Assembly: GCF_017084525.1 (NCBI RefSeq)
Contig: NZ_CP070950.1
Coordinates: 2,480,001 to 2,544,000, forward strand
DNA length: 64,000 nucleotides
Direction: 5' to 3'
Source: Conexibacter sp. SYSU D00693
Lineage (GTDB): Bacteria > Actinomycetota > Thermoleophilia > Solirubrobacterales > Solirubrobacteraceae
A model generated the notes under the pieces. The model ran no database searches. It was not told the DNA's origin and was given only the letters and a program-made list of their open reading frames with translations. Below, piece after piece: positions 1-64,000 of this stretch. Within the stretch, counting starts at the first letter, position 1, and every line of letters begins with the position of its first letter. The position numbers and the translations under genes were made by a program.

Positions 1-2277
1 TTCGGCGAGGACCCCGTCGCGATCTACCACGACCCGGACCTCGCGCCCGCCCACCACTACCTCGCGGCCTACCGCTGGCTCGACGAGGTCTTCGGTGCCG
101 ACGCGATCGTCCACCTCGGCAAGCACGGCACGCTCGAGTGGCTGCCGGGCAAGGGCCTCGGGCTAAGCAACGCATCGGCGCCCGACGCGTGCCTGGGCGA
201 CACGCCGCTCTTCTACCCCTTCGTCGTCAACGACCCCGGCGAGGGCGTGCAGGCCAAGCGCCGCGCCCACGCCGTCGTCGTCGACCACCTCGTGCCGCCG
301 ATGATGCGCGCCGAGACCTACGACGAGCTGGCCCAGATGGAGCAGCTGCTCGACGACTTCGGTCGCGCCGAGGCGCTGGACCCGGCGAAGCTGCCGACGC
401 TCGCGACGCGGATCTGGACGTTGCTGCACGAGGCCGAGCTGCACCGCGACCTCGGCATCGAGGCCGCCGAGCAGCCCGAGCTCGAGGAGTTCGGCGAGCT
501 CATCGAGCACCTCGACGGCTACCTCTGCGAGATCGCCGACATCCAGGTCCGCGACGGCCTGCACGTCCTGGGTCGCGTGCCCGAGGGCGAGCAGTTCCGC
601 GGGCTGCTGGCGGCGATCCTGCGCCTGGGTGCCCCGGGCTCGGTGCCGGGTCTGCGCCGCGCGATCGGCGGGGCCTTCGGGCTCGACGAGCCGGCGCTGC
701 TGGCCGATGCCGCCGCCACGCCCGCCGACCTGCCGCCGGCGCTCTTCGCGCGCTTCCCCGGCCCGGACCGCACGAACGCCGACCTCGTCGACCGCCTCGA
801 GGACGCGCAGCGCGCGCTGCTGCTGGCGCTCGAGGCGACGGGTTGGGACGCGGACGCCGCGACGCGGCTCTGCGCCGACGTGCTCGGCCACGAGGACGAG
901 GGCGTCGTCGCGGCGCTGCGCTTCGGCGCCGCCGACGTCGTGCCGCGGCTGCGGGGCACGTCGGGCGAGCTGGACGCGCTGGTCGGCGGCCTGCGCGGCC
1001 GCCACGTGCCGGCCGGGCCGTCGGGCTCGCCCACGCGCGGGCGCATCGACGTGCTGCCGACGGGGCGCAACTTCTACGGGGTCGACCCGAAGGCGCTGCC
1101 GAGCGACCTCGCCTACGACACCGGGACGCGGCTGGCCGACGCGCTGCTCGCGCGGGAGGTCGCCGACCGCGGCGAGCACCCCGAGACGGTGGGCATCGTC
1201 GTCTGGGGCACCGCCGCCATGCGCACGGCCGGCGACGACGCGGGGGAGATCCTCGCGCTGCTGGGCGTCCGGCCGACGTGGCACCAGGAGACGCGGCGGA
1301 TCACCGGCCTCGAGCCGATCGCGCTCGAGGAGCTCGGCCGCCCGCGCATCGACGTGACGGTGCGCATCTCGGGCTTCTTCCGCGACGCGTTCCCGGGCCT
1401 CGTGCACCTGCTCGACGACGCGGTCACGCTCGTGGCCGGCCTCGACGAGCCGGTTGAGCAGAACTTCGTGCGCAAGCACGCGCTCGAGGACCGCGAGCGG
1501 CTCCTGGCCGAGCTGGGCTCCGAGGAGGCCGCGTGGCGGCGCGCGACGACGCGCGTCTTCGGCACGCCGCCCGGCTCGTACGGCGCGGGGCTGCTGCAGC
1601 TCATCGACGTGCGCAACTGGCGCGACGACGGCGACCTCGCCGCGGTCTACGAGGCCTGGGGCGGCCACGCCTACGGCCGCGGTCTGGACGGCGTCGAGGC
1701 GCGCTCGGCGATGCGCGAGCAGTTCGCCCGCATCGACGTGGCGGTCAAGAACGTCGACACGCGCGAGCACGACCTCCTGGACTCCGGCGACTACTTCGCC
1801 GAGCACGGCGGGATGGTGGCCTACGTCCGCCACCTCTCCGGCGAGCAGCCGCGGGCGATGATCGGCGACAGCGCCGACCCCGAGCGGGTCCACGCCCGCA
1901 CGCTGGCCGAGGAGTCGCGGCGCGTGTTCCGCGCCCGCGTCGCCAACCCGCGGTGGATCGCGTCGATGATCCGCCACGGCTACAAGGGCGCCTTCGAGCT
2001 GGCGGCGACCGTCGACTACCTCTTCGGCTACGACGCCACGACCGGCGTCGTGGAGGACTGGATGTACGAGGCGCTGAGCGAGAAGTACGTGCTCGACCCC
2101 GACGTCCAGGAGTTCATGAAGCGCTCGAACCCGTGGGCGCTGCGGGCGATCACCGAGCGGCTGCTCGAGGCGGCCGACCGCGGCCTGTGGGAGCAGCCCG
2201 GCGACGGCACGATCGACGCGCTGAAGGAGACGTTCCTGTCCGTCGAGGACGACCTCGAGGAGGCCGCCACGCCGTGA
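1..2277 (+). CDS. cobN: Cobaltochelatase large subunit CobN (5'-truncated)
   Basis: This is the C-terminal 758 residues of CobN, the large subunit of the ATP-dependent cobaltochelatase that inserts Co2+ into hydrogenobyrinic acid a,c-diamide in late-insertion (aerobic) cobalamin synthesis. The reading frame is open from base 1, so the start lies upstream; full-length CobN is about 1200 residues. The family signature HLGKHGTLEWLPGK is visible at residues 39-52 of the fragment, followed by the conserved PFVVNDPGEG stretch. The stop overlaps the GTG start of the ChlI/ChlD-like gene by 4 bases, which fits the need for an AAA+/VWA partner. The product is probably cytoplasmic. A magnesium chelatase subunit H role is less likely in this corrinoid operon. 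Confidence 0.96.
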   Translation, partial: FGEDPVAIYHDPDLAPAHHYLAAYRWLDEVFGADAIVHLGKHGTLEWLPGKGLGLSNASAPDACLGDTPLFYPFVVNDPGEGVQAKRRAHAVVVDHLVPPMMRAETYDELAQMEQLLDDFGRAEALDPAKLPTLATRIWTLLHEAELHRDLGIEAAEQPELEEFGELIEHLDGYLCEIADIQVRDGLHVLGRVPEGEQFRGLLAAILRLGAPGSVPGLRRAIGGAFGLDEPALLADAAATPADLPPALFARFPGPDRTNADLVDRLEDAQRALLLALEATGWDADAATRLCADVLGHEDEGVVAALRFGAADVVPRLRGTSGELDALVGGLRGRHVPAGPSGSPTRGRIDVLPTGRNFYGVDPKALPSDLAYDTGTRLADALLAREVADRGEHPETVGIVVWGTAAMRTAGDDAGEILALLGVRPTWHQETRRITGLEPIALEELGRPRIDVTVRISGFFRDAFPGLVHLLDDAVTLVAGLDEPVEQNFVRKHALEDRERLLAELGSEEAAWRRATTRVFGTPPGSYGAGLLQLIDVRNWRDDGDLAAVYEAWGGHAYGRGLDGVEARSAMREQFARIDVAVKNVDTREHDLLDSGDYFAEHGGMVAYVRHLSGEQPRAMIGDSADPERVHARTLAEESRRVFRARVANPRWIASMIRHGYKGAFELAATVDYLFGYDATTGVVEDWMYEALSEKYVLDPDVQEFMKRSNPWALRAITERLLEAADRGLWEQPGDGTIDALKETFLSVEDDLEEAATP

Positions 2278-4328
2278 GCCGGGCAGTCGGGTTCCCGTGG
2301 AGCGCCGTGGTGGGGCAGGACGCCCTGCGCGAGGCGCTGCTGGCCTGTGCGGTCGATCCCCGGATCGGCGGCGTGCTGGTGCGCGGCGAGCGCGGGACGG
2401 CGAAGTCGACCGCGGTGCGCGCGCTGGCGCCGCTGCTGCCGGACGTCGCGGTCTTCGAGGACTGCGCGTACGCGGTCGAGCCCCGCGTCGAGTCCTGCCC
2501 GGACGGCCCGCACGACGGCTCGCGGGTGGTGGAGCGGCCGGCGCGGCTGGTCGAGCTGCCGCTGGGCGCGACGGCCGACCGCGTCGTCGGGACGCTCGAC
2601 CTCGACCGGGCGCTGGCCGAGGGCGCCGCGGCGTTCGCGCCGGGGCTGCTGGCCCAGGCCCACCGGGGGATCCTCTACGTCGACGAGGTCAACCTCCTCG
2701 CCGACCACCTCGTGGACGTGCTGCTCGACAGCGCGGCGCTCGGCCACGTGCACGTGGAGCGCGACGCGGTCTCCGTCGACCATCCGGCGCGGTTCCTGCT
2801 CGTCGGGACGATGAACCCCGAGGAGGGCGACCTGCGCCCGCAGCTGCTCGACCGCTTCGGGCTCTCGGTCGAGGTGCGCGGGTCGACCGAGCAGGACGAG
2901 CGGATGGAGGTCGTGCGGCGGCGGCTGGCGTTCGACGCGGACCCGGCGGGGTTCGCGGCCTCGTTCGCGGCCGACGACGCCGCGGTCGCTGCGCGCGTCG
3001 CTGACGCTCGCGATCGGCTGTCGTCCGTCCGGCTCGGGGATCGCGCCCTGGCGCTCATCACGAGCGTCTGCGCGTCGCTGGGGGTCGACGGGCTGCGGGC
3101 GGACATCGTGTGCGCCCGGACCGCGGTGGCGCTGGCGGCGCTGGACGGGGTCGACGAGGTCGCTGAGGAGCACGTGCGGCGGGCGGCGATGCTCGCGCTG
3201 GCACACCGGCGGCGGAGGGGGCCGCTGGAGCAGCCGGGGCTGTCGTCCGAGGAGCTCGACGACGCGATCGCGAACGCTGCTGGCGGGCCCGACGACGAGC
3301 CCGAGCCGCCTGGCTCTCCGAGTGGCGGGGGCGCGGGCTCGGGCGAACCGCGCGGTGAGGGAGGGTCGTCGTCTGAGCCGGCGCCGTCTGGCGTGGGCGG
3401 GGGTGGTCCTGCCGGCGAGGCGGGTGAGGGTCCAGGCCGGGCCGACGCTGACCCTGTCATCTCCGGCGTGGGAGACCGGAGTCAGCAGGGTCGCGGTGGT
3501 TCGGGGGCGAAGGAGCGGCGGGAGCGGGCTGCCGCGCCCGGCGTGGCGCCGCTGCTGGCGCTCGAGGGCCGGGGCGCGGGTGCGCCGGGCCGGCGCAGCG
3601 CGGCGGGTGGCGAGGGGACGCAGCCGGTGGACTCACGGCCGCCGCTGGGCGCCGGGGTCCGGGACCTCGCGGTCGCCGCGACGCTGCGGGCCGCGGCGCA
3701 GCGGCGGGCGACGTCCGGCGGGCCGGCGCTCGCGGCGAGCGACCTGCGCGAGCACGTGCGGGCGGGGCGGGAGGGCAACCTCGTGGTCTTCTGCGTCGAC
3801 GCGTCGGGCTCGATGGGCGCGCGGCGGCGGATGGCGGCCGTCAAGGGCGCGGTGCTCGGCCTGTTGCTCGACGCCTACCAGCGCCGCGACCGCGTGGCGC
3901 TCGTCACCTTCCGCGGGACCGGCGCCGAGCTGGTCCTGCCGCCGACGTCGTCGGTCGAGCGCGCCGCCGCGCTCCTGGACGACGTCGCCACCGGCGGGCG
4001 CACCCCGCTGGCCGCCGGCCTCGACCGCGCCGGCGCGCTGGTGGCCGCCGAGCAGCGCAAGGACCCGCGCCGGCGCGCGCTCGTGCTGGTCGTCACCGAC
4101 GGCCGCGCGAGCGGCGGTCCCGAGGGCCGCGCCGCCGCCGAGCGCTCGGCGGCGGCGCTCGCGCGCAGCGCCGGCGGCGTCGTCGTGTTCGACGCCGAGG
4201 AGGGCGCGGTCCGGCTGGGGCTGGCCCGCCGGCTGGCCGACGCGGCGGGTGCCCGCCTGCTGCCGCTCAGCGCGCTGCACCCCGCTTCCAGCACCATCCC
4301 GTCCACGGCCGCACGGAGCGCCGCATGA
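2274..4328 (+). CDS. Fused ChlI/ChlD-type chelatase subunit (AAA+ and VWA), CobN partner
   Basis: This 684-residue protein has an N-terminal AAA+ ATPase domain and a C-terminal von Willebrand A domain. Walker A is GERGTAKST at residues 38-46, Walker B ILYVDE at about 133-138, and a sensor-like GTMNPEEG at 178-185. A long Gly/Pro/acidic linker (about residues 340-430) leads to the VWA domain, whose MIDAS DASGS begins at residue 509. Combined ChlI-ChlD proteins act as the motor subunits for CobN in many actinobacteria, replacing the unrelated CobS/CobT pair of Pseudomonas. The GTG start overlaps the cobN stop (GTGA). An upstream extension of the frame lies inside cobN and does not look like protein. 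The function is inferred from domain content and position. Confidence 0.92.
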   Translation: MSRAVGFPWSAVVGQDALREALLACAVDPRIGGVLVRGERGTAKSTAVRALAPLLPDVAVFEDCAYAVEPRVESCPDGPHDGSRVVERPARLVELPLGATADRVVGTLDLDRALAEGAAAFAPGLLAQAHRGILYVDEVNLLADHLVDVLLDSAALGHVHVERDAVSVDHPARFLLVGTMNPEEGDLRPQLLDRFGLSVEVRGSTEQDERMEVVRRRLAFDADPAGFAASFAADDAAVAARVADARDRLSSVRLGDRALALITSVCASLGVDGLRADIVCARTAVALAALDGVDEVAEEHVRRAAMLALAHRRRRGPLEQPGLSSEELDDAIANAAGGPDDEPEPPGSPSGGGAGSGEPRGEGGSSSEPAPSGVGGGGPAGEAGEGPGRADADPVISGVGDRSQQGRGGSGAKERRERAAAPGVAPLLALEGRGAGAPGRRSAAGGEGTQPVDSRPPLGAGVRDLAVAATLRAAAQRRATSGGPALAASDLREHVRAGREGNLVVFCVDASGSMGARRRMAAVKGAVLGLLLDAYQRRDRVALVTFRGTGAELVLPPTSSVERAAALLDDVATGGRTPLAAGLDRAGALVAAEQRKDPRRRALVLVVTDGRASGGPEGRAAAERSAAALARSAGGVVVFDAEEGAVRLGLARRLADAAGARLLPLSALHPASSTIPSTAARSAA

Positions 4329-4918
4329 GCACCGAGATCGACGTCCCTCACACCCCCGACGACCAGGGCTCGGCCGAGCCCAAGCGCCGCAAGCCGCGCG
4401 ACAAGCCGCTGCTGATCGTCATCACCGGCCACGGCAAGGGCAAGAGCACCTCCGCCTTCGGGATGCTCCTGCGCTCGTGGGCCCGCGGCTACCGGTGCGG
4501 CGTCTTCCAGTTCGTGAAGTCCGGCAAGTGGAAGGTCGGCGAGGCCAAGGCGGCCGAGGCGCTGGGCGGCATCGACTGGGAGAAGATGGGCGACGGCTGG
4601 ACCTGGATCTCCCGCGACCTCGAGGAGTCCGCCGACAAGGCGCGCGCGGGCTGGGACGAGGTCAAGCGCCGCATCGCCGACGAGCGCTACGAGTTCCTCC
4701 TGCTCGACGAGCTGACCTACGCGATCAAGTACGGGTGGATCGAGGAGCAGGAGATCGTCGACACGCTGATGAACCGGCCCGGCTTCCAGCACGTCGTCGT
4801 GACCGGCCGCGACGCCCCGCAGGGGCTCATCGACGCCGCCGACCTCGTCTCCGAGGTCACCAAGGTCAAGCACCCGATGGACCAGGGGATCCGCGCCCAG
4901 CAGGGCATCGAGTGGTAG
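4325..4918 (+). CDS. cobO: Cob(I)yrinic acid a,c-diamide adenosyltransferase
   Basis: This 197-residue cytoplasmic CobA/CobO/BtuR-type enzyme transfers the 5'-deoxyadenosyl group from ATP to the cobalt(I) corrinoid. The P-loop GHGKGKST is at residues 35-42 after a disordered, basic N-terminus. Further family motifs are FQFVKSGKW, the Walker-B-like LLLDELTYAIKYGW and the TGRDAP segment. Length matches the family. The ATG overlaps the previous stop (ATGA), placing adenosylation directly after cobalt insertion in gene order, as in the late-insertion pathway. Confusion with the PduO or EutT adenosyltransferase types is unlikely because those lack this P-loop. Confidence 0.96.
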   Translation: MSTEIDVPHTPDDQGSAEPKRRKPRDKPLLIVITGHGKGKSTSAFGMLLRSWARGYRCGVFQFVKSGKWKVGEAKAAEALGGIDWEKMGDGWTWISRDLEESADKARAGWDEVKRRIADERYEFLLLDELTYAIKYGWIEEQEIVDTLMNRPGFQHVVVTGRDAPQGLIDAADLVSEVTKVKHPMDQGIRAQQGIEW

Positions 4919-5748
4919 CGGTCCTCGTCATCCCCGACGGCGGCGCCGAGCCCCGTCACGGCCGTGAGCCGACGTCGCTCGAGCGGGCGCGCACGCCCGT
5001 GCTCGACGCGCTGCGCGCCGCGGGGACCGTCCGGCGCGTGGCGACGACGCCCGCCGGCCTGCCCGCGGGCAGCGAGACCGGCATCCCGACGCTCCTGGGC
5101 GCGCCGCCGCGCGCGCCGGTGTCCCGCGGGCTGCTCGAGGCCGCCTCCGCCGGGATCGACGTCCCGGCCGGCGCGCGGGCGTGGCGCGTGGACCTGCACC
5201 GCGAGGACGGCACGCGCGCGACGGCCGGCGAGGCGCGGCGCGCGCTGGAGGACCTCGGGCTCCACCACCTGCGCGGCCACCGCGGCCTCGCGGTGGGTGC
5301 GACCGCCCCGCGGCTGCCCGCGCCGTGGCGCGTCTGGGGCGACGGCGCCGCGCTGCCCCGGGTCCTCGACGCCCGCACCGTCGTCGTCTCCGGTCCGGGC
5401 GCCGCCGCGGGCGCCGCGCGGATGCTCGGTGCCCGGTCGGTCGTCCCCGCGGGCGCGACCGGCGAGGTCCACACGAACCTGCGGGCCAAGCTCGCCGCCG
5501 CCCTGGCCGCCGTCGACGGCGGCGCCGAGCGGGTGGTCGTCCACGTCGGGGCGCCCGACGAGGCCGCGCACGCGCTCGACGCCGACGCGAAGGTGGCGGC
5601 GCTCGAGGCCATCGACGCCGAGCTGCTCGGCGCGCTGTGGGACGCCGCCCGCGGGGCCGGCGGGACCCTCACCGTCTGCCCCGACCACGGCACCGACCCG
5701 CGCACCGGCGAGCACTGCGGCGCCGACGTCGAGGCGGTGGCGGCGTGA
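4912..5748 (+). CDS. Short ApgM-like (alkaline-phosphatase superfamily) phosphatase/mutase in the cobalamin operon
   Basis: The 278-residue product resembles archaeal-type cofactor-independent phosphoglycerate mutase. The N-terminal IPDGG carries a probable metal-binding Asp9, TSLERARTPVLDAL corresponds to the TPLEaAkTPnmD motif, and PAGSETGIPTLLGAP corresponds to the PPGSD nucleophile-serine region. Near the C-terminus, VHVGAPDEAAHALD and CPDHGTDPRTGEH match the conserved metal-ligand segments. At 278 residues it is well short of the roughly 400 of ApgM, so the middle domain is reduced. The GTG start overlaps cobO by 7 bases. Housekeeping glycolysis seems unlikely here. A phosphatase acting on a corrinoid nucleotide or on threonine phosphate is plausible but unproven. 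Confidence 0.72.
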   Translation: MVAVLVIPDGGAEPRHGREPTSLERARTPVLDALRAAGTVRRVATTPAGLPAGSETGIPTLLGAPPRAPVSRGLLEAASAGIDVPAGARAWRVDLHREDGTRATAGEARRALEDLGLHHLRGHRGLAVGATAPRLPAPWRVWGDGAALPRVLDARTVVVSGPGAAAGAARMLGARSVVPAGATGEVHTNLRAKLAAALAAVDGGAERVVVHVGAPDEAAHALDADAKVAALEAIDAELLGALWDAARGAGGTLTVCPDHGTDPRTGEHCGADVEAVAA

Positions 5749-7106
5749 TCCCGCGCCTCGTCATCGCCGGCACGTCGTCGGGCGCCGGCAAGACGACGGT
5801 CGCCTCCGGCCTGCTCGGCGCCCTGTGCGCCCGCGGCGTGCGTGCCACCGGCTTCAAGGTCGGCCCGGACTTCATCGACCCCGGCTACCACGCGCTGGCC
5901 TCCGGCCGGCCGGGGCGCAACCTCGACGCCTTCCTCTCCGGCCCCGAGCTCGTCGCGCCGCTCTTCCGCCACGGCTCCGCCGGCGCGGAGGTCGCGATCG
6001 TCGAGGGCGTCATGGGCCTCTACGACGGCGCCTCGGGTCGTGGCGAGCTCGCCTCGACCGCGCACGTCGCCAAGCTCCTCGACGCCCCGGTGGTCCTCGT
6101 CGTCGATGCCGCCGCGATGGCGCGCTCGGTCGCCGCGATCGTCCACGGCTACGCGACGTTCGACCCGGAGGTCCGCGTCGCGGGCGTCATCCTCAACCGC
6201 GTCGGCTCGGAGTTCCACACCGCGATCCTCGAAGAGGCCCTCGCGCCGCTCGGCATCCCGGTCCTGGGCTCGCTCACCCGCAACGCCGACGTCGAGGCCC
6301 CCGAGCGCCACCTCGGCCTGGTCCCCGTCGACGAGCGCGTCGCGAAGGCCAAGGGCGCGCTCGCCAGCCTCGCCGCGCACGTCGCCGCCGGCTGCGACCT
6401 CGAGGGTCTGCTCGCGCTCGCCCGCACCGCGCCGGACACCCCGGGCGAGGCGTGGGCGCCGCCCGCGCGCGAGGCCGCCGACCCCCGCCGGCCGCGCATC
6501 GCCGTCGCGAAGGGCCGCGCGTTCTCCTTCCACTACGCCGAGAACCTCGAGGCGCTCGAGGCCGCCGGTGCGGAGCTCGTCGCCTTCGACCCGCTGCACG
6601 ACGAGGCCCTGCCGGAGGGCACCGGGGCGCTGCTGCTCGCCGGCGGCTTCCCCGAGGTCTTCGGCGCAGAGCTCGGCGCCAACGCCGCGCTGCGTGCCGA
6701 CGTGGGCGCGTTCGCGCGCAGCGGCGGTCCGGTGCTCGCCGAGTGCGGTGGCCTGCTCTACCTGGCCAAGGAGCTCGACGGCCACCCGATGTGCGACGTC
6801 GTCCCCGCCACCGCGCGGATGACCGGGCGCCTCCAGCTCGGCTACCGCGAGGCCACCGCGCCCAGCGACCACCCGGTCTTCCCCGCCGGCACGACGCTGC
6901 GCGGCCACGAGTTCCACTACTCGGCGACCGACCCCGTGGCGGGCGAGGCACCCGCGTGGAGGCTGCGCGCCCGCGGGACCGAGCGCGCCGAGGGCTTCGT
7001 CGTGGGCGGCGTGCACGCCAGCTACCTGCACACGCACTGGGCGGCGACGCCGGAGGTCGCCGGCCGGCTCGTCGCCGCGGCGGCCGCCCGGGAGGTCGCG
7101 GCGTGA
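5745..7106 (+). CDS. cobB: Hydrogenobyrinate/cobyrinate a,c-diamide synthase
   Basis: This 453-residue CobB/CbiA enzyme amidates the a and c side chains of the corrin ring, using glutamine and ATP. The N-terminal dethiobiotin-synthetase-like domain has the P-loop GTSSGAGKT at residues 9-17 and the KVGPDFIDPGYH motif. The C-terminal class I glutaminase domain has its nucleophile in AECGG (Cys334) and a C-terminal HASYLHTHW segment with the catalytic-type His. It is shorter and different in motif from the related CobQ, which is absent from the window. The GTG start overlaps the previous stop by 4 bases. CobB supplies the diamide that CobN and CobO use in the late-insertion route. Confidence 0.96.
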   Translation: MIPRLVIAGTSSGAGKTTVASGLLGALCARGVRATGFKVGPDFIDPGYHALASGRPGRNLDAFLSGPELVAPLFRHGSAGAEVAIVEGVMGLYDGASGRGELASTAHVAKLLDAPVVLVVDAAAMARSVAAIVHGYATFDPEVRVAGVILNRVGSEFHTAILEEALAPLGIPVLGSLTRNADVEAPERHLGLVPVDERVAKAKGALASLAAHVAAGCDLEGLLALARTAPDTPGEAWAPPAREAADPRRPRIAVAKGRAFSFHYAENLEALEAAGAELVAFDPLHDEALPEGTGALLLAGGFPEVFGAELGANAALRADVGAFARSGGPVLAECGGLLYLAKELDGHPMCDVVPATARMTGRLQLGYREATAPSDHPVFPAGTTLRGHEFHYSATDPVAGEAPAWRLRARGTERAEGFVVGGVHASYLHTHWAATPEVAGRLVAAAAAREVAA

Positions 7107-7825
7107 GCGGCGTCCTGATCGGTGTCGGCGTGGGCCCCGGCGACCCCGAGCACCTGACCCTCAAGGCGCTGCACGCCCTGCAGGCCGCCGACCGCGTCTT
7201 CGTGCCGGAGACCGACAGCGGCGAGACGCCGGGCCGCGCCGAGCGCGTCGTCGCGCCCCACGTCGACCCGCAGCGCATCACCCGCCTGCTCTTCGCCATG
7301 CGCGACGACGACGCGCGCTCGGGCAACTGGGACCGCGCGGGCGCGGCGATCGCCGAGGTCGTCGCCGCCGGGGGCACGGCGGCGTTCGCCACGATCGGCG
7401 ACCCCAACATCTACTCGACGTTCACCTACATGGCCCACACCGTCCGGGAGCTCGTGCCGGACGTCGAGGTGCGCACCGTGCCGGGCATCACGGCGATGCA
7501 GGACCTCGCATCGCGCTCGGGCACGGTCCTGGCCGAGGGCCGTGAGGCGCTGGCGCTGCTGCCCTACACGGCGGGCGACGACAAGCTTCGCGAGACGCTC
7601 GGCGTCGCCGACACCGTCGTGGTCTACAAGGGCGGGCGCCGGCTGCCGCAGGTCCTCGAGACCTTGCGCGACCACGACCGGCTCGACGAGGCGGTCTACG
7701 GCGAGCAGCTCGGCCTCGGCGACCAGGACGTGCGGGCCGCCGGCGAGCGCGACGGCTCGGGGCCGTACATGTCGACGGTGATCGTCCCGGCCAACCGCGA
7801 CGGCGTGCGCGGGGGCAAGCTGTGA
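7103..7825 (+). CDS. cobI: Precorrin-2 C20-methyltransferase
   Basis: The 240-residue product is a class III (tetrapyrrole) S-adenosylmethionine methyltransferase. The N-terminal GVGVGPGDPEHLTLKALHAL is the typical glycine-rich cofactor loop, and the mid-region GTAAFATIGDPNIYSTFTY is characteristic of CobI/CbiL C20-methyltransferases. It converts precorrin-2 to precorrin-3A, or the cobalt form if cobalt enters early. The start is the GTG overlapping the cobB stop, and the stop overlaps cbiQ. The sequence alone cannot say whether the metal-free or cobalt-bound intermediate is used. Confidence 0.94.
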   Translation: MSGVLIGVGVGPGDPEHLTLKALHALQAADRVFVPETDSGETPGRAERVVAPHVDPQRITRLLFAMRDDDARSGNWDRAGAAIAEVVAAGGTAAFATIGDPNIYSTFTYMAHTVRELVPDVEVRTVPGITAMQDLASRSGTVLAEGREALALLPYTAGDDKLRETLGVADTVVVYKGGRRLPQVLETLRDHDRLDEAVYGEQLGLGDQDVRAAGERDGSGPYMSTVIVPANRDGVRGGKL

Positions 7826-8556
7826 CGGTCGCCCACCTCGCCGAGGCCGAGCCGGTCGAGACCGTCGTGCACCGCCTGGCGCCCGAGGTGAAGGTCGCCG
7901 CGACGGTCCTGCTCGTCGTCTGCGCGGCGCTCGTCCCGCACGGCGTCTTCTGGCCGTTCGCCGTCGACGCGGCGCTGCTCGGCGCCGTCGCGCTCCTCGC
8001 GCGCGTGGAGGCGATGTTCCTCCTGCGCCGCCTCGTCATCGAGGTGCCGTTCGTCCTGTTCGTCGTGGCCCTGCCGTTCTTCGCCGAGGACCGCCACGAG
8101 GGCCTGCTGGCCGCCGGCGGGATCCTCTGCAAGGCGACGCTCGCGGTGCTCGCCACCGGTGTGCTCGCCGCGACGACGACCGCGCCGGAGATCCTCGCGG
8201 GGCTCGACCGGCTGCGGGCGCCGCGCCAGCTCACGGCGATCGCGGCGTTCGCCATCCGCTACCTCCAGGTCGTGCTCGAGGAGCTGCGCCGGATGCAGCT
8301 CGCGCGCGTCGCGCGGGGCGACGACCCGCGCTTCCTCTGGCAGGCGCGGGCGATCGGCCAGACCGCCGGGACGCTCGCCGTCCGCTGCTTCGAGCGCGGC
8401 GAACGCGTGCACGGCGCGATGCTCGCCCGCGGCTTCGACGGGTCGCTGCCCGTGTCGTCGCTCTCGCCCCGCGCACCGCTGGCCGCGTGGGTCGCCGTCC
8501 TGCCGCTGCCGCTGGTCGCGGCGCTCGCCACCGTCCTCGCGCGAGGTGCGGCGTGA
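7822..8556 (+). CDS. cbiQ: Cobalt ECF transporter T component CbiQ
   Basis: This is a 244-residue integral membrane protein with about five hydrophobic segments. It forms the scaffold (T) subunit of the CbiMQO energy-coupling-factor cobalt importer. The family's coupling-helix motifs are visible: RMQLARVARG at about residues 157-166 and ERVHGAMLARGFDG at about 194-207, which contact the ATPase. The partners are the CbiO domain in the next gene and CbiM at 11765. The GTG start overlaps cobI by 4 bases. Location is the cytoplasmic membrane. Confidence 0.93.
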   Translation: MTVAHLAEAEPVETVVHRLAPEVKVAATVLLVVCAALVPHGVFWPFAVDAALLGAVALLARVEAMFLLRRLVIEVPFVLFVVALPFFAEDRHEGLLAAGGILCKATLAVLATGVLAATTTAPEILAGLDRLRAPRQLTAIAAFAIRYLQVVLEELRRMQLARVARGDDPRFLWQARAIGQTAGTLAVRCFERGERVHGAMLARGFDGSLPVSSLSPRAPLAAWVAVLPLPLVAALATVLARGAA

Positions 8557-10280
8557 CCGAGCAGCTCGTCGCCGCCCCGCCGGCGCTCGTCGTCGTCGGC
8601 CACGGCACGCGCGACGCCGACGGCGTGGAGGAGTTCTGGGCGCTGGCCCAGCACGTCCGCGACGCGGCGGGTGACCTGCCGGTCGAGTTCGGCTTCATCG
8701 AGCTCGCCGAGCCGCTGGTGGACGAGGCCATCGACAAGCTCGTCTCGGCGGGCGCGCCGCGGGACGTCGTCTCCGTCCCGCTCGTCCTGCTCGCCGCCGG
8801 CCACCTCAAGAACGACGGCCCCGCCACGCTGGCCAGGGCGCGTGCCCGCCACCCCGGCGTGCGCTTCACGATGGGCCGCGACCTCGGGATCGACCCGGTC
8901 GTGCTCGACGTCGCCGAGGAGCGCATCCGCGAGGCGATCGGCACCGACGACCCGTCCCAGGTGGGCGTCGTCCTCGTCGGCCGCGGCTCCAGCGACCCCG
9001 ACGCGACCTCCGACCTCTTCAAGGTCGCCCGCCTGCTGCAGGACGGCCGCGGCCTGGGCTGGGTCGAGCCGGCGTTCGCGGGCGTCGCGCAGCCCGACGT
9101 CGCGGGCGCCTGCGAGCGACTGCGCCTGCTCGGCGCGCGGACGGTGGTCGTCGCACCGCTGCTGCTCTTCACCGGCGTCCTCGTGCCGCGCATCTACGAG
9201 CGCGCCGCCGAGTGGGGGCGCCGGCACCCGGAGGTCGAGGTCCGCGGCGCCGGGCACCTGGGACCCGACCGGCGGCTGGCCAAGCTCGTGCTCGAGCGCT
9301 ACCGCGAGGCGCTGCAGGGCGACGTGCGGATGAACTGCGACCTGTGCGCGTACCGCGTGCGGCTGCCGGGCTACGAGGACAAGGTCGGCACGCCGATCTC
9401 CCTCACCCCGCACGGCGACGGGCCGGCGCGCGGCAAGCGCCGCGGGCGCCGCGCCACGCGCGCGCCGCAGCCGGCGCCCGCGATCGAGGTCGTCCCGCGC
9501 AAGGGCCTGCGGCCGGTCGCGGTGACGGTCGACGCCGGCGCGCCGCCCGCCCTCGACGTGCGCGACCTGCGCTACGCCTACCCCGACGGCTCGGAGGCGC
9601 TGAGCGGCGTCTCGCTGTCGGTGCAGCCCGGCGAGCGCGTCGCGGTGCTCGGGCCCAACGGCGCGGGCAAGACGACGCTCGTCCTGCGCCTGAACGGGAC
9701 CATCGAGGACGGCGAGGGCGAGGTGGTCGTCGGCGGCGTGCGCCTGGAGAAGGCGACGCGCAAGGAGGTCCGCCGCCGCGTCGGGATCGTCTTCCAGGAC
9801 TCCGACGACCAGCTGTTCATGCCGACCGTCGAGGCCGACGTCGCCTTCGGCCCGGCGAACCTCGGGCTGCGCGGCGACGCGCTGGCCGAGCGCGTCGACG
9901 AGGCGCTCGCGCAGGTCGGCCTCGACGACGACGTGCGCCGCAAGGCGCCGCACCAGCTGTCGGCCGGCCAGCGCCGGCGCGCCGCGGTGGCGGGCGTCCT
10001 GGCCATGCGCCCCGACGTCCTGGTGCTCGACGAGCCCTCGAGCGCGCTGGACCCGGCGGCGCGGCGCGAGCTCGCCGACGTCCTGCAGTCGCTGCGGCTG
10101 ACGACGCTGCTCGTCACCCACGACCTGCCCTACGCGCTCGAGCTCTGCCCACGCGCCGTCGTGCTCGACCGCGGCCAGGTCGTCGCCGACGGGCCGACGC
10201 GCGAGGTGCTCGCCGACGAGGGCTTCATGCGCGCGCACCGCCTCGAGCTGCCGGCCGGCTTCAACCCCCTGAGCGCGTGA
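8553..10280 (+). CDS. Fusion: sirohydrochlorin cobaltochelatase CbiX and cobalt ECF ATPase CbiO
   Basis: This uninterrupted 575-residue frame joins two enzymes. Residues about 1-285 are a long-form CbiX: the chelatase-like half VVGHGTRD (His17), a second half with GRGSSDPDATSD, then MNCDLCAYR (Cys262, Cys265), the Cys-rich end of iron-sulfur CbiX proteins. A basic linker (about 286-325) leads to an ABC ATPase like CbiO: Walker A GPNGAGKTT at 367-375, Q-loop FQDSDDQLF, signature LSAGQ at 469-473 and Walker B VLVLDEPSS. The CbiX part inserts cobalt into sirohydrochlorin, and the CbiO part powers cobalt import with CbiQ and CbiM. The fusion would hold import and insertion together. Overlaps with both neighbours are 4 bases. 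Confidence 0.92.
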   Translation: MTEQLVAAPPALVVVGHGTRDADGVEEFWALAQHVRDAAGDLPVEFGFIELAEPLVDEAIDKLVSAGAPRDVVSVPLVLLAAGHLKNDGPATLARARARHPGVRFTMGRDLGIDPVVLDVAEERIREAIGTDDPSQVGVVLVGRGSSDPDATSDLFKVARLLQDGRGLGWVEPAFAGVAQPDVAGACERLRLLGARTVVVAPLLLFTGVLVPRIYERAAEWGRRHPEVEVRGAGHLGPDRRLAKLVLERYREALQGDVRMNCDLCAYRVRLPGYEDKVGTPISLTPHGDGPARGKRRGRRATRAPQPAPAIEVVPRKGLRPVAVTVDAGAPPALDVRDLRYAYPDGSEALSGVSLSVQPGERVAVLGPNGAGKTTLVLRLNGTIEDGEGEVVVGGVRLEKATRKEVRRRVGIVFQDSDDQLFMPTVEADVAFGPANLGLRGDALAERVDEALAQVGLDDDVRRKAPHQLSAGQRRRAAVAGVLAMRPDVLVLDEPSSALDPAARRELADVLQSLRLTTLLVTHDLPYALELCPRAVVLDRGQVVADGPTREVLADEGFMRAHRLELPAGFNPLSA

Positions 10281-11041
10281 GCGGGCGGCTGGACATCGTG
10301 GGCCTCGGGCCGGGCGGGCCGGCGACGCGCACGTCACAGGCGGCCGAGGCCGTCGCGCGAGCCGAGGTCGTCGTCGGCTACGGCGCGTACGTCGACCAGT
10401 GCGCCGACCTGCTGCGCGACGGCCAGGAGGTCGTGCGCGGGCGGATGGGCGAGGAGGAGGCGCGGGCCGACGAGGCGCTCGAGCGCGCCCGGGGCGGAGC
10501 GCGCGTGGCGCTCGTGTCCAGCGGCGACGCGGGCGTCTACGGCATGGCGGCGCGGACGCTCGCGCGGGCGGCCGAGCTGGACGTCGAGGTCCACGTCGTC
10601 CCGGGCATGACCGCCGCGCAGGCCGCGGCCGCGCTGCTCGGCGCGCCGCTGGCCGACGACTTCGCGGTGCTCTCGCTCAGCGACATCCGCACGCCGTGGG
10701 AGACCGTCGAGCGCCGGCTCGCCGCGGTGGCCGTGTCCGGCCTCGCGCTCTGCCTCTACAACCCGCGCTCCAAGGCCCGCACCTGGCAGCTGGACCGCGT
10801 GCTCGAGCTGCTGCGCGACGCGCGCGGTGGGTCGGCTCCCGTCGCGGTCGTGACGGACGCCGCGCGCGAGGGCGAGGCGGTCGTGCGCACCACGCTCGCC
10901 GACCTCGACCCCGAGGCCGTGACGATGCGCTCGCTGCTCATCGTCGGCGGAGAGACCGCGCAGGACGCCGGCCCGTGGCTCGTGGCCGACCGCGACGGAC
11001 GGAAAGTACCTGGCACGTTCCACCCGGAGGTGTCGGCGTGA
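10277..11041 (+). CDS. cobJ: Precorrin-3B C17-methyltransferase
   Basis: This 254-residue CobJ/CbiH-type tetrapyrrole methyltransferase performs C17 methylation with ring contraction. The family glycine loop GLGPGGPATRTSQAA, the GYGAYVDQ segment, SSGDAGVYGMA and ALCLYNPRSKAR identify the CobJ branch. The size fits a single-domain enzyme. The GTG start overlaps the CbiX-CbiO stop, and the stop overlaps cobA. No CobG monooxygenase is visible, so it is unclear whether ring contraction uses the aerobic or anaerobic chemistry. Confidence 0.94.
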   Translation: MSGRLDIVGLGPGGPATRTSQAAEAVARAEVVVGYGAYVDQCADLLRDGQEVVRGRMGEEEARADEALERARGGARVALVSSGDAGVYGMAARTLARAAELDVEVHVVPGMTAAQAAAALLGAPLADDFAVLSLSDIRTPWETVERRLAAVAVSGLALCLYNPRSKARTWQLDRVLELLRDARGGSAPVAVVTDAAREGEAVVRTTLADLDPEAVTMRSLLIVGGETAQDAGPWLVADRDGRKVPGTFHPEVSA

Positions 11042-11778
11042 CGGTGACCTTCGTGGGTGCGGGGCCGGGCGATCCGGACCTCCTGCCGGTGAAGGCCGTG
11101 CGGGTGCTGCGCGCGTGCGACTGCGTGGTCTACGACCGGCCGTCGGCGCAGCGCATGGTCGACCTCGCGCCGCCGTCGGCTGCCCGGCATCGCGTCGGCC
11201 TGGCGCGGGGCGAGCGGGCGCTGTCCCAGGACGAGGTCAACGCGCTGCTCGTCGAGCTCGGCCGCAAGCACGAGCACGTCGTGCGACTCAAGAGCGGCGA
11301 CGCGTTCGTGGCCTCGCGCGGCGGCGAGGAGGCGCTCGCGCTGCAGCAGGCCGGCATCGCGATCGACGTCGTGCCGGGCGTGACGGCGGCGGTCGGGGCA
11401 CCGGCCGCGGCGGGGATCCCGCTGATGGTCCGCCAGCTCAGCGTCACGGTCACGGTCGTCGACGGCAACGACGATCCCGAGCACGGCACGCCGCCCGACT
11501 GGGACGCGATCGCGAAGCTCGGCGGGACGCTCGTCGTCCTGACGGGCCGCGGCCGCATCCGACGCACCGCGCAGGCGCTGATGGACGGCGGCCTGGCACC
11601 GGACACGCCCGTGGCCGCGATCAGCGCGGGCACGCGCCCCGAGCAGGTCGTCGAACGGGGGACGCTCGCCGAGCTCCCGCGCCCGCTCAAGCCGCCCGTG
11701 ACGTTCGTCGTCGGGCGCGTCGCCGCGCTCGACCTCGTCGGGGGCGTCGTCGAGGAGGTGCTCGGTGCACATCCCTGA
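11038..11778 (+). CDS. cobA: Uroporphyrinogen-III C-methyltransferase (SUMT), divergent
   Basis: The 246-residue protein methylates uroporphyrinogen III twice to give precorrin-2, the entry step to corrins and siroheme. Supporting motifs are GAGPGDPDLLPVKAVRVL at the N-terminus, VVYDRPSAQRMV and VVPGVTAAVGAPAAAGIPL. It departs from the usual family text in the segment VRLKSGDAFVASRGGEE, where most SUMTs have RLKGGDPFVFGRGGEE. Because this loop lines the active site, activity is likely but not certain. It has no fused uroporphyrinogen-III synthase or CysG domain. The start GTG overlaps cobJ by 4 bases. Confidence 0.86.
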   Translation: MTVTFVGAGPGDPDLLPVKAVRVLRACDCVVYDRPSAQRMVDLAPPSAARHRVGLARGERALSQDEVNALLVELGRKHEHVVRLKSGDAFVASRGGEEALALQQAGIAIDVVPGVTAAVGAPAAAGIPLMVRQLSVTVTVVDGNDDPEHGTPPDWDAIAKLGGTLVVLTGRGRIRRTAQALMDGGLAPDTPVAAISAGTRPEQVVERGTLAELPRPLKPPVTFVVGRVAALDLVGGVVEEVLGAHP

Positions 11779-12451
11779 CGGCTTCCTCAGCGGCGAGGCC
11801 GCGGTGGTCGGCGCCGCCATCGCCGCGCCCGGTGTGGCCCTCTGCCTGCGCAAGGCCCGCGAGGAGGCACGCGAGCGCGACCTGCCGGTGGCCGGCCTCG
11901 CCGCCGCGTTCTTCCTCGTCGGCGACGCACCGCTCTTCCCGGTCGGCGCCGGCACCCAGGGCCACCTGCTCGGCGGGACGCTCGCCGTCCTGCTGCTCGG
12001 GCCGTGGCTCGGCGCGCTGACGGTCACCGTCGTGACGGTCATCCAGGCCTTCGTCCTCGGCGACGGCGGGATCACCGCGCTCGGCCTGGGGGTCGTGAAC
12101 CTCGCGCTCGTGCCCGCGCTCGTCGGCTACCCCCTCGTCCTGCTGCTGCGGCGGTTCGTGCCGTTGCCGGCGGCGGGCGCGGTCGCGGCGTGGGTCTGTG
12201 TGGTGCTCGCCGCCTGCCTCTTCACCACGGAGCTCGTGCTCGGCGCGGCGGTCGACCTCGACGAGACGAGGCTCGCGTCGACGACGATCGGCACGTACGC
12301 GGTCGTGGGCGTCGTCGAGGGCGCGATCACCGCGCTCATCGTCCGCGGCCTGCTCGGCGTGCGGCCCGACCTCCTGCGCGTCGCGCGCTGGCAGCCCCAG
12401 GCGCGCGAGGCGCGACGGCGCGTCGCCGAGCCGGCGGAGGGCGCGGCGTGA
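11765..12451 (+). CDS. cbiM: Cobalt ECF transporter substrate-binding component CbiM
   Basis: This 228-residue membrane protein is the substrate-specific subunit of the cobalt importer. It begins with the invariant MHIPDGFLS, whose N-terminal Met-His directly ligates the metal in this family; this fixes the GTG start although it lies 14 bases inside cobA. About six hydrophobic segments follow, with GDAPLFPVGAGTQGH and GGTLAVLLLGPWLGAL typical of CbiM. No CbiN is encoded next to it, and the remaining C-terminus (about residues 200-228) is basic and cytoplasmic, not a CbiN domain. CbiQ and CbiO lie 3-4 kb upstream in the same operon. Confidence 0.94.
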   Translation: MHIPDGFLSGEAAVVGAAIAAPGVALCLRKAREEARERDLPVAGLAAAFFLVGDAPLFPVGAGTQGHLLGGTLAVLLLGPWLGALTVTVVTVIQAFVLGDGGITALGLGVVNLALVPALVGYPLVLLLRRFVPLPAAGAVAAWVCVVLAACLFTTELVLGAAVDLDETRLASTTIGTYAVVGVVEGAITALIVRGLLGVRPDLLRVARWQPQAREARRRVAEPAEGAA

Positions 12452-13257
12452 GCGGCGCGGCCAAGGTCTGGTTCGTCGGCGCCGGCCCGGGCGCGCCGGA
12501 CCTGCTGACGCTCCGCGCGGCGAAGGTCATCGGCGAGGCGGACATCGTCATCTGGGCCCGGTCGCTCATCGACGAGCAGACGGTCCGCGAGCACGCCAGG
12601 CCCGGCGCGGAGGTCGTGCCCTCCGACGAGCGCACGCTCGAGGAGGTCGTCGCGCTGTACGCCCGCGCGAAGGCGCAGGGGCTCGTCGTCGCCCGGCTGC
12701 AGTCCGGCGACCCCACGATCTACGGCGCGTTGCACGAGCAGCTCGAGGCGTGCCGGCGGCTCGCCCTGCCGTTCGAGATCGTCCCCGGCGTCTCGTCGGT
12801 GTCGGCGGCCGGCGCGGCGCTCGGCCAGGAGCTGACGATCCCCGAGGTCTCGCAGTCGCTGATCTTCACGCGCCGGCCGACGCGCACCTCGATGCCCGAC
12901 AACGAGGAGCTCCAGGCCTTCGCGGCGCACGGCACGACGATGGCGCTGTTCCTCAGCGTCCGGCGCCCGCGCGAGCTCCAGCAGGACCTCCTCGACGGCG
13001 GCTACGCGCCGGACACCCCGTGCGCCGTCGTCTACAAGGCCTCGTGGCCCGACGAGGTCGTCATCCGCTGCGCGCTGCAGGACCTCGCCGCGGAGGTCCG
13101 CGGGGCGAAGATCACGACCCAGGCGCTCGTGCTCGTCGGCCCCGCGCTGGGCGACGGTCCGGACGCCGGGCGCTCGCACGTCTACGACCCGGGCTACGGC
13201 CACCGCTATCGGCGCCTGGGCCGGCCCGACCGCTACCGCAAGGCCTCGCGTGGCTGA
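12448..13257 (+). CDS. cobM: Precorrin-4 C11-methyltransferase
   Basis: This 269-residue CobM/CbiF-type enzyme of the tetrapyrrole methyltransferase family methylates C11 of the contracted ring. Recognised motifs are VGAGPGAPDLLTLRAAKVI, RLQSGDPTIYGAL, EIVPGVSSVSAAGAALGQEL, and TIPEVSQSLIFTRRPTRT, the last diagnostic for CobM. The protein ends in a basic tail rich in Tyr and Arg (about residues 245-269). Its GTG start overlaps cbiM by 4 bases and its stop overlaps cobL by 8. Confidence 0.95.
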   Translation: MSGAAKVWFVGAGPGAPDLLTLRAAKVIGEADIVIWARSLIDEQTVREHARPGAEVVPSDERTLEEVVALYARAKAQGLVVARLQSGDPTIYGALHEQLEACRRLALPFEIVPGVSSVSAAGAALGQELTIPEVSQSLIFTRRPTRTSMPDNEELQAFAAHGTTMALFLSVRRPRELQQDLLDGGYAPDTPCAVVYKASWPDEVVIRCALQDLAAEVRGAKITTQALVLVGPALGDGPDAGRSHVYDPGYGHRYRRLGRPDRYRKASRG

Positions 13258-14449
13258 GGTCGACGTCACCGTCCTGGGCGTCCACGGCGGCGCGCTGCCG
13301 GCCGACGGTGGCGGGTGCCTGGCAGCCGCCACGGTCGTCGCCGGGGGCGCCGCGGTGCTCGAGGCGCTGGCGCCCGAGGGCGCGCGGCGCATCGTCCTGC
13401 GCGCCCCGCTGGAGGACGCGCTCGACGAGCTGCTGGCCGCCGACGGCCCGCGCGTGGTCCTGGCCAGCGGCGACCCGGGGTTCTTCGGGATCGTCCGCGC
13501 GCTGCGCGAGCGCGGCGCGACGCTCGACGTGCGCCCGGCGCCCTCGTCGGTCGCCGTCGCCTTCGGCCGGGTCGGGCTGTCGTGGGACGACGCGCTGGTC
13601 GTCTCCGCCCACGGCCGCGCGCCCGAGCCGGCGCTGCACGCCGCGCTGCGCCACCCGAAGGTCGCCGTCCTCACCGAGCCGCGCACGCCGCCCTCCTGGT
13701 TCGCGCAGCGCCTCGCGGGGACCGGCCGCCGGCTCGCGGTCGCCTCGCGGCTCGGCGAGCCCGACGAGCGCGTCGTGCTCGGCGCGCCCGAGGAGCTGAC
13801 CGACGTCGCGGCCGACGAGCCCAACGTCCTGCTGAGCTGGGACCCGGACGCGCCGTCGCCCAAGCGCGCCGTCCCGCCCGCCGCCGCGGGGCCCGGGGCG
13901 TGGGCGCTCCCCGACGACGCCTTCGAGCAGCGCGGGCGGATGGTGACCAAGCGCGAGGTCCGGGCCCTCGCGCTCGCGCGGCTCGGGCCCGGGACCGGCG
14001 ACCTCCTGTGGGACGTCGGCTGCCACTCCGCCTCGGTGGCCGTCGAGGCCGCGCGCCTCGGCGCCGCCGCGATCGGGATCGAGCGCGACGCCGAGGTCCT
14101 GGAGCTCGCGCGGCGCAACGCCGCGGCCCACGGCGTGCCGGTGCGGCTCGTCCACGGTGCGGCGCCGGGCGCGCTCGCCGACCTGCCCGACCCGGACGTC
14201 GTCTTCGTCGGCGGCGGCGGCGCCGACCTCCCGGCGATCCTGGACGCGACGCTCCCCCGGGTGCGCCGCGCCGTGGTCGTCACGCTCGCGCTCCTCGACC
14301 GCGCCACCCCGGCGCTCGAGCAGCTCAGCGCCGGCGGCTTCGCGGCCGACGGCACCCTCCTGCAGGCCAGCCGCCTCGCGCCGCTGGCCGGCGGCCACCG
14401 CCTCGCCGCCGAGAACCCCGTCGTCGTCCTCACGGGGGTCCGCCGGTGA
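13250..14449 (+). CDS. cobL: Precorrin-6Y C5,15-methyltransferase (decarboxylating), CbiE-CbiT fusion
   Basis: The 399-residue CobL combines an N-terminal CbiE-like C5-methyltransferase (about residues 1-205, with VVLASGDPGFFGIVRAL) and a C-terminal CbiT-like C15-methyltransferase/decarboxylase (about 210-399, starting PDDAFEQRGRMVTKREVRAL). The CbiT SAM-binding motif I reads WDVGCHSASVAVEA, whereas the family normally has VGAGSGSV; the GxGxG glycines are reduced to one. The downstream acidic ligand IGIERD is kept, so SAM binding is still plausible. It starts at GTG 13250, inside the last codons of cobM. Confidence 0.93.
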   Translation: MAEVDVTVLGVHGGALPADGGGCLAAATVVAGGAAVLEALAPEGARRIVLRAPLEDALDELLAADGPRVVLASGDPGFFGIVRALRERGATLDVRPAPSSVAVAFGRVGLSWDDALVVSAHGRAPEPALHAALRHPKVAVLTEPRTPPSWFAQRLAGTGRRLAVASRLGEPDERVVLGAPEELTDVAADEPNVLLSWDPDAPSPKRAVPPAAAGPGAWALPDDAFEQRGRMVTKREVRALALARLGPGTGDLLWDVGCHSASVAVEAARLGAAAIGIERDAEVLELARRNAAAHGVPVRLVHGAAPGALADLPDPDVVFVGGGGADLPAILDATLPRVRRAVVVTLALLDRATPALEQLSAGGFAADGTLLQASRLAPLAGGHRLAAENPVVVLTGVRR

Positions 14450-14856
14450 TCGCCGTCGGGGTGGGGTGCTCGCGCGGCTGCGCGGCCGACGAGCTCCTGG
14501 AGCTCGTCGACGGCGCGCTCGCCGCCGCCCGGGTCGAGACCGTCGACGTCCTCGCCTCCATCGACGTGAAGGCCGACGAGCCGGGGCTGCTCGAGGCCGC
14601 CGCCCGCCGCGGCTGGCCCCTGGCCTTCCACGCCGCCGAGACCTTGCGCACCGTGCCCGTCCCCACCCCCTCCGCCGTCGTCGCCGGCCACGTCGGCACG
14701 CCCTCGGTCGCCGAAGCCGCCGCGCTCCTCAGCGCCGCCCCGGCCGAGCTCCTCGTCCCCAAGCGCCGGTCGGCCAACGCCACCTGCGCGGTGGCCGTGC
14801 GAAGAAGGGGACTGTCCCCTTCTTCGCAAAGGCCTGCAAACGGGGTGGTCGGGTGA
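14446..14856 (+). CDS. cobE: CobE / CbiG C-terminal domain protein with a palindromic repeat at its 3' end
   Basis: The 136-residue protein equals only the C-terminal domain of CbiG (CobE): GVGCSRGCAADELLELVDGAL, the core VKADEPGLLEAAARRGWPL, the PTPSAVVAGHVGTPSVAEAAAL segment and LLVPKRRSANATCAVAV. In CbiG this domain takes part in lactone opening and loss of acetaldehyde; CobE itself is less well defined. The normal family end is reached at about residue 118. The last residues are encoded by a 29-base palindrome (14799-14827) plus following DNA, so the C-terminus looks rewritten by a repeat insertion. The start overlaps cobL by 4 bases and the stop overlaps cobH by 4. Confidence 0.88.
   Translation: MIAVGVGCSRGCAADELLELVDGALAAARVETVDVLASIDVKADEPGLLEAAARRGWPLAFHAAETLRTVPVPTPSAVVAGHVGTPSVAEAAALLSAAPAELLVPKRRSANATCAVAVRRRGLSPSSQRPANGVVG
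14799..14827. repeat. Palindromic repeat, GGGGACTGTCCCC family, inside cobE
   Basis: The arms are 14 bases and perfectly complementary around one central base; the core is GGGGACTGTCCCC. The same core occurs intergenically at 39375-39407 and 40886-40927. In the cobH frame it would read as KKGTVPFF. Confidence 0.9.
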
Positions 14857-15452
14857 CGCGCAAGGTCCACCCGATCGAGGCCGAGAGCTACCGGATCCTG
14901 CGGTCGCGGATCGACCTCAGCCACCTGCCGCCGCTGTCGCGCGCGGTGGCCGAGCGGGTCTGCCACGCGTCGGCGGACCTCGGCTTCGCGGACTCGCTCG
15001 TGCTCGACGAGGCCGCGCTGGAACGCGGGCGGGCGGCGCTGCTCGGCGGCGCGACCGTGGTGTGCGACGCGCGGATGGCCGCGGTCGGCATCACGTCGCG
15101 CGACCCGCTCGTGCCGCTCACGGACCCGCGCGCGACCGAGCTGGCCAAGAGCGAAGGCCTCACCCGGACGGCAGCCGCGATGCGCCTCGCCGCGCAGGAG
15201 GTCGGGCCCGGCGCGGTCTGGGTGGTGGGCAACGCGCCCACCGCGCTCTTCGAGCTGCTCGAGCACCCGCCGCCGGACCCCGCGCTCGTCGTGGGGCTGC
15301 CCGTCGGGTTCGTCGGCGCGGCGGAGTCCAAGGACGCCCTGGCCCAGAGCGGCCTGCCCGCGGTCACCAACCGCGGCGAGCGCGGCGGCTCCGCCGTGGC
15401 GGTGGCCGCGGTCAACGCCCTCGTGTACTTCGAGCCCGAGGCCCAGCCGTGA
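14853..15452 (+). CDS. cobH: Precorrin-8X methylmutase
   Basis: This 199-residue CobH/CbiC enzyme moves the C11 methyl group to C12, giving hydrogenobyrinic acid or its cobalt form. HPIEAESYRILRSRIDLS opens the protein, and RVCHASADLGFADSL contains the His thought to be catalytic in the family. ATVVCDARMAAVGI and VGLPVGFVGAAESK complete the match. The GTG start overlaps cobE by 4 bases. The frame extends upstream through the palindrome, but that part is not conserved protein, so the GTG just before Thr-Arg-Lys is preferred. Confidence 0.95.
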   Translation: MTRKVHPIEAESYRILRSRIDLSHLPPLSRAVAERVCHASADLGFADSLVLDEAALERGRAALLGGATVVCDARMAAVGITSRDPLVPLTDPRATELAKSEGLTRTAAAMRLAAQEVGPGAVWVVGNAPTALFELLEHPPPDPALVVGLPVGFVGAAESKDALAQSGLPAVTNRGERGGSAVAVAAVNALVYFEPEAQP

Positions 15453-17224
15453 GGCGGCCCGTCCTCGACCCGACGGTCGACCCGTCCCGCGCGGCTGACC
15501 GCGCCGCCGACCCCAGCGGCTGGCGGATGGACGACGCGACCCGCGATGCGCTGGCGAGCGTCATCGCCGGCCGGCGCGACATCCGCGCCTTCCGCCCCGA
15601 CCCCGTCCCGGACGACCCCCTGCGCCGCCTGCTCGAGGCGGCGCACCGCGCGCCGTCGGTCGGGCTGAGCCAGCCGTGGCGGTTCATCGTCGTGCGCTCG
15701 GAGGCCACCCGCGCGCGGGTGCGCGCCATCGCCCAGAAGGAGCGCGAGCGCCAGGCCCCGCGCTTCGACGAGCGCGCCCGCGCGTTCCTGGACCAGAAGG
15801 TCGAGGGCGTCCTCGAGGCGCCCGTCGGCATCGCCGTCTGCTGCGTCCCGCCCCCCGCGGGCACCGAGGTCCTCGGTCGCGGGACGATCCCGGAGACCGA
15901 CCTGCACTCGACGGCCTGCGCGATCCAGAACCTCTGGCTGACCGCGCGCGCCGAGGGGCTCGGCGTCGGCTGGGTGAGCTTCTACCGCCCCGACGACCTG
16001 CGCGACGTCCTCGGCATCCCGCCGCAGGTCGACCCCGTCGCCTGGCTCTGCGTCGGCTGGCCCGACGAGCGTCCCGTGCGCCCCGGCCTCGAGCGCGCCG
16101 GCTGGGCGAGCCGCGCGCCGCTGGACGCCGTCGTGCTCGAGGAGCGCTGGCCCGCCGGCGACGACGACCCCGCCGCGCCGCTCGGCGCCGGCCCGGCCGC
16201 CGACGCACGCGCCCGCACCGCCGTGCGCGACCGCGCCGACCAGCTCGTCAAGCCCGTCGGCTCGCTCGGCGCGCTCGAGGACGTCGTCGAGCGCTGGGCC
16301 GCGGCCACCGGCGCGCCGCCGCCGGCGCCGCTGACCGCCGCGCACCTCGTCCTCGCCGCCGACCACGGCCACACCGACGCCCGCGGCACGAGCCTCTTCG
16401 GCGCCCGCGTCTCCGCCCAGGTCGCCGAGGCCGCCGCCCGCGGCGAGACCGCCGTCGGCGTGCTGGCCCGCGCCCGCGGCGAGCGCGCCGTCGTGGCCGA
16501 CCTCGGGCTGCGCGACGGCACCCCGGACGGCTGCGCCGACGCCCGCGTCGCCGCGGGGACGCGGGACGCCACGCGCGAGCCGGCGATGACCGCCGGCGAG
16601 GCCCGTCAGGCGATGGCCGCGGGCGCGCGCCTCGCGAGCGGCCTGCTCGACGACACCGGCGCGGACTGCCTCGTCGTCGGCGAGATCGGCATCGGCAACA
16701 CCGCCACCGCCGCCGCGCTGCTGTGCGCCCTGACCGGCACGCCGGTCGAGCGCGCCGTCGGACGCGGCACCGGGCTCGACGCCCAGGGCCTGGCCCGCAA
16801 GCGCGCCGCCGTGCAGGCGATGCTCGACCGCCACGGCGCGCAGGACCGCGACCCGCTGCGCGCCCTCGCCGGCGTCGGCGGCCTCGAGCTCGCCGGCCTC
16901 GTCGGTGCGATCCACGCCGCGCACGACCGCCGCGTCCCCGTCCTGCTGGACGGCTTCGCCACCGGCGTCGCCGCGCTCGTCGCCGTCGCCCTGCGCCCCG
17001 CCTGCCGCGAGTGGCTCGTCGCGGGCCACCGCTCCGCCGAGCCCGCCCACGGCGACGTGCTCGCCGAGCTCGGCCTCGAGCCGCTGCTCGACCTGCGCCT
17101 GCGCCTGGGCGAGGGCAGCGGCGCCGCGCTCGCCCTGTCGCTCGTCGAGCAGGCCGGGCGCCTGCACCGCGAGATGGCCACCTTCGAGGAGGCCGGCGTC
17201 GACGGTCCCTCCCATGCCGCGTAG
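15449..17224 (+). CDS. Fusion: BluB (5,6-dimethylbenzimidazole synthase) and CobT phosphoribosyltransferase
   Basis: One 591-residue frame carries two consecutive lower-ligand enzymes. Residues about 25-235 are BluB, a nitroreductase-fold enzyme that converts FMNH2 to 5,6-dimethylbenzimidazole: RRDIRAFRPDPVPDD, APSVGLSQPWRFIVV and GVGWVSFYRPDDLRDVL. Residues about 248-591 are CobT, which couples the base to nicotinate mononucleotide: QLVKPVGSLGALEDV, AADHGHTDARG, EIGIGNTATAAALL and, near the end, LRLGEGSGAALAL with the catalytic-type Glu. BluB needs O2, which indicates aerobic growth. The GTG start overlapping cobH is chosen; ATG 15527 (residue 27) would still give a complete BluB domain. Confidence 0.93.
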   Translation: MRRPVLDPTVDPSRAADRAADPSGWRMDDATRDALASVIAGRRDIRAFRPDPVPDDPLRRLLEAAHRAPSVGLSQPWRFIVVRSEATRARVRAIAQKERERQAPRFDERARAFLDQKVEGVLEAPVGIAVCCVPPPAGTEVLGRGTIPETDLHSTACAIQNLWLTARAEGLGVGWVSFYRPDDLRDVLGIPPQVDPVAWLCVGWPDERPVRPGLERAGWASRAPLDAVVLEERWPAGDDDPAAPLGAGPAADARARTAVRDRADQLVKPVGSLGALEDVVERWAAATGAPPPAPLTAAHLVLAADHGHTDARGTSLFGARVSAQVAEAAARGETAVGVLARARGERAVVADLGLRDGTPDGCADARVAAGTRDATREPAMTAGEARQAMAAGARLASGLLDDTGADCLVVGEIGIGNTATAAALLCALTGTPVERAVGRGTGLDAQGLARKRAAVQAMLDRHGAQDRDPLRALAGVGGLELAGLVGAIHAAHDRRVPVLLDGFATGVAALVAVALRPACREWLVAGHRSAEPAHGDVLAELGLEPLLDLRLRLGEGSGAALALSLVEQAGRLHREMATFEEAGVDGPSHAA

Positions 17225-18134
17225 CGCGGGCCTCGTCCTCGCCGTCGCGCTCGACGCCGCCGCGGGCGACCCCGCCCGCCTGCACCCCGTCGCGGGCTTC
17301 GGCCAGCTCGCCGCCCGCGCCGAACGCGCCCTGCACCGGCCCTCGAAGCCCGCCGGCGCGCTGTACGCCGCGGCGCTGGTCCTGCCGCCGACGCTCATGG
17401 CCCGCCGGCTGGAGCGCCGCGGCGGCCGCGCCCGCACCGTCGTGCTGACCGCCGCCGCCGCTTGGACCGCCCTGGGCGGCACGACCCTGCGCCGCATCGC
17501 CGCCCGCATGGCCGACCTCGTCGAGGCCGGGGACCTCGACGGCGCCCGCGAGCTGGCCCGCTCGCTCGTCGCAAGGCGGACCGACGCGCTCGACGGCCCG
17601 GAGCTCGTGCGCGCCGCGCTCGAGTCGCTCGCCGAGAACACGGCGGACGCGATCGGCGGCCCGCTCGTGTGGACGGCGCTCGCGGGCCCGGCCGGCGCCG
17701 TGGCCCATCGCGCGGCCGACACGCTGGACTCCATGGTCGGCTACAAGGACGCGCGCCACGCCGAGTTCGGCTGGGCCTCCGCGCGCCTCGACGACCTCCT
17801 GAACCTCCCGGTCTCCCGGGCCACCGCCGCGGCCACCGTCGTCGCCGCCGCCCTCACCGGCGAGGACGCCGGGCGCGCCGTCCGGGTCTGGCGCCGCGAC
17901 GGCGGCCGGCACCCGAGCCCGAACGCCGGCCAGGCCGAGGCGGCGTTCGCCGGCGCGCTTCGCGTCACCCTCGGCGGGACGAACGTCTACGGCGAGGTCG
18001 TCGAGGAGCGCCCGCGCATCGGCGACGGCCCGCGCCCCGACGTCGACGCCCTGCGCCGCGCCGTGCGCCTCAGCGCCGGCACGCAGCTCGTCCTCGCCGC
18101 CGCCTGCGTCGCCGGAGCCGCGCGATGGCGCTGA
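17214..18134 (+). CDS. cobD: Adenosylcobinamide-phosphate synthase (CbiB/CobD)
   Basis: This 306-residue polytopic membrane enzyme attaches (R)-1-amino-2-propanol or its phosphate to adenosylcobyric acid. Diagnostic motifs are ALDAAAGDPARLHPVAGFG, LVARRTDALDGPELVRAALESL, ENTADAIGGPLVW, HRAADTLDSMVGYK and HPSPNAGQAEAAFAGAL. The ATG at 17214 lies 11 bases inside the BluB-CobT frame. It works with the aminotransferase-like CobC at 18670, which supplies aminopropanol phosphate, and with CobU. Confidence 0.95.
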   Translation: MPRSAGLVLAVALDAAAGDPARLHPVAGFGQLAARAERALHRPSKPAGALYAAALVLPPTLMARRLERRGGRARTVVLTAAAAWTALGGTTLRRIAARMADLVEAGDLDGARELARSLVARRTDALDGPELVRAALESLAENTADAIGGPLVWTALAGPAGAVAHRAADTLDSMVGYKDARHAEFGWASARLDDLLNLPVSRATAAATVVAAALTGEDAGRAVRVWRRDGGRHPSPNAGQAEAAFAGALRVTLGGTNVYGEVVEERPRIGDGPRPDVDALRRAVRLSAGTQLVLAAACVAGAARWR

Positions 18135-18673
18135 CGCTCGTCCTCGGCGCCCGGCGCTCGGGCAAGTCCGCCCACGCCGAGCGGCTCGCCGCCCAGGCCG
18201 GCGGCGACGTGGTCTACGTCGCGCCGCTGACGGCCGACGACCCGGAGATGCACGCCCGCGTCGCCGCGCACCAGCTGCGCCGCCCCGCGACCTGGCAGAC
18301 CGTCGAGCAGCCCGACGTCCTCGGCGCCGTGCGCGACGCGCCGCCCACCGCCACCGTCCTCGTCGACTCGCTCGGCACCTGGGCCTCGGAGGTCCTGTGG
18401 CGCGCCGGCGCGCTCGAGGCCGACAGCGAGCACGGCGCCGCGCACGAGGCGGTGTCGGGCTTCGGCGCCGACGTCCGCGCGCTCGCCGACCTCGCCCGGC
18501 AGCGCCCCGGGGCCACGATCGTCGTCGCCGAGGAGGCGGGCTGGGGCCCCGTCCCGCCCGACCCCGGGACCCGGCGCTGGCTCGACGCCGTCGGCGATGC
18601 CGCCCAGGCGCTGTCCGCCGCGGCCGACGCGGCGGTCCTCGTCGTCGCCGGCCGGGCACTCCCCCTCCCATGA
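18125..18673 (+). CDS. cobU: Adenosylcobinamide kinase / guanylyltransferase
   Basis: This 182-residue CobU/CobP enzyme phosphorylates adenosylcobinamide and transfers GMP, activating the nucleotide-loop end for lower-ligand attachment. The P-loop is GARRSGKS at residues 8-15, followed by YVAPLTADDPEMHARVAAHQ, TVLVDSLGTW and VVAEEAGWGPVPPDPGTR; the last is a near-universal CobU motif, usually EvGwGivP. The ATG start overlaps cobD by 10 bases, and the stop shares ATGA with the next gene. Cobalamin synthase CobS, its usual neighbour, is missing from the window. Confidence 0.95.
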   Translation: MALTLVLGARRSGKSAHAERLAAQAGGDVVYVAPLTADDPEMHARVAAHQLRRPATWQTVEQPDVLGAVRDAPPTATVLVDSLGTWASEVLWRAGALEADSEHGAAHEAVSGFGADVRALADLARQRPGATIVVAEEAGWGPVPPDPGTRRWLDAVGDAAQALSAAADAAVLVVAGRALPLP

Positions 18674-19716
18674 GCGCCGACGAGCCCGACGTCCACGGCG
18701 ACGTCCACGCCCGCGGCGCGCGCCACGACTTCGCGGTGAACGTCGTCGCCGCGGCCCCGCCGCCCTGGCTGCGCGCCGCCCTCCAGCACGCGCTGGACCA
18801 CGACGCCGCCGCCTACCCCGACGAGACCCGCGCGGTCGCCGCCGTCGCCGAGCGCCACGGTCGTGCGCCCGAGGAGGTCGTCCTGCTCAACGGCGCGGCC
18901 CAGGGGTTCGGCCTGCTCGCCGACGTGCTGCAGCCCGCTCGCCCCGTCGCGGTCCACCCGCAGTTCTCCGAGCCCGAGCGCACGATGCGCACCGCGCGCG
19001 CCACGCTCGCCGAGCCGTGGCACCTCGAGGACCGGCCCGACGTCGTGCCCGCCGACGCCGACCTGGTCGTCCTGGGCAACCCGACCAACCCGACCGGCGT
19101 GCTGCACCCCGCCGCGGCCGTCCGCCGCCTCGCCCGCCCCGGCCGCACGCTCGTCGTCGACGAGGCGTTCATGGACTTCGTCGCCGGCGAGCCCGAGACG
19201 CTGGCGCAGGACACGACGACCCCCGGCCTCGTGGTCCTGCGCAGCCTCACGAAGCTCCTCGGCATCCCGGGGATCCGCGCCGGCTACCTCCTCGCGCCCC
19301 CCGAGCTCGCCGCGCGCCTGCGCCGGCGCCGCCCGGCCTGGTCGGTCAACGCGCTGGCCCTCGCGGCGATCGAGGCGGCCATGGGCCACCCCGAGCACGC
19401 CCACGCGATCGCCGCGCAGACCGCCCTGGCCCGCCGGGAGCTCGTCGGCCGCCTCGAGTCCATCGCCGGCGTCCGCGTCCACGCCGGCGCCGCGAACTTC
19501 CTGCTGCTGGAGCTGCCCGACGCCCGCCGGGCGGTGCAGCGGCTCAAGCAGGAGCACGGCGTCGCGGTGCGCCCCGCGTGGACGTTCCCCGGTCTCGGGG
19601 CGGACCACGTGCGCGTCGCCGTGCGGGGAGCGCCCGCCGACGACGCTCTCGTAGCCGCTGTTGCAAGCGTGCTGACGACCGCGGGCGGACGGTCCCCAGC
19701 GCCCTTCGTCGGGTAG
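18670..19716 (+). CDS. cobC: PLP-dependent CobC/CobD-type threonine-phosphate decarboxylase
   Basis: The 348-residue protein is a fold-type I aminotransferase-like enzyme, close to HisC and to CobC of the Pseudomonas nomenclature (CobD of Salmonella). It is expected to decarboxylate O-phospho-L-threonine to aminopropanol phosphate for CobD. NGAAQGFGLLADVL, LGNPTNPTGVLHP, TLVVDEAFMDF and LRSLTKLLGIPGIRAGY are visible; Lys195 is the probable PLP lysine. This is the last cobalamin gene. The stop is followed by 16 bases and then nuoJ. Histidinol-phosphate aminotransferase is an alternative by sequence but unlikely in this operon. Confidence 0.88.
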   Translation: MSADEPDVHGDVHARGARHDFAVNVVAAAPPPWLRAALQHALDHDAAAYPDETRAVAAVAERHGRAPEEVVLLNGAAQGFGLLADVLQPARPVAVHPQFSEPERTMRTARATLAEPWHLEDRPDVVPADADLVVLGNPTNPTGVLHPAAAVRRLARPGRTLVVDEAFMDFVAGEPETLAQDTTTPGLVVLRSLTKLLGIPGIRAGYLLAPPELAARLRRRRPAWSVNALALAAIEAAMGHPEHAHAIAAQTALARRELVGRLESIAGVRVHAGAANFLLLELPDARRAVQRLKQEHGVAVRPAWTFPGLGADHVRVAVRGAPADDALVAAVASVLTTAGGRSPAPFVG

Positions 19717-19719
19717 GTT
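19714..19719 (+). promoter_or_regulatory. Possible -10 box for nuoJ (TAGGTT)
   Basis: TAGGTT overlaps the cobC stop and ends 13 bases before the nuoJ ATG. It could separate nuo transcription from the cobalamin operon. No clear -35 element was seen. Confidence 0.3.
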
Positions 19720-19732
19720 GCAGAGCCGTCGC

Positions 19733-20467
19733 ATGGCTGAGGTCCTGTTCTTCATCGCCGGCATCGGCGCCGTCGCCGGCGCCGTCGGCGTCGCCTCACT
19801 GCGCAACGCCTTCTACGCCGTCCTGGCGCTCGTCTTCCACCTCCTGTCGCTGGCGGCGCTGTTCCTGCTGCTGCGCGCGGAGTTCGTGGCGGCCGCCCAG
19901 GTCGTCGTGTACGCCGGCGCGGTCATGGTGCTCTACGTCTTCGTCGTCGCCTACGTCGGCGGCGACGCGTCACCCGTGCGCCATCCGAACAAGACGCAGG
20001 TGCGCGCCTTCGCCTTCCTGGCCGCCGCCCTGCTGTTCGTCGAGCTGGCCATCGCCACCCTCGGCTCCGGCCTGAAGGCGATCGACGGCGAGGGCGCCCC
20101 CTACGAGGCCGGCTTCGGCTCGCCCGAGCAGATCGGCGAGCTGCTGCTCACCCGCTTCCTGCTGCCCTTCGAGCTCGCGTCGTTCCTGCTGCTCATCGCG
20201 GCCGTCGGCGCCGTCGTCCTCGCCCGCCGCCGCGGCGGGATCACCACGGACGACGAGCGCGCCGTGTCCTTCCGCGAGGCGCTGCGCCCCGCCGGCACCG
20301 GCACGATGCGCGAGGGCGTCCGTGGCCTGATCGACCAGCCCGTCAGCGCACCGACCGGCGTCCACGACGCCGAGGCCATGGGCGCCGGCGAGACCGGCAC
20401 GCGCGGGGACCGCGTCTCTACGGCCGCCGGCACCGGAGCCAGCTCGTCGCCGGAGGACCAGGGCTAG
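19733..20467 (+). CDS. nuoJ: NADH-quinone oxidoreductase subunit J
   Basis: This 244-residue membrane subunit of complex I has five hydrophobic segments in residues 1-165 (FFIAGIGAVAGAVGVASLRN, VVVYAGAVMVLYVFVVAYV and others). The YAGAVMVLYVFV stretch is the NuoJ signature carrying the pi-bulge helix. After the last helix there is a hydrophilic tail of about 75 residues rich in Thr, Gly, Ala and Glu, longer than in many NuoJ proteins. ATG 19733 is preferred over an in-frame TTG 15 bases upstream. The stop lies directly against the nuoK ATG. It is the first nuo gene here; nuoA-I are not in the window. Confidence 0.93.
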   Translation: MAEVLFFIAGIGAVAGAVGVASLRNAFYAVLALVFHLLSLAALFLLLRAEFVAAAQVVVYAGAVMVLYVFVVAYVGGDASPVRHPNKTQVRAFAFLAAALLFVELAIATLGSGLKAIDGEGAPYEAGFGSPEQIGELLLTRFLLPFELASFLLLIAAVGAVVLARRRGGITTDDERAVSFREALRPAGTGTMREGVRGLIDQPVSAPTGVHDAEAMGAGETGTRGDRVSTAAGTGASSSPEDQG

Positions 20468-20767
20468 ATGGCCATCGGCTGGTACCTGGTCGTCTCGGCC
20501 CTCGTCTTCTGCATCGGCGCCGCCGGCGTCCTGCTGCGGCGCAACCCGCTCGTCGTCCTGCTCTGCCTCGAGCTCATGCTCAACGCGGCGAACCTGGCGC
20601 TCATCGCGTTCAGCCGCATGCACGGCAACGGCGACGGCCAGGTGTTCGCGATCATCGTGATGGTCGTGGCCGCCTGCGAGGTCTGCATCGGCCTCGGGCT
20701 CGTCGTGGCGATCTTCCGGCGCCGGCTGCCGATCGACGTCGACGAGCTCCGGGAGCTGCACGGCTAG
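20468..20767 (+). CDS. nuoK: NADH-quinone oxidoreductase subunit K
   Basis: The 99-residue, three-helix membrane subunit belongs to the proton-pumping arm of complex I, homologous to MrpC/ND4[18 protein letters not shown] carries the conserved membrane Glu of helix 2, and [21 protein letters not shown] carries the second Glu in helix 3. The length is exactly that of the family. There is no gap after nuoJ and three bases before nuoL. Confidence 0.96.
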
Positions 20768-20770
20768 CCC

Positions 20771-22783
20771 ATGTCCGCCACCACCGCCGGTTGGATCGTC
20801 CTCCTCAGCCCCCTGGTGGGCTGCCTGCTGATCGCCCTCTTCGGGCGCGCCCTGCCGCTCAAGGCCGTCGGCGCGCTCGGGACGCTGGCGATCCTCGTGT
20901 CGTTCGTCGCCGGCGTGCTGGCGTTCGTCGACCTGCAGGACCGCGACGAGGAGGCCCGCCAGCTCGTCTCGGTCGGCTGGGACTACGCCGTCACCGCGGG
21001 GATCGACGCGAAGCTCGCGATCCTCGTCGACCCGCTGAGCGTCCTGATGGTGCTGGTGGTCGCGGGCGTCTCGACGCTCATCCACCTGTACTCGACGGCG
21101 TACATGGTCAGCGACCAGGGCTACGCGCGGTTCTTCGCGTACCTCAACTTCTTCGTCTTCTCGATGCTGCTGCTGGTCCTGGCGGCGAACTTCTTCCTGC
21201 TCATCGTGGGCTGGGCGTTCGTCGGCGCGGCCTCGTACCTGCTCATCTCGTTCTGGTACCGCCGGACCACCGCGACCAGCGCGGGCATCAAGGCCTTCGT
21301 CATCAACGTCGTCGGGGACATCGGCCTCGTCCTGGGGACGTACTTCATCTTCAAGCACTCCGGGACGCTCGACTTCCTCGGCACGTTCGAGGGCGTCAAG
21401 GAGGACTTCGCGCGCAACGACGGCGACCTCGTCGCCGGCTGCATCCTGCTGCTGGTCGGCGCCTTCGCCAAGTCGGCGCAGATCCCGCTGCACACCTGGC
21501 TGCCGGACGCCATGGAGGGCCCGACCCCGGTCTCCGCGCTCATCCACGCGGCGACGATGGTCACGGCCGGCGTCTACCTCATCTGCCGCATGCACCCGCT
21601 CTTCGAGCAGGCGCCCGCCGCGGCCGACGTCGCCGCCGTCGTGGGCTGCGTGACGCTCGTCGTCGCCGGCACGATCGGCCTGGTCGTCACCGACCTCAAG
21701 CGCGTCATCGCCTACTCGACGATGTCGCAGATCGGCTACATGGTCATGGCCGCGGGCGCCGGCGCGTACTTCGCCGGGATGTTCCACCTCATGACGCACG
21801 CCTTCTTCAAGGCGCTGCTGTTCATGGCGGCCGGCTCGGTCATCAGCGCGATGGCCGGCACGCAGGACCTCGACAAGATGGGCGGCTTCCGCAAGGCGAT
21901 GCCGTTCACCTACGGCTGCTTCGTCATCGGCGGCCTCGCGCTGGCCGGCGTCCCGCCGTTCTCGGGCTTCTTCTCCAAGGACGAGATCCTGCTGATGGTC
22001 GGCGACCGCGGCGGCTGGTTCTGGGCGCTGTACGTCGCGGGCTACCTCGCCGCGCTGCTGACCGCCGTCTACACGTGGCGGATGATCTTCCGCGCCTTCC
22101 ACGGCGAGCCCGTCGCGGAGGCCAAGGAGCTCGAGGGCGGGCACCTGCACCACGCCGAGGTCCACACGAACCCCGCCACCGGCGAGGTCGAGGACACCGA
22201 GGTCGGCTTCCCCGGCAGCGAGCACCACATCGCCGAGCAGCGGGTCCCGATGAAGCTCGCCATGGGCGTGCTCGCCGTGCTCGCGGTCGTCGGCGGCTTC
22301 CTGCAGGTGCCGTGGACGACCCACGCGCTCGAGTCCTTCCTGCACCCGGCCTTCCACGACAGCGCCCTGTTCGAGCGCCACCCGAGCGACGGCCTGATCA
22401 CCTTCGGCCTCGTGCTCGGCGCCGCGATGGGCCTGCTGGGCATCTTCATCGCCTACCGCATCTGGGTCGTGAACCCGGCGATCGCCGTGCGCGCCCGCGA
22501 GCGCTTCGCGCCGCTGCACCGGCTCTTCGTCAACAAGTGGTACTTCGACGAGGCGATCGACCTGCTGGTCGTGCGGCCCGTCGCGTGGATCGGGCGCTTC
22601 GGCCAGCAGACCTTCGAGCGGGTCGTCGTCAACGCGACGCTTGTCGGCGGCACGTCGGGCCTGGTCCGCGCGGGCTCCGCCGCGGTGCGGGCCGTCCAGT
22701 CGGGCTTCCTGCGCGCCTACGCGGGCCTGCTGCTCGTCGGCGTCGCGGTCGTCGCCCTGTACTTCCTCCTCCAGGCCTCGTGA
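20771..22783 (+). CDS. nuoL: NADH-quinone oxidoreductase subunit L
   Basis: The 670-residue antiporter-like subunit of complex I has about 16 predicted helices. Landmarks are DPLSVLMVLVVAGVSTLIHLYS, FLLIVGWAFVGAASYLLI, KSAQIPLHTWLPDAMEGPTP with the conserved Lys of the proton channel, and GFFSKDEIL. The C-terminal amphipathic piston helix region (about residues 575-640) is present. A hydrophilic, His/Glu-rich loop (about residues 450-495, with GGHLHHAEVH and GSEHHIAEQR) sits between late helices; whether it binds metal is unknown. The stop overlaps the nuoM GTG by 4 bases. Confidence 0.95.
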   Translation: MSATTAGWIVLLSPLVGCLLIALFGRALPLKAVGALGTLAILVSFVAGVLAFVDLQDRDEEARQLVSVGWDYAVTAGIDAKLAILVDPLSVLMVLVVAGVSTLIHLYSTAYMVSDQGYARFFAYLNFFVFSMLLLVLAANFFLLIVGWAFVGAASYLLISFWYRRTTATSAGIKAFVINVVGDIGLVLGTYFIFKHSGTLDFLGTFEGVKEDFARNDGDLVAGCILLLVGAFAKSAQIPLHTWLPDAMEGPTPVSALIHAATMVTAGVYLICRMHPLFEQAPAAADVAAVVGCVTLVVAGTIGLVVTDLKRVIAYSTMSQIGYMVMAAGAGAYFAGMFHLMTHAFFKALLFMAAGSVISAMAGTQDLDKMGGFRKAMPFTYGCFVIGGLALAGVPPFSGFFSKDEILLMVGDRGGWFWALYVAGYLAALLTAVYTWRMIFRAFHGEPVAEAKELEGGHLHHAEVHTNPATGEVEDTEVGFPGSEHHIAEQRVPMKLAMGVLAVLAVVGGFLQVPWTTHALESFLHPAFHDSALFERHPSDGLITFGLVLGAAMGLLGIFIAYRIWVVNPAIAVRARERFAPLHRLFVNKWYFDEAIDLLVVRPVAWIGRFGQQTFERVVVNATLVGGTSGLVRAGSAAVRAVQSGFLRAYAGLLLVGVAVVALYFLLQAS

Positions 22784-24438
22784 CGATCCACCTCAGCATC
22801 CTGCTCTGGCTGCCCCTCGGCGGGGCGCTGCTGGGCGCGCTGCTCACCGGCGCGGCCGCGCGCCTGGGCGCCGTCCTGGGCTCGGCCCTCGCGCTGGTCT
22901 ACGCGATCGTCGCCGTGGCCGACTTCGAGCGCGGCGCCGGTCTGCAGTACGTCACCGACGAGACGTGGATCCGCTCGCTGGGCGTCCACTACGCGCTCGG
23001 CATCGACGGCCTGAACCTCTTCCTCATCCTCCTGGCGACCGTGCTCTTCACGGCCTCGACGCTGTGGGCGGCGTTCAAGGAGTGGGAGCGCCCCCGCCAG
23101 TTCTTCCTGATGCTCGGCCTGGCCCACACCGGCGTGCTCGGCGCGCTGATGGCCCAGGACCTCGCGCTGTTCGTCGTCTTCTTCGACCTGATGCTCGTGC
23201 CGTTCCTCTTCCTCACCTACGTGTGGGGCCGCGAGGACCGCGAGCCGGTCAAGGCCGTCACGAAGCTCTTCATCTACACCCTCGTCGGCTCGCTGCTGAT
23301 GCTCACCGCGGCGATCGCCACGGGCGTCCTGACCGCGGACGCCAAGGGCACCGACGTCAGCTTCCTCTTCGCCGACCTGTCCGGCGGCGCGCTGTCGGAG
23401 GGCTCGCAGCAGTGGATCTTCCTGTGCTTCGCCGCGGCGTTCCTGGTGAAGATGCCGGCCTTCCCGTTCCACGGCTGGATGCCCGACGGCTACCGCGCGA
23501 TGCCGCTGCCGGTGCTCGCCGTCTTCTCCGGTGTGCTGAGCAAGGTCGCGGCCTACGGCTTCCTGCGCGTCGTCGTCCCGTTCTTCCCCGACGCCTCCGT
23601 GCACTTCCAGGAGCTCATGCTCCTGCTGGCCCTGGCCTCGATCCTCTACGGGTCGGTCATGGCGTTCACGACGACCGACGCCCGCCTCGTGCTCGGCTAC
23701 TCGTCGATCGCGCAGCTGGGCTTCATCGTCCTCGGCGTCTTCGCCCTCAACGACGAGGGCGCGCAGGGCGCGATCCTGCAGTCGGTCAACCACGGCATCG
23801 TCGTGGCGCCGGCCTTCGTGGTCCTCGCGCTGCTGGCCGAGCGTGCCGCAGGCTCCGAGGACGTGCGCGACATGGGCGGCATCGCCTTCAGGGCGCCGGT
23901 CCTCGCGGCGCTCTTCCTCGTGGTGGGGCTCGCGAACCTCGCGATCCCCGGCTCCTCGAACTTCGCAGGCGAGTTCCTGATCCTGCTGGGCGTCTTCAAG
24001 GCCAAGCTCGTGATCGCGATCGTCGCCTCGACCGGCGTCGCCCTCGCCTCGGTGTACACGCTGCGGCTCTTCATCCGGGCGATGCACAACCGCGTCGGTG
24101 CCGAGGTCCAGTCGCGCGACCTGGGCGCCCGCGACGCGGTCATCCTCGTCCCGCTGGTGCTCTGCATCCTGGCGCTCGCGCTCTACCCGCAGATCGCCCT
24201 GGAGAAGGGCGAGGCGGCGGTCACGCAGGCCGTCAAGCCCGCGGCCCAGATCATCGACCCGCCGCCGCCCCCGGCCGCGCAGGTCGCGCCCGAGACCCAG
24301 CAGCAGCCGATCCAGATCGACCCGCAGACGGGCCAGCCGATCGACCCCCAGACCGGCCAGCCGATCCAGATCGACCCGAACACGGGCCAGCCGGTGGATC
24401 CGAGCCAGGTCCCGCAGGAGGAGGTGCCGGCGCCGTGA
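22780..24438 (+). CDS. nuoM: NADH-quinone oxidoreductase subunit M with a Pro/Gln repeat tail
   Basis: This 552-residue antiporter-like subunit has the expected motifs: YALGIDGLNLFLILL, FFDLMLVPFLFLTYVWG with the membrane Glu position replaced by Asp, VKMPAFPFHGWMPDGYRAMP with the key Lys, and YSSIAQLGFIVLG. The membrane part ends at about residue 480. It is followed by a roughly 65-residue low-complexity tail containing PPPPPAAQ and three near-repeats of IDPQTGQPID, ending in EEVPAP. Tails of this kind are not part of standard NuoM. The GTG start overlaps nuoL and the stop overlaps nuoN. Confidence 0.94.
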   Translation: MTIHLSILLWLPLGGALLGALLTGAAARLGAVLGSALALVYAIVAVADFERGAGLQYVTDETWIRSLGVHYALGIDGLNLFLILLATVLFTASTLWAAFKEWERPRQFFLMLGLAHTGVLGALMAQDLALFVVFFDLMLVPFLFLTYVWGREDREPVKAVTKLFIYTLVGSLLMLTAAIATGVLTADAKGTDVSFLFADLSGGALSEGSQQWIFLCFAAAFLVKMPAFPFHGWMPDGYRAMPLPVLAVFSGVLSKVAAYGFLRVVVPFFPDASVHFQELMLLLALASILYGSVMAFTTTDARLVLGYSSIAQLGFIVLGVFALNDEGAQGAILQSVNHGIVVAPAFVVLALLAERAAGSEDVRDMGGIAFRAPVLAALFLVVGLANLAIPGSSNFAGEFLILLGVFKAKLVIAIVASTGVALASVYTLRLFIRAMHNRVGAEVQSRDLGARDAVILVPLVLCILALALYPQIALEKGEAAVTQAVKPAAQIIDPPPPPAAQVAPETQQQPIQIDPQTGQPIDPQTGQPIQIDPNTGQPVDPSQVPQEEVPAP

Positions 24439-25943
24439 AGGACGGCCCGTCCATCGACTGGGCGAACCTGTCGCCCCTCGTCGCGCTGCTCGGCGCGGCC
24501 GTCGTCGTCCTGCTGCTCGGCCTGCTGCGCAGCCGGCCGATGCGCGAGCAGGCCGTGCCGTTCCTGTCCTTCGCCGGCTTCGCGACGGCGCTGGGCCTCG
24601 GCGTCTGGCGCTGGGGCGAGGACGGCGACCTCATCGAGCGCGCCATGCGCATGGACGAGCTCACGCTGATGGCGCTCTTCATCGTCTGCGTCGCGGGCAT
24701 GGCGTCGGTCCTGCTGTCGTGGCGCGCCGTCGCGCCGCGGGAGTCGGCCCACGGCGAGTTCCACGCGCTCATGCTCACGAGCGCCGCCGGCATGCTCGTC
24801 CTCGCCGGCTCGACCAACCTCGTCACGCTCTTCCTCGGGCTCGAGCTGCTGTCGATCCCGCTCTACGTCCTGTGCGCGACGGAGATGCGGCGCGCCTCGT
24901 CGCTGGAGTCGGGCCTGAAGTACCTGATCGTCGGCTCCGTCGGCTCGGCGACGCTGCTCTACGGCCTGGCGTTCATCTACGGCGCCGCGGGCCACACGGA
25001 CTTCACGCAGATCGCCACCGCGCTGCGTGACCAGGGCGGCCTGGCGACCGACGAGCTGCTGCTGACCGGCATCGCGCTCAGCGTCGTCGGCCTGGGCTTC
25101 AAGGCCTCGGTCGCGCCGTTCCACCAGTGGACGCCCGACGTGTACGAGGGCGCCCCGACGCCGGTCACCGCGTTCATGGCCACGGCGACGAAGGCCGCCG
25201 CCTTCGCCGTGATGCTGCGCCTCTTCGACGTCGCGCTGGTCGACGCCCAGATCACCTGGGGCCCGGTCCTCGCCGCGCTCGCGACGATCACGATCATCGT
25301 CGGCAACGTCGGCGCCCTGGGCCAGAGCTCGCTCAAGCGCCTGCTGGCCTGGTCGTCGGTGGCGCAGGCGGGCTACATGCTCGCCGGCGTCGTCGTCTCG
25401 ACGCAGCTCGGCGTGCGCGCGACGATGTTCTACCTCGCGGTCTACCTCGTGATGAACCTCGCGGCGTTCGGCGTCATCGTCGCCCGCGAGCGCGAGACCG
25501 GCCTGGGCGACTCCATCGCCTCGGTGCGTGGTCTGATGGCCGAGCGCCCCGTCCTCGGGTGGGCCATGACCCTGGCGATGCTCGGCCTCGCCGGCATCCC
25601 GGCCACGGCCGGCTTCATCGGCAAGTTCTTCCTCATCGAGGCGGCGGTCGACGGCGACTACGCCTGGCTGGGCATCGTCATCGTCGTCGGGTCGATGATC
25701 TCGCTGGCCTACTACCTCAAGGTCATCGCCGCGATGTGGACCCGCCCGGAGCCCGCGCCCGGCGCCGCCCCCGGCACGCCGGTGCTGGCGGGTGCCGACC
25801 CGGTCGCCGACCCGCGTCCGGCGGGCTGGGAGGTCCTCGCCGTCGCCGGCCTCGCCGGGGCGGCGACGCTCGTCCTCGGCGTGGTGCCCCAGCCGCTGTT
25901 CGACCTGGCCGAGCGGGCCGGGTCGCTGGCCGGCCTGCTCTGA
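24435..25943 (+). CDS. nuoN: NADH-quinone oxidoreductase subunit N
   Basis: The 502-residue antiporter-like subunit closes the membrane-arm cluster. TLMALFIVCVAGMASVLLS, FLGLELLSIPLYVLCA with the conserved Glu, GLGFKASVAPFHQWTPDVYEGAPTP split over two helices, and YSSVAQ-like WSSVAQAGYMLAGV are typical. A Pro/Ala/Gly loop (about residues 437-458) precedes the last helix. The GTG start overlaps nuoM by 4 bases. There is no further nuo gene downstream; the next gene encodes a STAS protein. Confidence 0.95.
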   Translation: MKDGPSIDWANLSPLVALLGAAVVVLLLGLLRSRPMREQAVPFLSFAGFATALGLGVWRWGEDGDLIERAMRMDELTLMALFIVCVAGMASVLLSWRAVAPRESAHGEFHALMLTSAAGMLVLAGSTNLVTLFLGLELLSIPLYVLCATEMRRASSLESGLKYLIVGSVGSATLLYGLAFIYGAAGHTDFTQIATALRDQGGLATDELLLTGIALSVVGLGFKASVAPFHQWTPDVYEGAPTPVTAFMATATKAAAFAVMLRLFDVALVDAQITWGPVLAALATITIIVGNVGALGQSSLKRLLAWSSVAQAGYMLAGVVVSTQLGVRATMFYLAVYLVMNLAAFGVIVARERETGLGDSIASVRGLMAERPVLGWAMTLAMLGLAGIPATAGFIGKFFLIEAAVDGDYAWLGIVIVVGSMISLAYYLKVIAAMWTRPEPAPGAAPGTPVLAGADPVADPRPAGWEVLAVAGLAGAATLVLGVVPQPLFDLAERAGSLAGLL

Positions 25944-25996
25944 CACGGGCGGCCTGCGGCCGTCATCCGAGGGGGCGCCCACCACGTACCGAGAGC

Positions 25997-26320
25997 ATGA
26001 TGGACACGCTGCGCCCCGAGCCCTTCCGCGTGCAGCGCCGCGACGACGGCGCGCGCATGGTCCTGCACGTCGCCGGCCCGCTCGACCTCGCCGCGGAGGA
26101 GCCGCTGCGCCGCGCCCTCACCGAGGCCCTCGACGGTGGCGACCATCCGGTCCTGGTCGACCTCGAGGGCTGCACGTTCATCGACTCGCGCGGCATGAGC
26201 GTCCTGCTCGACGGCCATCGCAAGGCCGACGGCCGGCTCGTCCTGCGCGGCGCCCACGGCCAGGTCGCCGCGGCGCTCGAGCTCGTCGACGTCCGCCGGC
26301 ACCTGCCCTTCGAGGACTAG
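25997..26320 (+). CDS. STAS-domain anti-sigma factor antagonist
   Basis: The 107-residue cytoplasmic protein consists of one STAS domain of the SpoIIAA/RsbV type. LHVAGPLDLAAEEPLRRAL matches the first strand and helix, and VLVDLEGCTFIDSRGMSVLL contains the usual phospho-acceptor Ser at position 64 in the D-S-R-G-M context. Such proteins bind anti-sigma kinases until phosphorylated and are reset by PP2C-type phosphatases. No kinase or sigma factor is adjacent; a SpoIIE-type phosphatase lies 31 kb away at 57015. ATG 25997 or ATG 26000 could start it. Confidence 0.85.
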   Translation: MMDTLRPEPFRVQRRDDGARMVLHVAGPLDLAAEEPLRRALTEALDGGDHPVLVDLEGCTFIDSRGMSVLLDGHRKADGRLVLRGAHGQVAAALELVDVRRHLPFED

Positions 26321-26332
26321 GACCGCCCGTCC

Positions 26333-26349
26333 GGGCAGTTCCACTGCCC
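26333..26349 (+). terminator. Hairpin after the STAS gene
   Basis: GGGCAG and CTGCCC form a perfect 6-bp stem around a 5-base loop, 12 bases after the STAS stop. No T-run follows (ATTGGTC), so it is at best a weak intrinsic terminator. Confidence 0.35.
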
Positions 26350-26361
26350 ATTGGTCAGGAC

Positions 26362-26367
26362 TACTGT
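26362..26367 (+). promoter_or_regulatory. -10-like box TACTGT before the secreted hydrolase
   Basis: The TANNNT box ends 8 bases before GTG 26376, the spacing expected for a leaderless or near-leaderless transcript. Confidence 0.45.
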
Positions 26368-26375
26368 GCGTCGTC

Positions 26376-28232
26376 GTGTCGCACCGCCCCACCCGGGTGC
26401 TGGCCCTCGCGGCGGCGGTGCTCGCCGCCGTCCCGGCGTGCGCGGCGGCGTCCACGAAGGACCTGCCGGTCTCCGGCGCGGGCGCGTCGGGCACCGTGCG
26501 GACGCTCGTCGACGTCCAGGGCGACGGCGTCACGGTGGAGGTCCCGTCGACCACCGTGCAGCTGCCGGCCGGCATCAGCTACCGGCTGCGGACGTGCGCC
26601 GAGGTCCACCTCGACGGCCAGCCGCCGGCGTCGCGCTGCGCCAACCGGGCGGTCGACCTGACCGGCCAGACCGGCGTCGTCGAGGCTGAGACGCCGCCGG
26701 AGGGGTTCGGCTTCCGCCTGCCCGACGGCGCCTGGGGCTGGGCCGCCGGGCGCAGCGAGGTGCAGCGCTGGCGCCCCGAGGGGTGGCGCCCGGTCGCCTC
26801 GTCGTGGCCGGCGGGGAGCGTGCGCGACGCCGCCCTGCCGGTGGCCCGCCCCGCCGACGAGGACCGCGCCCGCGCGTGGATCGCCGCCTCCGGCCTGCAG
26901 GGCGTCCCGGTCGCGGGCGGCGAGGTCGGCGGGACGAACACCGGCTGGCCCGACAGCCTCTGCGCCGCCGCCCCCACCCCCCGGACGCAGCCGGTGCCGC
27001 CCGGGCTCGTGGCCAACCCGCTCGGTCCGGGTCCGGCGCCCAGCGAGGGAGGTGAGCCGGCGGGTCCGGCCAAGGGCGTGGCGCTGGTCCTGCACGGCGG
27101 CAGCTGGACCCTGGTCGGCGAGGGGATCATGGACGAGCTGCGCCCGGAGACCGCCCAGTGGCGCGCCGCCGGGTGGCGGACGATCGCCGCGAGCTACCGC
27201 GCCTGCGGCGCGTCGGCCACGGACGTCCTGTGGTTCGTCGACCGCATCAAGGCCGCCTACCCGGACCTCCCGCTCTGCGTCTCGGGCGCCTCGGCCGGCG
27301 GGCAGCTGGCGCTGCTGGCGGCGAGCGCCCGCCCGGCGTCCGTGGACTGCGTCGTCGCGCACGGCGCGCCCACCGACCTCGCCGCGATCGGCGCCCAGCG
27401 CGCCGCGGGGCAGGACGTCCCGGGCCAGGAGGCCGGCCCGCGCTGGGTCGCCAACATCGCGGCCTCGGTCTTCGGCGCCGACAACCTCGCGCACTTCTCG
27501 CCCGACCCGTCGCGAATCCGGGCGCGGGTGCTGCTCGCCCTCTCGGCCCTCGACCACCTCATCCCCCGCCAGCAGGCCACGGGCTTCCGCGACGCGATGC
27601 GCCGCACGGACCCGGCCGCGGACGTCGCGGTCCAGGTCGTGCCGGTGGGTGACCGGCCCTACGTCCACGGCGGCGCGTCCGACGCCGGGCTCATCGACCT
27701 CGGCGGGAAGGTCGCGGCGCTGATGGAGCGCACCGTCGCCGGGTTCCGGTCCCCGTCGCCCGAGCAGCCGCAGGAGCCCGGCGGCGAGCCTCCCGCGGGC
27801 GGGCAGCCGCTGCCCGAGCCGCCGGTGCTGACGCCGGTGCCGCCGGCGCCCACCGCCGACCGCGGCGAGCCGCCCGCCGCCCTGCCGCCGTCGCCTCCCG
27901 CGGCCCCGGCCCTGACGCTCGGGCAGCAGGCCACCGTCCCCACGAGGGGCGCGCGGCTGGACCTGACGGGGGCGTCGGCGGTCCTCGGCGTGCGGCGCAC
28001 CGCGCGCGGCGTCGTGGTGCGGCTGCGCACGAAGCGCGCGGGGACGGCGCAGCTGCGCCTGCGATCGGGCAGGCGCGTCCTGGCCGTCGCGAAGCGCAAG
28101 CTCCGCGCGCGGGTGGCGACGCAGGTGACGGTCCGGCTCGGGCGCGCGGCGCGCGGCGTGCGCACCGCGCGGCTCGAGGTGCGCTTCCCCGGCGGCCTGC
28201 GCGTCGAGCGCCGCGTGCGGCTGCGGCGCTAG
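26376..28232 (+). CDS. Secreted alpha/beta hydrolase with Pro-rich linker and basic C-terminal domain
   Basis: The 618-residue precursor has a signal peptide (residues 1-25) and an N-terminal region of about 190 residues with paired Cys. An esterase/lipase-like alpha/beta hydrolase domain covers about 220-460. The oxyanion motif HGGSW is at 240-244, the nucleophile elbow GASAGG has Ser306, SALDHLIP gives a probable acid residue, and YVHGG the probable His. A linker of about 70 residues, rich in Pro and Glu, leads to a basic, beta-rich C-terminal domain (about 530-618) full of Arg and Val, possibly for attachment to the envelope. The substrate is unknown. Its stop shares CTAG with the convergent small gene. 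Confidence 0.8.
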   Translation: MSHRPTRVLALAAAVLAAVPACAAASTKDLPVSGAGASGTVRTLVDVQGDGVTVEVPSTTVQLPAGISYRLRTCAEVHLDGQPPASRCANRAVDLTGQTGVVEAETPPEGFGFRLPDGAWGWAAGRSEVQRWRPEGWRPVASSWPAGSVRDAALPVARPADEDRARAWIAASGLQGVPVAGGEVGGTNTGWPDSLCAAAPTPRTQPVPPGLVANPLGPGPAPSEGGEPAGPAKGVALVLHGGSWTLVGEGIMDELRPETAQWRAAGWRTIAASYRACGASATDVLWFVDRIKAAYPDLPLCVSGASAGGQLALLAASARPASVDCVVAHGAPTDLAAIGAQRAAGQDVPGQEAGPRWVANIAASVFGADNLAHFSPDPSRIRARVLLALSALDHLIPRQQATGFRDAMRRTDPAADVAVQVVPVGDRPYVHGGASDAGLIDLGGKVAALMERTVAGFRSPSPEQPQEPGGEPPAGGQPLPEPPVLTPVPPAPTADRGEPPAALPPSPPAAPALTLGQQATVPTRGARLDLTGASAVLGVRRTARGVVVRLRTKRAGTAQLRLRSGRRVLAVAKRKLRARVATQVTVRLGRAARGVRTARLEVRFPGGLRVERRVRLRR

Positions 28233-28471
28233 ACGGGCAGCTTCCCGCGGCCCCGGCGCCCGGCGCCCGCGCTGCGGGCCGCCCACTTCGACGTGGAGCG
28301 GAAGGGCTTGGAGAGCAGGCGGCCGATCGGGCCGGGCGCCGAGCCGCCGGCGCGGCTGCCGAGGCCCATCGTCTTGTGCACCCCGCGCTCGGGATGGCGC
28401 GAGAGGCGCGGCGCGACGAACGCGAGCAGGAGGAGGACGATGCAGATGCCGACGACGGCCAGGACGGTCAT
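28229..28471 (-). CDS. Small single-pass membrane protein
   Basis: The 80-residue product starts with one strong transmembrane helix (residues 2-20, VLAVVGICIVLLLLAFVAP). A basic tail follows, with GVHKTMGLGSRAGGSAPGPIGRL in two blocks and a C-terminus rich in Arg, Gly and Lys. The ATG overlaps the metallophosphoesterase stop (ATGA), so the two are probably co-translated. I do not recognise a characterised family. Orientation is likely N-out, C-in by the positive-inside rule. Confidence 0.7.
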   Translation of the reverse strand: MTVLAVVGICIVLLLLAFVAPRLSRHPERGVHKTMGLGSRAGGSAPGPIGRLLSKPFRSTSKWAARSAGAGRRGRGKLPV

Positions 28472-29934
28472 GGCTGCGGCGTACCCCGATGCGACGCGAC
28501 GCGCACCCTCGTCGCGGTCGCGGCGCCCGTGGCCGGGTCGATCGCGACGGTGTCGACGGCCAGCGGCGCGAACGGGTCGCGGCGGAACGTGACGACCGCC
28601 AGCGACAGGTCGGTCCCGTCTCCGAGGTTCCCCGTCCCGCCCGCGCCGATCGAGCCGCCGTTGACCTCGACGACGTCGCGGTCGGCGCGCACCGCCGCCT
28701 GGTGCGTGTGGCCGCTGACGACGAGCAGGGGCGGCAGCGTCACGTCGGCGCGCAGGACGTCGAGCGCGTCGCCCACCAGCGCCGGCTCGTGGACCAGCAC
28801 GACGTCGACCTGGCCCGCCAGCCCGAGCACCCAGGAGCGGAACGCCTCGCGCTCGGCCTCGTCGACCTCGGCGCCCTCGTCGCGGTAGCCGCCCGCGCGC
28901 CGGCGGACGTTCGGGCTCTCGAAGCCGGCGATGCGCAGTCCCGCGGCGCGGACGACGACCGGCCCGCGGGAGCCGTCGGCGCGCACCTGGCCGTCGCGGC
29001 GCAGGACGATCGCGCCGGCGCGCGCGAGCCGGCGCTCCAGCGCGTCGGAGTCGTGGTTGCCCGCGACGAAGACGAACGGCTCGCCGACGTGGACGACGCG
29101 CTCGACGAGCTGGCCCTCGAGCGGCGAGCCGCGGTCGGTCAGGTCGCCCGCGAACAGGACGGGCCGCCCGGCGGCGGCGCGTTCGAGCGCCGGGATCGCC
29201 AGGACGTTGTTGTGGAGGTCGGAGGCGGCCACCAGCCGCGGTAGCCCGCGCAGGGCGGGCCGGCGTGCCGGGTCCTCGACCAGCTGGGCGAGGCCGACGA
29301 GCTGGCCGTCGAGCTCCTCCTCCAGGCGGTCGGCGGACTGCGTCGCGCCCTGGAGGGCGCGCAGCGCGACCGGGATGTCCGGCCCGCGGGCGTAGTACGT
29401 CGGGTCGTCGAGCGCGCCGCGCGGCGGCAGGCCCCACACGACGAGGCCGCCGCACGCCACCGCGCCCAGGACCGCCGTGGCGATGAGCCGCCGGACCGGC
29501 GCGACCGACCGCGAGCGCAGCGCCAGGGCGCCGAGCAGGCCGAGGGCCAGGGACGCACCGGCGACGACGAGCACCGTGAGGCGGATGTAGGAGGCGATCG
29601 CGTCGGTCGCCTCCTCGCGCAGCTCGCGCACCGGCAGCTCGCCGCCCTGGGCGATGCGTGCCGCCGCGTCGCGGTCGACGGCGCGCACGTCCACCTTCAG
29701 GCGGACCGGCAGCCGCACGCCCGGGAAGCGCACGCCCCAGTCGACGAGCGGCACGTAGAGGTCCAGGGCGCCGTCGTGGAAGGCGTCGGTGCCGACCGAG
29801 ACCGAGGCGACCGACAGGTCGCGCTGCACCGAGAAGCCGCCCAGCGCCATCCGCCCCCCGAGCAGGCACAGGGCGAGCACCGCCAGCAGCGCCAACCCGG
29901 CGCGCAGCCCCGCCCACGTCGGCCGTCGCCTCAT
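28468..29934 (-). CDS. Membrane-anchored metallophosphoesterase
   Basis: This 488-residue protein has an N-terminal signal anchor (about residues 10-33), a large extracytoplasmic insert, two hydrophobic segments at about 110-165, and a calcineurin-like phosphoesterase domain. Its five metal-binding blocks are SDLHNN, GDLTDRGSP, GNHD, VHEP and SGHTH. The domain probably lies outside the cell, but its side of the membrane depends on how many helices are real. The substrate is unknown. ATG 29934 is chosen because TACCCT lies 9 bases upstream and the upstream ATG 29961 would overlap the divergent gene. Confidence 0.8.
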   Translation of the reverse strand: MRRRPTWAGLRAGLALLAVLALCLLGGRMALGGFSVQRDLSVASVSVGTDAFHDGALDLYVPLVDWGVRFPGVRLPVRLKVDVRAVDRDAAARIAQGGELPVRELREEATDAIASYIRLTVLVVAGASLALGLLGALALRSRSVAPVRRLIATAVLGAVACGGLVVWGLPPRGALDDPTYYARGPDIPVALRALQGATQSADRLEEELDGQLVGLAQLVEDPARRPALRGLPRLVAASDLHNNVLAIPALERAAAGRPVLFAGDLTDRGSPLEGQLVERVVHVGEPFVFVAGNHDSDALERRLARAGAIVLRRDGQVRADGSRGPVVVRAAGLRIAGFESPNVRRRAGGYRDEGAEVDEAEREAFRSWVLGLAGQVDVVLVHEPALVGDALDVLRADVTLPPLLVVSGHTHQAAVRADRDVVEVNGGSIGAGGTGNLGDGTDLSLAVVTFRRDPFAPLAVDTVAIDPATGAATATRVRVASHRGTPQP

Positions 29935-29943
29935 CCGCGCGAC

Positions 29944-29949
29944 AGGGTA
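29944..29949 (-). promoter_or_regulatory. -10-like box TACCCT before the metallophosphoesterase
   Basis: The TANNNT box on the minus strand ends 9 bases before ATG 29934. Confidence 0.4.
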
Positions 29950-29954
29950 GGAGG
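29949..29954 (+). promoter_or_regulatory. Shine-Dalgarno AGGAGG for the 29960 gene
   Basis: A perfect AGGAGG lies 5 bases before ATG 29960. It decides that start over GTG 29954, which it overlaps. Confidence 0.6.
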
Positions 29955-29959
29955 TGGCC

Positions 29960-30193
29960 ATGGAGTCCTCCCCGCCCCCTGAGCGCCCCGACCCCGACCA
30001 CACCGAGGACCCGCGCGAGCAGCAGACCGGCTCGAGCGGCTACCCGGAGTCCCAGGAGCAGGGCTCGGCGCCCAGCGAGGGGACCCGCACCGGGCCCGAG
30101 CGCAACGTCGACGACGAGGACGCCCCGAGCCCGTCCTCGGGCAAGGAGGCCGACCGCGAGGCGTCTACCGGGAACCCCGACGCCGCAGGGTGA
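29960..30193 (+). CDS. Small acidic, disordered protein
   Basis: The 77-residue product is hydrophilic and strongly biased to Pro, Ser, Glu, Asp and Gly, with no helix or strand signature and no Cys. It is probably intrinsically disordered. Its start is set by a perfect Shine-Dalgarno sequence. The last codons (Asp-Ala-Ala-Gly-stop) are the first unit of the 26-bp tandem repeat, so the repeat has formed or spread at the gene's 3' end. No function can be assigned. Confidence 0.6.
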   Translation: MESSPPPERPDPDHTEDPREQQTGSSGYPESQEQGSAPSEGTRTGPERNVDDEDAPSPSSGKEADREASTGNPDAAG

Positions 30194-30318
30194 CCGGGGA
30201 CCCGGACGCCGCAGGATGACCGGGGACCCGGACGCCGCAGGGTGACCGGGGACCCGGACGCCGCAGGATGACCGGGGACCCGGACGCCGCAGGGTGACCG
30301 GGGACCCGGACGCCGCCG
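30179..30318. repeat. 26-bp tandem repeat, five copies plus a partial sixth
   Basis: Units begin at 30179, 30205, 30231, 30257 and 30283, with a partial copy at 30309. They are nearly identical: the only variation is GGGTGA or GGATGA in alternate units and one changed base in unit 1. The array fills the space between two convergent genes and supplies the stop codon of the + strand gene. Confidence 0.95.
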
Positions 30319-30319
30319 G

Positions 30320-31270
30320 CTAGACCGCCACCGGCGCGCCCTGCGGGCGCACGTGCACCACGTCGCCCTGCGCCAGCTCCAGGGCCAGGGCGTCGTGGCG
30401 CGACAGCTGCGCCCGCGCCTCCTCGCCGTCACGCGTGACGAGCTCGAGGCGGACCTCGAAGCCGAGGTGCACGACGCGCGTGACCATCGCCTCGACGCCG
30501 CCGTCGACCGGGTCGACCGTGACCTCGACGTCGTGCGGGCGCACGGTGCGCCCGCCGACCTTCGTCGTGTCGCCGAGGAACCCCAGCACGAAGTCGTTGG
30601 CCGGCGCGTCGTAGAGGTCGCGCGGCGCGCCGACCTGCTGCACGGCGCCCGCATCGAGGACCACGAGGCGGTCGGCGACGTCCATCGCCTCCTCCTGGTC
30701 GTGGGTGACCAGGACGGTCGTGACGTGGACCTCGTCGTGCAGCCGGCGCAGCCACGCCCGCAGCTCCGCGCGCACGTTGGCGTCCAGCGCGCCGAAGGGC
30801 TCGTCGAGCAGGAGCACCGACGGTTCGATCGCCAGGGCGCGGGCGAGGGCCATGCGCTGGCGCTGACCGCCGCTGAGCTGCGCCGGGCGGCGTTCCTGGT
30901 AGTTCGTCAGGCCGACCACCCGCAGCAGCTCGTCGACCTTCTCCTTGACCTCGGCCTTCGGGCGCTTGCGCACCTGCAGGCCGAAGGCGATGTTGTCGCG
31001 CACGGAGAGGTGCTTGAACGCCGCGTAGTGCTGGAAGACGAAGCCGATGCCGCGCTGCTGGGTCGGCACGCGGGTGACGTCCTGGCCGTCGAGGACGACC
31101 GTCCCCTCGTCGGGCACCTCGAGCCCCGCGATGACGCGCAGGAGCGTCGACTTGCCCGAGCCCGACGGCCCCAGCAACGCGGTGAGCGAGCCCGACGGGA
31201 TCTCCACGTCGACGCCGTGCAGCGCGGTGAAGTCGCCGTAGCGCTTGGTGATGCCGGTGGCCTGGATCAT
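30320..31270 (-). CDS. cysA: Sulfate/thiosulfate ABC transporter ATPase CysA
   Basis: This 316-residue ATPase energises sulfate import. Walker [10 protein letters not shown] is at residues 34-42, the Q-loop is [13 protein letters not shown], the signature [16 protein letters not shown], Walker [13 protein letters not shown], and the H-loop VTHDQEEA. The C-terminal 90 residues form the TOBE-like regulatory segment with [19 protein letters not shown], a CysA hallmark. ATG 31270 overlaps the cysW stop (ATGA). It is the last gene of the cysP-T-W-A operon, and its stop lies at the edge of the 26-bp repeat array. Confidence 0.93.
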
Positions 31271-32049
31271 GCGCGGTCCCTCCGGTTGCCGAGGAGCGTC
31301 ATCACCAGCAGCGTCGCCACGGCGATGACGGCGAGGAGCGCCGAGGCGGCGTAGGCCCCGGCGAGGTCGAAGTTCTGGAAGCGCTTCTCGACGAGGAGCG
31401 TGAGCGTCTCGGTCTCGCCCGAGATGTGGCCGGAGACGACGCTCACCGCCCCGAACTCGCCGATGGCCCGGGCGGTCGACAGGACGACGCCGTACGCGAC
31501 GCCCCAGCGGATCGACGGCAGCGTGATCCGCCACAGCGTCTGCCAGCGCGTCGCGCCGAGCGTGGCCGCCGCCTGCTCCTGCTCGTCGCCCACCTCGCGC
31601 AGGACCGGGACGACCTCGCGCACCACGAACGGCAGGCAGACGAAGGTCGTCGCGAGCACGATGCCCGGGAACGAGAAGAGCACCTGGAAGGGCAGGTCGG
31701 CCAGCCAGCCGTCGCGCCCGTAGAGCAGGACGAGCGACAGGCCGACCACGACCGGGGAGATCGCGAAGGGCAGGTCGATGACCGCGTCGAGCACCACGCG
31801 GACCGCGGGCTTGAGCCGGCCGCGGACGAGCAGCAACGCGGTCGCCACGCCGAGCACGACGTTGAGGACGACGGCGATCACCGCGACCTGGATCGTCAGC
31901 CAGAAGGCGCTGATCGCGGCGGGCGTGGTGACCGAGTCGTAGACCTCGCCCACCCCGGGCTCGAACGTCTTGAAGACGATGTAGCCGACGGGGACGACGA
32001 GCAGCGCGGCGAGGTAGCCGAGCGCGACGGTGCGCAGCGCGATCCTCAC
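31267..32049 (-). CDS. cysW: Sulfate ABC transporter permease CysW
   Basis: The 260-residue inner-membrane permease has six predicted helices and the cytoplasmic coupling loop [23 protein letters not shown], the EAA motif that docks on Cys[31 protein letters not shown] is typical of CysW. The start is GTG 32049, overlapping the cysT stop by 4 bases; extending the frame upstream leaves the family alignment. It pairs with CysT to form the transmembrane channel. Confidence 0.92.
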
Positions 32050-32852
32050 GTGCCGCTCCGGCGCTCGAGGATCCGCAGGCCGAGCAGGACGACGAGCGAC
32101 AGGACGAGCAGGACGACGGAGACCGCCGCCGCGCCCGTCGCGTTGTCGGACTCGATCTGCTTGAAGACGTAGACCGAGGCCACCTGCGTGTCGAACGGCT
32201 TGCTGCCGCTGATGAGCACCACGGAGCCGAACTCGCCGACCGCGCGGGCGAAGGCCAGCGCCGCGCCGGAGAAGATCGCGGGCGCGAGGTTCGGGAGCAC
32301 CACGCGGCGGAACGTCGTCAGCGGCGAGGCGCCCAGCGACGCGGCCGCCTCCTCCATCTCGCGGTCGAGCTCGCGCAGCACGGGCTGGACGGCGCGGACC
32401 ACGAACGGCAGCGTCACGAAGGCCAGGGCGAGGAGCACCGACCATCGCGTGAAGGCGACCTCGCCGCCGTAGAGCGCCATGAGCGTCAGGCCGGCGACGA
32501 TCGTCGGCAGCGCGAACGGCAGGTCGATCAGCGTGTCGACCAGCCGCTTGCCGCGGAAGTCGTCACGGACGAGGACCCAGGCGATGAGCGTCCCGAGCAC
32601 CGCGTTGATCGCCGCGACCGCCAGGGAGATGAGGAGCGTGAACTCGAGGGCCGAGACGGCCTGGCGGGCCGAGACCGAGTCCCAGAACGCCTGCAGACCG
32701 CCGTCGGCGGAGCGCACGACGACGGCCGCGAGCGGCAGCAGCACGAGGATGCTGAGCCACAGCGTGACGACACCCAGGCCGAGCGCGCGAGCGCCCGGCC
32801 TGGGGACCGACGAACGACTGGCGCCCTGGGCGGGCAGCGCGGAGACGCTCAC
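32046..32852 (-). CDS. cysT: Sulfate ABC transporter permease CysT
   Basis: The 268-residue permease has six helices and the EAA loop [23 protein letters not shown] near residues 165-187. [17 protein letters not shown] and [15 protein letters not shown] are typical of CysT/CysU. GTG 32852 overlaps the cysP stop by 4 bases. A basic N-terminal segment precedes helix 1. Molybdate (ModB) permeases are related, but the CysP partner and two-permease layout support sulfate. Confidence 0.92.
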
Positions 32853-33814
32853 TTGGCGGTGGACACCCCCGCGTCCTCCTCGATCTTCGCGATGGAGCCC
32901 TTCTCGGGGTCGAAGAGCGCGTCGTTGACCTTCGACCAGCCACCGAGGTCCTCGATCGTCTTGAGCTCGCCGACCTTCGTCTGCGGGCCGCTCGGCGGGT
33001 CGTAGCCCCACGCGTCGAAGTGCTTCTGGCCCTCGTCGCTGACGACGTAGTCCAGGAACGTCCTCGCCGCCGGCGGCGCGCCCTTGGTGGTCGCGCCGAG
33101 GATGTCAATCTGCAGCGTGTCGTCGGGGACGACCAGGTCGACGTCCTCGCCCTTCTTCTGGGCGGTCACCGTCTCGTACTCGTAGGAGAGCAGGACGTCG
33201 CCCTCGCCGCCGGTGAAGGTCTGCAGCGCCTCGCGGCCGGACTTCGGCTGCACCGGGACGTGGTCCTCGATGAGCTGCTTGACGAAGTCCAGGCCGCCGT
33301 GGGCGTAGGCGCCCAGGAGGTTCCACTTGGCCGCGCCGCTCATGAACGGGTTGGGCGTGATGACCTCGACGCCGGGCTTCAGGAGGTCGTCCCAGCCCTT
33401 GATGCCCTTGGGGTTGCCCTTGCGGACGGTGAAGGCGACGACGGAGGTCGAGACCTTCTGGAACCGGTCGACCAGGCCCGCCTTCTGCAGGCGGGTCATG
33501 TCGGGCTCCACGGAGAAGGAGACGACGTCGGCCTCGAGGCCCGCCTCGACCGCACGGCTCTGGTCGCCCGAGGCGCCGAAGGAGGTCTTGAAGCGCGTGC
33601 CCGCGCCCGCCTCGGTCTTCTGGAAGGCGGGGATGAGCTCGTCGTAGACGACCTGCGGGGTCGAGTAGGCGACGAGCGACAGCTGGGCACCGGAGCCGCC
33701 GGACGCGGAGCCGCCGGCGTCGCCGGAGTCCTTGGTGTCCGACGCGCCGCCGCAACCGGCGACCGCGAGCGTCGCGGCCGCCACCGCCGGCAGGGCAAAC
33801 AGGCGAATCCTCAT
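32849..33814 (-). CDS. cysP: Sulfate-binding lipoprotein CysP/Sbp
   Basis: The 321-residue precursor has a lipoprotein signal with lipobox LAVAGC (Cys21), so it is anchored outside the membrane. After a Gly/Ser linker come the periplasmic-binding-protein segments typical of Sbp/CysP: VAYSTPQVVYDELIPAFQ, TSFGASGDQSRAVEAGLEADVV, RKGNPKGIKGWDDLLKPGVEV, TPNPFMSGAAKWNLLGAYAHG and ALQTFTGGEGDVLLSYEYE. It delivers sulfate to CysT/CysW. ATG 33814 is preceded by a purine-rich AAGGTG. Confidence 0.94.
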   Translation of the reverse strand: MRIRLFALPAVAAATLAVAGCGGASDTKDSGDAGGSASGGSGAQLSLVAYSTPQVVYDELIPAFQKTEAGAGTRFKTSFGASGDQSRAVEAGLEADVVSFSVEPDMTRLQKAGLVDRFQKVSTSVVAFTVRKGNPKGIKGWDDLLKPGVEVITPNPFMSGAAKWNLLGAYAHGGLDFVKQLIEDHVPVQPKSGREALQTFTGGEGDVLLSYEYETVTAQKKGEDVDLVVPDDTLQIDILGATTKGAPPAARTFLDYVVSDEGQKHFDAWGYDPPSGPQTKVGELKTIEDLGGWSKVNDALFDPEKGSIAKIEEDAGVSTAK

Positions 33815-33818
33815 GTGG

Positions 33819-33835
33819 TTTTACACCTTTTCACC
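33819..33835 (-). promoter_or_regulatory. Direct repeat GGTGAAAA-GGTGTAAAA upstream of cysP
   Basis: Two adjacent near-identical 8-9 base units lie just before the cysP start. They also contain its ribosome-binding-like AAGGTG. They could be an operator for a sulfur regulator or simply a purine-rich leader. Confidence 0.3.
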
Positions 33836-33870
33836 CTTGTCAAGTGGGAAGGTCCAGAAGGGCGCGCCGC

Positions 33871-33876
33871 TAGGGT
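33871..33876 (+). promoter_or_regulatory. -10-like box TAGGGT before the 33887 membrane protein
   Basis: The TANNNT box ends 10 bases before TTG 33887. It overlaps the alternative GTG 33875, which argues against that start. Confidence 0.4.
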
Positions 33877-33886
33877 GGCCTGCGCC

Positions 33887-35302
33887 TTGCGAGCCCGCCG
33901 CCTCGCTGTCCTCCTCGCCCCCGCCCTGCTGCTCGTCGCGCCGTCGCCGGCGTCGGCCCACGGGCTCGTGCAGCGCGCCGACCTGCCGATCCCCGAGTGG
34001 CTGTTCGGCTGGGCCGCCGCGCTCGTGCTGGTGGTGTCGTTCGTCGCCCTCGCGGTGCTGTGGAGCGAGCCGCGGCTCGAACGCCGGGGCCCCGGGGCGG
34101 CGTCGCCCGGGACCGCCGCCGGCCGGGCGCTCGCGTCGCGGCCGGTCGTCGTCGCGTGCCAGGCGGTCGGGCTCGCCCTGCTGGCGCTCGTCGTCTGGGC
34201 GGGTCTGGCGGGGACGCAGAGCCCCGACGCGAACATCGCGCCGACCCTCTTCTACGTCGTCTTCTGGGTCGGCCTGGTGGTCGCGTCGCTGCTGCTGGGC
34301 GACGTCTTCCGGGCCTTCAACCCGTGGCGGACCCTCGGGCGGCTCGTCGACCGCGTGCGGCCGGGTGCCCCGGCGCCCTATCCCGAGGGGCTCGGGCTCT
34401 GGCCGGCGACGCTCGGGCTCTTCGGCTTCACGGTCCTGGAGCTCGTCCTCACCGACGGCTCGAAGCCCGAGGTCATCGCCTGGGCGGCGGTCCTCTACAC
34501 CGTGGTGCAGCTCGCGGGCGCGTGGCGCTTCGGCGGCGAGACGTGGAGCGCGCGCGGCGAGGCGTTCGGCGTCTGGTTCGGGCTCGTGGCGCGCATCGGG
34601 GCCTTCGAGGCGCGCGACGGGGCGGTGCGGCTGCGCCGGCCGCTCGAGGCGCTCGCGCGCGTGACCCCCGTGCCCGGGATGGTGGCGCTCATGGTCGTCG
34701 CGATCGGGACGGTGACCTTCGACGGGCTCTCGAGCGGCTCGCTGTGGGCCGACACGCTGCAGCCGCCGCTCTTCGACGGCTTCGACGCGGTGGTGGGCGC
34801 GACGCTCGCGGAGGAGCTCACGGCGCTCGTCGGGCTCGTGGGCTGCACGCTGCTCGTCGGCCTCTTCTACCGGCTGGGCATCGCGGGCGCGCGGACCGTC
34901 GGCGGCGGCTTCTCCGAGGCGCGGCTGCGCGACGCGTTCATCCACTCGCTCGTGCCGATCGCCGTCGTCTACGTGCTCGCGCACTACCTGTCGTTCCTCG
35001 TCTTCAACGGCCAGGCGATCGTCTACCTGGCGTCCGACCCGCTCGGCAAGGGCTGGGACGTGCTCGGGACGGCGTCCTCGGCGATCGACTTCTCCGTCCT
35101 GAGCCAGTCGGCGATCTGGTACCTGCAGGTCGGCTGCGTGGTGCTCGGCCACGTGGCGGCGCTGGCGCTCGCGCACGACCGGGCGCTCGTGCTCTACGAC
35201 AAGCCGCAGCTGGCGGTCCGCTCGCAGTACTGGATGCTGGCGGTGATGGTCGGCTTCACGAGCCTCGCGCTGTGGCTGCTGGCGTCGGCGGGGGCGTCGT
35301 GA
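33887..35302 (+). CDS. Polytopic membrane protein of the type often labelled fenitrothion hydrolase
   Basis: The 471-residue precursor has a signal peptide (MRARRLAVLLAPALLLVAPSPASA split before HGL) and about ten further hydrophobic segments. The mature protein begins with HGLVQRADLPIPEWLFGW, recalled from actinobacterial proteins annotated as fenitrothion hydrolase. That name comes from weak similarity to FedA and does not prove the activity. RAFNPWRTLGR and the late helix FIHSLVPIAVVYVLAHYLSFLV with His are notable. TTG 33887 is preferred for signal-peptide shape and box spacing; GTG 33875 is possible. The stop overlaps the lipoprotein gene by 4 bases, suggesting a shared envelope role. 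Confidence 0.72.
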   Translation: MRARRLAVLLAPALLLVAPSPASAHGLVQRADLPIPEWLFGWAAALVLVVSFVALAVLWSEPRLERRGPGAASPGTAAGRALASRPVVVACQAVGLALLALVVWAGLAGTQSPDANIAPTLFYVVFWVGLVVASLLLGDVFRAFNPWRTLGRLVDRVRPGAPAPYPEGLGLWPATLGLFGFTVLELVLTDGSKPEVIAWAAVLYTVVQLAGAWRFGGETWSARGEAFGVWFGLVARIGAFEARDGAVRLRRPLEALARVTPVPGMVALMVVAIGTVTFDGLSSGSLWADTLQPPLFDGFDAVVGATLAEELTALVGLVGCTLLVGLFYRLGIAGARTVGGGFSEARLRDAFIHSLVPIAVVYVLAHYLSFLVFNGQAIVYLASDPLGKGWDVLGTASSAIDFSVLSQSAIWYLQVGCVVLGHVAALALAHDRALVLYDKPQLAVRSQYWMLAVMVGFTSLALWLLASAGAS

Positions 35303-36222
35303 GGCGCGCGGCCGTCCTGCTCGCGGCGGCCGTGGTCGTGGCGGGGTGTGGGTCCTCGTCGGACGGCGGCGGCGGTGGCCGCGGCGGCGGATCGGGCTCG
35401 TACTCCGGGTCCTCGGCGCTCGTCGACCGCGACGCCGCGCCGCCGTACGTCAACTCGATCGTCCCGCGGCCCGACGGCTCGCTGCTGCTGACGACGAACA
35501 AGGGCTTCTGGCGCGTCTCGGCGCAGGGGCGGCTCACGCCGGTGCGCGACGCGAAGGTCGTCGCCTCGGACGGGGCGTCGCGCGTGGGGACGTTCCTCGA
35601 GGTCGCCGACGTCGGGACCGACGAGCTCTACGGCTCGGGCCATCCGGATCCGGGCGGGACGCTGCCGGAGTACCTCGGCGTCATGCGCTCCCAGGACGGC
35701 GGGCGGACCTGGAACGTCATCTCGCGGCTGGGCCGCGCCGACATCCACGAGTTCCGCCGCAACGGGACGACGCTCTACCTGTGGGACGCGGTCCAGGGCG
35801 CGGTGCTCGTCTCCGAGGACGGGCTGCGCTCGTTCCAGGAGCGCTTCACGCCGCGCCAGCTCATCTACAGCCTGGTCGTCGACCCCGAGGACCCGGACTT
35901 CCTGCTCATCACGACCGGCGAGGAGACGTTCAAGTCGACCGACCAGGGCCGGACGTGGAAGCCGTCGGGGCTCGCGGTGGCGCCGCGGCTGCTGTGGCTG
36001 CAGAGCGGCGAGCTCTTCCGGGCGACGCAGGAGGGCGACGTCGAGCAGTCCTCCGACCGGGGCGCGACGTGGAAGCGCGTCGGCCGCCTGCCGGGACCGG
36101 TGGAGGAGCTCGAGGGGCTCGACGCGCGGCGGCTGTACGCGGCCCTGGGCGACGGCTCGGTGGCCCGCTCGACCGACGGCGGGCGCACCTGGTCGGTCAT
36201 GCTCGAGGCCCCGGACGCCTGA
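35299..36222 (+). CDS. Lipoprotein with BNR/sortilin-like beta-propeller repeats
   Basis: The 307-residue precursor has a lipobox VVVAGC (Cys17) followed by a Gly/Ser-rich spacer. The rest shows repeated BNR/sialidase-type Asp-box motifs: SQDGGRTWNV, SEDGLRSF, STDQGRTWKP, SSDRGATWKR and STDGGRTWSV, about 35-50 residues apart, which predict a beta-propeller on the outer face of the membrane. Similar proteins occur among photosystem-assembly and glycosidase-like lipoproteins, but no catalytic residues can be assigned. The GTG start overlaps the preceding membrane protein by 4 bases, so the two are probably translated together. Confidence 0.75.
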   Translation: MRRAAVLLAAAVVVAGCGSSSDGGGGGRGGGSGSYSGSSALVDRDAAPPYVNSIVPRPDGSLLLTTNKGFWRVSAQGRLTPVRDAKVVASDGASRVGTFLEVADVGTDELYGSGHPDPGGTLPEYLGVMRSQDGGRTWNVISRLGRADIHEFRRNGTTLYLWDAVQGAVLVSEDGLRSFQERFTPRQLIYSLVVDPEDPDFLLITTGEETFKSTDQGRTWKPSGLAVAPRLLWLQSGELFRATQEGDVEQSSDRGATWKRVGRLPGPVEELEGLDARRLYAALGDGSVARSTDGGRTWSVMLEAPDA

Positions 36223-36247
36223 GCGGGTCGGCCGCCGGGCGCGCCGC

Positions 36248-36253
36248 TAGCGT
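36248..36253 (+). promoter_or_regulatory. -10-like box TAGCGT before the ThyX-like gene
   Basis: The TANNNT box ends 10 bases before GTG 36264. Confidence 0.4.
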
Positions 36254-36263
36254 ACGCGCCCCC

Positions 36264-37859
36264 GTGCCCCACCCGGTCGAGTCCTTCAGCCCTGAGGAGC
36301 AGGCGCGCCTCGCGCCCCACTTCTCGAACCTCGACCGGCCGGTCTTCGCCCTCGTCGGGCTGCCCGAGACGGTCAAGGGCGCGCTGTTCGCGCGCTACTC
36401 GCGCTACGGCGGGACGCTGCGGCGGCTGTTCCTCGACGAGTTCGCCGACTCGCTGCCGGCGGGGGCCGGCGAGGCGGCGGCCGCGTCCTCGGAGGTCGAG
36501 GGCGAGCGCGCGGCGCAGCTCTACGAGCGGATCTTCCTGGGCTACGGGGACGACTCCGTCGCCCAGCTCGGCGGCGCGCACGTCGCGTGCGAGTGGGTCT
36601 CGAACGTCCTGACGAAGGTCCTCCAGCGCCCGCGGCTGGCGTCGTACCTCGAGCAGTCCACGCGCTACATCGCCTACGACGCGCCGGTGCCGGGCGGGGG
36701 CTACCGCTACTTCCGCGACCCGTCGCTGGGGGCGGAGTACGAGCAGGCGATGGACGCGCTGTTCGACACGTACGCGGGCTGCCTCCCGCGCGTCCGGGCG
36801 TGGGTCGACGACGCGTTCCCGGGCGACCCGTCGCCGGCGCGCGACCGGGCGGTGCAGGCCAAGGCGCTGGACCTCCTGCGCGGGCTGCTGCCGGCCGCGT
36901 CGCTGTCGCACATGGGCATCTACGCGAGCGGCCAGGCCTACGAGCAGCTCATCCTGCACCTGCTGGCCCACCCGCTGCCCGAGGCGCGCGCCTACGGGCG
37001 GATGGTGCTCGAGGCGGTCCAGGCGGTGATGCCGTCGTTCGTCGCGCGGGTGGAGCGGCCCGACCGCGGTGGCGACTGGGTGTCGTTCCTCCAGGAGCGC
37101 GACGCGGCGGCCGGGCGCTGGGTGCAGCGGCTGGGGCTCGATCGCGAGGCCGGCGCAGGCGACGACCGCCCGTCGGTGAAGCTCCTGCACGTCGACGGCG
37201 ACGAGGAGGGCCTGCTCGCGGCGCTGCTGTTCGAGGCCTCCGGCGTGAGCGAGGAGACGGCACGCATCCGGCTCGCGGCGCTGTCGGGTGACGAGCGGCT
37301 GGCGCTCCTGCGCGACCTCGTGGGCGAGCGGCGCAACCGCCGCCACCGTCCGGGCCGCGGCTTCGAGAGCGTCCGCTACCGCTTCGAGGTCGTCTCGGAC
37401 TACGGCGCGTTCCGTGACCTGCAGCGCCACCGGATGCTGACGGTGCAGTGGCAGCAGCTCGGCCCGCACCTCGGCGCCGGCGTGCCCGACGAGGTCGACG
37501 CCGCGGGCTGCGGGGACGACTTCCGCCGCGCGCTCGAGGTCTCGCGGGGGGCGTGGCAGCGCCTGGCCGACGGCGGTCGTTCGCGCGAGGCGCTCTACGC
37601 GCTGTGCCTCGGCTACCGGATCCGCTATGTGCTGGACCTCAACGCGCGCGAGGCGATGCAGCTCATCGAGCTGCGCTCCGGCCGCGAGGGCCATCCCTCC
37701 TACCGCGCGGTCGCGCACGAGATGCACCGCCAGATCTCCGCCGTCCATCCGGCGATCGGGGCGGCCATGACCCACGTCGACACGGAGGCGGAGCCGCGCC
37801 TCGAGCGCATCCTCAGCGAGATGCGCACCCAGGCCAAGCGCGACGCGCTGGCCCGCTAG
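36264..37859 (+). CDS. Two-domain ThyX-like (FAD-dependent thymidylate synthase) protein
   Basis: The 531-residue protein looks like two ThyX-like halves. The N-half has RPRLASYLEQSTRY at residues 122-135, matching RHRxxSxNExSxRY of ThyX except that His is replaced by Pro and NE by LE. The C-half has LQRHRMLTVQWQQLG at about 386-400, which keeps RHR but loses the rest, and later AREAMQLIELRSGREGHPSYR, resembling the ThyX C-terminal R-x-x-x-L-R-x-x-x-x-A region. ThyX proteins are normally 220-260 residues, so a duplication with shared duties is likely. Whether it makes dTMP is uncertain; it could be a flavoprotein with another role. Confidence 0.75.
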   Translation: MPHPVESFSPEEQARLAPHFSNLDRPVFALVGLPETVKGALFARYSRYGGTLRRLFLDEFADSLPAGAGEAAAASSEVEGERAAQLYERIFLGYGDDSVAQLGGAHVACEWVSNVLTKVLQRPRLASYLEQSTRYIAYDAPVPGGGYRYFRDPSLGAEYEQAMDALFDTYAGCLPRVRAWVDDAFPGDPSPARDRAVQAKALDLLRGLLPAASLSHMGIYASGQAYEQLILHLLAHPLPEARAYGRMVLEAVQAVMPSFVARVERPDRGGDWVSFLQERDAAAGRWVQRLGLDREAGAGDDRPSVKLLHVDGDEEGLLAALLFEASGVSEETARIRLAALSGDERLALLRDLVGERRNRRHRPGRGFESVRYRFEVVSDYGAFRDLQRHRMLTVQWQQLGPHLGAGVPDEVDAAGCGDDFRRALEVSRGAWQRLADGGRSREALYALCLGYRIRYVLDLNAREAMQLIELRSGREGHPSYRAVAHEMHRQISAVHPAIGAAMTHVDTEAEPRLERILSEMRTQAKRDALAR

Positions 37860-37865
37860 GCGTCG

Positions 37866-38294
37866 TCAGTCGCCGGTCTCGAACTTGCGGAAGACCGACG
37901 GCGAGAGCGCGCCCTGGCGGTCGGCGACCTGGAAGCGCAGGCGGTAGACGCCGACGCCGAAGAAGCGGTCGCCCAGGATCCAGCTGACCTCGTGGGTCTG
38001 GCAGCGTGAGCGCTGCGTGCGCGTGAAGCGCCGGAACTGCGTGGCGTTGACCGTCGGCGGGGTCTCGAAGGTCGTGTCCTGCTCGCGCACGCGGACCGTG
38101 ACACGGCCGCGCTGCGCGCACACCCGGACGCGCGCGGCGACCTCCACCTCGTAGTCCGGCCCCGGAGGCCCGAGCCCGGTCTGCGTGACCTGGAGGCCGG
38201 CGATCCGCGGGCGGGCCTGGGCGCTGGCCGCTGGCGCAAGCGCCACCAGGACGCCTGCGACCGCGGCGACGACCGCCGCCCGGCTCCCGCGCAC
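37866..38294 (-). CDS. Secreted protein of unknown function
   Basis: The 142-residue precursor has a clear signal peptide (residues 1-25, cleavage after ASA). The mature part of about 115 residues is beta-rich, contains a Cys in VRVCAQRGRV and another in RSRCQTHEV that could pair, and has charged surfaces. It may be an Ig-like or PKD-like extracellular domain, but no family is recognised. It lies 5 bases after the DUF2277 gene on the same strand and is probably co-transcribed with it. GTG 38294 is the first plausible start. Confidence 0.65.
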   Translation of the reverse strand: MRGSRAAVVAAVAGVLVALAPAASAQARPRIAGLQVTQTGLGPPGPDYEVEVAARVRVCAQRGRVTVRVREQDTTFETPPTVNATQFRRFTRTQRSRCQTHEVSWILGDRFFGVGVYRLRFQVADRQGALSPSVFRKFETGD

Positions 38295-38299
38295 GACGC

Positions 38300-38569
38300 C
38301 TAGGCGGCGTAGCGCGCCTGGGCGCGAGCGCGGGCCTTGGCGGCCTCGACCTCGCGGTCCTTCGGCGGCGCGGTCGTCACGAGCTCGGCCAGCAGCTCAC
38401 GCGTGACGGCGGCGACGGCCTCGACGGCGCGGTCGAAGGCCTCCTCGTTGGCCTTCGACGGCTTCGTCGACCCGCTGACCTTGCGCACGTACTGCAGGGC
38501 GGCGGCATGCACCTCGTCCTGCGTCGCAGGCGGCTCGAAGTTGTGCAGCGTGCGGATGTTGCGGCACAT
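38300..38569 (-). CDS. DUF2277 family protein
   Basis: The 89-residue cytoplasmic protein begins MCRNIRTLHNFEPPATQDEV and continues with FVRK-like YVRKVSGSTKPSKANEEAFD and TTAPPKDREVEAAKARARAQ, the text of DUF2277. It is helical, short and without known activity; the conserved N-terminal Cys-Arg-Asn is unusual. The start ATG is preceded at exactly 6 bases by TACCCT, as for a leaderless transcript. A divergent membrane-protein gene begins 18 bases away. Confidence 0.85.
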   Translation of the reverse strand: MCRNIRTLHNFEPPATQDEVHAAALQYVRKVSGSTKPSKANEEAFDRAVEAVAAVTRELLAELVTTAPPKDREVEAAKARARAQARYAA

Positions 38570-38575
38570 GCGCCA

Positions 38576-38581
38576 AGGGTA
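38576..38581 (-). promoter_or_regulatory. -10 box TACCCT for the DUF2277 gene
   Basis: The box ends 6 bases before ATG 38569. It overlaps a TAGTCC (38580-38585) facing the divergent gene, so the two -10 regions share bases. Confidence 0.5.
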
Positions 38582-38587
38582 GTCCGA

Positions 38588-38806
38588 ATGGTGATGCCTG
38601 ACGAGGCCCTCGCCCAGCTCCGCTGGCAGCTGGTGCGCGTCGCCTGGGTGGTCGGTGTCGTCACCGCGCTGGCGACCGTCGCATGGCTTGTCGGGCTCAA
38701 CGACGATGGGCCGCTCGACGAGACGGTCCTCATCCTCGCGTGCACCGCCCTGGTGCTCACCGTGGAGGCGGCGGCGAGCCTCGTTCGTCGAGCCCGGGGC
38801 GGGTGA
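38588..38806 (+). CDS. Two-helix membrane protein, member of a local paralogous family
   Basis: The 72-residue product has two transmembrane helices (AWVVGVVTALATVAWLVGL and TVLILACTALVLTVEAAASL) joined by the turn NDDGPLDE. This turn matches SGPLDE in the 39962 protein and GDPIDQ in the 40387 protein. It lacks the GRAVEHW-type tail of the others. ATG 38594 is an alternative start, only two codons in. It is the first of about five related small genes lying within 2.3 kb. Confidence 0.65.
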   Translation: MVMPDEALAQLRWQLVRVAWVVGVVTALATVAWLVGLNDDGPLDETVLILACTALVLTVEAAASLVRRARGG

Positions 38807-38855
38807 GACTGGGGCCCCCGGCATCTCACGCCTGCGAAGGGGTAGCCCGAAGGAC

Positions 38856-39308
38856 ATGTCGGACGAGGCCCCCGTCCCACCACGACACGGACGCCCCGAC
38901 CACGATCCACCGCTCGCCTGCCGCGCCAACGCGCTCAAGGCCAGCCACACGCCTGTGCCTGCCCGCGTCGCGGATCGCCCAGCCGCCACCGGCGATGACG
39001 AGGAACCGGGACTTCCGGCGGTCGCCCTCCACCTGGCCGCCACCGTGGGGATCGCCTTCGCCGGCGGGGCCACCCTCTTCTGGCTCTTCGGATGGATCGA
39101 CGGTCTCAACCACGCGGTCTGGGTCGCGTGTGGCTGCCTCATCGCCTTTCTCGCCACCGCCTTCGGCCGGACGCGACGGGGCCGAGCCGTGAGCGAGTGG
39201 TGGCAGGACATGGGCCGGGCTCGTGCCGAGCCGCTCTCGGACGAGGAGCGCGAGGCGCTCCACGTCCCCTACGTCGAGCGCGACCCCAAGTCCCTGCGCC
39301 ACTTCTGA
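38856..39308 (+). CDS. Two-helix membrane protein with GRAVSEWW tail, local paralogous family
   Basis: The 150-residue protein has a disordered, Pro- and His-rich N-terminus of about 55 residues. Two helices follow (AVALHLAATVGIAFAGGATL and VWVACGCLIAFLATAFG) around the turn FGWIDGLNHA, and the tail is GRTRRGRAVSEWWQDMG. The turn and tail align with the 39962 and 40387 products. The last 35 residues are acidic to mixed. AAGGA lies a few bases before ATG 38856. It has no known function. Confidence 0.65.
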   Translation: MSDEAPVPPRHGRPDHDPPLACRANALKASHTPVPARVADRPAATGDDEEPGLPAVALHLAATVGIAFAGGATLFWLFGWIDGLNHAVWVACGCLIAFLATAFGRTRRGRAVSEWWQDMGRARAEPLSDEEREALHVPYVERDPKSLRHF

Positions 39309-39316
39309 CCGGCCCC

Positions 39317-39348
39317 GTGAAAGAAGGGGTCAGACCCCTGGTGCTCAC
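39317..39348. repeat. Palindrome with core GGGGTCAGACCCC
   Basis: An imperfect inverted repeat with GTGA/TCAC outer ends and a perfect 13-base core GGGGTCAGACCCC, just after the 38856 gene. The same core occurs at 40822-40846. Confidence 0.8.
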
Positions 39349-39374
39349 ACGCCGGGGATGGGCCTAGGCCTCGC

Positions 39375-39407
39375 GTGCGAAAAAGGGGACAGTCCCCTTC
39401 TTCGCAC
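39375..39407. repeat. Palindrome with core GGGGACAGTCCCC
   Basis: A 33-base inverted repeat with one mismatch in 16-base arms. The core is the same family as at 14799-14827 inside cobE. Confidence 0.88.
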
Positions 39408-39417
39408 GGGCTGCGTG

Positions 39418-39443
39418 AGGAGAAAGGGTCAGGCCCCTTCTTC
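39418..39443. repeat. Decayed palindrome (AAGGGTCAGGCCCCTT core)
   Basis: It has arms similar to the neighbouring repeats, with several mismatches. It is probably a degenerate copy of the GGGGTCAGACCCC type. Confidence 0.6.
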
Positions 39444-39520
39444 AGGGGACGGTCGTCGGAGCGCCTGACCACTCGGCGAACGTGCTGGCAGACGAGCGGC
39501 GGAGGTGGTCTCATCGGCAC

Positions 39521-39958
39521 ATGGGGAGGGGCACGGAGGCACCGCCGGGCGCGCTGGCCGCGCCAGCGAAGGAGCTGAAGGAGCGTCTGCCGCCGGCCCC
39601 GGCGCGCGAGGACGGCGACCGGGAGGACCAGGGCCCGCTCGAGCGCCGTGCGTCGGTCCTCGAGCGGATGCTGGGTGACCGGGCGCCATGGCTGGTGCGA
39701 TGGCTGCCGGTGGCCGGCGCCGCGCTCGGCGTCGGGTTCGGCCTCGGGATGGCCGTGTTCGCCGATGTCGACTGGCTCATCGTCCGTGAGGTCAGCGTCG
39801 TCCTCGGCGCGGTGGTCGGTCTCCTCCTCGGGCGCACGGCCGGCGAGCACCTTGAGTCGGCGATCAGCGACATCCCGGCGTCCGACGTGCCGGAGCGCCT
39901 GCGAGCGCCCACGGCCGAGGAGCGCCGCCACGACGCGATGACGCGGCGCGGGCTCTGA
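39521..39958 (+). CDS. Two-helix membrane protein with ALA-AKELKERLPPAP head, local paralogous family
   Basis: The 145-residue product starts with GALAAPAKELKERLPPAPAR, a charged amphipathic head shared with the next two genes. It continues with an acidic stretch, two helices (LPVAGAALGVGFGLGMAVF and VSVVLGAVVGLLLG) and a hydrophilic tail with GRTAGEHLESAI. The ATG is chosen over GTG 39482, which lies in repeat-flanking DNA. The upstream space holds three palindromes. No homologous family of known function comes to mind. Confidence 0.65.
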   Translation: MGRGTEAPPGALAAPAKELKERLPPAPAREDGDREDQGPLERRASVLERMLGDRAPWLVRWLPVAGAALGVGFGLGMAVFADVDWLIVREVSVVLGAVVGLLLGRTAGEHLESAISDIPASDVPERLRAPTAEERRHDAMTRRGL

Positions 39959-39961
39959 GCC

Positions 39962-40390
39962 ATGAAGGCGCCGACCCGCCCAGACGAGGACGCCGTGCCG
40001 CCCGCCGGTGCCCTCGCGCAGCGCGCCAAGGACCTCGAGGAGCGCCTCCAGCCGGCGCCGCGGCGAGGAGAGCGCCCGGAGGCCCTCAGGAGCTCCCCGT
40101 GGAGGGGGTGGGGCCCGGTCATCGGCATCGCCGCCGGCCTCGCGGCCGCGCTCGGCGTCTGGGTGACGACGGGCTGGAGCGGTCCGCTCGACGAAGCACT
40201 GGCGGCGAAGGTGAGCGTGGTCCTTGCGGTGGCGGGCGTCGTCACGCGAGAGACTCGCGCCGGCCGCGCGGTGGAGCACTGGATCCTCCACGGGCCGATG
40301 CGCCGGCCCGACCGGTGGGCCGAGGCCGCGCCCGGCGATCACCGGGATCACTCACGGGACCGTGTGCGCCCCGAACGCGGACCGCTGTGA
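39962..40390 (+). CDS. Two-helix membrane protein with LAQRAKDLEERLQPAP head, local paralogous family
   Basis: The 142-residue protein has the head GALAQRAKDLEERLQPAPRR, two helices (VIGIAAGLAAALGVWVTTGW and VSVVLAVAGVVT) around SGPLDEALAAK, and the tail RAGRAVEHWILHGPMR. Its head, turn and tail align with the 40387 product and, less well, with 39521 and 38856. The start lies 3 bases after the previous stop and its own stop overlaps the next start (GTGA), so the three genes form one transcription unit. Confidence 0.68.
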   Translation: MKAPTRPDEDAVPPAGALAQRAKDLEERLQPAPRRGERPEALRSSPWRGWGPVIGIAAGLAAALGVWVTTGWSGPLDEALAAKVSVVLAVAGVVTRETRAGRAVEHWILHGPMRRPDRWAEAAPGDHRDHSRDRVRPERGPL

Positions 40391-40821
40391 GCGAGACGTC
40401 GGACCCGACCGTCGCTCGCCGGGCGTCGGGTGCGCTGGCCGAGCGCGCCGAGGACCTGAAGGGCCGTCTCCCGCCGGCGCCGCAGCGCGCAGACGACCGG
40501 GACGTCACAGCCCAGGACGACGAGGGCGCGCTGCTGTCGCCTGTGGGCGCGGCGGCGATGAGCATCGCGGCGGCCTTCGCGCTCTGGATCGCCGTCGGAT
40601 GGGGCGACCCGATCGACCAGGCGCTGACGCTCGGGCTCGCGGCGGTCCTGGCGGTGGCCGGCGGTCTGCTCGGGAGGACGGGTCGCGGAAGGGCGGTCAA
40701 GGAGTGGTGGCGCCTCACGTGGAGCGACGGCCACCGGGAGAGGGTCACGAACGAGGACTTCGAGCAGCTCGAGGCACATCCGGCCGAGCGAGCCGCGCGG
40801 CGACGAGGGCCGATGGGCTGA
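40387..40821 (+). CDS. Two-helix membrane protein with LAERAEDLKGRLPPAP head, local paralogous family
   Basis: The 144-residue protein has the same plan: head GALAERAEDLKGRLPPAPQR, an acidic linker, two helices (AAMSIAAAFALWIAVGW and LGLAAVLAVAGGLLG) around GDPIDQALT, and the tail GRTGRGRAVKEWWRLTWSDG. GTG 40387 overlaps the previous stop by 4 bases. Directly downstream come further palindromic repeats. The related proteins might form hetero-oligomers in the membrane; this is inference only. Confidence 0.68.
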   Translation: MSETSDPTVARRASGALAERAEDLKGRLPPAPQRADDRDVTAQDDEGALLSPVGAAAMSIAAAFALWIAVGWGDPIDQALTLGLAAVLAVAGGLLGRTGRGRAVKEWWRLTWSDGHRERVTNEDFEQLEAHPAERAARRRGPMG

Positions 40822-40846
40822 GAAGAAGGGGTCAGACCCCTGCTTC
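40822..40846. repeat. Palindrome with core GGGGTCAGACCCC
   Basis: An inverted repeat with 12-base arms and one mismatch, starting directly after the stop of the 40387 gene. Confidence 0.85.
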
Positions 40847-40860
40847 CGACGCGTCGGCGG

Positions 40861-40927
40861 AGGGCCCACGCGAAGAAGGGGACAGGGCCCACGCGAAAAA
40901 GGGGACAGTCCCCTTCTTCGCGTGGCC
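40861..40927. repeat. Composite repeat: duplicated half-arm plus full GGGGACAGTCCCC palindrome
   Basis: A 23-base half-arm occurs twice in tandem (40861-40883 and 40884-40906, one base different). The second copy is completed to a full palindrome ending at 40927. This looks like replication slippage within one repeat. Confidence 0.85.
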
Positions 40928-40929
40928 CC

Positions 40930-40962
40930 GTGAGAAGCAGGGGTCGGACGCCTGCTTCTCAC
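40930..40962. repeat. Palindrome GTGAGAAGCAGG...CCTGCTTCTCAC
   Basis: Perfect 12-base arms around a GGTCGGACG centre, a diverged member of the GGGGTCAGACCCC type. It ends 25 bases before the -10 box of the next gene, so it might also act as a terminator for the upstream unit. Confidence 0.82.
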
Positions 40963-40987
40963 GAACAGGGGTGTTCGCCGGACCGGG

Positions 40988-40993
40988 TAGCGT
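40988..40993 (+). promoter_or_regulatory. -10 box TAGCGT for the AhpD-like gene
   Basis: The box ends 6 bases before ATG 41000, the position that would put the transcription start on the start codon. Confidence 0.55.
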
Positions 40994-40999
40994 GGCGAG

Positions 41000-41644
41000 A
41001 TGGCTTCGACGAACGGCTCGGCTCCGCGGCCGCGGGTGGCGCCCGGGGGCAAGGGCGACCTGGGGCTCGTGAACTTCGGGATCACCCGCCTGCTCGGGCT
41101 GGCGACAGGTGGGGCGCCGCCGAACCTCTTCACGACGCTGGGCCGCCACCGGGGGCTCTTCCGGCGGTGGCTCATGTTCGCGGGGGCGCTGATGCCGGGT
41201 GGGCGGCTGCCGCGCAGGGACGCGGAGCTGCTGATCCTGCGGGTCGCCCACACGACGGGGTGCGCGTACGAGTGGCACCACCACGAGCGGCTCGGGAAGG
41301 CCGCGGGGCTCACGGACGACGACCTGCGCCGGGTGCAGCTCGGGACGGAGGCGCCCGGGTGGTCGGCGCGCCAGCAGGCGCTGCTGCGGGCAGCCGACGA
41401 GCTGCTGACCGACAAGGACGTCAGCGACGCGACGTGGGCGGCGGTGGCCGAGCACCTGACCGACGAGCGCGAGCGGATCGAGCTGTGCCTGCTCGTCGGC
41501 CACTACGAGATGCTCGCGATGACGCTCAACGCGCTGCGCGTCCAGCAGGACCCGCTGCCGAGCGGGCCACCGTCCCGGGCGCTGCGGATGGTCCAGTCGC
41601 TCGCCGACCGGCGCGCGCGGGCGACGTCCTCGACGGTGCGCTAG
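41000..41644 (+). CDS. Carboxymuconolactone decarboxylase (AhpD-like) family protein
   Basis: The 214-residue cytoplasmic protein has the all-helical CMD fold. LPRRDAELLILRVAHTTGCAYEWHHHERLGKAAGL matches the conserved helix pair, but only one Cys is present where AhpD has CxxC, so peroxidase-type thiol chemistry is unlikely to be of the AhpD type. ADELLTDKDVSDATWAAVAEHL and LCLLVGHYEMLAMTLNAL complete the family pattern. It leads the redox-flavoured segment. Its stop shares CTAG with the convergent small gene. Confidence 0.85.
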   Translation: MASTNGSAPRPRVAPGGKGDLGLVNFGITRLLGLATGGAPPNLFTTLGRHRGLFRRWLMFAGALMPGGRLPRRDAELLILRVAHTTGCAYEWHHHERLGKAAGLTDDDLRRVQLGTEAPGWSARQQALLRAADELLTDKDVSDATWAAVAEHLTDERERIELCLLVGHYEMLAMTLNALRVQQDPLPSGPPSRALRMVQSLADRRARATSSTVR

Positions 41645-41868
41645 AGCAGGCGCAGGTTGGCCGACTGGCCGTAGCGCTGCTCGACCAGGCGGATGCGCCG
41701 GCGCGTGCGCGAGGAGGCCACCGCGACGTAGCCCACGGCGGACGAGACGCTGAGCCCGACGGTGAGCAGGGCCGCGTCGCGCACGTGGTGCGAGCGGTTG
41801 GGACGAGGGCGACGCGAGGCGCCGCTGGATGCGGTGCTGGCGGACACGGCGGCAGGGGGATGATGCAC
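41641..41868 (-). CDS. Small single-pass membrane protein (start uncertain)
   Basis: The frame codes for up to 75 residues. One helix (ALLTVGLSVSSAVGYVAVAS) is followed by a basic C-terminus with RTRRRIRLVEQRYGQSANL. GTG 41868 has GGGAGG directly in front of it with almost no spacer; GTG 41784 would give a 47-residue protein starting VRDAALL. The gene lies between the AhpD-like and CDGSH genes. No family is recognised, and it could be a non-coding stretch. Confidence 0.4.
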   Translation of the reverse strand: MHHPPAAVSASTASSGASRRPRPNRSHHVRDAALLTVGLSVSSAVGYVAVASSRTRRRIRLVEQRYGQSANLRLL

Positions 41869-41992
41869 CTCCCTGCGGCGGGATGCGTCAGTACCGCCCG
41901 TCGCACGACGGACGGCGGCGCGGACGTCGCTCGAGGCCGCGCGGTGACCGCGCCGGCACCCGTTCAACGGCGCGGCGCGCCGGGTGTTGCGC

Positions 41993-42208
41993 CTACTCCT
42001 CGTAGGGCTGCTCGAGCCCCGAGGGCGCCGAGAAGCGGATCGCCCGGTGCGTCCCGTCGCAGAACGGGCGCGACCGCGACTTGCCGCAGCGGCACAGCGC
42101 GACCGTCTCACGGTCCACGCGGATCTCGCCGCCGTCCTGGTCGACGATCGTGAACGGCCCCCGCACGAGCAGCGGGCCGTCGCGGTAGGGCGTGATGCGC
42201 GTCTCCAT
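41993..42208 (-). CDS. CDGSH iron-sulfur domain protein
   Basis: The 71-residue protein contains one CDGSH-type motif, CRCGKSRSRPFCDGTH, with three Cys and one His that would bind a [2Fe-2S] cluster. In front is a beta-rich segment (ITPYRDGPLLVRGPFTIVD and RETVAL), as in actinobacterial single-domain members. It lies 10 bases after the diiron-like gene on the same strand. These two are expected to work together in an unknown redox or iron-handling role. Confidence 0.92.
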   Translation of the reverse strand: METRITPYRDGPLLVRGPFTIVDQDGGEIRVDRETVALCRCGKSRSRPFCDGTHRAIRFSAPSGLEQPYEE

Positions 42209-42218
42209 CGACGCCGTC

Positions 42219-43340
42219 CTAGACCGCGTCGGCCGCGACCGCGCGGACGAAGCGCCCCTCGCGGTCCCCGTCGTCGGCCAGCGGGTCGATCGGGATGCGC
42301 AGCGAGCTCTCGTCCCGGGCCCACGCGTCCATGATGTGGCGCGTCCAGCGGCCCTCGAGCTCCACGAGCGCGCGGGCGCCCCACAGGATCTGGTCGACGA
42401 GCTGGGGCTCGAGGCGCGCCAGCCCACCCGCGAGGTCGACCGCCGCGATCGACTCGTGGACCGCGTCGGCCGCGACGTGCTCGTCGAAGAACTCCGTCGC
42501 CGCGCCCTTGCGGAACCCGAGCCGGCGCATCGCCCGGCCGTACCGCCCGTTCGGGATCGACGACGTCATCTCGAACAGCGCGAGGTGGCCGACGATCGCC
42601 CCGCGCAGCCGGCGGTGCAGCCCGCAGAGCGACATGAGGTTCACGGTCGCGAGCGTCACGCCCGGCAGCGACTCGAGGTACGCGCCGTAACGCGCGTCGA
42701 GCCCGACCGCGGTCATCGTGTCCGCGAAGAGCTGCGCGTGGATGCGCTCGGCGCTGCCGCCGCCGTACTCGTCGGCCTGGATCTCGACCAGCGCGGCCTT
42801 GGGCCCGCCCGACAGGCGCGGCATGGCCCACGAGTGCGGGTCGGCCTCCTTGAGCTGGTAGGCCGAGCGGTGGGCGAGGAACTCCAGGAGCTGCTCGCGC
42901 GTGGCCTGCGTCTCGATGTAGCGCGAGAGCGACGGCGCCTCGTCGGCGTCGTCGATCGCCCGCAGCGCGAGGTCCATCGTGGTCGCGTCGGCCGGCGGCG
43001 GCGTCCAGCCGCGCAGCGCGTCGTGCAGCGCCGCCTCGAAGACCGCCTCGAGCTGCGCCCGCCACGCCAGCAGCGGCGCGTGCCACTCCCAGCGCTCGTC
43101 GACCCCGGGCAGGCCGCGGTAGTGCAGCTCGTAGAGGAGGTACAGCGCCAGCTGGAGGTCGTCGTCGGCGAGCGGGTCGGCGGGCGACAGCGCGCTCGGG
43201 TCAGGGGCCGGGAGCTCGTGCGGCGGCTCGACGAGCGCGTCGAGCAGCGCCGCGGTGAGGGGGCCGCGGGGCGCAGGCAGGGACAGCACGTCCGCGTTCG
43301 TACCCGCTTTCGGGCGCCCGAACCTGCGGCGACGCGCCAC
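42219..43340 (-). CDS. Iron-containing redox enzyme family protein (heme-oxygenase-like fold)
   Basis: The 373-residue protein matches the actinobacterial iron-containing redox family with a heme-oxygenase-like helical bundle. LALYLLYELHYRGLPGVDERWEW opens the core, ETQATREQLLEFLAHRSAYQLKEADPHSWAMPRL follows, then VEIQADEYGGG, FFDEHVAADAVHE and LWGARALVELEGRW supply Glu and His residues able to bind two irons. Substrate and reaction are unknown; related folds oxygenate or desaturate small substrates. The GTG start at 43340 has no rival that keeps the N-terminal basic segment. Confidence 0.82.
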   Translation of the reverse strand: MARRRRFGRPKAGTNADVLSLPAPRGPLTAALLDALVEPPHELPAPDPSALSPADPLADDDLQLALYLLYELHYRGLPGVDERWEWHAPLLAWRAQLEAVFEAALHDALRGWTPPPADATTMDLALRAIDDADEAPSLSRYIETQATREQLLEFLAHRSAYQLKEADPHSWAMPRLSGGPKAALVEIQADEYGGGSAERIHAQLFADTMTAVGLDARYGAYLESLPGVTLATVNLMSLCGLHRRLRGAIVGHLALFEMTSSIPNGRYGRAMRRLGFRKGAATEFFDEHVAADAVHESIAAVDLAGGLARLEPQLVDQILWGARALVELEGRWTRHIMDAWARDESSLRIPIDPLADDGDREGRFVRAVAADAV

Positions 43341-43380
43341 GGATCGACCTGCCCGGCGCCGCCAGGACGAACCCGGAGCG

Positions 43381-44514
43381 CTAGTCCGCCGTCAGGAACC
43401 GACGGACGAGCCAGGCTGCCGCGGCGCGCGGCCCGCCGTCGCGGGCGGCGAGGCGCAGCCGCTCGTGCGGCGGGTGGTCGACGAGGTGGTGGGCCCGTGC
43501 GAGCTCGCCGGAGCACCCGAGGTCGCGCGCGAACGGCGCGAGGTCGACCAGCAGCTCGCGCACGACGTCGGCCGTCGGCCGCGCGGAGCCGTCGCGCACG
43601 TCGGCGAAGCGTCCCGTCACGCCGTGCCGGCACGCCGACCACCGGTTCTCGCCGATCCGCCAGCCCGCCGCCGGCTCGCCGAGGTCGCCGGCATCCGCCC
43701 GGGCCGCGAGCCAGGCGACGAGGCAGTGGACCACCGCCGCGAGGGCGGCCGCGTCGCCGATCGTCGGCTGCGCGTCGGGCACGCGGACCTCGACCGTGCC
43801 CAGCCGCGGGTGCAGCCGCGCCTCCCACCACCATTGGGCCGCGTCGGCCATGACGCCGGAGCGCGCGCCCCAGGCCAGCTCGTCGGCCAGCGCCTCCCAG
43901 GACGGCACCGCCGGCGGCACGCCCTGGCGTGGGAGCAGGTCGCACATCTTGGGCCGCACGGAGGCCAACCCGGTGTCGCGGCCCTCGTAGAACGGCGCGT
44001 TGGCGCCGAGCGCCGCCAGCAGCGGCAGGTGCTCGCGCAGCGCGTTGAACACCGCCAGCGCGCGATCGGCGCCGGGGACCGCCACGTGGACGTGCAGCCC
44101 GAAGCACAGCTGCCGCCGCGCGACGCCCGCGAACTCCTCCTGGATCGCGTCGTAGCGCTCACCCGACTCGAGCTGCCCGATCCCCGAGGCGAACGGGTGC
44201 GCGCCCGCGGCCGCCAGGACGGCGTCGCCCCCGGCCGCGTCCGCCGCCTCGTGGCGCGCCGCGAGCAGCGCCGCGCACGCCTCGCCGACCGTCGCCGCGA
44301 CCGGGCTGGCCAGCTCGAGCTGCGCCGCGGGCATCTCGCCCTTGAACGCCCGGTCCTGGGGCAGCCGGCGCAGCAGCTCCCCGGCCAGCGGGGCCAGGTC
44401 CAGCGTCTCGGGGTCGCAGACGAGCAGCTCCTCCTCCACCCCCACCGTGAACGCGCTGTGGCGCTCGAAGCGCGAGCGCAGCTCCTGCGCCGACGGCGTT
44501 TGCGCGAGGCGCAC
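43381..44514 (-). CDS. Carboxylate-amine ligase, YbdK / glutamate-cysteine ligase type 2 family
   Basis: The 377-residue enzyme matches the GCS2 family: FTVGVEEELLVCDPETLDLAP at the N-terminus, LQLELAS-like AAQLELASPVAATVGEAC, HVHVAVPGADRALAVFNALREHLPLLAALGANAPF, and RHGVTGRFADVRDGS. The family joins glutamate (or a related acid) to an amine with ATP; in actinobacteria it may make gamma-glutamylcysteine (EgtA-like) or another product. GTG 44514 is preferred because ATG 44541 would overlap the divergent methyltransferase start. Confidence 0.85.
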   Translation of the reverse strand: MRLAQTPSAQELRSRFERHSAFTVGVEEELLVCDPETLDLAPLAGELLRRLPQDRAFKGEMPAAQLELASPVAATVGEACAALLAARHEAADAAGGDAVLAAAGAHPFASGIGQLESGERYDAIQEEFAGVARRQLCFGLHVHVAVPGADRALAVFNALREHLPLLAALGANAPFYEGRDTGLASVRPKMCDLLPRQGVPPAVPSWEALADELAWGARSGVMADAAQWWWEARLHPRLGTVEVRVPDAQPTIGDAAALAAVVHCLVAWLAARADAGDLGEPAAGWRIGENRWSACRHGVTGRFADVRDGSARPTADVVRELLVDLAPFARDLGCSGELARAHHLVDHPPHERLRLAARDGGPRAAAAWLVRRFLTAD

Positions 44515-44533
44515 GCCGGTGATCTGCCCAGAC

Positions 44534-45241
44534 GTGCGCATCCACACACTCCCCGGCGTCTTCAGCCCCCGCTCGGACTCGTGGCTGCTGGCCCGGACCG
44601 CCGCCGCCCACGTCGGGCCGCGCTCGCGGGTGCTGGACGTGTGCACCGGCTCGGGCGTCATCGCCTGCACCGCGGCGGCCGCGGGCGCGCGCCGCGTCGT
44701 CGCCGTCGACGTCTCGCGCCGCGCGGTCCTCACCGTCCGCATGAACGCGCGCCTCAACGGCGTCCACGTCGAGGCCAAGCGCGGCGACCTCCTCGCCCCG
44801 GTCGCCGGCGAGCGCTTCGACCTCATCGTCTCCAACCCGCCCTACATCCCCGCGCCCGAGGAGGAGCTGCCGCGCCGCGGCGAGCGCCGGGCCTGGGACG
44901 CCGGGACCGACGGCCGCGTCGTGCTCGACCGCATCTGCCAGGAGGCGCCGAACCTCCTCTCCCCCGACGGCGTGCTCCTGCTCGTGCACTCGAGCATCTG
45001 CGGCGAGGCGACGACCCTCGCGCAGCTCGCCGCCGCCGGCCTGGACGCCGAGGTCGCCGTCCGCCAGCGCGGCCCGCTGGGGCCGATCGTCGAGGGCCGT
45101 CGCGCGATGCTCGAGGACCGCGGGCTGCTCCCGCGCGGCGCGACGGAGGAGGACGTGATCATCGTCCGCGCCCGCCGGCCGCGGACGTCGGTCCTGCCGG
45201 GCCGCAAGCAGGTCCGCGGCACCGACTCCCAGACGGCCTAG
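44534..45241 (+). CDS. HemK2/MTQ2-like N5-glutamine methyltransferase family protein
   Basis: This 235-residue class I SAM methyltransferase has motif I VLDVCTGSGVIACTAAAAGA, the acidic VVAVDVSRRAV, and the catalytic NPPYIPAPEEELP, the NPPY motif of HemK/PrmC and MTQ2 proteins that methylate glutamine in release factors or peptides. The N-terminus VRIHTLPGVFSPRSDSWLLA is that of the short MTQ2-like branch, which lacks the PrmC N-terminal domain. It is divergent to the GCS2-type ligase, with only 19 bases between the start codons. Confidence 0.85.
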   Translation: MRIHTLPGVFSPRSDSWLLARTAAAHVGPRSRVLDVCTGSGVIACTAAAAGARRVVAVDVSRRAVLTVRMNARLNGVHVEAKRGDLLAPVAGERFDLIVSNPPYIPAPEEELPRRGERRAWDAGTDGRVVLDRICQEAPNLLSPDGVLLLVHSSICGEATTLAQLAAAGLDAEVAVRQRGPLGPIVEGRRAMLEDRGLLPRGATEEDVIIVRARRPRTSVLPGRKQVRGTDSQTA

Positions 45242-45297
45242 CCCGCCCGTCGCGCTCGCCGGTTCGGCCGGGCCGCCCGCGGGCAGGAGAGCCAGCG

Positions 45298-46245
45298 GTG
45301 CCTGACGACCTCGTCCGCCGGCGGCGCCTGGGCGCGCTCGGCGTCCTCGCCGCCCTCGCCCTCGTCGCCGGCCTCGCCACGGGCGCGGGCGGCAGCGACG
45401 ACGAGCCGCCCGCCGCGGCCGGCACGGACGACCCGCGCCTGGAGGACCAGCCGCCGCGCCCGCAGCTCCCCGGCGGCGGGCGCCGGCTCTTCCCGGACCG
45501 GCGCGTCGTCGCCTTCTACGGCTCCCCGGTCGACGACGAGCTGGGCGCGCTCGGGATCGGCACGCCCGCCCAGGCCGCCCGCCGCCTGCGCCGCCAGGCC
45601 CGGGGCTACGCCACGCGGACCCGCCCCGTCCTCCCCGCCTTCGAGCTCATCGCGACCCTCGCGACCGCGGCGCCCGGGGCCGACGGCAAGCACCGGATGC
45701 ACCTGCCCGACGGGACGATCCGCCGCTACCTGCGCGCCGCCCGCAAGGCCAGGGCGCTGCTGGTCCTCGACATCCAGCCCGGCCTCGCGCAGTTCGGCCC
45801 GGAGATCGAGCGGCTGCGCCGCTGGCTGGAGGAGCCCGACGTGGGCCTCGCCCTGGACCCCGAGTGGCACGTCGCCCCCGGCGAGGTCCCCGGCAAGGTC
45901 ATCGGCCGCATGGACGCCGACGCCGTCAACGGCGCCGCGGCCTACCTGTCGAAGATCGTCCGCGAGCGCGACCTGCCGGAGAAGCTCCTGCTGGTCCACC
46001 GCTTCACCGACGACATGATCGTCAACGACGGTCGCCTGCGGGCCTTCCCCGGCGTGCGCACCGTCGTGAACGTCGACGGCTTCGGTGGCCGCGAGGTGAA
46101 GGTCGCCAAGTACCAGCAGTTCGTGCGCCGCACCCCGCGCGCCGGCCGTGGCTTCAAGCTCTTCTACAAGGAGGACGCGGGGCTCATGCGCCCGCGCTCG
46201 GTCATGGCCATGCAGCCGCGCCCGGACGTCGTCGTCTACGAGTAG
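45298..46245 (+). CDS. Secreted or membrane-anchored protein, possible TIM-barrel hydrolase-like fold
   Basis: The 315-residue product has an N-terminal signal anchor (LGALGVLAALALVAGLATG) without a lipobox Cys. The extracellular part contains RRVVAFYGSP, LVLDIQPGLAQFG, DVGLALDPEWHVAPGEVPG, LLLVHRFTDDMI and VVNVDGFGG, a strand-helix pattern compatible with a TIM barrel. It carries acidic residues (Asp-Pro-Glu-Trp-His, Asp-Gly) where glycosidases place their catalysts. AGGAGA 7 bases before GTG 45298 serves as ribosome-binding site. I do not recognise a characterised family. Confidence 0.68.
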   Translation: MPDDLVRRRRLGALGVLAALALVAGLATGAGGSDDEPPAAAGTDDPRLEDQPPRPQLPGGGRRLFPDRRVVAFYGSPVDDELGALGIGTPAQAARRLRRQARGYATRTRPVLPAFELIATLATAAPGADGKHRMHLPDGTIRRYLRAARKARALLVLDIQPGLAQFGPEIERLRRWLEEPDVGLALDPEWHVAPGEVPGKVIGRMDADAVNGAAAYLSKIVRERDLPEKLLLVHRFTDDMIVNDGRLRAFPGVRTVVNVDGFGGREVKVAKYQQFVRRTPRAGRGFKLFYKEDAGLMRPRSVMAMQPRPDVVVYE

Positions 46246-46263
46246 CCGTCCGACGCCACCAGG

Positions 46264-46293
46264 TTGCACGTCGCGCCCGGCGCCCCGTACCGT
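46264..46293 (+). promoter_or_regulatory. Promoter TTGCAC-18-TACCGT
   Basis: A -35-like TTGCAC and a -10-like TACCGT are separated by 18 bases; the -10 ends 7 bases before ATG 46301. This is the most complete promoter-like pair seen in the window. Confidence 0.6.
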
Positions 46294-46300
46294 TCCCGGC

Positions 46301-46669
46301 ATGGTGGGCACGGGGGCACGGACGTGGGGCACGATCGCGGCGGGCGTCGCGACGCTCGCGCTCGCGCTGCCGGCGGGCGCGCAGGCCGACGTCAGCGTCT
46401 GCACCGAGGGCCGGCCGTGCACGACGACGGCGACCCCCGGCCTCGACCCGGTCATCGACGTCGCCACGGGGGCGACCGTCGCCCTCTGCCGGTCGCTCAA
46501 CCCGTCGGCCCGCCGCGCCGCTGCGCTGTGCGGCGGCGCTGCGGGTTCCGGCACGCCGAGCGCGACGCTCCTCGAGCTCGGCGGCGTGGCGGTCAGCGCG
46601 GACGCCGGTCGCTTCCCGGCGCTGACGATCCGCCTCGGGCGGACGCTCATCACCGTCGGGCACTTCTAG
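46301..46669 (+). CDS. Small secreted protein with Cys pairs
   Basis: The 122-residue precursor has a signal peptide (residues 1-29, ending GAQA). The mature part of about 93 residues contains four Cys (in VSVCTEGRPC, VALCRSL and AALCGG) that could form two disulfides. It ends in a strand-rich, Gly/Ala-rich segment. It has its own promoter-like sequence. No family is recognised; a structural envelope role is possible. Confidence 0.65.
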   Translation: MVGTGARTWGTIAAGVATLALALPAGAQADVSVCTEGRPCTTTATPGLDPVIDVATGATVALCRSLNPSARRAAALCGGAAGSGTPSATLLELGGVAVSADAGRFPALTIRLGRTLITVGHF

Positions 46670-46678
46670 GCGAGGGCC

Positions 46679-48655
<1,977 letters not shown>

Positions 48656-48661
48656 GCGGAG

Positions 48662-48667
48662 ACCCTA
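48662..48667 (-). promoter_or_regulatory. -10 box TAGGGT for acsA
   Basis: The box ends 6 bases before the acsA ATG and separates acsA from the upstream actP unit. Confidence 0.55.
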
Positions 48668-48715
48668 CGCCCGACGAGGTTGCACGGATGTTGGACATGG
48701 TCGCTCCCCGCTCGA

Positions 48716-50320
48716 TCAGTGACCCGCGATCGCGCGCTCGGCGCCGAGCCCGGTCTCGGCCCGCACGTTGAGCTCGTGGAACGTGCGCTCGTTGCCGCGC
48801 TCGCTGCTCAGCACCGTGCCCAGCCAGCAGGCGAGGAAGCCGAGCGGGATCGAGACGATGCCCGGGTTCTTGAGCTCCCAGCCGACCGGGGAGCCCTCGC
48901 TGTCAGGCCCCGGCCAGACGCCGGGCGAGACGATGATCAGGCCGATCGACGAGACGACGCCCACCACGACACCGCACACGGCGCCCGTCGTGTTGAACCG
49001 CCGCCACGTGAGCGCCAGCAGCAGCGCCGGGAAGTTCGCGCTCGCCGCCACCGCGAAGGCGAGGCCGACCATGAACGAGACGTTCAGGCCCGAGCCGCCG
49101 ATCAGCGCGATGGCGATCGCGATGATCCCGATGCCGACGGCCGCGATCCGGGCGACCCAGACCTCCTCGCGCTCGGCCTCGGGCGAGTGCGCGTCCTCGC
49201 CGGTGCGCTTGCGGATGATGTTCGACCAGACGTCGTGGGCCACCGCGCCCGAGGCACTGATGACGAGCCCCGCGACGACCGCGAGGATCGTCGCGAAGGC
49301 GACCGCGGCGATGATCGCCAGGAAGAGGTCGCCGCCGACGGTGCCCGCACCGCCGCCGAGGTCCTCCGCCAGCAGCGGGGCCGCGAGGTTGCCGCCCGTG
49401 CCGGCCGCCGCGACGCCGTCCTCGCCGAGGATCGCGCGCGCGCCGAAGCCCAGCGCCGTCGTCATCAGGTAGAAGGCGCCGATCAGGAAGACCGCCCACA
49501 CGACGCTCGAGCGCGCGGCCTTGGCGTCGGGCACCGTGAAGAACCGCATGAGGATGTGCGGCAGACCCGCGGTGCCGAGCACGAGGCCCAGCCCGAGCGA
49601 GACCGTGTCGATCGGGTTCGTGTACTGCAGGCCCGGCGCGAGGTACGCGGCGCCCTCCGGCGAGGCGTCGCGCGCCTCGTTGAACAGGTCGATCGGCCCG
49701 CCGACCTCGACGAGCACCATGATCGCCAGCACCGTCGTCGCGGTGAGCAGCAGGCCGGCCTTGACGATCTGCACCCACGTCGTGGCGAGCATGCCGCCGA
49801 AGACGACGTAGCAGAGCATGAAGACCCCGGTGATGATCACCGAGACCTCGAAGCCCAGCCCGGTCAGCGGCTGCAGCAGCACGCCGGCGCCGACCATCTG
49901 CGCGATGAGGTAGAAGGCGACGACGCTCAGCGTCCCGAGCGCGGCCGCCGCACGGGCCGGGCGCTCGTTGAGGCGGAAGGCCAGGACGTCGGCGATCGTG
50001 AACTTGCCGCCGTTGCGCATCCGCTCGGCGAGCAGGAACAGCACGGTCAGGAACGCGACGAGGAACCCGACGGAGTACAGGAAGCCGTCGAAGCCGAAGA
50101 GGAAGATCAGGCCCGCGATGCCGAGGAACGACGCGGCGCTCATGTAGTCGCCGGCGATCGCGAAGCCGTTCTGCACACCGGTGATCGACCGGCCCGCGGC
50201 CCAGAACTCCGTGGCGGTGCTCGTGCGCTTGGACGCCCAGTAGGTGATGACGAGCGTGATGGCGACGACGACCGCGAAGATGCTCAGCGCGGTCTCGTTG
50301 AGGTCGGCGGCGAGGATCAC
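48716..50320 (-). CDS. actP: Cation/acetate symporter ActP (SSS family)
   Basis: The 534-residue membrane protein of the sodium:solute symporter family has about 13 helices. AGRSITGVQNGFAIAGDYMSAASFLGIAG and VMLVEVGG-like MVLVEVGGPIDLFN are typical of ActP, as are MRFFTVPDAKAARSSVVWAVFLIG and LVISASGAVAHDVWSNIIRK. It imports acetate and related short acids. GTG 50320 overlaps the DUF485 stop by 4 bases, the usual actP-yjcH arrangement, in front of acsA. Confidence 0.95.
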   Translation of the reverse strand: MILAADLNETALSIFAVVVAITLVITYWASKRTSTATEFWAAGRSITGVQNGFAIAGDYMSAASFLGIAGLIFLFGFDGFLYSVGFLVAFLTVLFLLAERMRNGGKFTIADVLAFRLNERPARAAAALGTLSVVAFYLIAQMVGAGVLLQPLTGLGFEVSVIITGVFMLCYVVFGGMLATTWVQIVKAGLLLTATTVLAIMVLVEVGGPIDLFNEARDASPEGAAYLAPGLQYTNPIDTVSLGLGLVLGTAGLPHILMRFFTVPDAKAARSSVVWAVFLIGAFYLMTTALGFGARAILGEDGVAAAGTGGNLAAPLLAEDLGGGAGTVGGDLFLAIIAAVAFATILAVVAGLVISASGAVAHDVWSNIIRKRTGEDAHSPEAEREEVWVARIAAVGIGIIAIAIALIGGSGLNVSFMVGLAFAVAASANFPALLLALTWRRFNTTGAVCGVVVGVVSSIGLIIVSPGVWPGPDSEGSPVGWELKNPGIVSIPLGFLACWLGTVLSSERGNERTFHELNVRAETGLGAERAIAGH

Positions 50321-50715
50321 GGCGTGACCTCGCGGTGCTCGTCGGCGACGCGCACGGTGCCCCGCTCGAAGCGCTCACCGGGCGTCTGCGCGGCCGACGG
50401 GTCGGCGCCCGCCTCGCGCAGCGCCCGCTCGCGCAGGGGGTCGAGCGTCGTGCGGGCGTAGCGCAGGTAGGCGACGCCGAGCACGGCGACCATCAGGAAC
50501 TGCGTGAGCGCCCAGACGTAGCCGACGGTCAGGCCCTCGTGCACCGACTCGCCGAAGAAGTCCTCGGCGTAGCCCGCGAGCACGATGAACCCGAGGTACC
50601 ACGTCAGGAAGAACGCGGTGGCGGGGACGACGAAGCGCCGGCGCTTGGCCTGCAGCTCCTGGAACGCCGGGGACGCCTCGATGCGCTCCCAGTCCACGGC
50701 AGGGGTGCTCTCCAT
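50317..50715 (-). CDS. DUF485 membrane protein (YjcH-like), ActP partner
   Basis: The 132-residue protein has two helices in the DUF485 pattern: FQELQAKRRRFVVPATAFFLTWYLGFIVLAGYA split over the first helix and VGYVWALTQFLMVAVLGVAYL as the second. Such proteins are nearly always encoded before acetate symporters and may be an accessory subunit. The C-terminal 40 residues are hydrophilic. GGAGAGG lies a few bases before ATG 50715. Confidence 0.9.
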   Translation of the reverse strand: MESTPAVDWERIEASPAFQELQAKRRRFVVPATAFFLTWYLGFIVLAGYAEDFFGESVHEGLTVGYVWALTQFLMVAVLGVAYLRYARTTLDPLRERALREAGADPSAAQTPGERFERGTVRVADEHREVTP

Positions 50716-50777
50716 TCGACCTCTCCTCGTGACGGACGACACAAGGAGGGGTTGCCGCGTCGCGGCGCGGCGAAACG

Positions 50778-51710
50778 TCAGCCGCGCCGCTTGCGCTTCT
50801 TCTTGGAGGTCGCCGGTGACGGCGCCTCGGTGCGCGGCTCGCTCCGCGCGGGCTGGCCCCCACCACCCCCGCCCGAGGCCGCCTCGCGCTCGCGGGCCTC
50901 GCGCATCTCGAGCTGCGAGGGCCAGGGCTCGGCCTTGCCCGTCTCCCACGCCGGCGGCCGGCCGCCGGGCAGCACGCCGAGGATGAGCAGGCCCGCCGAC
51001 ACGAGCCAGAAGGTCTGCACGATCGGCAGCGGGAGGCCGAACGGGAAGACGAGCAGCGCCCCGACGATGATCCCGAGGATCCCCATGAAGCGGGTCAGGA
51101 GCCCGGCGCGCATCGCGTTGAGCGCGATGAAGACGAAGGCCAGCGCGAGGAACAGCGTCGCCATCAGGCCGATGATCTGGCCGCCGGCCGCGAAGGGGTT
51201 GGTGAAGACGTCGCGCGCCGCCTCGGCGCTGCGGTCGTCGCCGTCCACGTAGGACGAGGCGGCCGCGCCGACCGCGGCGTAGTAGACGAGGCCCGACAGC
51301 GCCGAGCCCACCGTGCCGGCGACCACGAGGCCGCTGGTCCAGCGCGGGGTCTCCGCGCGCCGCCCGCGCGCCGCGCGGAAGAGGTAGAGCAGGCCGATGG
51401 CGACGCCCGCCCAGCCGATCGCGGTCAGCAGCGCCGAGCCGACGTAGGAGAGCGCCTCGTCGTCGAAGTAGCGGGCGCGGGCGTCCAGCAGCGACGGGCG
51501 GCCGATGTCCTGGCCGTTGACGTCGCGCAGCGCCTCGACGACGAAGACGTCGGGGCGGTCGGTGCTGAGCACCATGTTGAGGATCGCCCCGCCGATGACG
51601 AGCAGGCCGCCGATGAGCGCGCCGAGGCCGGCGCGCAGCCGCCCGTCGGCCTCGCGGGCGAGGTTCTCCGCCGGGGCCGGCGTGTCGGGCACGACGGGCG
51701 TGGCGCTCAC
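50778..51710 (-). CDS. Polytopic membrane protein of unknown function
   Basis: The 310-residue product has about six helices (AGLGALIGGLLVIGGAILNMV, YVGSALLTAIGWAGVAIGLLYLF, SGLVVAGTVGSALSGLVYYAAVG, IIGLMATLFLALAFVFIALNAM, FMGILGIIVGALLVFPFG, FWLVSAGLLILGVLPGG). The last 55 residues form a cytoplasmic tail rich in Glu, Gly, Pro and terminal Lys/Arg. The large loop after helix 1 (DVFVVEALRDVNGQDIGRP) is probably outside. It is coupled to the small gene before it (GTGA). No characterised family is recognised. Confidence 0.7.
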   Translation of the reverse strand: MSATPVVPDTPAPAENLAREADGRLRAGLGALIGGLLVIGGAILNMVLSTDRPDVFVVEALRDVNGQDIGRPSLLDARARYFDDEALSYVGSALLTAIGWAGVAIGLLYLFRAARGRRAETPRWTSGLVVAGTVGSALSGLVYYAAVGAAASSYVDGDDRSAEAARDVFTNPFAAGGQIIGLMATLFLALAFVFIALNAMRAGLLTRFMGILGIIVGALLVFPFGLPLPIVQTFWLVSAGLLILGVLPGGRPPAWETGKAEPWPSQLEMREAREREAASGGGGGGQPARSEPRTEAPSPATSKKKRKRRG

Positions 51711-51931
51711 GAGCCGGCGCCCTCGGCGCGGTGGCCGGCCTCGACCGTGCGCTGCACCTCCGCGCTGCGCACGCGCGTGGGCAGCGGCCCGCCGTCGAGC
51801 CCGTCGCGGTCGACGGTCCGGGAGAGGCGGTCGCCGGCGGCGAGCACGAGGTCCAGGGCCGGGGCGGCGAGCCGCAGGCCCGCCTCGATCCGCCGGCGCC
51901 AGGCGAGCTGTGAGGGCGTCAGCTGGGCCAC
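51707..51931 (-). CDS. Small hydrophilic protein coupled to the 50778 membrane protein
   Basis: The 74-residue product is helical with a moderately hydrophobic central part (AGLRLAAPALDLVLAAGDRL) and a basic C-terminus. Its stop overlaps the start of the membrane-protein gene by 4 bases, which supports that it is a real, co-translated gene. It contains no Cys and no recognised motif. The GTG start at 51931 lies close to a divergent methyltransferase gene. Confidence 0.55.
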   Translation of the reverse strand: MAQLTPSQLAWRRRIEAGLRLAAPALDLVLAAGDRLSRTVDRDGLDGGPLPTRVRSAEVQRTVEAGHRAEGAGS

Positions 51932-51973
51932 GGCGGCGATCGTACCTGCCGCTCGTCGCGGTCAGCCGCGCCG

Positions 51974-51979
51974 TAGAGT
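51974..51979 (+). promoter_or_regulatory. -10 box TAGAGT for the 51988 methyltransferase
   Basis: The box ends 8 bases before ATG 51988. Confidence 0.45.
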
Positions 51980-51987
51980 GCGGCGCG

Positions 51988-52935
51988 ATGCCGGAGGACC
52001 AGCGCGGCTGTCCCGCCTGCGGCGGGCCGCTCGTGCCCTGGCGCACGGTGCCCTCGAGCGACCCGTCGGCCCCGGGCCCCGTCGCGCTGCAGCGCTGCGG
52101 CACGTGCGGGACGGCCGTCACGACGACGCCGCTGCCCGAGCAGGACCTCCACGAGACGGGCGCCTACTCCGAGGACGCGCCGCGCGGCAGCCGCCTCGCC
52201 GCGCCGCTGCTGGCGCGCTTCGACCGCGAGCGCCTGGGCCTCCTGGCCCGGGCGGTGCCGCCGCCCGCGCGCCTGGTCGACGCGGGCGCGGGCCGGGGGC
52301 GCTTCGCCGCCGCCGCCCGCGCCGCGGGCTACGACGCGCACGGCATCGAGCCCTCGCGGCGAGGCGTCGACGCGGCGCTGACGCACTACGGCGTCCTGCT
52401 CGAGCGCGCGGGCGTCGAGGAGGCGACGGTCGCGCCGGGGTCGGCCGACGCCGTCTCGCTCTGGCACGTCCTCGAGCACGTCGACGACCCGCGCGCCGCG
52501 CTGCGGGCGATCCGCGGCTGGCTGCGGCCCGGCGGCGTCCTGCTCGTCGGCGTCCCGGACCTCGCGTCGGTGCAGGCCCGGATCGGCGGCGCGCGCTGGT
52601 ACCACCTCGACGTCCCGCGCCACCGCACGCACTTCACGACCACCGGCCTGCGCATGCTCCTGCGCGCCGAGGGCTTCGCGGTCGAGGCCGAGGCGCACTG
52701 GATGCTCGAGCACGGCCCCTTCGGCCTCTGGCAGTCGGCGGTCAACCGGCTGACGTCGACGCCGAGCTACCTCTACAACCTGCTCAAGCGCAACGCCCCG
52801 TTCCGGGTCTGGGACGTCGCGGTGACCCTCGCCGCGCTGCCCCTCGTGCCGGTCGCGCTGGTCGCCGAGTGGCTCGCGGGGCGCAGCGGGCGCGGCGGGA
52901 CGGTGGCGATGCTGGCGCGGCGCGCCGGCGACTAG
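51988..52935 (+). CDS. Zinc-ribbon SAM-dependent methyltransferase
   Basis: The 315-residue protein starts with a zinc-ribbon-like CPACGG...CGTCG (first pair near residues 8-11, second near 37-40). A class I methyltransferase domain follows: LVDAGAGRGRFAAAARAAGYDAHGIEPS for motif I and the acidic loop, WHVLEHVDDPRAALRAI for motif II, and a late PRHRTHFTTTGLRMLL. The C-terminus has one or two hydrophobic segments (VTLAALPLVPVALVAEWLA), suggesting membrane contact and a lipid or cell-wall precursor as substrate. The stop shares CTAG with the convergent SDR gene. Confidence 0.82.
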   Translation: MPEDQRGCPACGGPLVPWRTVPSSDPSAPGPVALQRCGTCGTAVTTTPLPEQDLHETGAYSEDAPRGSRLAAPLLARFDRERLGLLARAVPPPARLVDAGAGRGRFAAAARAAGYDAHGIEPSRRGVDAALTHYGVLLERAGVEEATVAPGSADAVSLWHVLEHVDDPRAALRAIRGWLRPGGVLLVGVPDLASVQARIGGARWYHLDVPRHRTHFTTTGLRMLLRAEGFAVEAEAHWMLEHGPFGLWQSAVNRLTSTPSYLYNLLKRNAPFRVWDVAVTLAALPLVPVALVAEWLAGRSGRGGTVAMLARRAGD

Positions 52936-53885
52936 CGCGGGCGCAGCCGCCCCATCGCCAGCCGCACCGGCGTCCACAGCGACGGCCGGCCGTGCAGGAA
53001 CCCGAAGGGCGGCGCCATCTCCGGTGTGCCCCGCACGTCGCCGGTGCCCGACGCCTCCCACAGCCCGCCCGGGCCGTCCGCCGGGATGCGGCCCGACGCG
53101 TAGAGGCGGTGGGCGATGCCCAGGACGCGCTCGGCGACCGGCCGCGACGTCGCGTAGAGCAGCTCGAGCGCGCGCGCCTCGCCGCCGACCGTGAGCTCGT
53201 CGCGCGGGTGCTTGGCGCAGTCGACGACCGCGCGGGCCAGCACGTCGGGGTCGTAGGAGTCCGGCGGGCGATGCGGGCGCTTGCCCGTGGCCGTCGTCGT
53301 CGAGTCCCACAGCGGCGTGTCGACCGACCCGGGGTTCACCAGCGAGATGCGCACCGGGTCGCCCGCGGCGTGCAGCTCGATGCGCAGGGAGCTGAGGAAG
53401 CCGCGCAGCGCGTGCTTGGCCGCCGCGTAGGAGGAGAAGGTCGGCAGCGGGATCTTCGTCATGATCGAGCCGACCGCGACGATGGCCCCGTGGCGCGCGG
53501 CGAGCGCCGGCAGGCATGCGCGGATGACGTTGACCGCGCCGCCGAAGGTGATCTCCATCGTGCGGTCGAACGCCTCGGGCGAGACGTGCTCGAAGCGCCC
53601 GAAGACCACCGCGGCGGCGTTGGACACCAGGAGGTCCAGGCCGCCGAGCTCCTCCTCCACGCGGGCCACCGCCCCGGCGATGCCGTCGCGGTCGGTGACG
53701 TCGCAGGGCAGGACGAGCGCCCGCCGCCCCTCGCGGCGCACGCGCTCGGCGACGACCTCAAGCCCCGGCCGCCCGCGGGCCAGCAGCGCGACGTCGCAGC
53801 CCTCCCGGGCCAGGCGGTGGGCCGTGGCGGCACCGATGCCCGAGCTCGCGCCGGTGACGAGGGCGACCTTGCCTTCCAGCTCCAT
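52932..53885 (-). CDS. Short-chain dehydrogenase/reductase
   Basis: This 317-residue Rossmann-fold oxidoreductase has the cofactor loop TGASSGIG at residues 11-18, the NAG-like SNAAAV, the catalytic Ser in GSIMTKIPL and Tyr-x-x-x-Lys in SSYAAAKHA. The C-terminal 60 residues extend beyond the classical 250-residue SDR. The Arg at the cofactor loop end (LLARGRPG) suggests NADP(H). The substrate is unknown; this branch is common in lipid-rich actinobacteria. It is convergent with the 51988 gene and divergent from 53947. Confidence 0.85.
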   Translation of the reverse strand: MELEGKVALVTGASSGIGAATAHRLAREGCDVALLARGRPGLEVVAERVRREGRRALVLPCDVTDRDGIAGAVARVEEELGGLDLLVSNAAAVVFGRFEHVSPEAFDRTMEITFGGAVNVIRACLPALAARHGAIVAVGSIMTKIPLPTFSSYAAAKHALRGFLSSLRIELHAAGDPVRISLVNPGSVDTPLWDSTTTATGKRPHRPPDSYDPDVLARAVVDCAKHPRDELTVGGEARALELLYATSRPVAERVLGIAHRLYASGRIPADGPGGLWEASGTGDVRGTPEMAPPFGFLHGRPSLWTPVRLAMGRLRPR

Positions 53886-53934
53886 GGCGTCCCACGTGCC
53901 CGGCGGCCCCCGGCGGATGCCGAACCGGGCGCGC

Positions 53935-53940
53935 TACCCT
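53935..53940 (+). promoter_or_regulatory. -10 box TACCCT for the 53947 gene
   Basis: The box ends exactly 6 bases before ATG 53947. Confidence 0.55.
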
Positions 53941-53946
53941 CGCTCC

Positions 53947-54213
53947 ATGGCGGACTTCGGCGGCCTCTTCGGCGACCCAGACGAGCTCCAGCGCCGCATG
54001 GCGGAGTTCGCGGAGCAGATGCAGGGCCAGCAGCGGCTGGCGTGGGCCGACAACGCGATCAAGCTCGCGGTCGAGATGACGGTCGCGGCGGTCAACCGCG
54101 TCAACGTCCAGGGCACCACCGAGCAGCAGGCCGAGCAGATCCGCCAGGTGATGGCGATCGTCTTCCCCGAGGCCGTCACGCTCGTGCGCGAGGCCCGGCA
54201 GGGCCTGCAGTAG
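53947..54213 (+). CDS. Small helical protein of unknown function
   Basis: The 88-residue product starts MADFGGLFGDPDELQRRMAE and is predicted to be almost wholly helical, with heptad-like spacing in FAEQMQGQQRLAWADNAIKLAVEMTVAAVN and a Gln/Glu-rich centre (GTTEQQAEQIRQV), here cited in parts. It is probably a cytoplasmic dimer-forming protein. It has its own TACCCT box 6 bases ahead. No family of known function is recognised. Confidence 0.65.
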   Translation: MADFGGLFGDPDELQRRMAEFAEQMQGQQRLAWADNAIKLAVEMTVAAVNRVNVQGTTEQQAEQIRQVMAIVFPEAVTLVREARQGLQ

Positions 54214-54220
54214 CCGCGCG

Positions 54221-55225
54221 CTACACCGCCGGCGCGCCCTTCTCCTGCTCGCGCGCCTCCCGCCCGGCCTGGATGACCTCCCTGAAGGACCGGAAGCGGA
54301 AGATGAACACGAGCGCGGCGAAGCCGACGGCCAGCGAGGTGACGGCGATCGTGATCTGCTGGCCCACGGAGTAGGCGGCGACCGTCGCGCCGGACGCCGT
54401 CCCGGCGAAGACCTTCACGAGGAACGCCTGCTGGACGCCCGCGCCGCCCGGCGTGAACGGCACCGCGGCGGCGACCGCGTTGACGCCGAGCACGAGCAGC
54501 ACGTTCTTCACCGAGCCGCCGACGTGGAAGGCCTCGAGCAGGCACCAGAACGCGGCGAAGCGGAACCCCCAGCCCGCGAGCTGCACGAGCCACACCTCGC
54601 GGAAGTAGCGTCGCCGGTCGAAGGCGATCGTCAGGCCCTGGCGCACCCGCGCCCAGAACGCCTTGACCCGCGCGCTGAGCAGCGCGAAGCCGACGACCGT
54701 CGCGATCCCCAGCACCGTCAGCAGGAAGAGCGTGAACTGCGGATGCGACGCGAAGAGGCTCAGGTCGAACGCGTTGAGCTTCGCGAAGTCCGGCGGCTTG
54801 GGGAAGACGCCCTGGGTGAAGGCGAAGATGAGGATCAGGCCGCCGACGCTGACGTCGAACCCGGCCTCCACGAAGAACGCGGCGCCGACGGCGGGGTACG
54901 TCGAGCCCGGCACCGACGAGCGGGTGAGGAAGAGCTTGATGACGTCGCCGCCACGCGCGGGGACGACGTTGTTGAACCCGTAGGCGGCGAGGTACGCGCC
55001 CCAGATGCGGCGGAACTCGATGCGCTCGTCCGGGTAGGCGGCGCGCAGCACGTGGAAGAACGCCCGCGCGCGGATGCTCAGGTAGGTGACGAAGAGCACC
55101 ATCCCGAGCAGCAGCGGGACGAGCTCGATCGACGCGAGCTGGTCGAAGAACGAGCCGGCGGCGTCGAAGAAGTTGCCGACGTCGTCGGTGATGGCGGCGG
55201 GCGGCGGCGCGAGCGACGCGCTCAC
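54221..55225 (-). CDS. Flippase-like membrane protein (lysylphosphatidylglycerol synthetase TM-domain family)
   Basis: The 334-residue protein has about seven to eight helices in the pattern of the UPF0104/AglD-like family. FRRIWGAYLAAYGFNNVVPARGGDVIKLFL carries the conserved polar motif after helix 2, and VNAVAAAVPFTPGGAGVQQAFL the Pro-Gly-Gly-x-Gly motif of a late helix. Family members are thought to flip or modify lipids; the substrate here is unknown. GTG 55225 overlaps the HAD gene stop by 4 bases. Confidence 0.83.
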   Translation of the reverse strand: MSASLAPPPAAITDDVGNFFDAAGSFFDQLASIELVPLLLGMVLFVTYLSIRARAFFHVLRAAYPDERIEFRRIWGAYLAAYGFNNVVPARGGDVIKLFLTRSSVPGSTYPAVGAAFFVEAGFDVSVGGLILIFAFTQGVFPKPPDFAKLNAFDLSLFASHPQFTLFLLTVLGIATVVGFALLSARVKAFWARVRQGLTIAFDRRRYFREVWLVQLAGWGFRFAAFWCLLEAFHVGGSVKNVLLVLGVNAVAAAVPFTPGGAGVQQAFLVKVFAGTASGATVAAYSVGQQITIAVTSLAVGFAALVFIFRFRSFREVIQAGREAREQEKGAPAV

Positions 55226-55866
55226 AGCCCGCAGGCGGCGTGCACCGCCGGGTCGGCCAGCGACCGCGCCACGACGTCGGCGTCCAGCACGAGGTCCTCG
55301 AGGTAGGGCACGCCGACGACGGTGAGCCCCGCTGCGCGCGCGGCGGCGATGCCGGTCGGCGAGTCCTCGAGGCCGATGGCCTGCGCGGGGTCGACGCCGA
55401 GGCGCTCGCAGGCGGCGAGGTAGATGTCGGGCGCCGGCTTGGGGTTGGCGACCTCGTCGCCGGCGACGACGTGCTCGAAGCGGTCGCGCATGCCGGCGCT
55501 GATGAGGACGCGCTCGACGAACGCCCGCGGCGAGTTCGAGGCCAGGGCGATCGGCCGGCCGGCGGCGAGCAGCGCGTCGACGAGCTCGACCGCCCCGGGG
55601 CGCGGCGCGAGGGCGCCCAGCGCCTCCTCCATGACCAGCTCGTGGAGCTCGGCCATGAGCGCGCGGCCCTCGCCCGGCTGCTCGAGCATGACCTCGAGCT
55701 TGCCGGCGGCGATGAGGTGCGACGAGCCGATGAGGTCGCGCTTGTGCTCCATCGTGAAGACGCTGCCGTGGCGCTCGAAGAGCGTCGTCTCCGCGCGGGT
55801 CCAGGCGTCCTCGGTGTCGAGCAGCAGGCCGTCGTTGTCGAACACGCAGGCGGCGGGGCTCGGCAC
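55222..55866 (-). CDS. HAD-superfamily hydrolase (beta-phosphoglucomutase-like)
   Basis: The 214-residue enzyme has motif I FDNDGLLLDTE (nucleophile Asp9, general acid Asp11), motif II LASNSPRAF, motif III lysine in ANPKPAPDIY and motif IV GLEDSPTGIAAARAAG. The four-helix cap with EEALGAL resembles beta-phosphoglucomutase/phosphatase YcjU-like members. The substrate is a small phosphorylated compound and cannot be named. GTG 55866 has TAGCCT 7 bases upstream. The flippase-like gene follows in the same unit. Confidence 0.85.
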   Translation of the reverse strand: MPSPAACVFDNDGLLLDTEDAWTRAETTLFERHGSVFTMEHKRDLIGSSHLIAAGKLEVMLEQPGEGRALMAELHELVMEEALGALAPRPGAVELVDALLAAGRPIALASNSPRAFVERVLISAGMRDRFEHVVAGDEVANPKPAPDIYLAACERLGVDPAQAIGLEDSPTGIAAARAAGLTVVGVPYLEDLVLDADVVARSLADPAVHAACGL

Positions 55867-55873
55867 CGATCGC

Positions 55874-55879
55874 AGGCTA
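55874..55879 (-). promoter_or_regulatory. -10 box TAGCCT for the HAD gene
   Basis: The box ends 7 bases before GTG 55866, overlapping the 3' end of the next gene. Confidence 0.45.
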
Positions 55880-56959
55880 CCGGCGCACCCCCTCCACCAG
55901 GGTCGCGGCGGCGGTCGGCGCGGTCCGCCCGGGCTCGAGGCCCGCGCCGCGCAGCAGCTCGTGCAGCTCGGCCAGCGAGCGCTGGCGCCCGCCGTCGCAG
56001 ACGGCGAGCATGTGGACGTCGACCCACGAGACGACCGGCTCGGGCACGTGGGGCTCCTGGAGCTGCTCGACGAGGACCAGCGAGGCGCCCCGGGGCATCG
56101 CCGCCGCGACGACGTCGAGGATCCGTGCGCAGCGGGCGTCGTCCCAGTCGTGCAGGACGTCCTTGAGCAGGTAGACGTCGGCCCGGGCGTCGATCCCGTC
56201 GAAGATCGAGCCCTCGCGCAGCTCGACGCGCTCGGCGACGCCCGCCGCCTCGAGGTGCCGCCGCGCCTCGGGCAGGACGCCGGGCGCCTCGACGAGGACG
56301 CCCCGCGCGTCGGGCCGCGCGCGCAGGACCCCGGCCAGCACCGTGCCGGTCCCGCCCGCCACGTCGCAGACCGTGCCGCGCCCGGGCCAGTCCCACGCCC
56401 TCACGATCCCCGGCAGGTCGAGGTGCGTGAGCGCGCGCATCGTGCGGGCGAAGAGCTGCTCCTCCTGGGGGTGCCGGGCGAAGTGGTCCCAGGTCGAGCG
56501 CCCGTGGACCAGCGGGAAGGCCGGCTCGCCCGACCGGACCGCCTCGGGCATCGCCGCCCAGGCACGCCGCGTGGACTCGAGCGCCAGGTAGCGCACCCAG
56601 CCGTCCATCTCGCCCGTGCGCAGCGCCCGGCCCTTGCGGGTGAGCGAGAAGCGCCCGCGGCGGTCCAGGCGCACCCAGCCCTCGGTCGCCAGCGCGCGCA
56701 GGATCCGGTGCAGGTGGCCCGCGTCGAGGTCGAGCTCCACCGCCAGCTCGGCCGCCGTCGCCCGTCGCCGGCCGCCCAGCGCGTCGGCGACGCCGAGCTC
56801 GCAGATCGTCGCCAGCGCGTGCAGGCGCATGAACCCGAGCGTCGAGGCCCAGACCGCCGCGTGAGCGGGCAGCGGGGCGTCGAGGGCCCGCACCAGCGCC
56901 TGGCGCAGCCGCAGCGCCGCACGGGCCGGTCCGGGCGGCGGCGGGGGCAGCTCGACCAT
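55877..56959 (-). CDS. Class I O-methyltransferase (plant-type/CrtF-like family)
   Basis: The 360-residue protein has an N-terminal winged-helix dimerisation domain (LHRILRALATEGWVRLDRRGRFSLT) and a C-terminal SAM domain with motif I VCDVAGGTGTVLAGVL, LREGSIFDGI and the catalytic-type LKDVLHDWDD with His and Asp. This is the family of hydroxyneurosporene and polyketide O-methyltransferases. No biosynthetic cluster lies next to it, so the substrate is open. TAGGGT is found exactly 6 bases before ATG 56959. Confidence 0.87.
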   Translation of the reverse strand: MVELPPPPPGPARAALRLRQALVRALDAPLPAHAAVWASTLGFMRLHALATICELGVADALGGRRRATAAELAVELDLDAGHLHRILRALATEGWVRLDRRGRFSLTRKGRALRTGEMDGWVRYLALESTRRAWAAMPEAVRSGEPAFPLVHGRSTWDHFARHPQEEQLFARTMRALTHLDLPGIVRAWDWPGRGTVCDVAGGTGTVLAGVLRARPDARGVLVEAPGVLPEARRHLEAAGVAERVELREGSIFDGIDARADVYLLKDVLHDWDDARCARILDVVAAAMPRGASLVLVEQLQEPHVPEPVVSWVDVHMLAVCDGGRQRSLAELHELLRGAGLEPGRTAPTAAATLVEGVRR

Positions 56960-56965
56960 GCGCGG

Positions 56966-56971
56966 ACCCTA
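56966..56971 (-). promoter_or_regulatory. -10 box TAGGGT for the O-methyltransferase
   Basis: The box ends exactly 6 bases before ATG 56959. Confidence 0.55.
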
Positions 56972-56996
56972 GTCGCGTGCGATGCACCGATCGGCG

Positions 56997-57002
56997 TAGC
57001 AT
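56997..57002 (+). promoter_or_regulatory. -10-like box TAGCAT for the SpoIIE-type gene
   Basis: The box ends 12 bases before ATG 57015, a looser spacing than in the other cases. Confidence 0.35.
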
Positions 57003-57014
57003 CGCCCGCAGGGC

Positions 57015-58310
57015 ATGAGGGGCATCTCGGAGCGGCAGCGCGTGCTCGCGCTCATCTGGCTGGTGGGCTCCGTGCTGACGTGGCTCACGCTCGTGCTGCC
57101 CTACGACAGCGCGGACATCCCCTTCGGGTCCCGCGCCACGGTCGCCACCGTGGCGCTCGTGTGCGCCGCGGGGCTGTGGTGGGGACCGCCGCTGCCCGCC
57201 CGCGCCATCCACCTGCTGCTCGTGGCGGGCGCGGGCGTCGTCGCGTTCTGCACGAGCCTGGGCATCCCGGCCGTCGAGGCGCCCATGGTGCTCCTGCTCG
57301 TGGTCTACGCGTTCGCGACGTTCTCCCCGCGCGCCGCCGTGGGGCACCTGGTGCTGAACATCGCGCTGCTGGCCGTGGTCCTGGCGACGGCGCCGGCCGA
57401 CCGCGACGTCGCGCCGTGGATCTCCTTCGTGATCGTCTCCGGCGTCGCGGTGACGCTGAGCATCGCCCTGGCCCGGATCGTCACCGCCCGCGAGCGCGAG
57501 CGGGTGGACGCCGAGCGCGACCGCCGCATCGCGGGCGAGCTCCAGCGCACGCTGCTGCCGATCGCCCTGCCCGAGGTGCCGGGCGCGGCCCTCGCCGCGC
57601 GCTACCTCCCGGCCGCGGGCGACGAGGCCGACGTCGGCGGCGACGTCTACGACGCCTTCGAGCTGCCCGACGGCCGGCTCTGCCTGGCGGTGGCCGACGT
57701 GGCGGGCAAGGGCCTGCGGGCCGCACAGGCGGTCGGCGGCCTGCGCAGCGCGCTGCGCGCCTACGCGCTCGAGGACGCCGACCCGTCGCTCGTCCTGCGC
57801 CGGATGGACGCGCTGGTCCAGCACGGCGGCGTCAGCACCGAGATGGCGACGCTGCTCGTCGTCGTGGTCGACGCGCAGCGCCGGACGATCGACTGGGCCT
57901 CGGCCGGGCACCCGCCGCCGCTGCGCCTCAGCACCGCCGGCCCGGTCTTCCTGCCGGGTGCCCCGGGGGCGCCGCTGGGCTGCGAGGACGTCCACCCCGC
58001 GCCCCGCCACACCGAGGCGCTGGCCGACGGCGACGCGCTGCTGCTGTTCAGCGACGGGCTCGTCGAGCGCCGCGGCGAGACGCTCGACGCGGGCTTCCTG
58101 CGGCTGGCGACGGCGGCGGCGCGGGCCGGGCACGTCGCGCTGCCGATCCTGCTCGACGCCGTCCTGCCGGTGGCCGCGCGGCCCTTGCAGGACGACGTCA
58201 CCGCGCTGGTGATCCGCTTCGAGGGCGGCGCGCCGTCGCCCGAGGCGGCAGCCGGCGACGTCGCCGCGCAGCCGCCGGTGGCGAGCGCGCCCCTCGGCGC
58301 GCCCGCCTAG
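57015..58310 (+). CDS. Membrane-anchored PP2C-type phosphatase (SpoIIE/RsbU family)
   Basis: The 431-residue protein has about five helices in residues 10-165, a short coiled linker (TARERERVDAERDRRIAGE) and a SpoIIE phosphatase domain: LQRTLLPIALPEVPGAALAARYLPA, GGDVYDAFELPDG, VADVAGKGLRAAQAVG, WASAGHPPPLRL and LLLFSDGLVERRGE, with the metal-binding Asp residues. Such proteins dephosphorylate anti-sigma factor antagonists, for example STAS proteins. A STAS gene occurs at 25997, but a link is only a guess. A Pro/Ala-rich tail ends the protein. Confidence 0.9.
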   Translation: MRGISERQRVLALIWLVGSVLTWLTLVLPYDSADIPFGSRATVATVALVCAAGLWWGPPLPARAIHLLLVAGAGVVAFCTSLGIPAVEAPMVLLLVVYAFATFSPRAAVGHLVLNIALLAVVLATAPADRDVAPWISFVIVSGVAVTLSIALARIVTARERERVDAERDRRIAGELQRTLLPIALPEVPGAALAARYLPAAGDEADVGGDVYDAFELPDGRLCLAVADVAGKGLRAAQAVGGLRSALRAYALEDADPSLVLRRMDALVQHGGVSTEMATLLVVVVDAQRRTIDWASAGHPPPLRLSTAGPVFLPGAPGAPLGCEDVHPAPRHTEALADGDALLLFSDGLVERRGETLDAGFLRLATAAARAGHVALPILLDAVLPVAARPLQDDVTALVIRFEGGAPSPEAAAGDVAAQPPVASAPLGAPA

Positions 58311-58319
58311 GACCGCCGG

Positions 58320-58724
58320 CTAGCGGCGCCGGCCGACGAGGTAGCCGACCAGGAGCCCGGCCACCAGCGCGCCAATGGCGGCCGCCGGAAGCGGGTTCTC
58401 CTTCGCGGCCTGCTGGGCCTGCGTGGCGGCGTGCTGGGCGGCCTGCGCCGCCTGCTGGGCGCCCTGCTGCGCGCCGTCGGGCGCGCGGTCCTGGGCGGCG
58501 CCCTTCGCGGCGCCGAGCTTCTCCTGCGCCGTGCTCTTGAGCTCCTCGGCCTTGCCGCGCAGCTCGGCCTTCTTCTCCTCGACGGCGTCGTGCGCGCGGG
58601 CCTTGACGTCGGCCTTGTGCGCGAGCGCGGCGGCGGTCTCGCCGAGCTGCTCGCGCGTCTCCTCGATCTCGGCCTGGATCTCGGCCCGCTCGTCGGTGGT
58701 CGTGGTCTGGGTGTCGTCGCTCAT
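58320..58724 (-). CDS. DUF3618 family membrane-anchored protein
   Basis: The 134-residue protein begins with the DUF3618 helix (RAEIQAEIEETREQLGETAAALAHKAD), continues as a long Ala/Gln/Lys helical region resembling LEA or apolipoprotein repeats (AAQHAATQAQQAAKE), and ends in one transmembrane helix (AIGALVAGLLVGYLVG) with RRR at the end. Its ATG overlaps the Holin-X stop (ATGA). These two are usually found together in actinobacteria and are thought to act at the envelope. Confidence 0.87.
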   Translation of the reverse strand: MSDDTQTTTTDERAEIQAEIEETREQLGETAAALAHKADVKARAHDAVEEKKAELRGKAEELKSTAQEKLGAAKGAAQDRAPDGAQQGAQQAAQAAQHAATQAQQAAKENPLPAAAIGALVAGLLVGYLVGRRR

Positions 58725-59158
58725 CGACGGGCCTCCTGGACGCGCTGCTTGGTGAAGCGGACGTCCTCCTGGACGTCGGCGATGGTCTGCTCCGGCGCGG
58801 GCGGCAGGGCGCTCGTCGCGCGGTTCTTGCCCAGCAGCGCGAGCACGCCGGCCGTGGCCAGGAGCACCGCGCCGACGATCACGGCGGCCAGCCAGGTGTC
58901 GACGGCGGTGGCGAGGCCGGCGATGGCCGCGGCGACCAGGGCGCCGGCGCCGAAGAGCGCGAGGAGGCCGCCGGCGCCGAGCATGCCGGCGCCGATGCCG
59001 GCCTGCTTGCCCTTCGCCGTCAGCTCGAGCTTCGCGAGCTCCAGCTCCTTGCGCACGAGCGTCGAGAGCTGGGTCGAGAGGTCCTTGACGAGGTCGGCCG
59101 TGGGCCGGTCCGCCGCGGAGCCGTTCGACCGCTCGGGGGTGCGAGTCGTGTCGGTCAT
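58721..59158 (-). CDS. Holin-X family (phage_holin_3_6-like) membrane protein
   Basis: The 145-residue protein has a cytoplasmic head (ADLVKDLSTQLSTLVRKELELAKLEL, typical of the family), two helices (GAGMLGAGGLLALFGAGALV and WLAAVIVGAVLLATAGVLALL) and a helical tail TIADVQEDVRFTKQRVQE. Despite the name, members are chromosomal actinobacterial envelope proteins, not lysis proteins. There are no phage genes nearby. It is co-translated with the DUF3618 gene. Confidence 0.88.
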   Translation of the reverse strand: MTDTTRTPERSNGSAADRPTADLVKDLSTQLSTLVRKELELAKLELTAKGKQAGIGAGMLGAGGLLALFGAGALVAAAIAGLATAVDTWLAAVIVGAVLLATAGVLALLGKNRATSALPPAPEQTIADVQEDVRFTKQRVQEARR

Positions 59159-59231
59159 GGCCCTCTAGGCGCTACCCGGCGGCAGGCGTCTTAGGCACCC
59201 TTGACGGTGGCGTTGGCACCCTGGGACGTGC

Positions 59232-60509
59232 ATGCGTGACGGCTTCCCCCTCTGGGCGTCCGACGAGGATCCAGCGAACCGCCCGGATCCTCCGGCCGCC
59301 GCGCCGGGGAGCAGCGCCGGTGGTCCGGAGGCTCCCGGGGACGAGCAGCCCGCCGGGCGCAGCTCGTGGCAGGAGCGCCAGCGCGCCGCGTCCCCCCCGC
59401 GGGGTGCCGCGGCCACCGCGGAGCTCGCCCCGCCGCCGCCCCCGCGCTCGCGCCGGGTCGCCGCCATCGCCGCCACCGCCGCGGGCGGCGCCGCCGTGGC
59501 CGTCGGGTCGCTCTTCGCCGCCGGCGCGCTCGACGGCGAGACCGAGGTCGCCCAGCCCAAGGAGATCCAGGCCACGCCGGGCCGGATCCCGCCGAGCCGC
59601 ACGGGCGCGATCTACGCCGGCGCCGGCAAGTCGGTCCTGCAGGTCCGCCGCAACGGCGGCAGCGGCACGGGCTGGCTCATCGACGGCGACGGGACCGTGG
59701 TCACCAACGCCCACGTGGTCGGCGCCTCCGAGCGCGTCTCGCTCGTCCTCGACGACGGCAAGCCGCCGGTCCGCGCCCGCGTGATGGGCACCGACCCGTC
59801 GACCGACCTGGCCGTGCTGCGCGTCTCGCGCCGGGCCGTGAGCGGCGTCAAGCCGCTGCCGCTGGCCGACTCCGACGACGTCGAGACCGGCCAGCTCGCG
59901 GTCGCGATCGGCTACCCGCTGGGGCTCCAGCGGACGGTCACCCAGGGCATCGTCTCGGGCGTCGGTCGCTCCATCGAGGCGCCCAACGGCTTCTCCATCG
60001 ACGAGGTCATCCAGACCGACGCGCCGATCAACCCCGGCAACTCCGGCGGCCCGCTGCTCGACGAGCGCGGCCGCGTCATCGGCGTCAACTCCCAGATCGC
60101 CACCGCGGGGGGCGGCGGCGGCAACGTCGGCATCGGCTTCGCCGTCCCGTCCAACACCGTCCGCGAGGTCGTCCCGACGCTCAAGAACGGGGGGCACGTC
60201 GTGCGGCCGTACCTCGGCGTGGCGACGGGCGCGGCGCCCAGCGGCGCCACGGGCGCCGTCGTGCGCGAGGTGCGCCCGGACAGCCCGGCGTCGCGCGCCG
60301 GCCTGCGCGCCGCGCGGACGCTGCAGGGCCGCGACGGCGACACGATCGTCAGCGTCGACGGCACGCCCGTGCGCGCACCCGAGGACGTGTCGCGCGCGAT
60401 CAACGACCGCGAGCCGGGCGACCGCATCCCGATCACCGTGCTGCGCAACGGCGACCGGATGACGGTCGAGGTCGAGCTCGCCGACCGGCCCTCGACCGCC
60501 GGCCCGTGA
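59232..60509 (+). CDS. Membrane-anchored HtrA/DegP-like serine protease with PDZ domain
   Basis: The 425-residue protein has a Pro-rich cytoplasmic N-terminus (about 1-72), one helix (VAAIAATAAGGAAVAVGSLFAAG), a trypsin-like domain outside the membrane and a C-terminal PDZ domain (about 325-415, YLGVATGAAPSGATGAVV, DTIVSVDGTPV). The catalytic triad is His161 (NAHVV), Asp192 (STDLAVL) and Ser271 (GNSGGPL). It resembles actinobacterial PepD/HtrA quality-control proteases. The stop overlaps the VWA gene by 4 bases. Confidence 0.93.
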   Translation: MRDGFPLWASDEDPANRPDPPAAAPGSSAGGPEAPGDEQPAGRSSWQERQRAASPPRGAAATAELAPPPPPRSRRVAAIAATAAGGAAVAVGSLFAAGALDGETEVAQPKEIQATPGRIPPSRTGAIYAGAGKSVLQVRRNGGSGTGWLIDGDGTVVTNAHVVGASERVSLVLDDGKPPVRARVMGTDPSTDLAVLRVSRRAVSGVKPLPLADSDDVETGQLAVAIGYPLGLQRTVTQGIVSGVGRSIEAPNGFSIDEVIQTDAPINPGNSGGPLLDERGRVIGVNSQIATAGGGGGNVGIGFAVPSNTVREVVPTLKNGGHVVRPYLGVATGAAPSGATGAVVREVRPDSPASRAGLRAARTLQGRDGDTIVSVDGTPVRAPEDVSRAINDREPGDRIPITVLRNGDRMTVEVELADRPSTAGP

Positions 60510-61504
60510 GCGCCGCCGCCGTGGCGGCGCCGGTCGCCCTCTCCTTCGCCGAGCCGTGGCTCCTGCTCGGGCTGCTGCTCGTCCCGCTGGCGCTCTGGTG
60601 GTACCTCATCGACCAGGGGCGCCGGCGCGCGCAGGTCTCGGCCTTCGCCGCGCCGGCCGTCGCCGCGTCGGCGATCCGCGACCGGCCCGGGTGGCGCCGG
60701 CACGCCCCGATCGCCTGCTACGCCCTGGCCCTCGCGCTGCTCGGCGTCGCCTTGGCCAAGCCGGAGCGGACTGTCGCCGTCCCGTCCGAGCAGGCGACCG
60801 TCGTCCTGGTCACCGACCGCTCGGGCTCCATGGAGGCGCGCGACGTCGCGCCCAACCGCCTGGACGCCGCGCGCCAGGCCGTCAGCCGCTTCCTGGACCG
60901 CCTCCCGCGCCAGGTCCGCGCCGCGGCCGTCGCGTTCAACCAGCGCGCCGAGGTCATCGCGACCCCGACGGTCGACCGCCAGGAGCTGCGCGACGCCTTC
61001 GCGACGCTCACCCCGGCCGGCGGCACCGCGACGGGCGACGCGCTCGCCGCGGCGCTGCGCCTCGTGCGCCCCCGCGGCACCGAGTCGGGCCCCGAGGCAC
61101 CGCCGGCCGCGGTCGTCCTGCTCACCGACGGCGCCAGCGTGCGCGGGCGCGACCCGGTCGACGTCGCCCGCGAGGCGCGCCGCCAGCGCGTGCCGGTCTA
61201 CACCGTCGCGCTCGGCACCCAGCAGGGGACGATCCGCGTGCGCCGCCCCGGCGGCCAGGGCACCGAGGTGCGCCGCGTGCCGCCGGACCCCGCGTCGCTG
61301 CGGCGGATCGCCGCCGTGGCGCGCGGCGAGGCGTTCACCGCGGCGGACGCCCCGCGCCTCGACCGCGTGTACGAGGAGCTCGGCTCGCGGGTGGGGCGCC
61401 AGGACGAGCGGCGGGAGATGACGGCCGGCGTGGCCGGGGCCGCGCTGCTGTTCGTGCTCGCCGGCGGGGCGCTCTCGCTCGCGTTCTTCGGGCGCCTGCC
61501 CTAG
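60506..61504 (+). CDS. VWA-domain membrane protein (BatA-like), coupled to HtrA
   Basis: The 332-residue protein has two N-terminal helices (PWLLLGLLLVPLALWWYLI and IACYALALALLGVALA), a von Willebrand A domain with the complete MIDAS DRSGSM near residue 110, and a C-terminal helix (AGVAGAALLFVLAGGALSLAFFG). This layout is that of BatA/aerotolerance-type proteins that work with MoxR ATPases. A moxR-like gene begins at 63585, separated by a two-component system. The GTG overlaps the protease stop, suggesting joint translation. Confidence 0.85.
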   Translation: MSAAAVAAPVALSFAEPWLLLGLLLVPLALWWYLIDQGRRRAQVSAFAAPAVAASAIRDRPGWRRHAPIACYALALALLGVALAKPERTVAVPSEQATVVLVTDRSGSMEARDVAPNRLDAARQAVSRFLDRLPRQVRAAAVAFNQRAEVIATPTVDRQELRDAFATLTPAGGTATGDALAAALRLVRPRGTESGPEAPPAAVVLLTDGASVRGRDPVDVAREARRQRVPVYTVALGTQQGTIRVRRPGGQGTEVRRVPPDPASLRRIAAVARGEAFTAADAPRLDRVYEELGSRVGRQDERREMTAGVAGAALLFVLAGGALSLAFFGRLP

Positions 61505-61521
61505 TGCGTCTCGTGACGCAC
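61504..61521 (+). terminator. Hairpin after the VWA gene
   Basis: GTGCGTC and GACGCAC form a perfect 7-bp stem around TCGT, starting at the last base of the VWA stop codon. CGCCGTTTAG follows, so there is only a short T-run. Confidence 0.45.
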
Positions 61522-61563
61522 GCCGTTTAGACGGGCTTCAGGCCGTGCAGCTTGGATGAGGCC

Positions 61564-61779
61564 ATGCGCCCTGCCCTGCGCCGCCTGCCCGTGACCGCGA
61601 TCGCCGTGGCCGGCCTCGGGCTGCTCGGCTCCTCCGTGCAGGGCGTCGCCGCCGTGGACACGGACCTCGCCGCGGCCACCAAGCAGCACCGCCACGCCGC
61701 GCCCCAGCACCGCGACGGGCGCGACTGCCCGAAGCCCCACCGCAAGCAGCAGTCGGTGGCGCCGGACTTCCGCAGCTAG
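61564..61779 (+). CDS. Small secreted His-rich peptide
   Basis: The 71-residue precursor has a signal peptide (residues 1-30, LPVTAIAVAGLGLLGSSVQG). The mature part of about 40 residues contains six His (KQHRHAAPQHRDG, KPHRKQ), one Cys and many Arg/Lys, and could bind metal. ATG 61564 is preferred over TTG 61552. The stop shares CTAG with the convergent histidine kinase gene. No known family is recognised. Confidence 0.55.
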   Translation: MRPALRRLPVTAIAVAGLGLLGSSVQGVAAVDTDLAAATKQHRHAAPQHRDGRDCPKPHRKQQSVAPDFRS

Positions 61780-62846
61780 CCGCCGGCCGGCAGCCGCACC
61801 TCGACCTCGAGCCCGCCGAGCGGCGCGGGCCGCGGCGTGATCGCCAGCCGGCCGCCGTGGGCCTCGACGACCGAGCGCACGATGGAGAGGCCGAGGCCCG
61901 AGCCGCCCGCGCCCGCCCGCCGCCCCAGGCGCTCGAAGGGCTCGGTCAGGCGCGTCGCGTCGTCCTGCGAGAGCTCGGGCCCGGTGTTCGTCACGCGCAG
62001 CCAGGCCCACGCGCCGTCGCGGCCGGTGACGACGGTGACCCGGCCGCCGGCGCGGTTGTAGCGCACGGCGTTGTCGACGAGGTTGACCGCCAGGCGCTCG
62101 ACGAGCGCGCGGTCGCCGACGGCGGGCGCGGGCGGCGCGTCGATCGTCACGTCCACCTGGCCGGGCGGCACGGCCGCCACCGCGGCGCGCGCCGCCGCGG
62201 CGAGGTCCAGCGGCTCGCGCCCGCCCGACGCGGCGTGGGAGCGAGCCAGGACGAGCAGCGCCTCGAGCAGCTCCTCCGTGCGGTCGGCGGCCTCGACGAC
62301 GTGGCCGAGCGCCTCGCGCAGCTCCTCAGGCGTGGCGTCGGGGTCGGCGAGGGCGACCTCGGCCTCCGTCCGGATGACGGTGAGCGGGGAGCGCAGCTCG
62401 TGGCTGGCGTTGGCGACGAAGCGGCGCTGCGCGCCGAAGGAGCGCTCGAGGCGGTCAAGCATCTCGTCGAGCGTCGCGGCCAGCTCGCGCAGCTCGTCGT
62501 CGGGGCCGTCCTCGAGGCCGACGCGCGCGTCGAGGCGCTCGTCGGAGATCCGGCGTGCGGTGGCGGTGATGCGGGCGATGGGTGCGAGCGCGCGGCCGGC
62601 GAGCGCCCACCCCAGCGCGACGGCGAGGAGCGTCGCGCCCAGGAGGCCCACGACGTACTGGCCGGCGACGTCGGCCAGCGCGTCGTCGGCCAGCTCGGGC
62701 GGCAGCGTGCGGTCCAGCTGCCCGCGCAGCACCACGTAGGAGGCGGCCAGCAGCGCCGCGGTGCTCAGGACGAGCACCCCGGCGTAGAGGGCGGTGAGGC
62801 GGACGCGGACCGAGGGCGCCCGCCGCCGGCGGCCGCCCGGCGTCAC
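61776..62846 (-). CDS. Sensor histidine kinase
   Basis: The 356-residue membrane kinase has helix 1 (LTALYAGVLVLSTAALLAASYVV), a short outside loop, helix 2 (YVVGLLGATLLAVALGWALAG), a HAMP-like linker, and the H-box NASHELRSPLTVIRTE with the phospho-accepting His. The ATPase boxes follow: N-box NLVDNAVRYN, G1-like VTNTGPEL and G2 GGSGLGLSIV. GTG 62846 overlaps the response regulator stop by 4 bases; upstream codons lie within that gene. The signal is unknown. Confidence 0.92.
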   Translation of the reverse strand: MTPGGRRRRAPSVRVRLTALYAGVLVLSTAALLAASYVVLRGQLDRTLPPELADDALADVAGQYVVGLLGATLLAVALGWALAGRALAPIARITATARRISDERLDARVGLEDGPDDELRELAATLDEMLDRLERSFGAQRRFVANASHELRSPLTVIRTEAEVALADPDATPEELREALGHVVEAADRTEELLEALLVLARSHAASGGREPLDLAAAARAAVAAVPPGQVDVTIDAPPAPAVGDRALVERLAVNLVDNAVRYNRAGGRVTVVTGRDGAWAWLRVTNTGPELSQDDATRLTEPFERLGRRAGAGGSGLGLSIVRSVVEAHGGRLAITPRPAPLGGLEVEVRLPAGG

Positions 62847-63496
62847 ACGCGGTAGCCGGCGCCGGGGACCGTGTGGATGACGGCCGGGTCGCCGAGCTTG
62901 CGCCGCAGCGTCATCACGGTCATGCGGACCGTGTTGGTGAACGGGTCGACGTTCTCGTCCCACACGCGCTCGAGCAGCTGCTCGACGCTGACGATCGCGC
63001 CGCCGGCCTCCATCAGCGCCTGCAGGACGCCGAACTCCTTCGGGCTCAGCGAGATCGGGCGGCCGGCGCGCTCGACGGTGCGCCGGGCCGGGTCCAGGAC
63101 CACGTCGCCGTGCTCGAGCACGGCGGGCAGCGCCTGGCCGGTGCGGCGGGCCAGCGCCCGCAGGCGCGCGACGAGCTCGGCGAAGCGAAACGGCTTGGGG
63201 AGGTAGTCGTCGGCGCCCAGGGACAGGCCGGTGACGAGGTCGTCGGTCGTCCGCGCGGCGGTGAGCATGAGGATCTTCGTCTCGGGCTGCTCGCTGTTGA
63301 GCGCGCGGCAGACGTCGTCGCCGTGCAGCTCGGGCAGGTCGCGGTCGAGGACGACGACGTCGTAGGGGTGCACCCGGGCCTTGGCGAGGGCGCCGGCCCC
63401 GTCGTTGGCGACGTCGACCGCCATGCCCTCACGGCGCAGTCCGCGCGCCACGGCGGCGGCGACCCGGACCTCGTCTTCGGCGATGAGCACGCGCAT
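62843..63496 (-). CDS. OmpR-family response regulator
   Basis: The 217-residue DNA-binding regulator has a receiver domain with Asp8, Asp51 (VVLDRDLPE) as phosphorylation site and the Lys in LPKPF. A C-terminal winged-helix domain (ISLSPKEFGVLQALMEAGG, VWDENVDPFTNTVRMTVMTLRRKLG) follows. It is co-translated with the kinase. A TACAGT box lies 10 bases before ATG 63496. It may control the adjacent MoxR/VWA/protease genes, but no operator is visible. Confidence 0.94.
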   Translation of the reverse strand: MRVLIAEDEVRVAAAVARGLRREGMAVDVANDGAGALAKARVHPYDVVVLDRDLPELHGDDVCRALNSEQPETKILMLTAARTTDDLVTGLSLGADDYLPKPFRFAELVARLRALARRTGQALPAVLEHGDVVLDPARRTVERAGRPISLSPKEFGVLQALMEAGGAIVSVEQLLERVWDENVDPFTNTVRMTVMTLRRKLGDPAVIHTVPGAGYRV

Positions 63497-63506
63497 TGCC
63501 CTGTCG

Positions 63507-63512
63507 ACTGTA
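63507..63512 (-). promoter_or_regulatory. -10-like box TACAGT for the response regulator
   Basis: The box ends 10 bases before ATG 63496; the space between it and the divergent MoxR gene is about 70 bases. Confidence 0.4.
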
Positions 63513-63571
63513 CGCCCGCGTGCTCAAGGCAGCCTGAACGCCGTCTTACGGGTGGCTGACGGCGGAGCTCG

Positions 63572-63577
63572 TACCGT
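63572..63577 (+). promoter_or_regulatory. -10 box TACCGT for the MoxR gene
   Basis: The box ends 7 bases before GTG 63585. Confidence 0.5.
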
Positions 63578-63584
63578 GCCGGGG

Positions 63585-64000
63585 GTGACGCTCGAGCCCG
63601 TCCCTGACCAGGAGCACCGGCCGTTCGGCGGCGACGACCTGCCCGAGAGCCGTCGCGCGCTCGAGTCGGCGCTGCAGGAGGCCAAGCGCGTCGTCGTCGG
63701 TCAGGACGCCCTGCTCGAGCGCCTGCTCCTGGCGGTGCTGGTCGGGGGCCACGTCCTGCTCGAGGGCGTGCCCGGCCTGGCCAAGACGCTGACGGTCAAG
63801 ACGCTCTCCCAGGTCGTCGGCGGGCGCTTCGGCCGCGTGCAGTTCACGCCGGACCTCGTGCCGGCCGACCTCGTCGGCACGCGCATCTGGCGGCCGGACT
63901 CGAGCACCTTCCAGACCGAGCTCGGCCCCGTCTTCGCCAACCTCCTGCTCGCCGACGAGATCAACCGCGCGCCCGCGAAGGTGCAGTCCGCGCTGCTCGA
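63585..64000 (+). CDS. MoxR-family AAA+ ATPase (3'-truncated by the window)
   Basis: The first 138 residues are visible. VVVGQDALLERLLLAVLVGGHVLLEG precedes the Walker A region GVPGLAKT, then FTPDLVPADLVGTRIW and the Walker B-like LLLADEINRAPAKVQSALL, all characteristic of MoxR. These ATPases act with VWA-domain proteins such as the BatA-like protein at 60506, remodelling partner complexes. The GTG start is preceded by TACCGT at 7 bases. The frame runs off the window end without a stop. Confidence 0.9.
   Translation, partial: MTLEPVPDQEHRPFGGDDLPESRRALESALQEAKRVVVGQDALLERLLLAVLVGGHVLLEGVPGLAKTLTVKTLSQVVGGRFGRVQFTPDLVPADLVGTRIWRPDSSTFQTELGPVFANLLLADEINRAPAKVQSALL

What the first reader, a model, noticed from the sequence alone, without database searches (positions are those of the whole stretch)
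39317..40962. Cluster of two related palindrome families among small membrane genes
Cores GGGGACAGTCCCC and GGGGTCAGACCCC occur at six places in 1.7 kb, with a seventh copy inside cobE 25 kb away. They differ by swapping the central bases but keep similar AAGAAGGGG arms, so they look like one REP-like family spreading in intergenic DNA. Translated, they give KGTVPFF-like peptides that can appear as false protein ends.
Basis: partly seen in the sequence, partly recalled or inferred. Interest (0 to 1): 0.65.

Follow-up and report, generated by a model that had tools for sequence, protein, structure and literature searches.

The report
REP-like palindromes spread by RAYT transposases
The cluster is part of a set of short hairpin repeats scattered at over a hundred places in this bacterium's chromosome, each family matching the repeat that flanks its own single-strand-DNA transposase gene; it is a known kind of mobile repeat, found here in a lineage for which I saw no earlier description.

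Summary
In detail: 4 exact and 3 degenerate copies lie in 39317-40962, plus one at the 3' end of cobE (14798-14828). The own genome (4.43 Mb) has 38 exact GGGGACAGTCCCC and 88 GGGGTCAGACCCC; reversed controls give none. The REP/RAYT idea is supported, but 'one family' is only partly right. Three Y1 HuH transposase genes lie elsewhere in the genome, each flanked by its own palindrome: an ACAGT core, a TCAGA core, and a third, AAAGTGCCAGGCACTTT. The window's TCAGA copies differ in their arms from those beside the TCAGA transposase and share arms with the ACAGT family. Across 232 genomes of the order, palindrome-rich genomes carry the transposase, and cores read off transposase flanks predicted which palindrome is abundant in relatives. 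Copies lie mostly between genes, in every gene context; at cobE two relatives lack the palindrome. Closest known: TIRYT 'TIRtron' elements (motif GGGGWSAS) and REPtrons; the GTAG foot of canonical REPs is absent. New here: fully palindromic repeats in this order, centred on CAG, with the bases beside CAG differing between transposases. Movement itself is inferred, not shown.

The parts
39317..39348 (+). Type C palindrome, exact TCAGA core at 39326-39338 (GTGAAAGAA-GGGGTCAGACCCC-TGGTGCTCAC)
39376..39406 (+). Type A palindrome, exact ACAGT core at 39385-39397 (TGCGAAAAA-GGGGACAGTCCCC-TTCTTCGCA)
   Evidence: hairpin -23.3 kcal/mol, z -6.45
39414..39446 (+). Degenerate type C palindrome (core AGGGTCAGGCCCC, 39425-39437)
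40819..40850 (+). Type C palindrome, exact TCAGA core at 40828-40840
40862..40884 (+). Left half of a type A element; first copy of a 23-bp direct duplication whose second copy is 40885-40907 (one mismatch)
   Evidence: read; one search reports the half-core at 40878
40892..40922 (+). Type A palindrome, exact ACAGT core at 40901-40913; stem extends into the flanks (40885-40929)
   Evidence: hairpin -34.1 kcal/mol, z -6.5
40930..40962 (+). Degenerate type C palindrome (core GGGGTCGGACGCC) with perfect outer arms GTGAGAAGCAGG/CCTGCTTCTCAC
14798..14828 (-). Type A palindrome, exact ACAGT core at 14807-14819, at the 3' end of cobE
   Evidence: absent at the cobE-cobH junction of two same-genus relatives
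14446..14856 (+). cobE (CbiG_C domain, residues 2-117 of 136); part of the last 19 residues is encoded by the palindrome

Best explanation
The palindromes are non-autonomous, REP-like repeats copied about the genome by RAYT/TIRYT-type Y1 HuH tyrosine transposases encoded elsewhere in the same chromosome. Likely steps: when a copy is single-stranded, for example at a replication fork, it folds into a CAG-centred hairpin; the matching transposase recognises the hairpin, cuts beside it through its catalytic tyrosine, and the strand is joined to a new place, mostly between genes; tandem arrays grow afterwards. Each transposase keeps its own family: RAYT-A (genome 3380575) the ACAGT palindrome, RAYT-B (286145) the TCAGA palindrome, RAYT-C (2918729) AAAGTGCCAGGCACTTT. 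Shown here: dispersed copies, pairing of core with neighbouring transposase, co-occurrence across genomes, no conserved position at two sites, and the motifs and predicted fold of the transposase. Inferred from studied REPtrons: hairpin recognition, cleavage and movement. The window cluster is a mixed patch of A copies and C copies (A-like arms with a TCAGA core). Type C has no matched transposase in this genome and may be a relic or an arm/core recombinant. New stop codons and protein ends such as KGTVPFF are probably by-products.
For: 38 and 88 exact copies against 0 in reversed controls. Exactly three Y1_Tnp genes in the genome, each flanked by its own palindrome. HuH and Y---NP motifs; NCBIfam REP_Tyr_transpos at 75, 66 and 82 bits, cut-off 80; PDB 4er8, E. 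coli TnpAREP with its REP hairpin, is the best match by profile and by predicted fold. In 232 genomes, 12 of 15 palindrome-rich genomes carry Y1_Tnp against 17 of the other 217 (p 5e-10, not corrected for ancestry). Prediction tests: the core beside the G062 transposase occurs 67 times in G062; the core beside the g23 transposases occurs 7-43 times in five g23 genomes and 0 times in the 13 others searched, including the g23 genome without a transposase. 47 of 56 sites lie outside genes, against about 9% expected. Two relatives lack the palindrome at cobE-cobH.
Against: No movement was seen; relatives are too distant for exact joints. Type C has no matched transposase here. Three palindrome-rich genomes (64-84% complete) gave no Y1_Tnp hit. 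G193 has 46 copies of the CCAGG core without a flank I read that explains them. The tree shows core type clustering only weakly by transposase descent. Canonical features (GTAG foot) are absent.
Confidence: 0.9

Rival explanations
1. They are intrinsic transcription terminators or mRNA 3'-end hairpins kept by selection at gene ends.
For: Stable hairpins (A copies z about -6.5); many lie just after a gene, as at cobE and in the window.
Against: No T-run follows the stems (profiles); the terminator scan finds one site in 3.3 kb against 0.4 by chance, and on one strand only. Sites occur in divergent gaps (12 of 56) and inside genes (9 of 56). The fixed sequence, tandem arrays and pairing with transposases are not explained.
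Confidence: 0.04
2. They are operator or regulator binding sites of a transcription factor.
For: Near-invariant inverted-repeat cores.
Against: Found in convergent gaps, at gene ends, inside genes and in arrays of up to eight; absent from the examined positions in relatives; core identity differs between related genomes together with the transposase flanks.
Confidence: 0.02
3. Window types A and C are one family served by one transposase (RAYT-A) that accepts both ACAGT and TCAGA when the arms are GAAGMAGGGG.
For: A and C copies sit side by side and share arms; 10 of 38 A copies have C-like right arms (TTCTCAC).
Against: Only ACAGT copies flank RAYT-A. Exact C copies number 8 against 38 for A, and two of the four C copies in the window are degenerate, as expected of an older or poorly served family.
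Confidence: 0.35

Closest known systems
TIRYT / 'TIRtron' elements (Di Nocera et al. 2013, PMC3733652; largely subclass 2.1 in Quentin et al. 2018, PMC6006769)
   Same: Y1 HuH transposase with Y---NP motif and, in the three own proteins, a helix-turn-helix-like C-terminus; flanking repeats carrying GGGGWSAS (GGGGACAG, GGGGTCAG); some published TIR families are dispersed, clustered and self-complementary.
   Different: Here the repeats are full palindromes centred on CAG across the order, with up to about 100 copies; Quentin et al. found no repeats beside subclass 2.1. Most relatives' transposases of about 200 aa lack the C-terminal extension.
REPtrons: REP sequences with TnpAREP/RAYT (E. coli; groups 2 and 3)
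   Same: Short palindromes in many copies, mostly intergenic, one family per transposase; nearest solved structure is 4er8.
   Different: No GTAG/GTGG tetranucleotide at the foot of the hairpin; type B arrays are direct tandems (57 of 59 neighbours on one strand), not inverted doublets.
CGTC-tagged REPs (PMC3733652)
   Same: Type B reads ...CCCCGTCGCA, so a CGTC string occurs at one end.
   Different: CGTC REPs have 8-9 bp stems, loops of 4-5, a CCA-like tail and no linked transposase; here part of CGTC is inside the stem and a transposase is linked.

Membership tests
REP/RAYT system (broad sense) | High-copy short palindrome, mostly extragenic | tested here: met
   126 exact copies; 47 of 56 sites outside genes
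REP/RAYT system (broad sense) | Y1 HuH transposase gene flanked by the same palindrome | tested here: met
   4er8 best structural match
REP/RAYT system (broad sense) | The transposase cuts and moves the repeat | not testable with these tools
   Needs purified protein or strain comparison
Canonical GTAG REP (REPtron) | GT[AG]G tetranucleotide at the foot of the hairpin | tested here: not met
   Profiles show TGCGAAGAA / TTCKCAC (A) and GCTC / GTCGCA (B)
TIRYT / TIRtron | Flanking repeats with GGGGWSAS | tested here: met
   GGGGACAG and GGGGTCAG beside RAYT-A and RAYT-B; RAYT-C has GTGCCAG instead
TIRYT / TIRtron | Y---NP tyrosine motif and HuH | tested here: met
   YIARNP/NHVH, YIPLNP/DHIH, YVPLNP/DHVH
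TIRYT / TIRtron | C-terminal helix-turn-helix (HTH_23, HTH_28, Bac_DnaA_C) | tested here: inconclusive
   Only sub-threshold Pfam HTH matches; three C-terminal helices in the RAYT-A model
TIRYT / TIRtron | Placement in subclass 2.1 by the authors' profiles | not testable with these tools
   Published subclass profiles are not held
CGTC REP | Unpaired terminal CGTC, no dedicated transposase | tested here: not met
   CGTC only in type B and partly in the stem; transposase linked
Intrinsic terminator | T-run after the stem, placed after genes only | tested here: not met

The most novel reading that the evidence does not exclude
In this order the repeats follow one rule, a palindrome centred on an invariant CAG, and the base beside it (A-CAG-T, T-CAG-A or C-CAG-G, with the next stem bases) acts as a recognition code that keeps several transposases and their repeat families apart within one genome. 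The code has switched repeatedly as the transposases diverged, and the palindromes arose by symmetrising the GGGGTCAG... terminal repeat seen beside related transposases in other phyla.
Probability: 0.35. Interest if true: 0.55.

Novelty: new variant of a known kind. Interest (0 to 1): 0.4.

Why it matters
It links two things described apart, the terminal repeats of TIRYT transposases and high-copy REP palindromes, in a group for which I found no such report among the held papers. Three families with three matched transposases in one 4.4 Mb chromosome, and relatives with switched cores, form a natural series for testing how a HuH transposase tells its own hairpin from its neighbours'. It also warns annotators that protein ends such as KGTVPFF come from repeats.

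Tried and rejected
Rfam on the whole window: no match. Terminator reading: no T-run, and sites also lie in divergent gaps. GTTTGCAGGC beside some copies as a further repeat: not above chance in the window. Core type against the transposase tree: clustered only weakly (7 changes, shuffled mean 10, as low in 5 of 200 shuffles), many branches unsupported, and near copies carry the signal. The small genes between the clusters as cargo: paralogues without a Pfam family above cut-off, no tie to the repeats found. Counting degenerate copies with GGGGNCAGNCCCC at one mismatch: background too high in this GC-rich genome (424 against 173 for the control, and one palindrome is counted on both strands).

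Full report
CHECKING THE OBSERVATION. In 39317-40962 there are four exact copies (TCAGA at 39326 and 40828; ACAGT at 39385 and 40901) and three degenerate ones (39425, 40878, 40940). The 40878 copy is only the left half of an element and lies in a 23-bp direct duplication, 40862-40884 / 40885-40907. The distant copy is at 14807-14819 on the minus strand. In the 4.43 Mb own genome the exact cores occur 38 times (ACAGT) and 88 times (TCAGA), while the same patterns read backwards occur 0 times. This is not chance.

ANATOMY. Aligning all copies gives three types. A: TGCGAAGAA-GGGGACAGTCCCC-TTCTTCGCAC, 38 copies, mostly single, with a mismatch-prone spot 8-9 bases from the centre, a nearly fixed left arm and a more variable right arm. 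B: GCTC-GGGGTCAGACCCC-GTCGCA, 77 copies, in direct tandem arrays with spacings such as 24, 33, 42, 45 and 54 bp, often alternating with a second unit, GGTGCCAGGGCAyGTCGCA, that shares the GTCGCA tail. C: TGAGAAGcA-GGGGTCAGACCCC-TgCTTCTCAC, 8 exact copies, with A-like arms. Three further TCAGA copies have GAGC on the 3' side. The window holds A and C only. Arms are exchanged: 10 of 38 A copies have a C-like right arm. The A hairpins fold strongly (z about -6.5).

TRANSPOSASES. Pfam Y1_Tnp finds three genes in the genome. RAYT-A (3380575) has an ACAGT copy just upstream and one overlapping its 3' end; its last codons...QGTVPFFAGR, come from that repeat, and the structure model gives the end of this tail pLDDT below 50. 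RAYT-B (286145) has TCAGA type B copies upstream and four in inverted orientation downstream. RAYT-C (2918729) has GGAAAGTGCCAGGCACTTTCC upstream and a degenerate copy downstream; AAAGTGCCAGGCACTTT has 8 exact copies genome-wide plus more with one mismatch, against 0 for the control. The proteins carry HuH and Y---NP motifs, match NCBIfam REP_Tyr_transpos at 75, 66 and 82 bits against a cut-off of 80, and resemble E. coli TnpAREP (PDB 4er8) best by sequence profile and by predicted fold. In four TCAGA-flanked transposases the TGA stop codon lies at the centre of the palindrome GGGGTCTGACCCC (L033, L111, L115, L128).

RELATIVES. Among 232 genomes of the order, 15 have nine or more GGGGWCAGWCCCC copies; 12 of these have a Y1_Tnp hit against 17 of the other 217 (Fisher p 5e-10, not corrected for ancestry). 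The three without are 64-84% complete. Among the 17 are genomes with other cores (such as G062) and strong hits that look like ordinary IS200 transposases (bit scores above 100). Beside the transposases, perfect odd palindromes centred on CAG are strongly enriched: 45 in 63 kb near, 8 in 225 kb far, most of the near ones in this order. Cores differ between transposases: ACAGT, TCAGA, CCAGG and forms with other stems. I then predicted genome content from transposase flanks. GGGGCCAGGCCCC, seen beside the RAYT of G062, occurs 67 times in G062, 46 times in G193 and at most 6 times in the other 16 genomes. AGAGGGACAGTCCCTCT, seen beside RAYTs of genus g23, occurs 43, 43, 41, 17 and 7 times in five genomes of that genus and 0 times in the 13 others searched, among them the g23 genome without a RAYT. 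The 46 CCAGG copies of G193 are not explained by a flank that I read.

OUTSIDE THE ORDER. Eighty related transposases from many phyla mostly carry non-palindromic terminal repeats beginning GGGGTCAGGTCTTG or close to it; 48 of 80 gave a clear inverted pair, and 39 of these contained a GGGG-type motif. This is the GGGGWSAS motif of TIRYT elements (PMC3733652). The shared GGGGTCAG suggests, but does not prove, that the palindromes here derive from such repeats.

POSITION. By crude codon-usage gene calls, the 56 sites fall as 28 co-directional gaps, 12 divergent, 7 convergent and 9 intragenic, against about 91% of random positions being intragenic. At the cobE-cobH junction two same-genus relatives lack the palindrome; here it lies directly after the CbiG_C domain (residues 2-117 of 136) and supplies part of the last 19 residues. 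Upstream of the carboxymuconolactone decarboxylase gene next to the cluster, relatives also lack palindromes, though gene order there differs.

MECHANISM. Best supported: non-autonomous repeats moved as single-stranded hairpins by matched HuH transposases. Shown: copy number, flanking association, co-occurrence, predicted contents of relatives, protein fold. Inferred from studied REPtrons (PMC8266576; PMC6006769): hairpin recognition, cleavage at a dinucleotide beside the hairpin, strand transfer. Whether copies do anything for the host after insertion is open.

WHAT IS KNOWN AND WHAT IS NEW. Di Nocera et al. already described dispersed, sometimes self-complementary TIR families of TIRYTs. Quentin et al. 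state that each tnpAREP has its own REP family, found no repeats beside subclass 2.1, and report that Actinobacteridae carry only subclass 1.1. No held paper contains the ACAGT core or pairs repetitive extragenic palindromic sequences with Solirubrobacter. New here are the full palindromes across this order, the invariant central CAG with variable neighbours, and three matched pairs in one genome. The tree gives only weak support that core type follows transposase descent; in the own genome the three transposases group together (support 80/88) although their cores are A, T and C types, which implies core switching.

Noticed in passing
window 38856-40821: Four tandem paralogous genes of 142-158 aa (31-35% identity to the first) with a shared LAxRAxxLxxRLxPAP start and hydrophobic stretches, without a Pfam family above cut-off.
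   Followed up: partly
L092, L093, L069, L070 (own genome about 324 kb, 612 kb, 1.60 Mb, 1.64 Mb): Type B palindromes alternate with a second unit, GGTGCCAGGGCAyGTCGCA, in regular tandem arrays (42-45 bp); both units end in GTCGCA, and the second resembles the core beside the third transposase.
   Followed up: partly
L033, L111, L115, L128: The stop codon TGA of four transposases lies at the centre of the downstream palindrome (GGGGTCTGACCCC), so the repeat ends the gene that is thought to move it.
   Followed up: partly
L118 (G065) and L121 (G060): Two same-genus transposases (a close pair on a long branch, with NHTH in place of NHVH) have no CAG-centred palindromes beside them, and their genomes have almost no copies of the cores searched.
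   Followed up: no
own genome 1165346-1165448: A small 45-bp tandem array with a mixed core (GGGGACAGACCCC) lies about 400 bp from an array of three type A copies of the same period.
   Followed up: no
window 14829-14843; also beside copies near 1639.9 kb and 3208.9 kb of the own genome: A string like GTTTGCAGGCctTT recurs beside several A and C copies; not above chance in the window alone, so a target preference or coincidence.
   Followed up: partly
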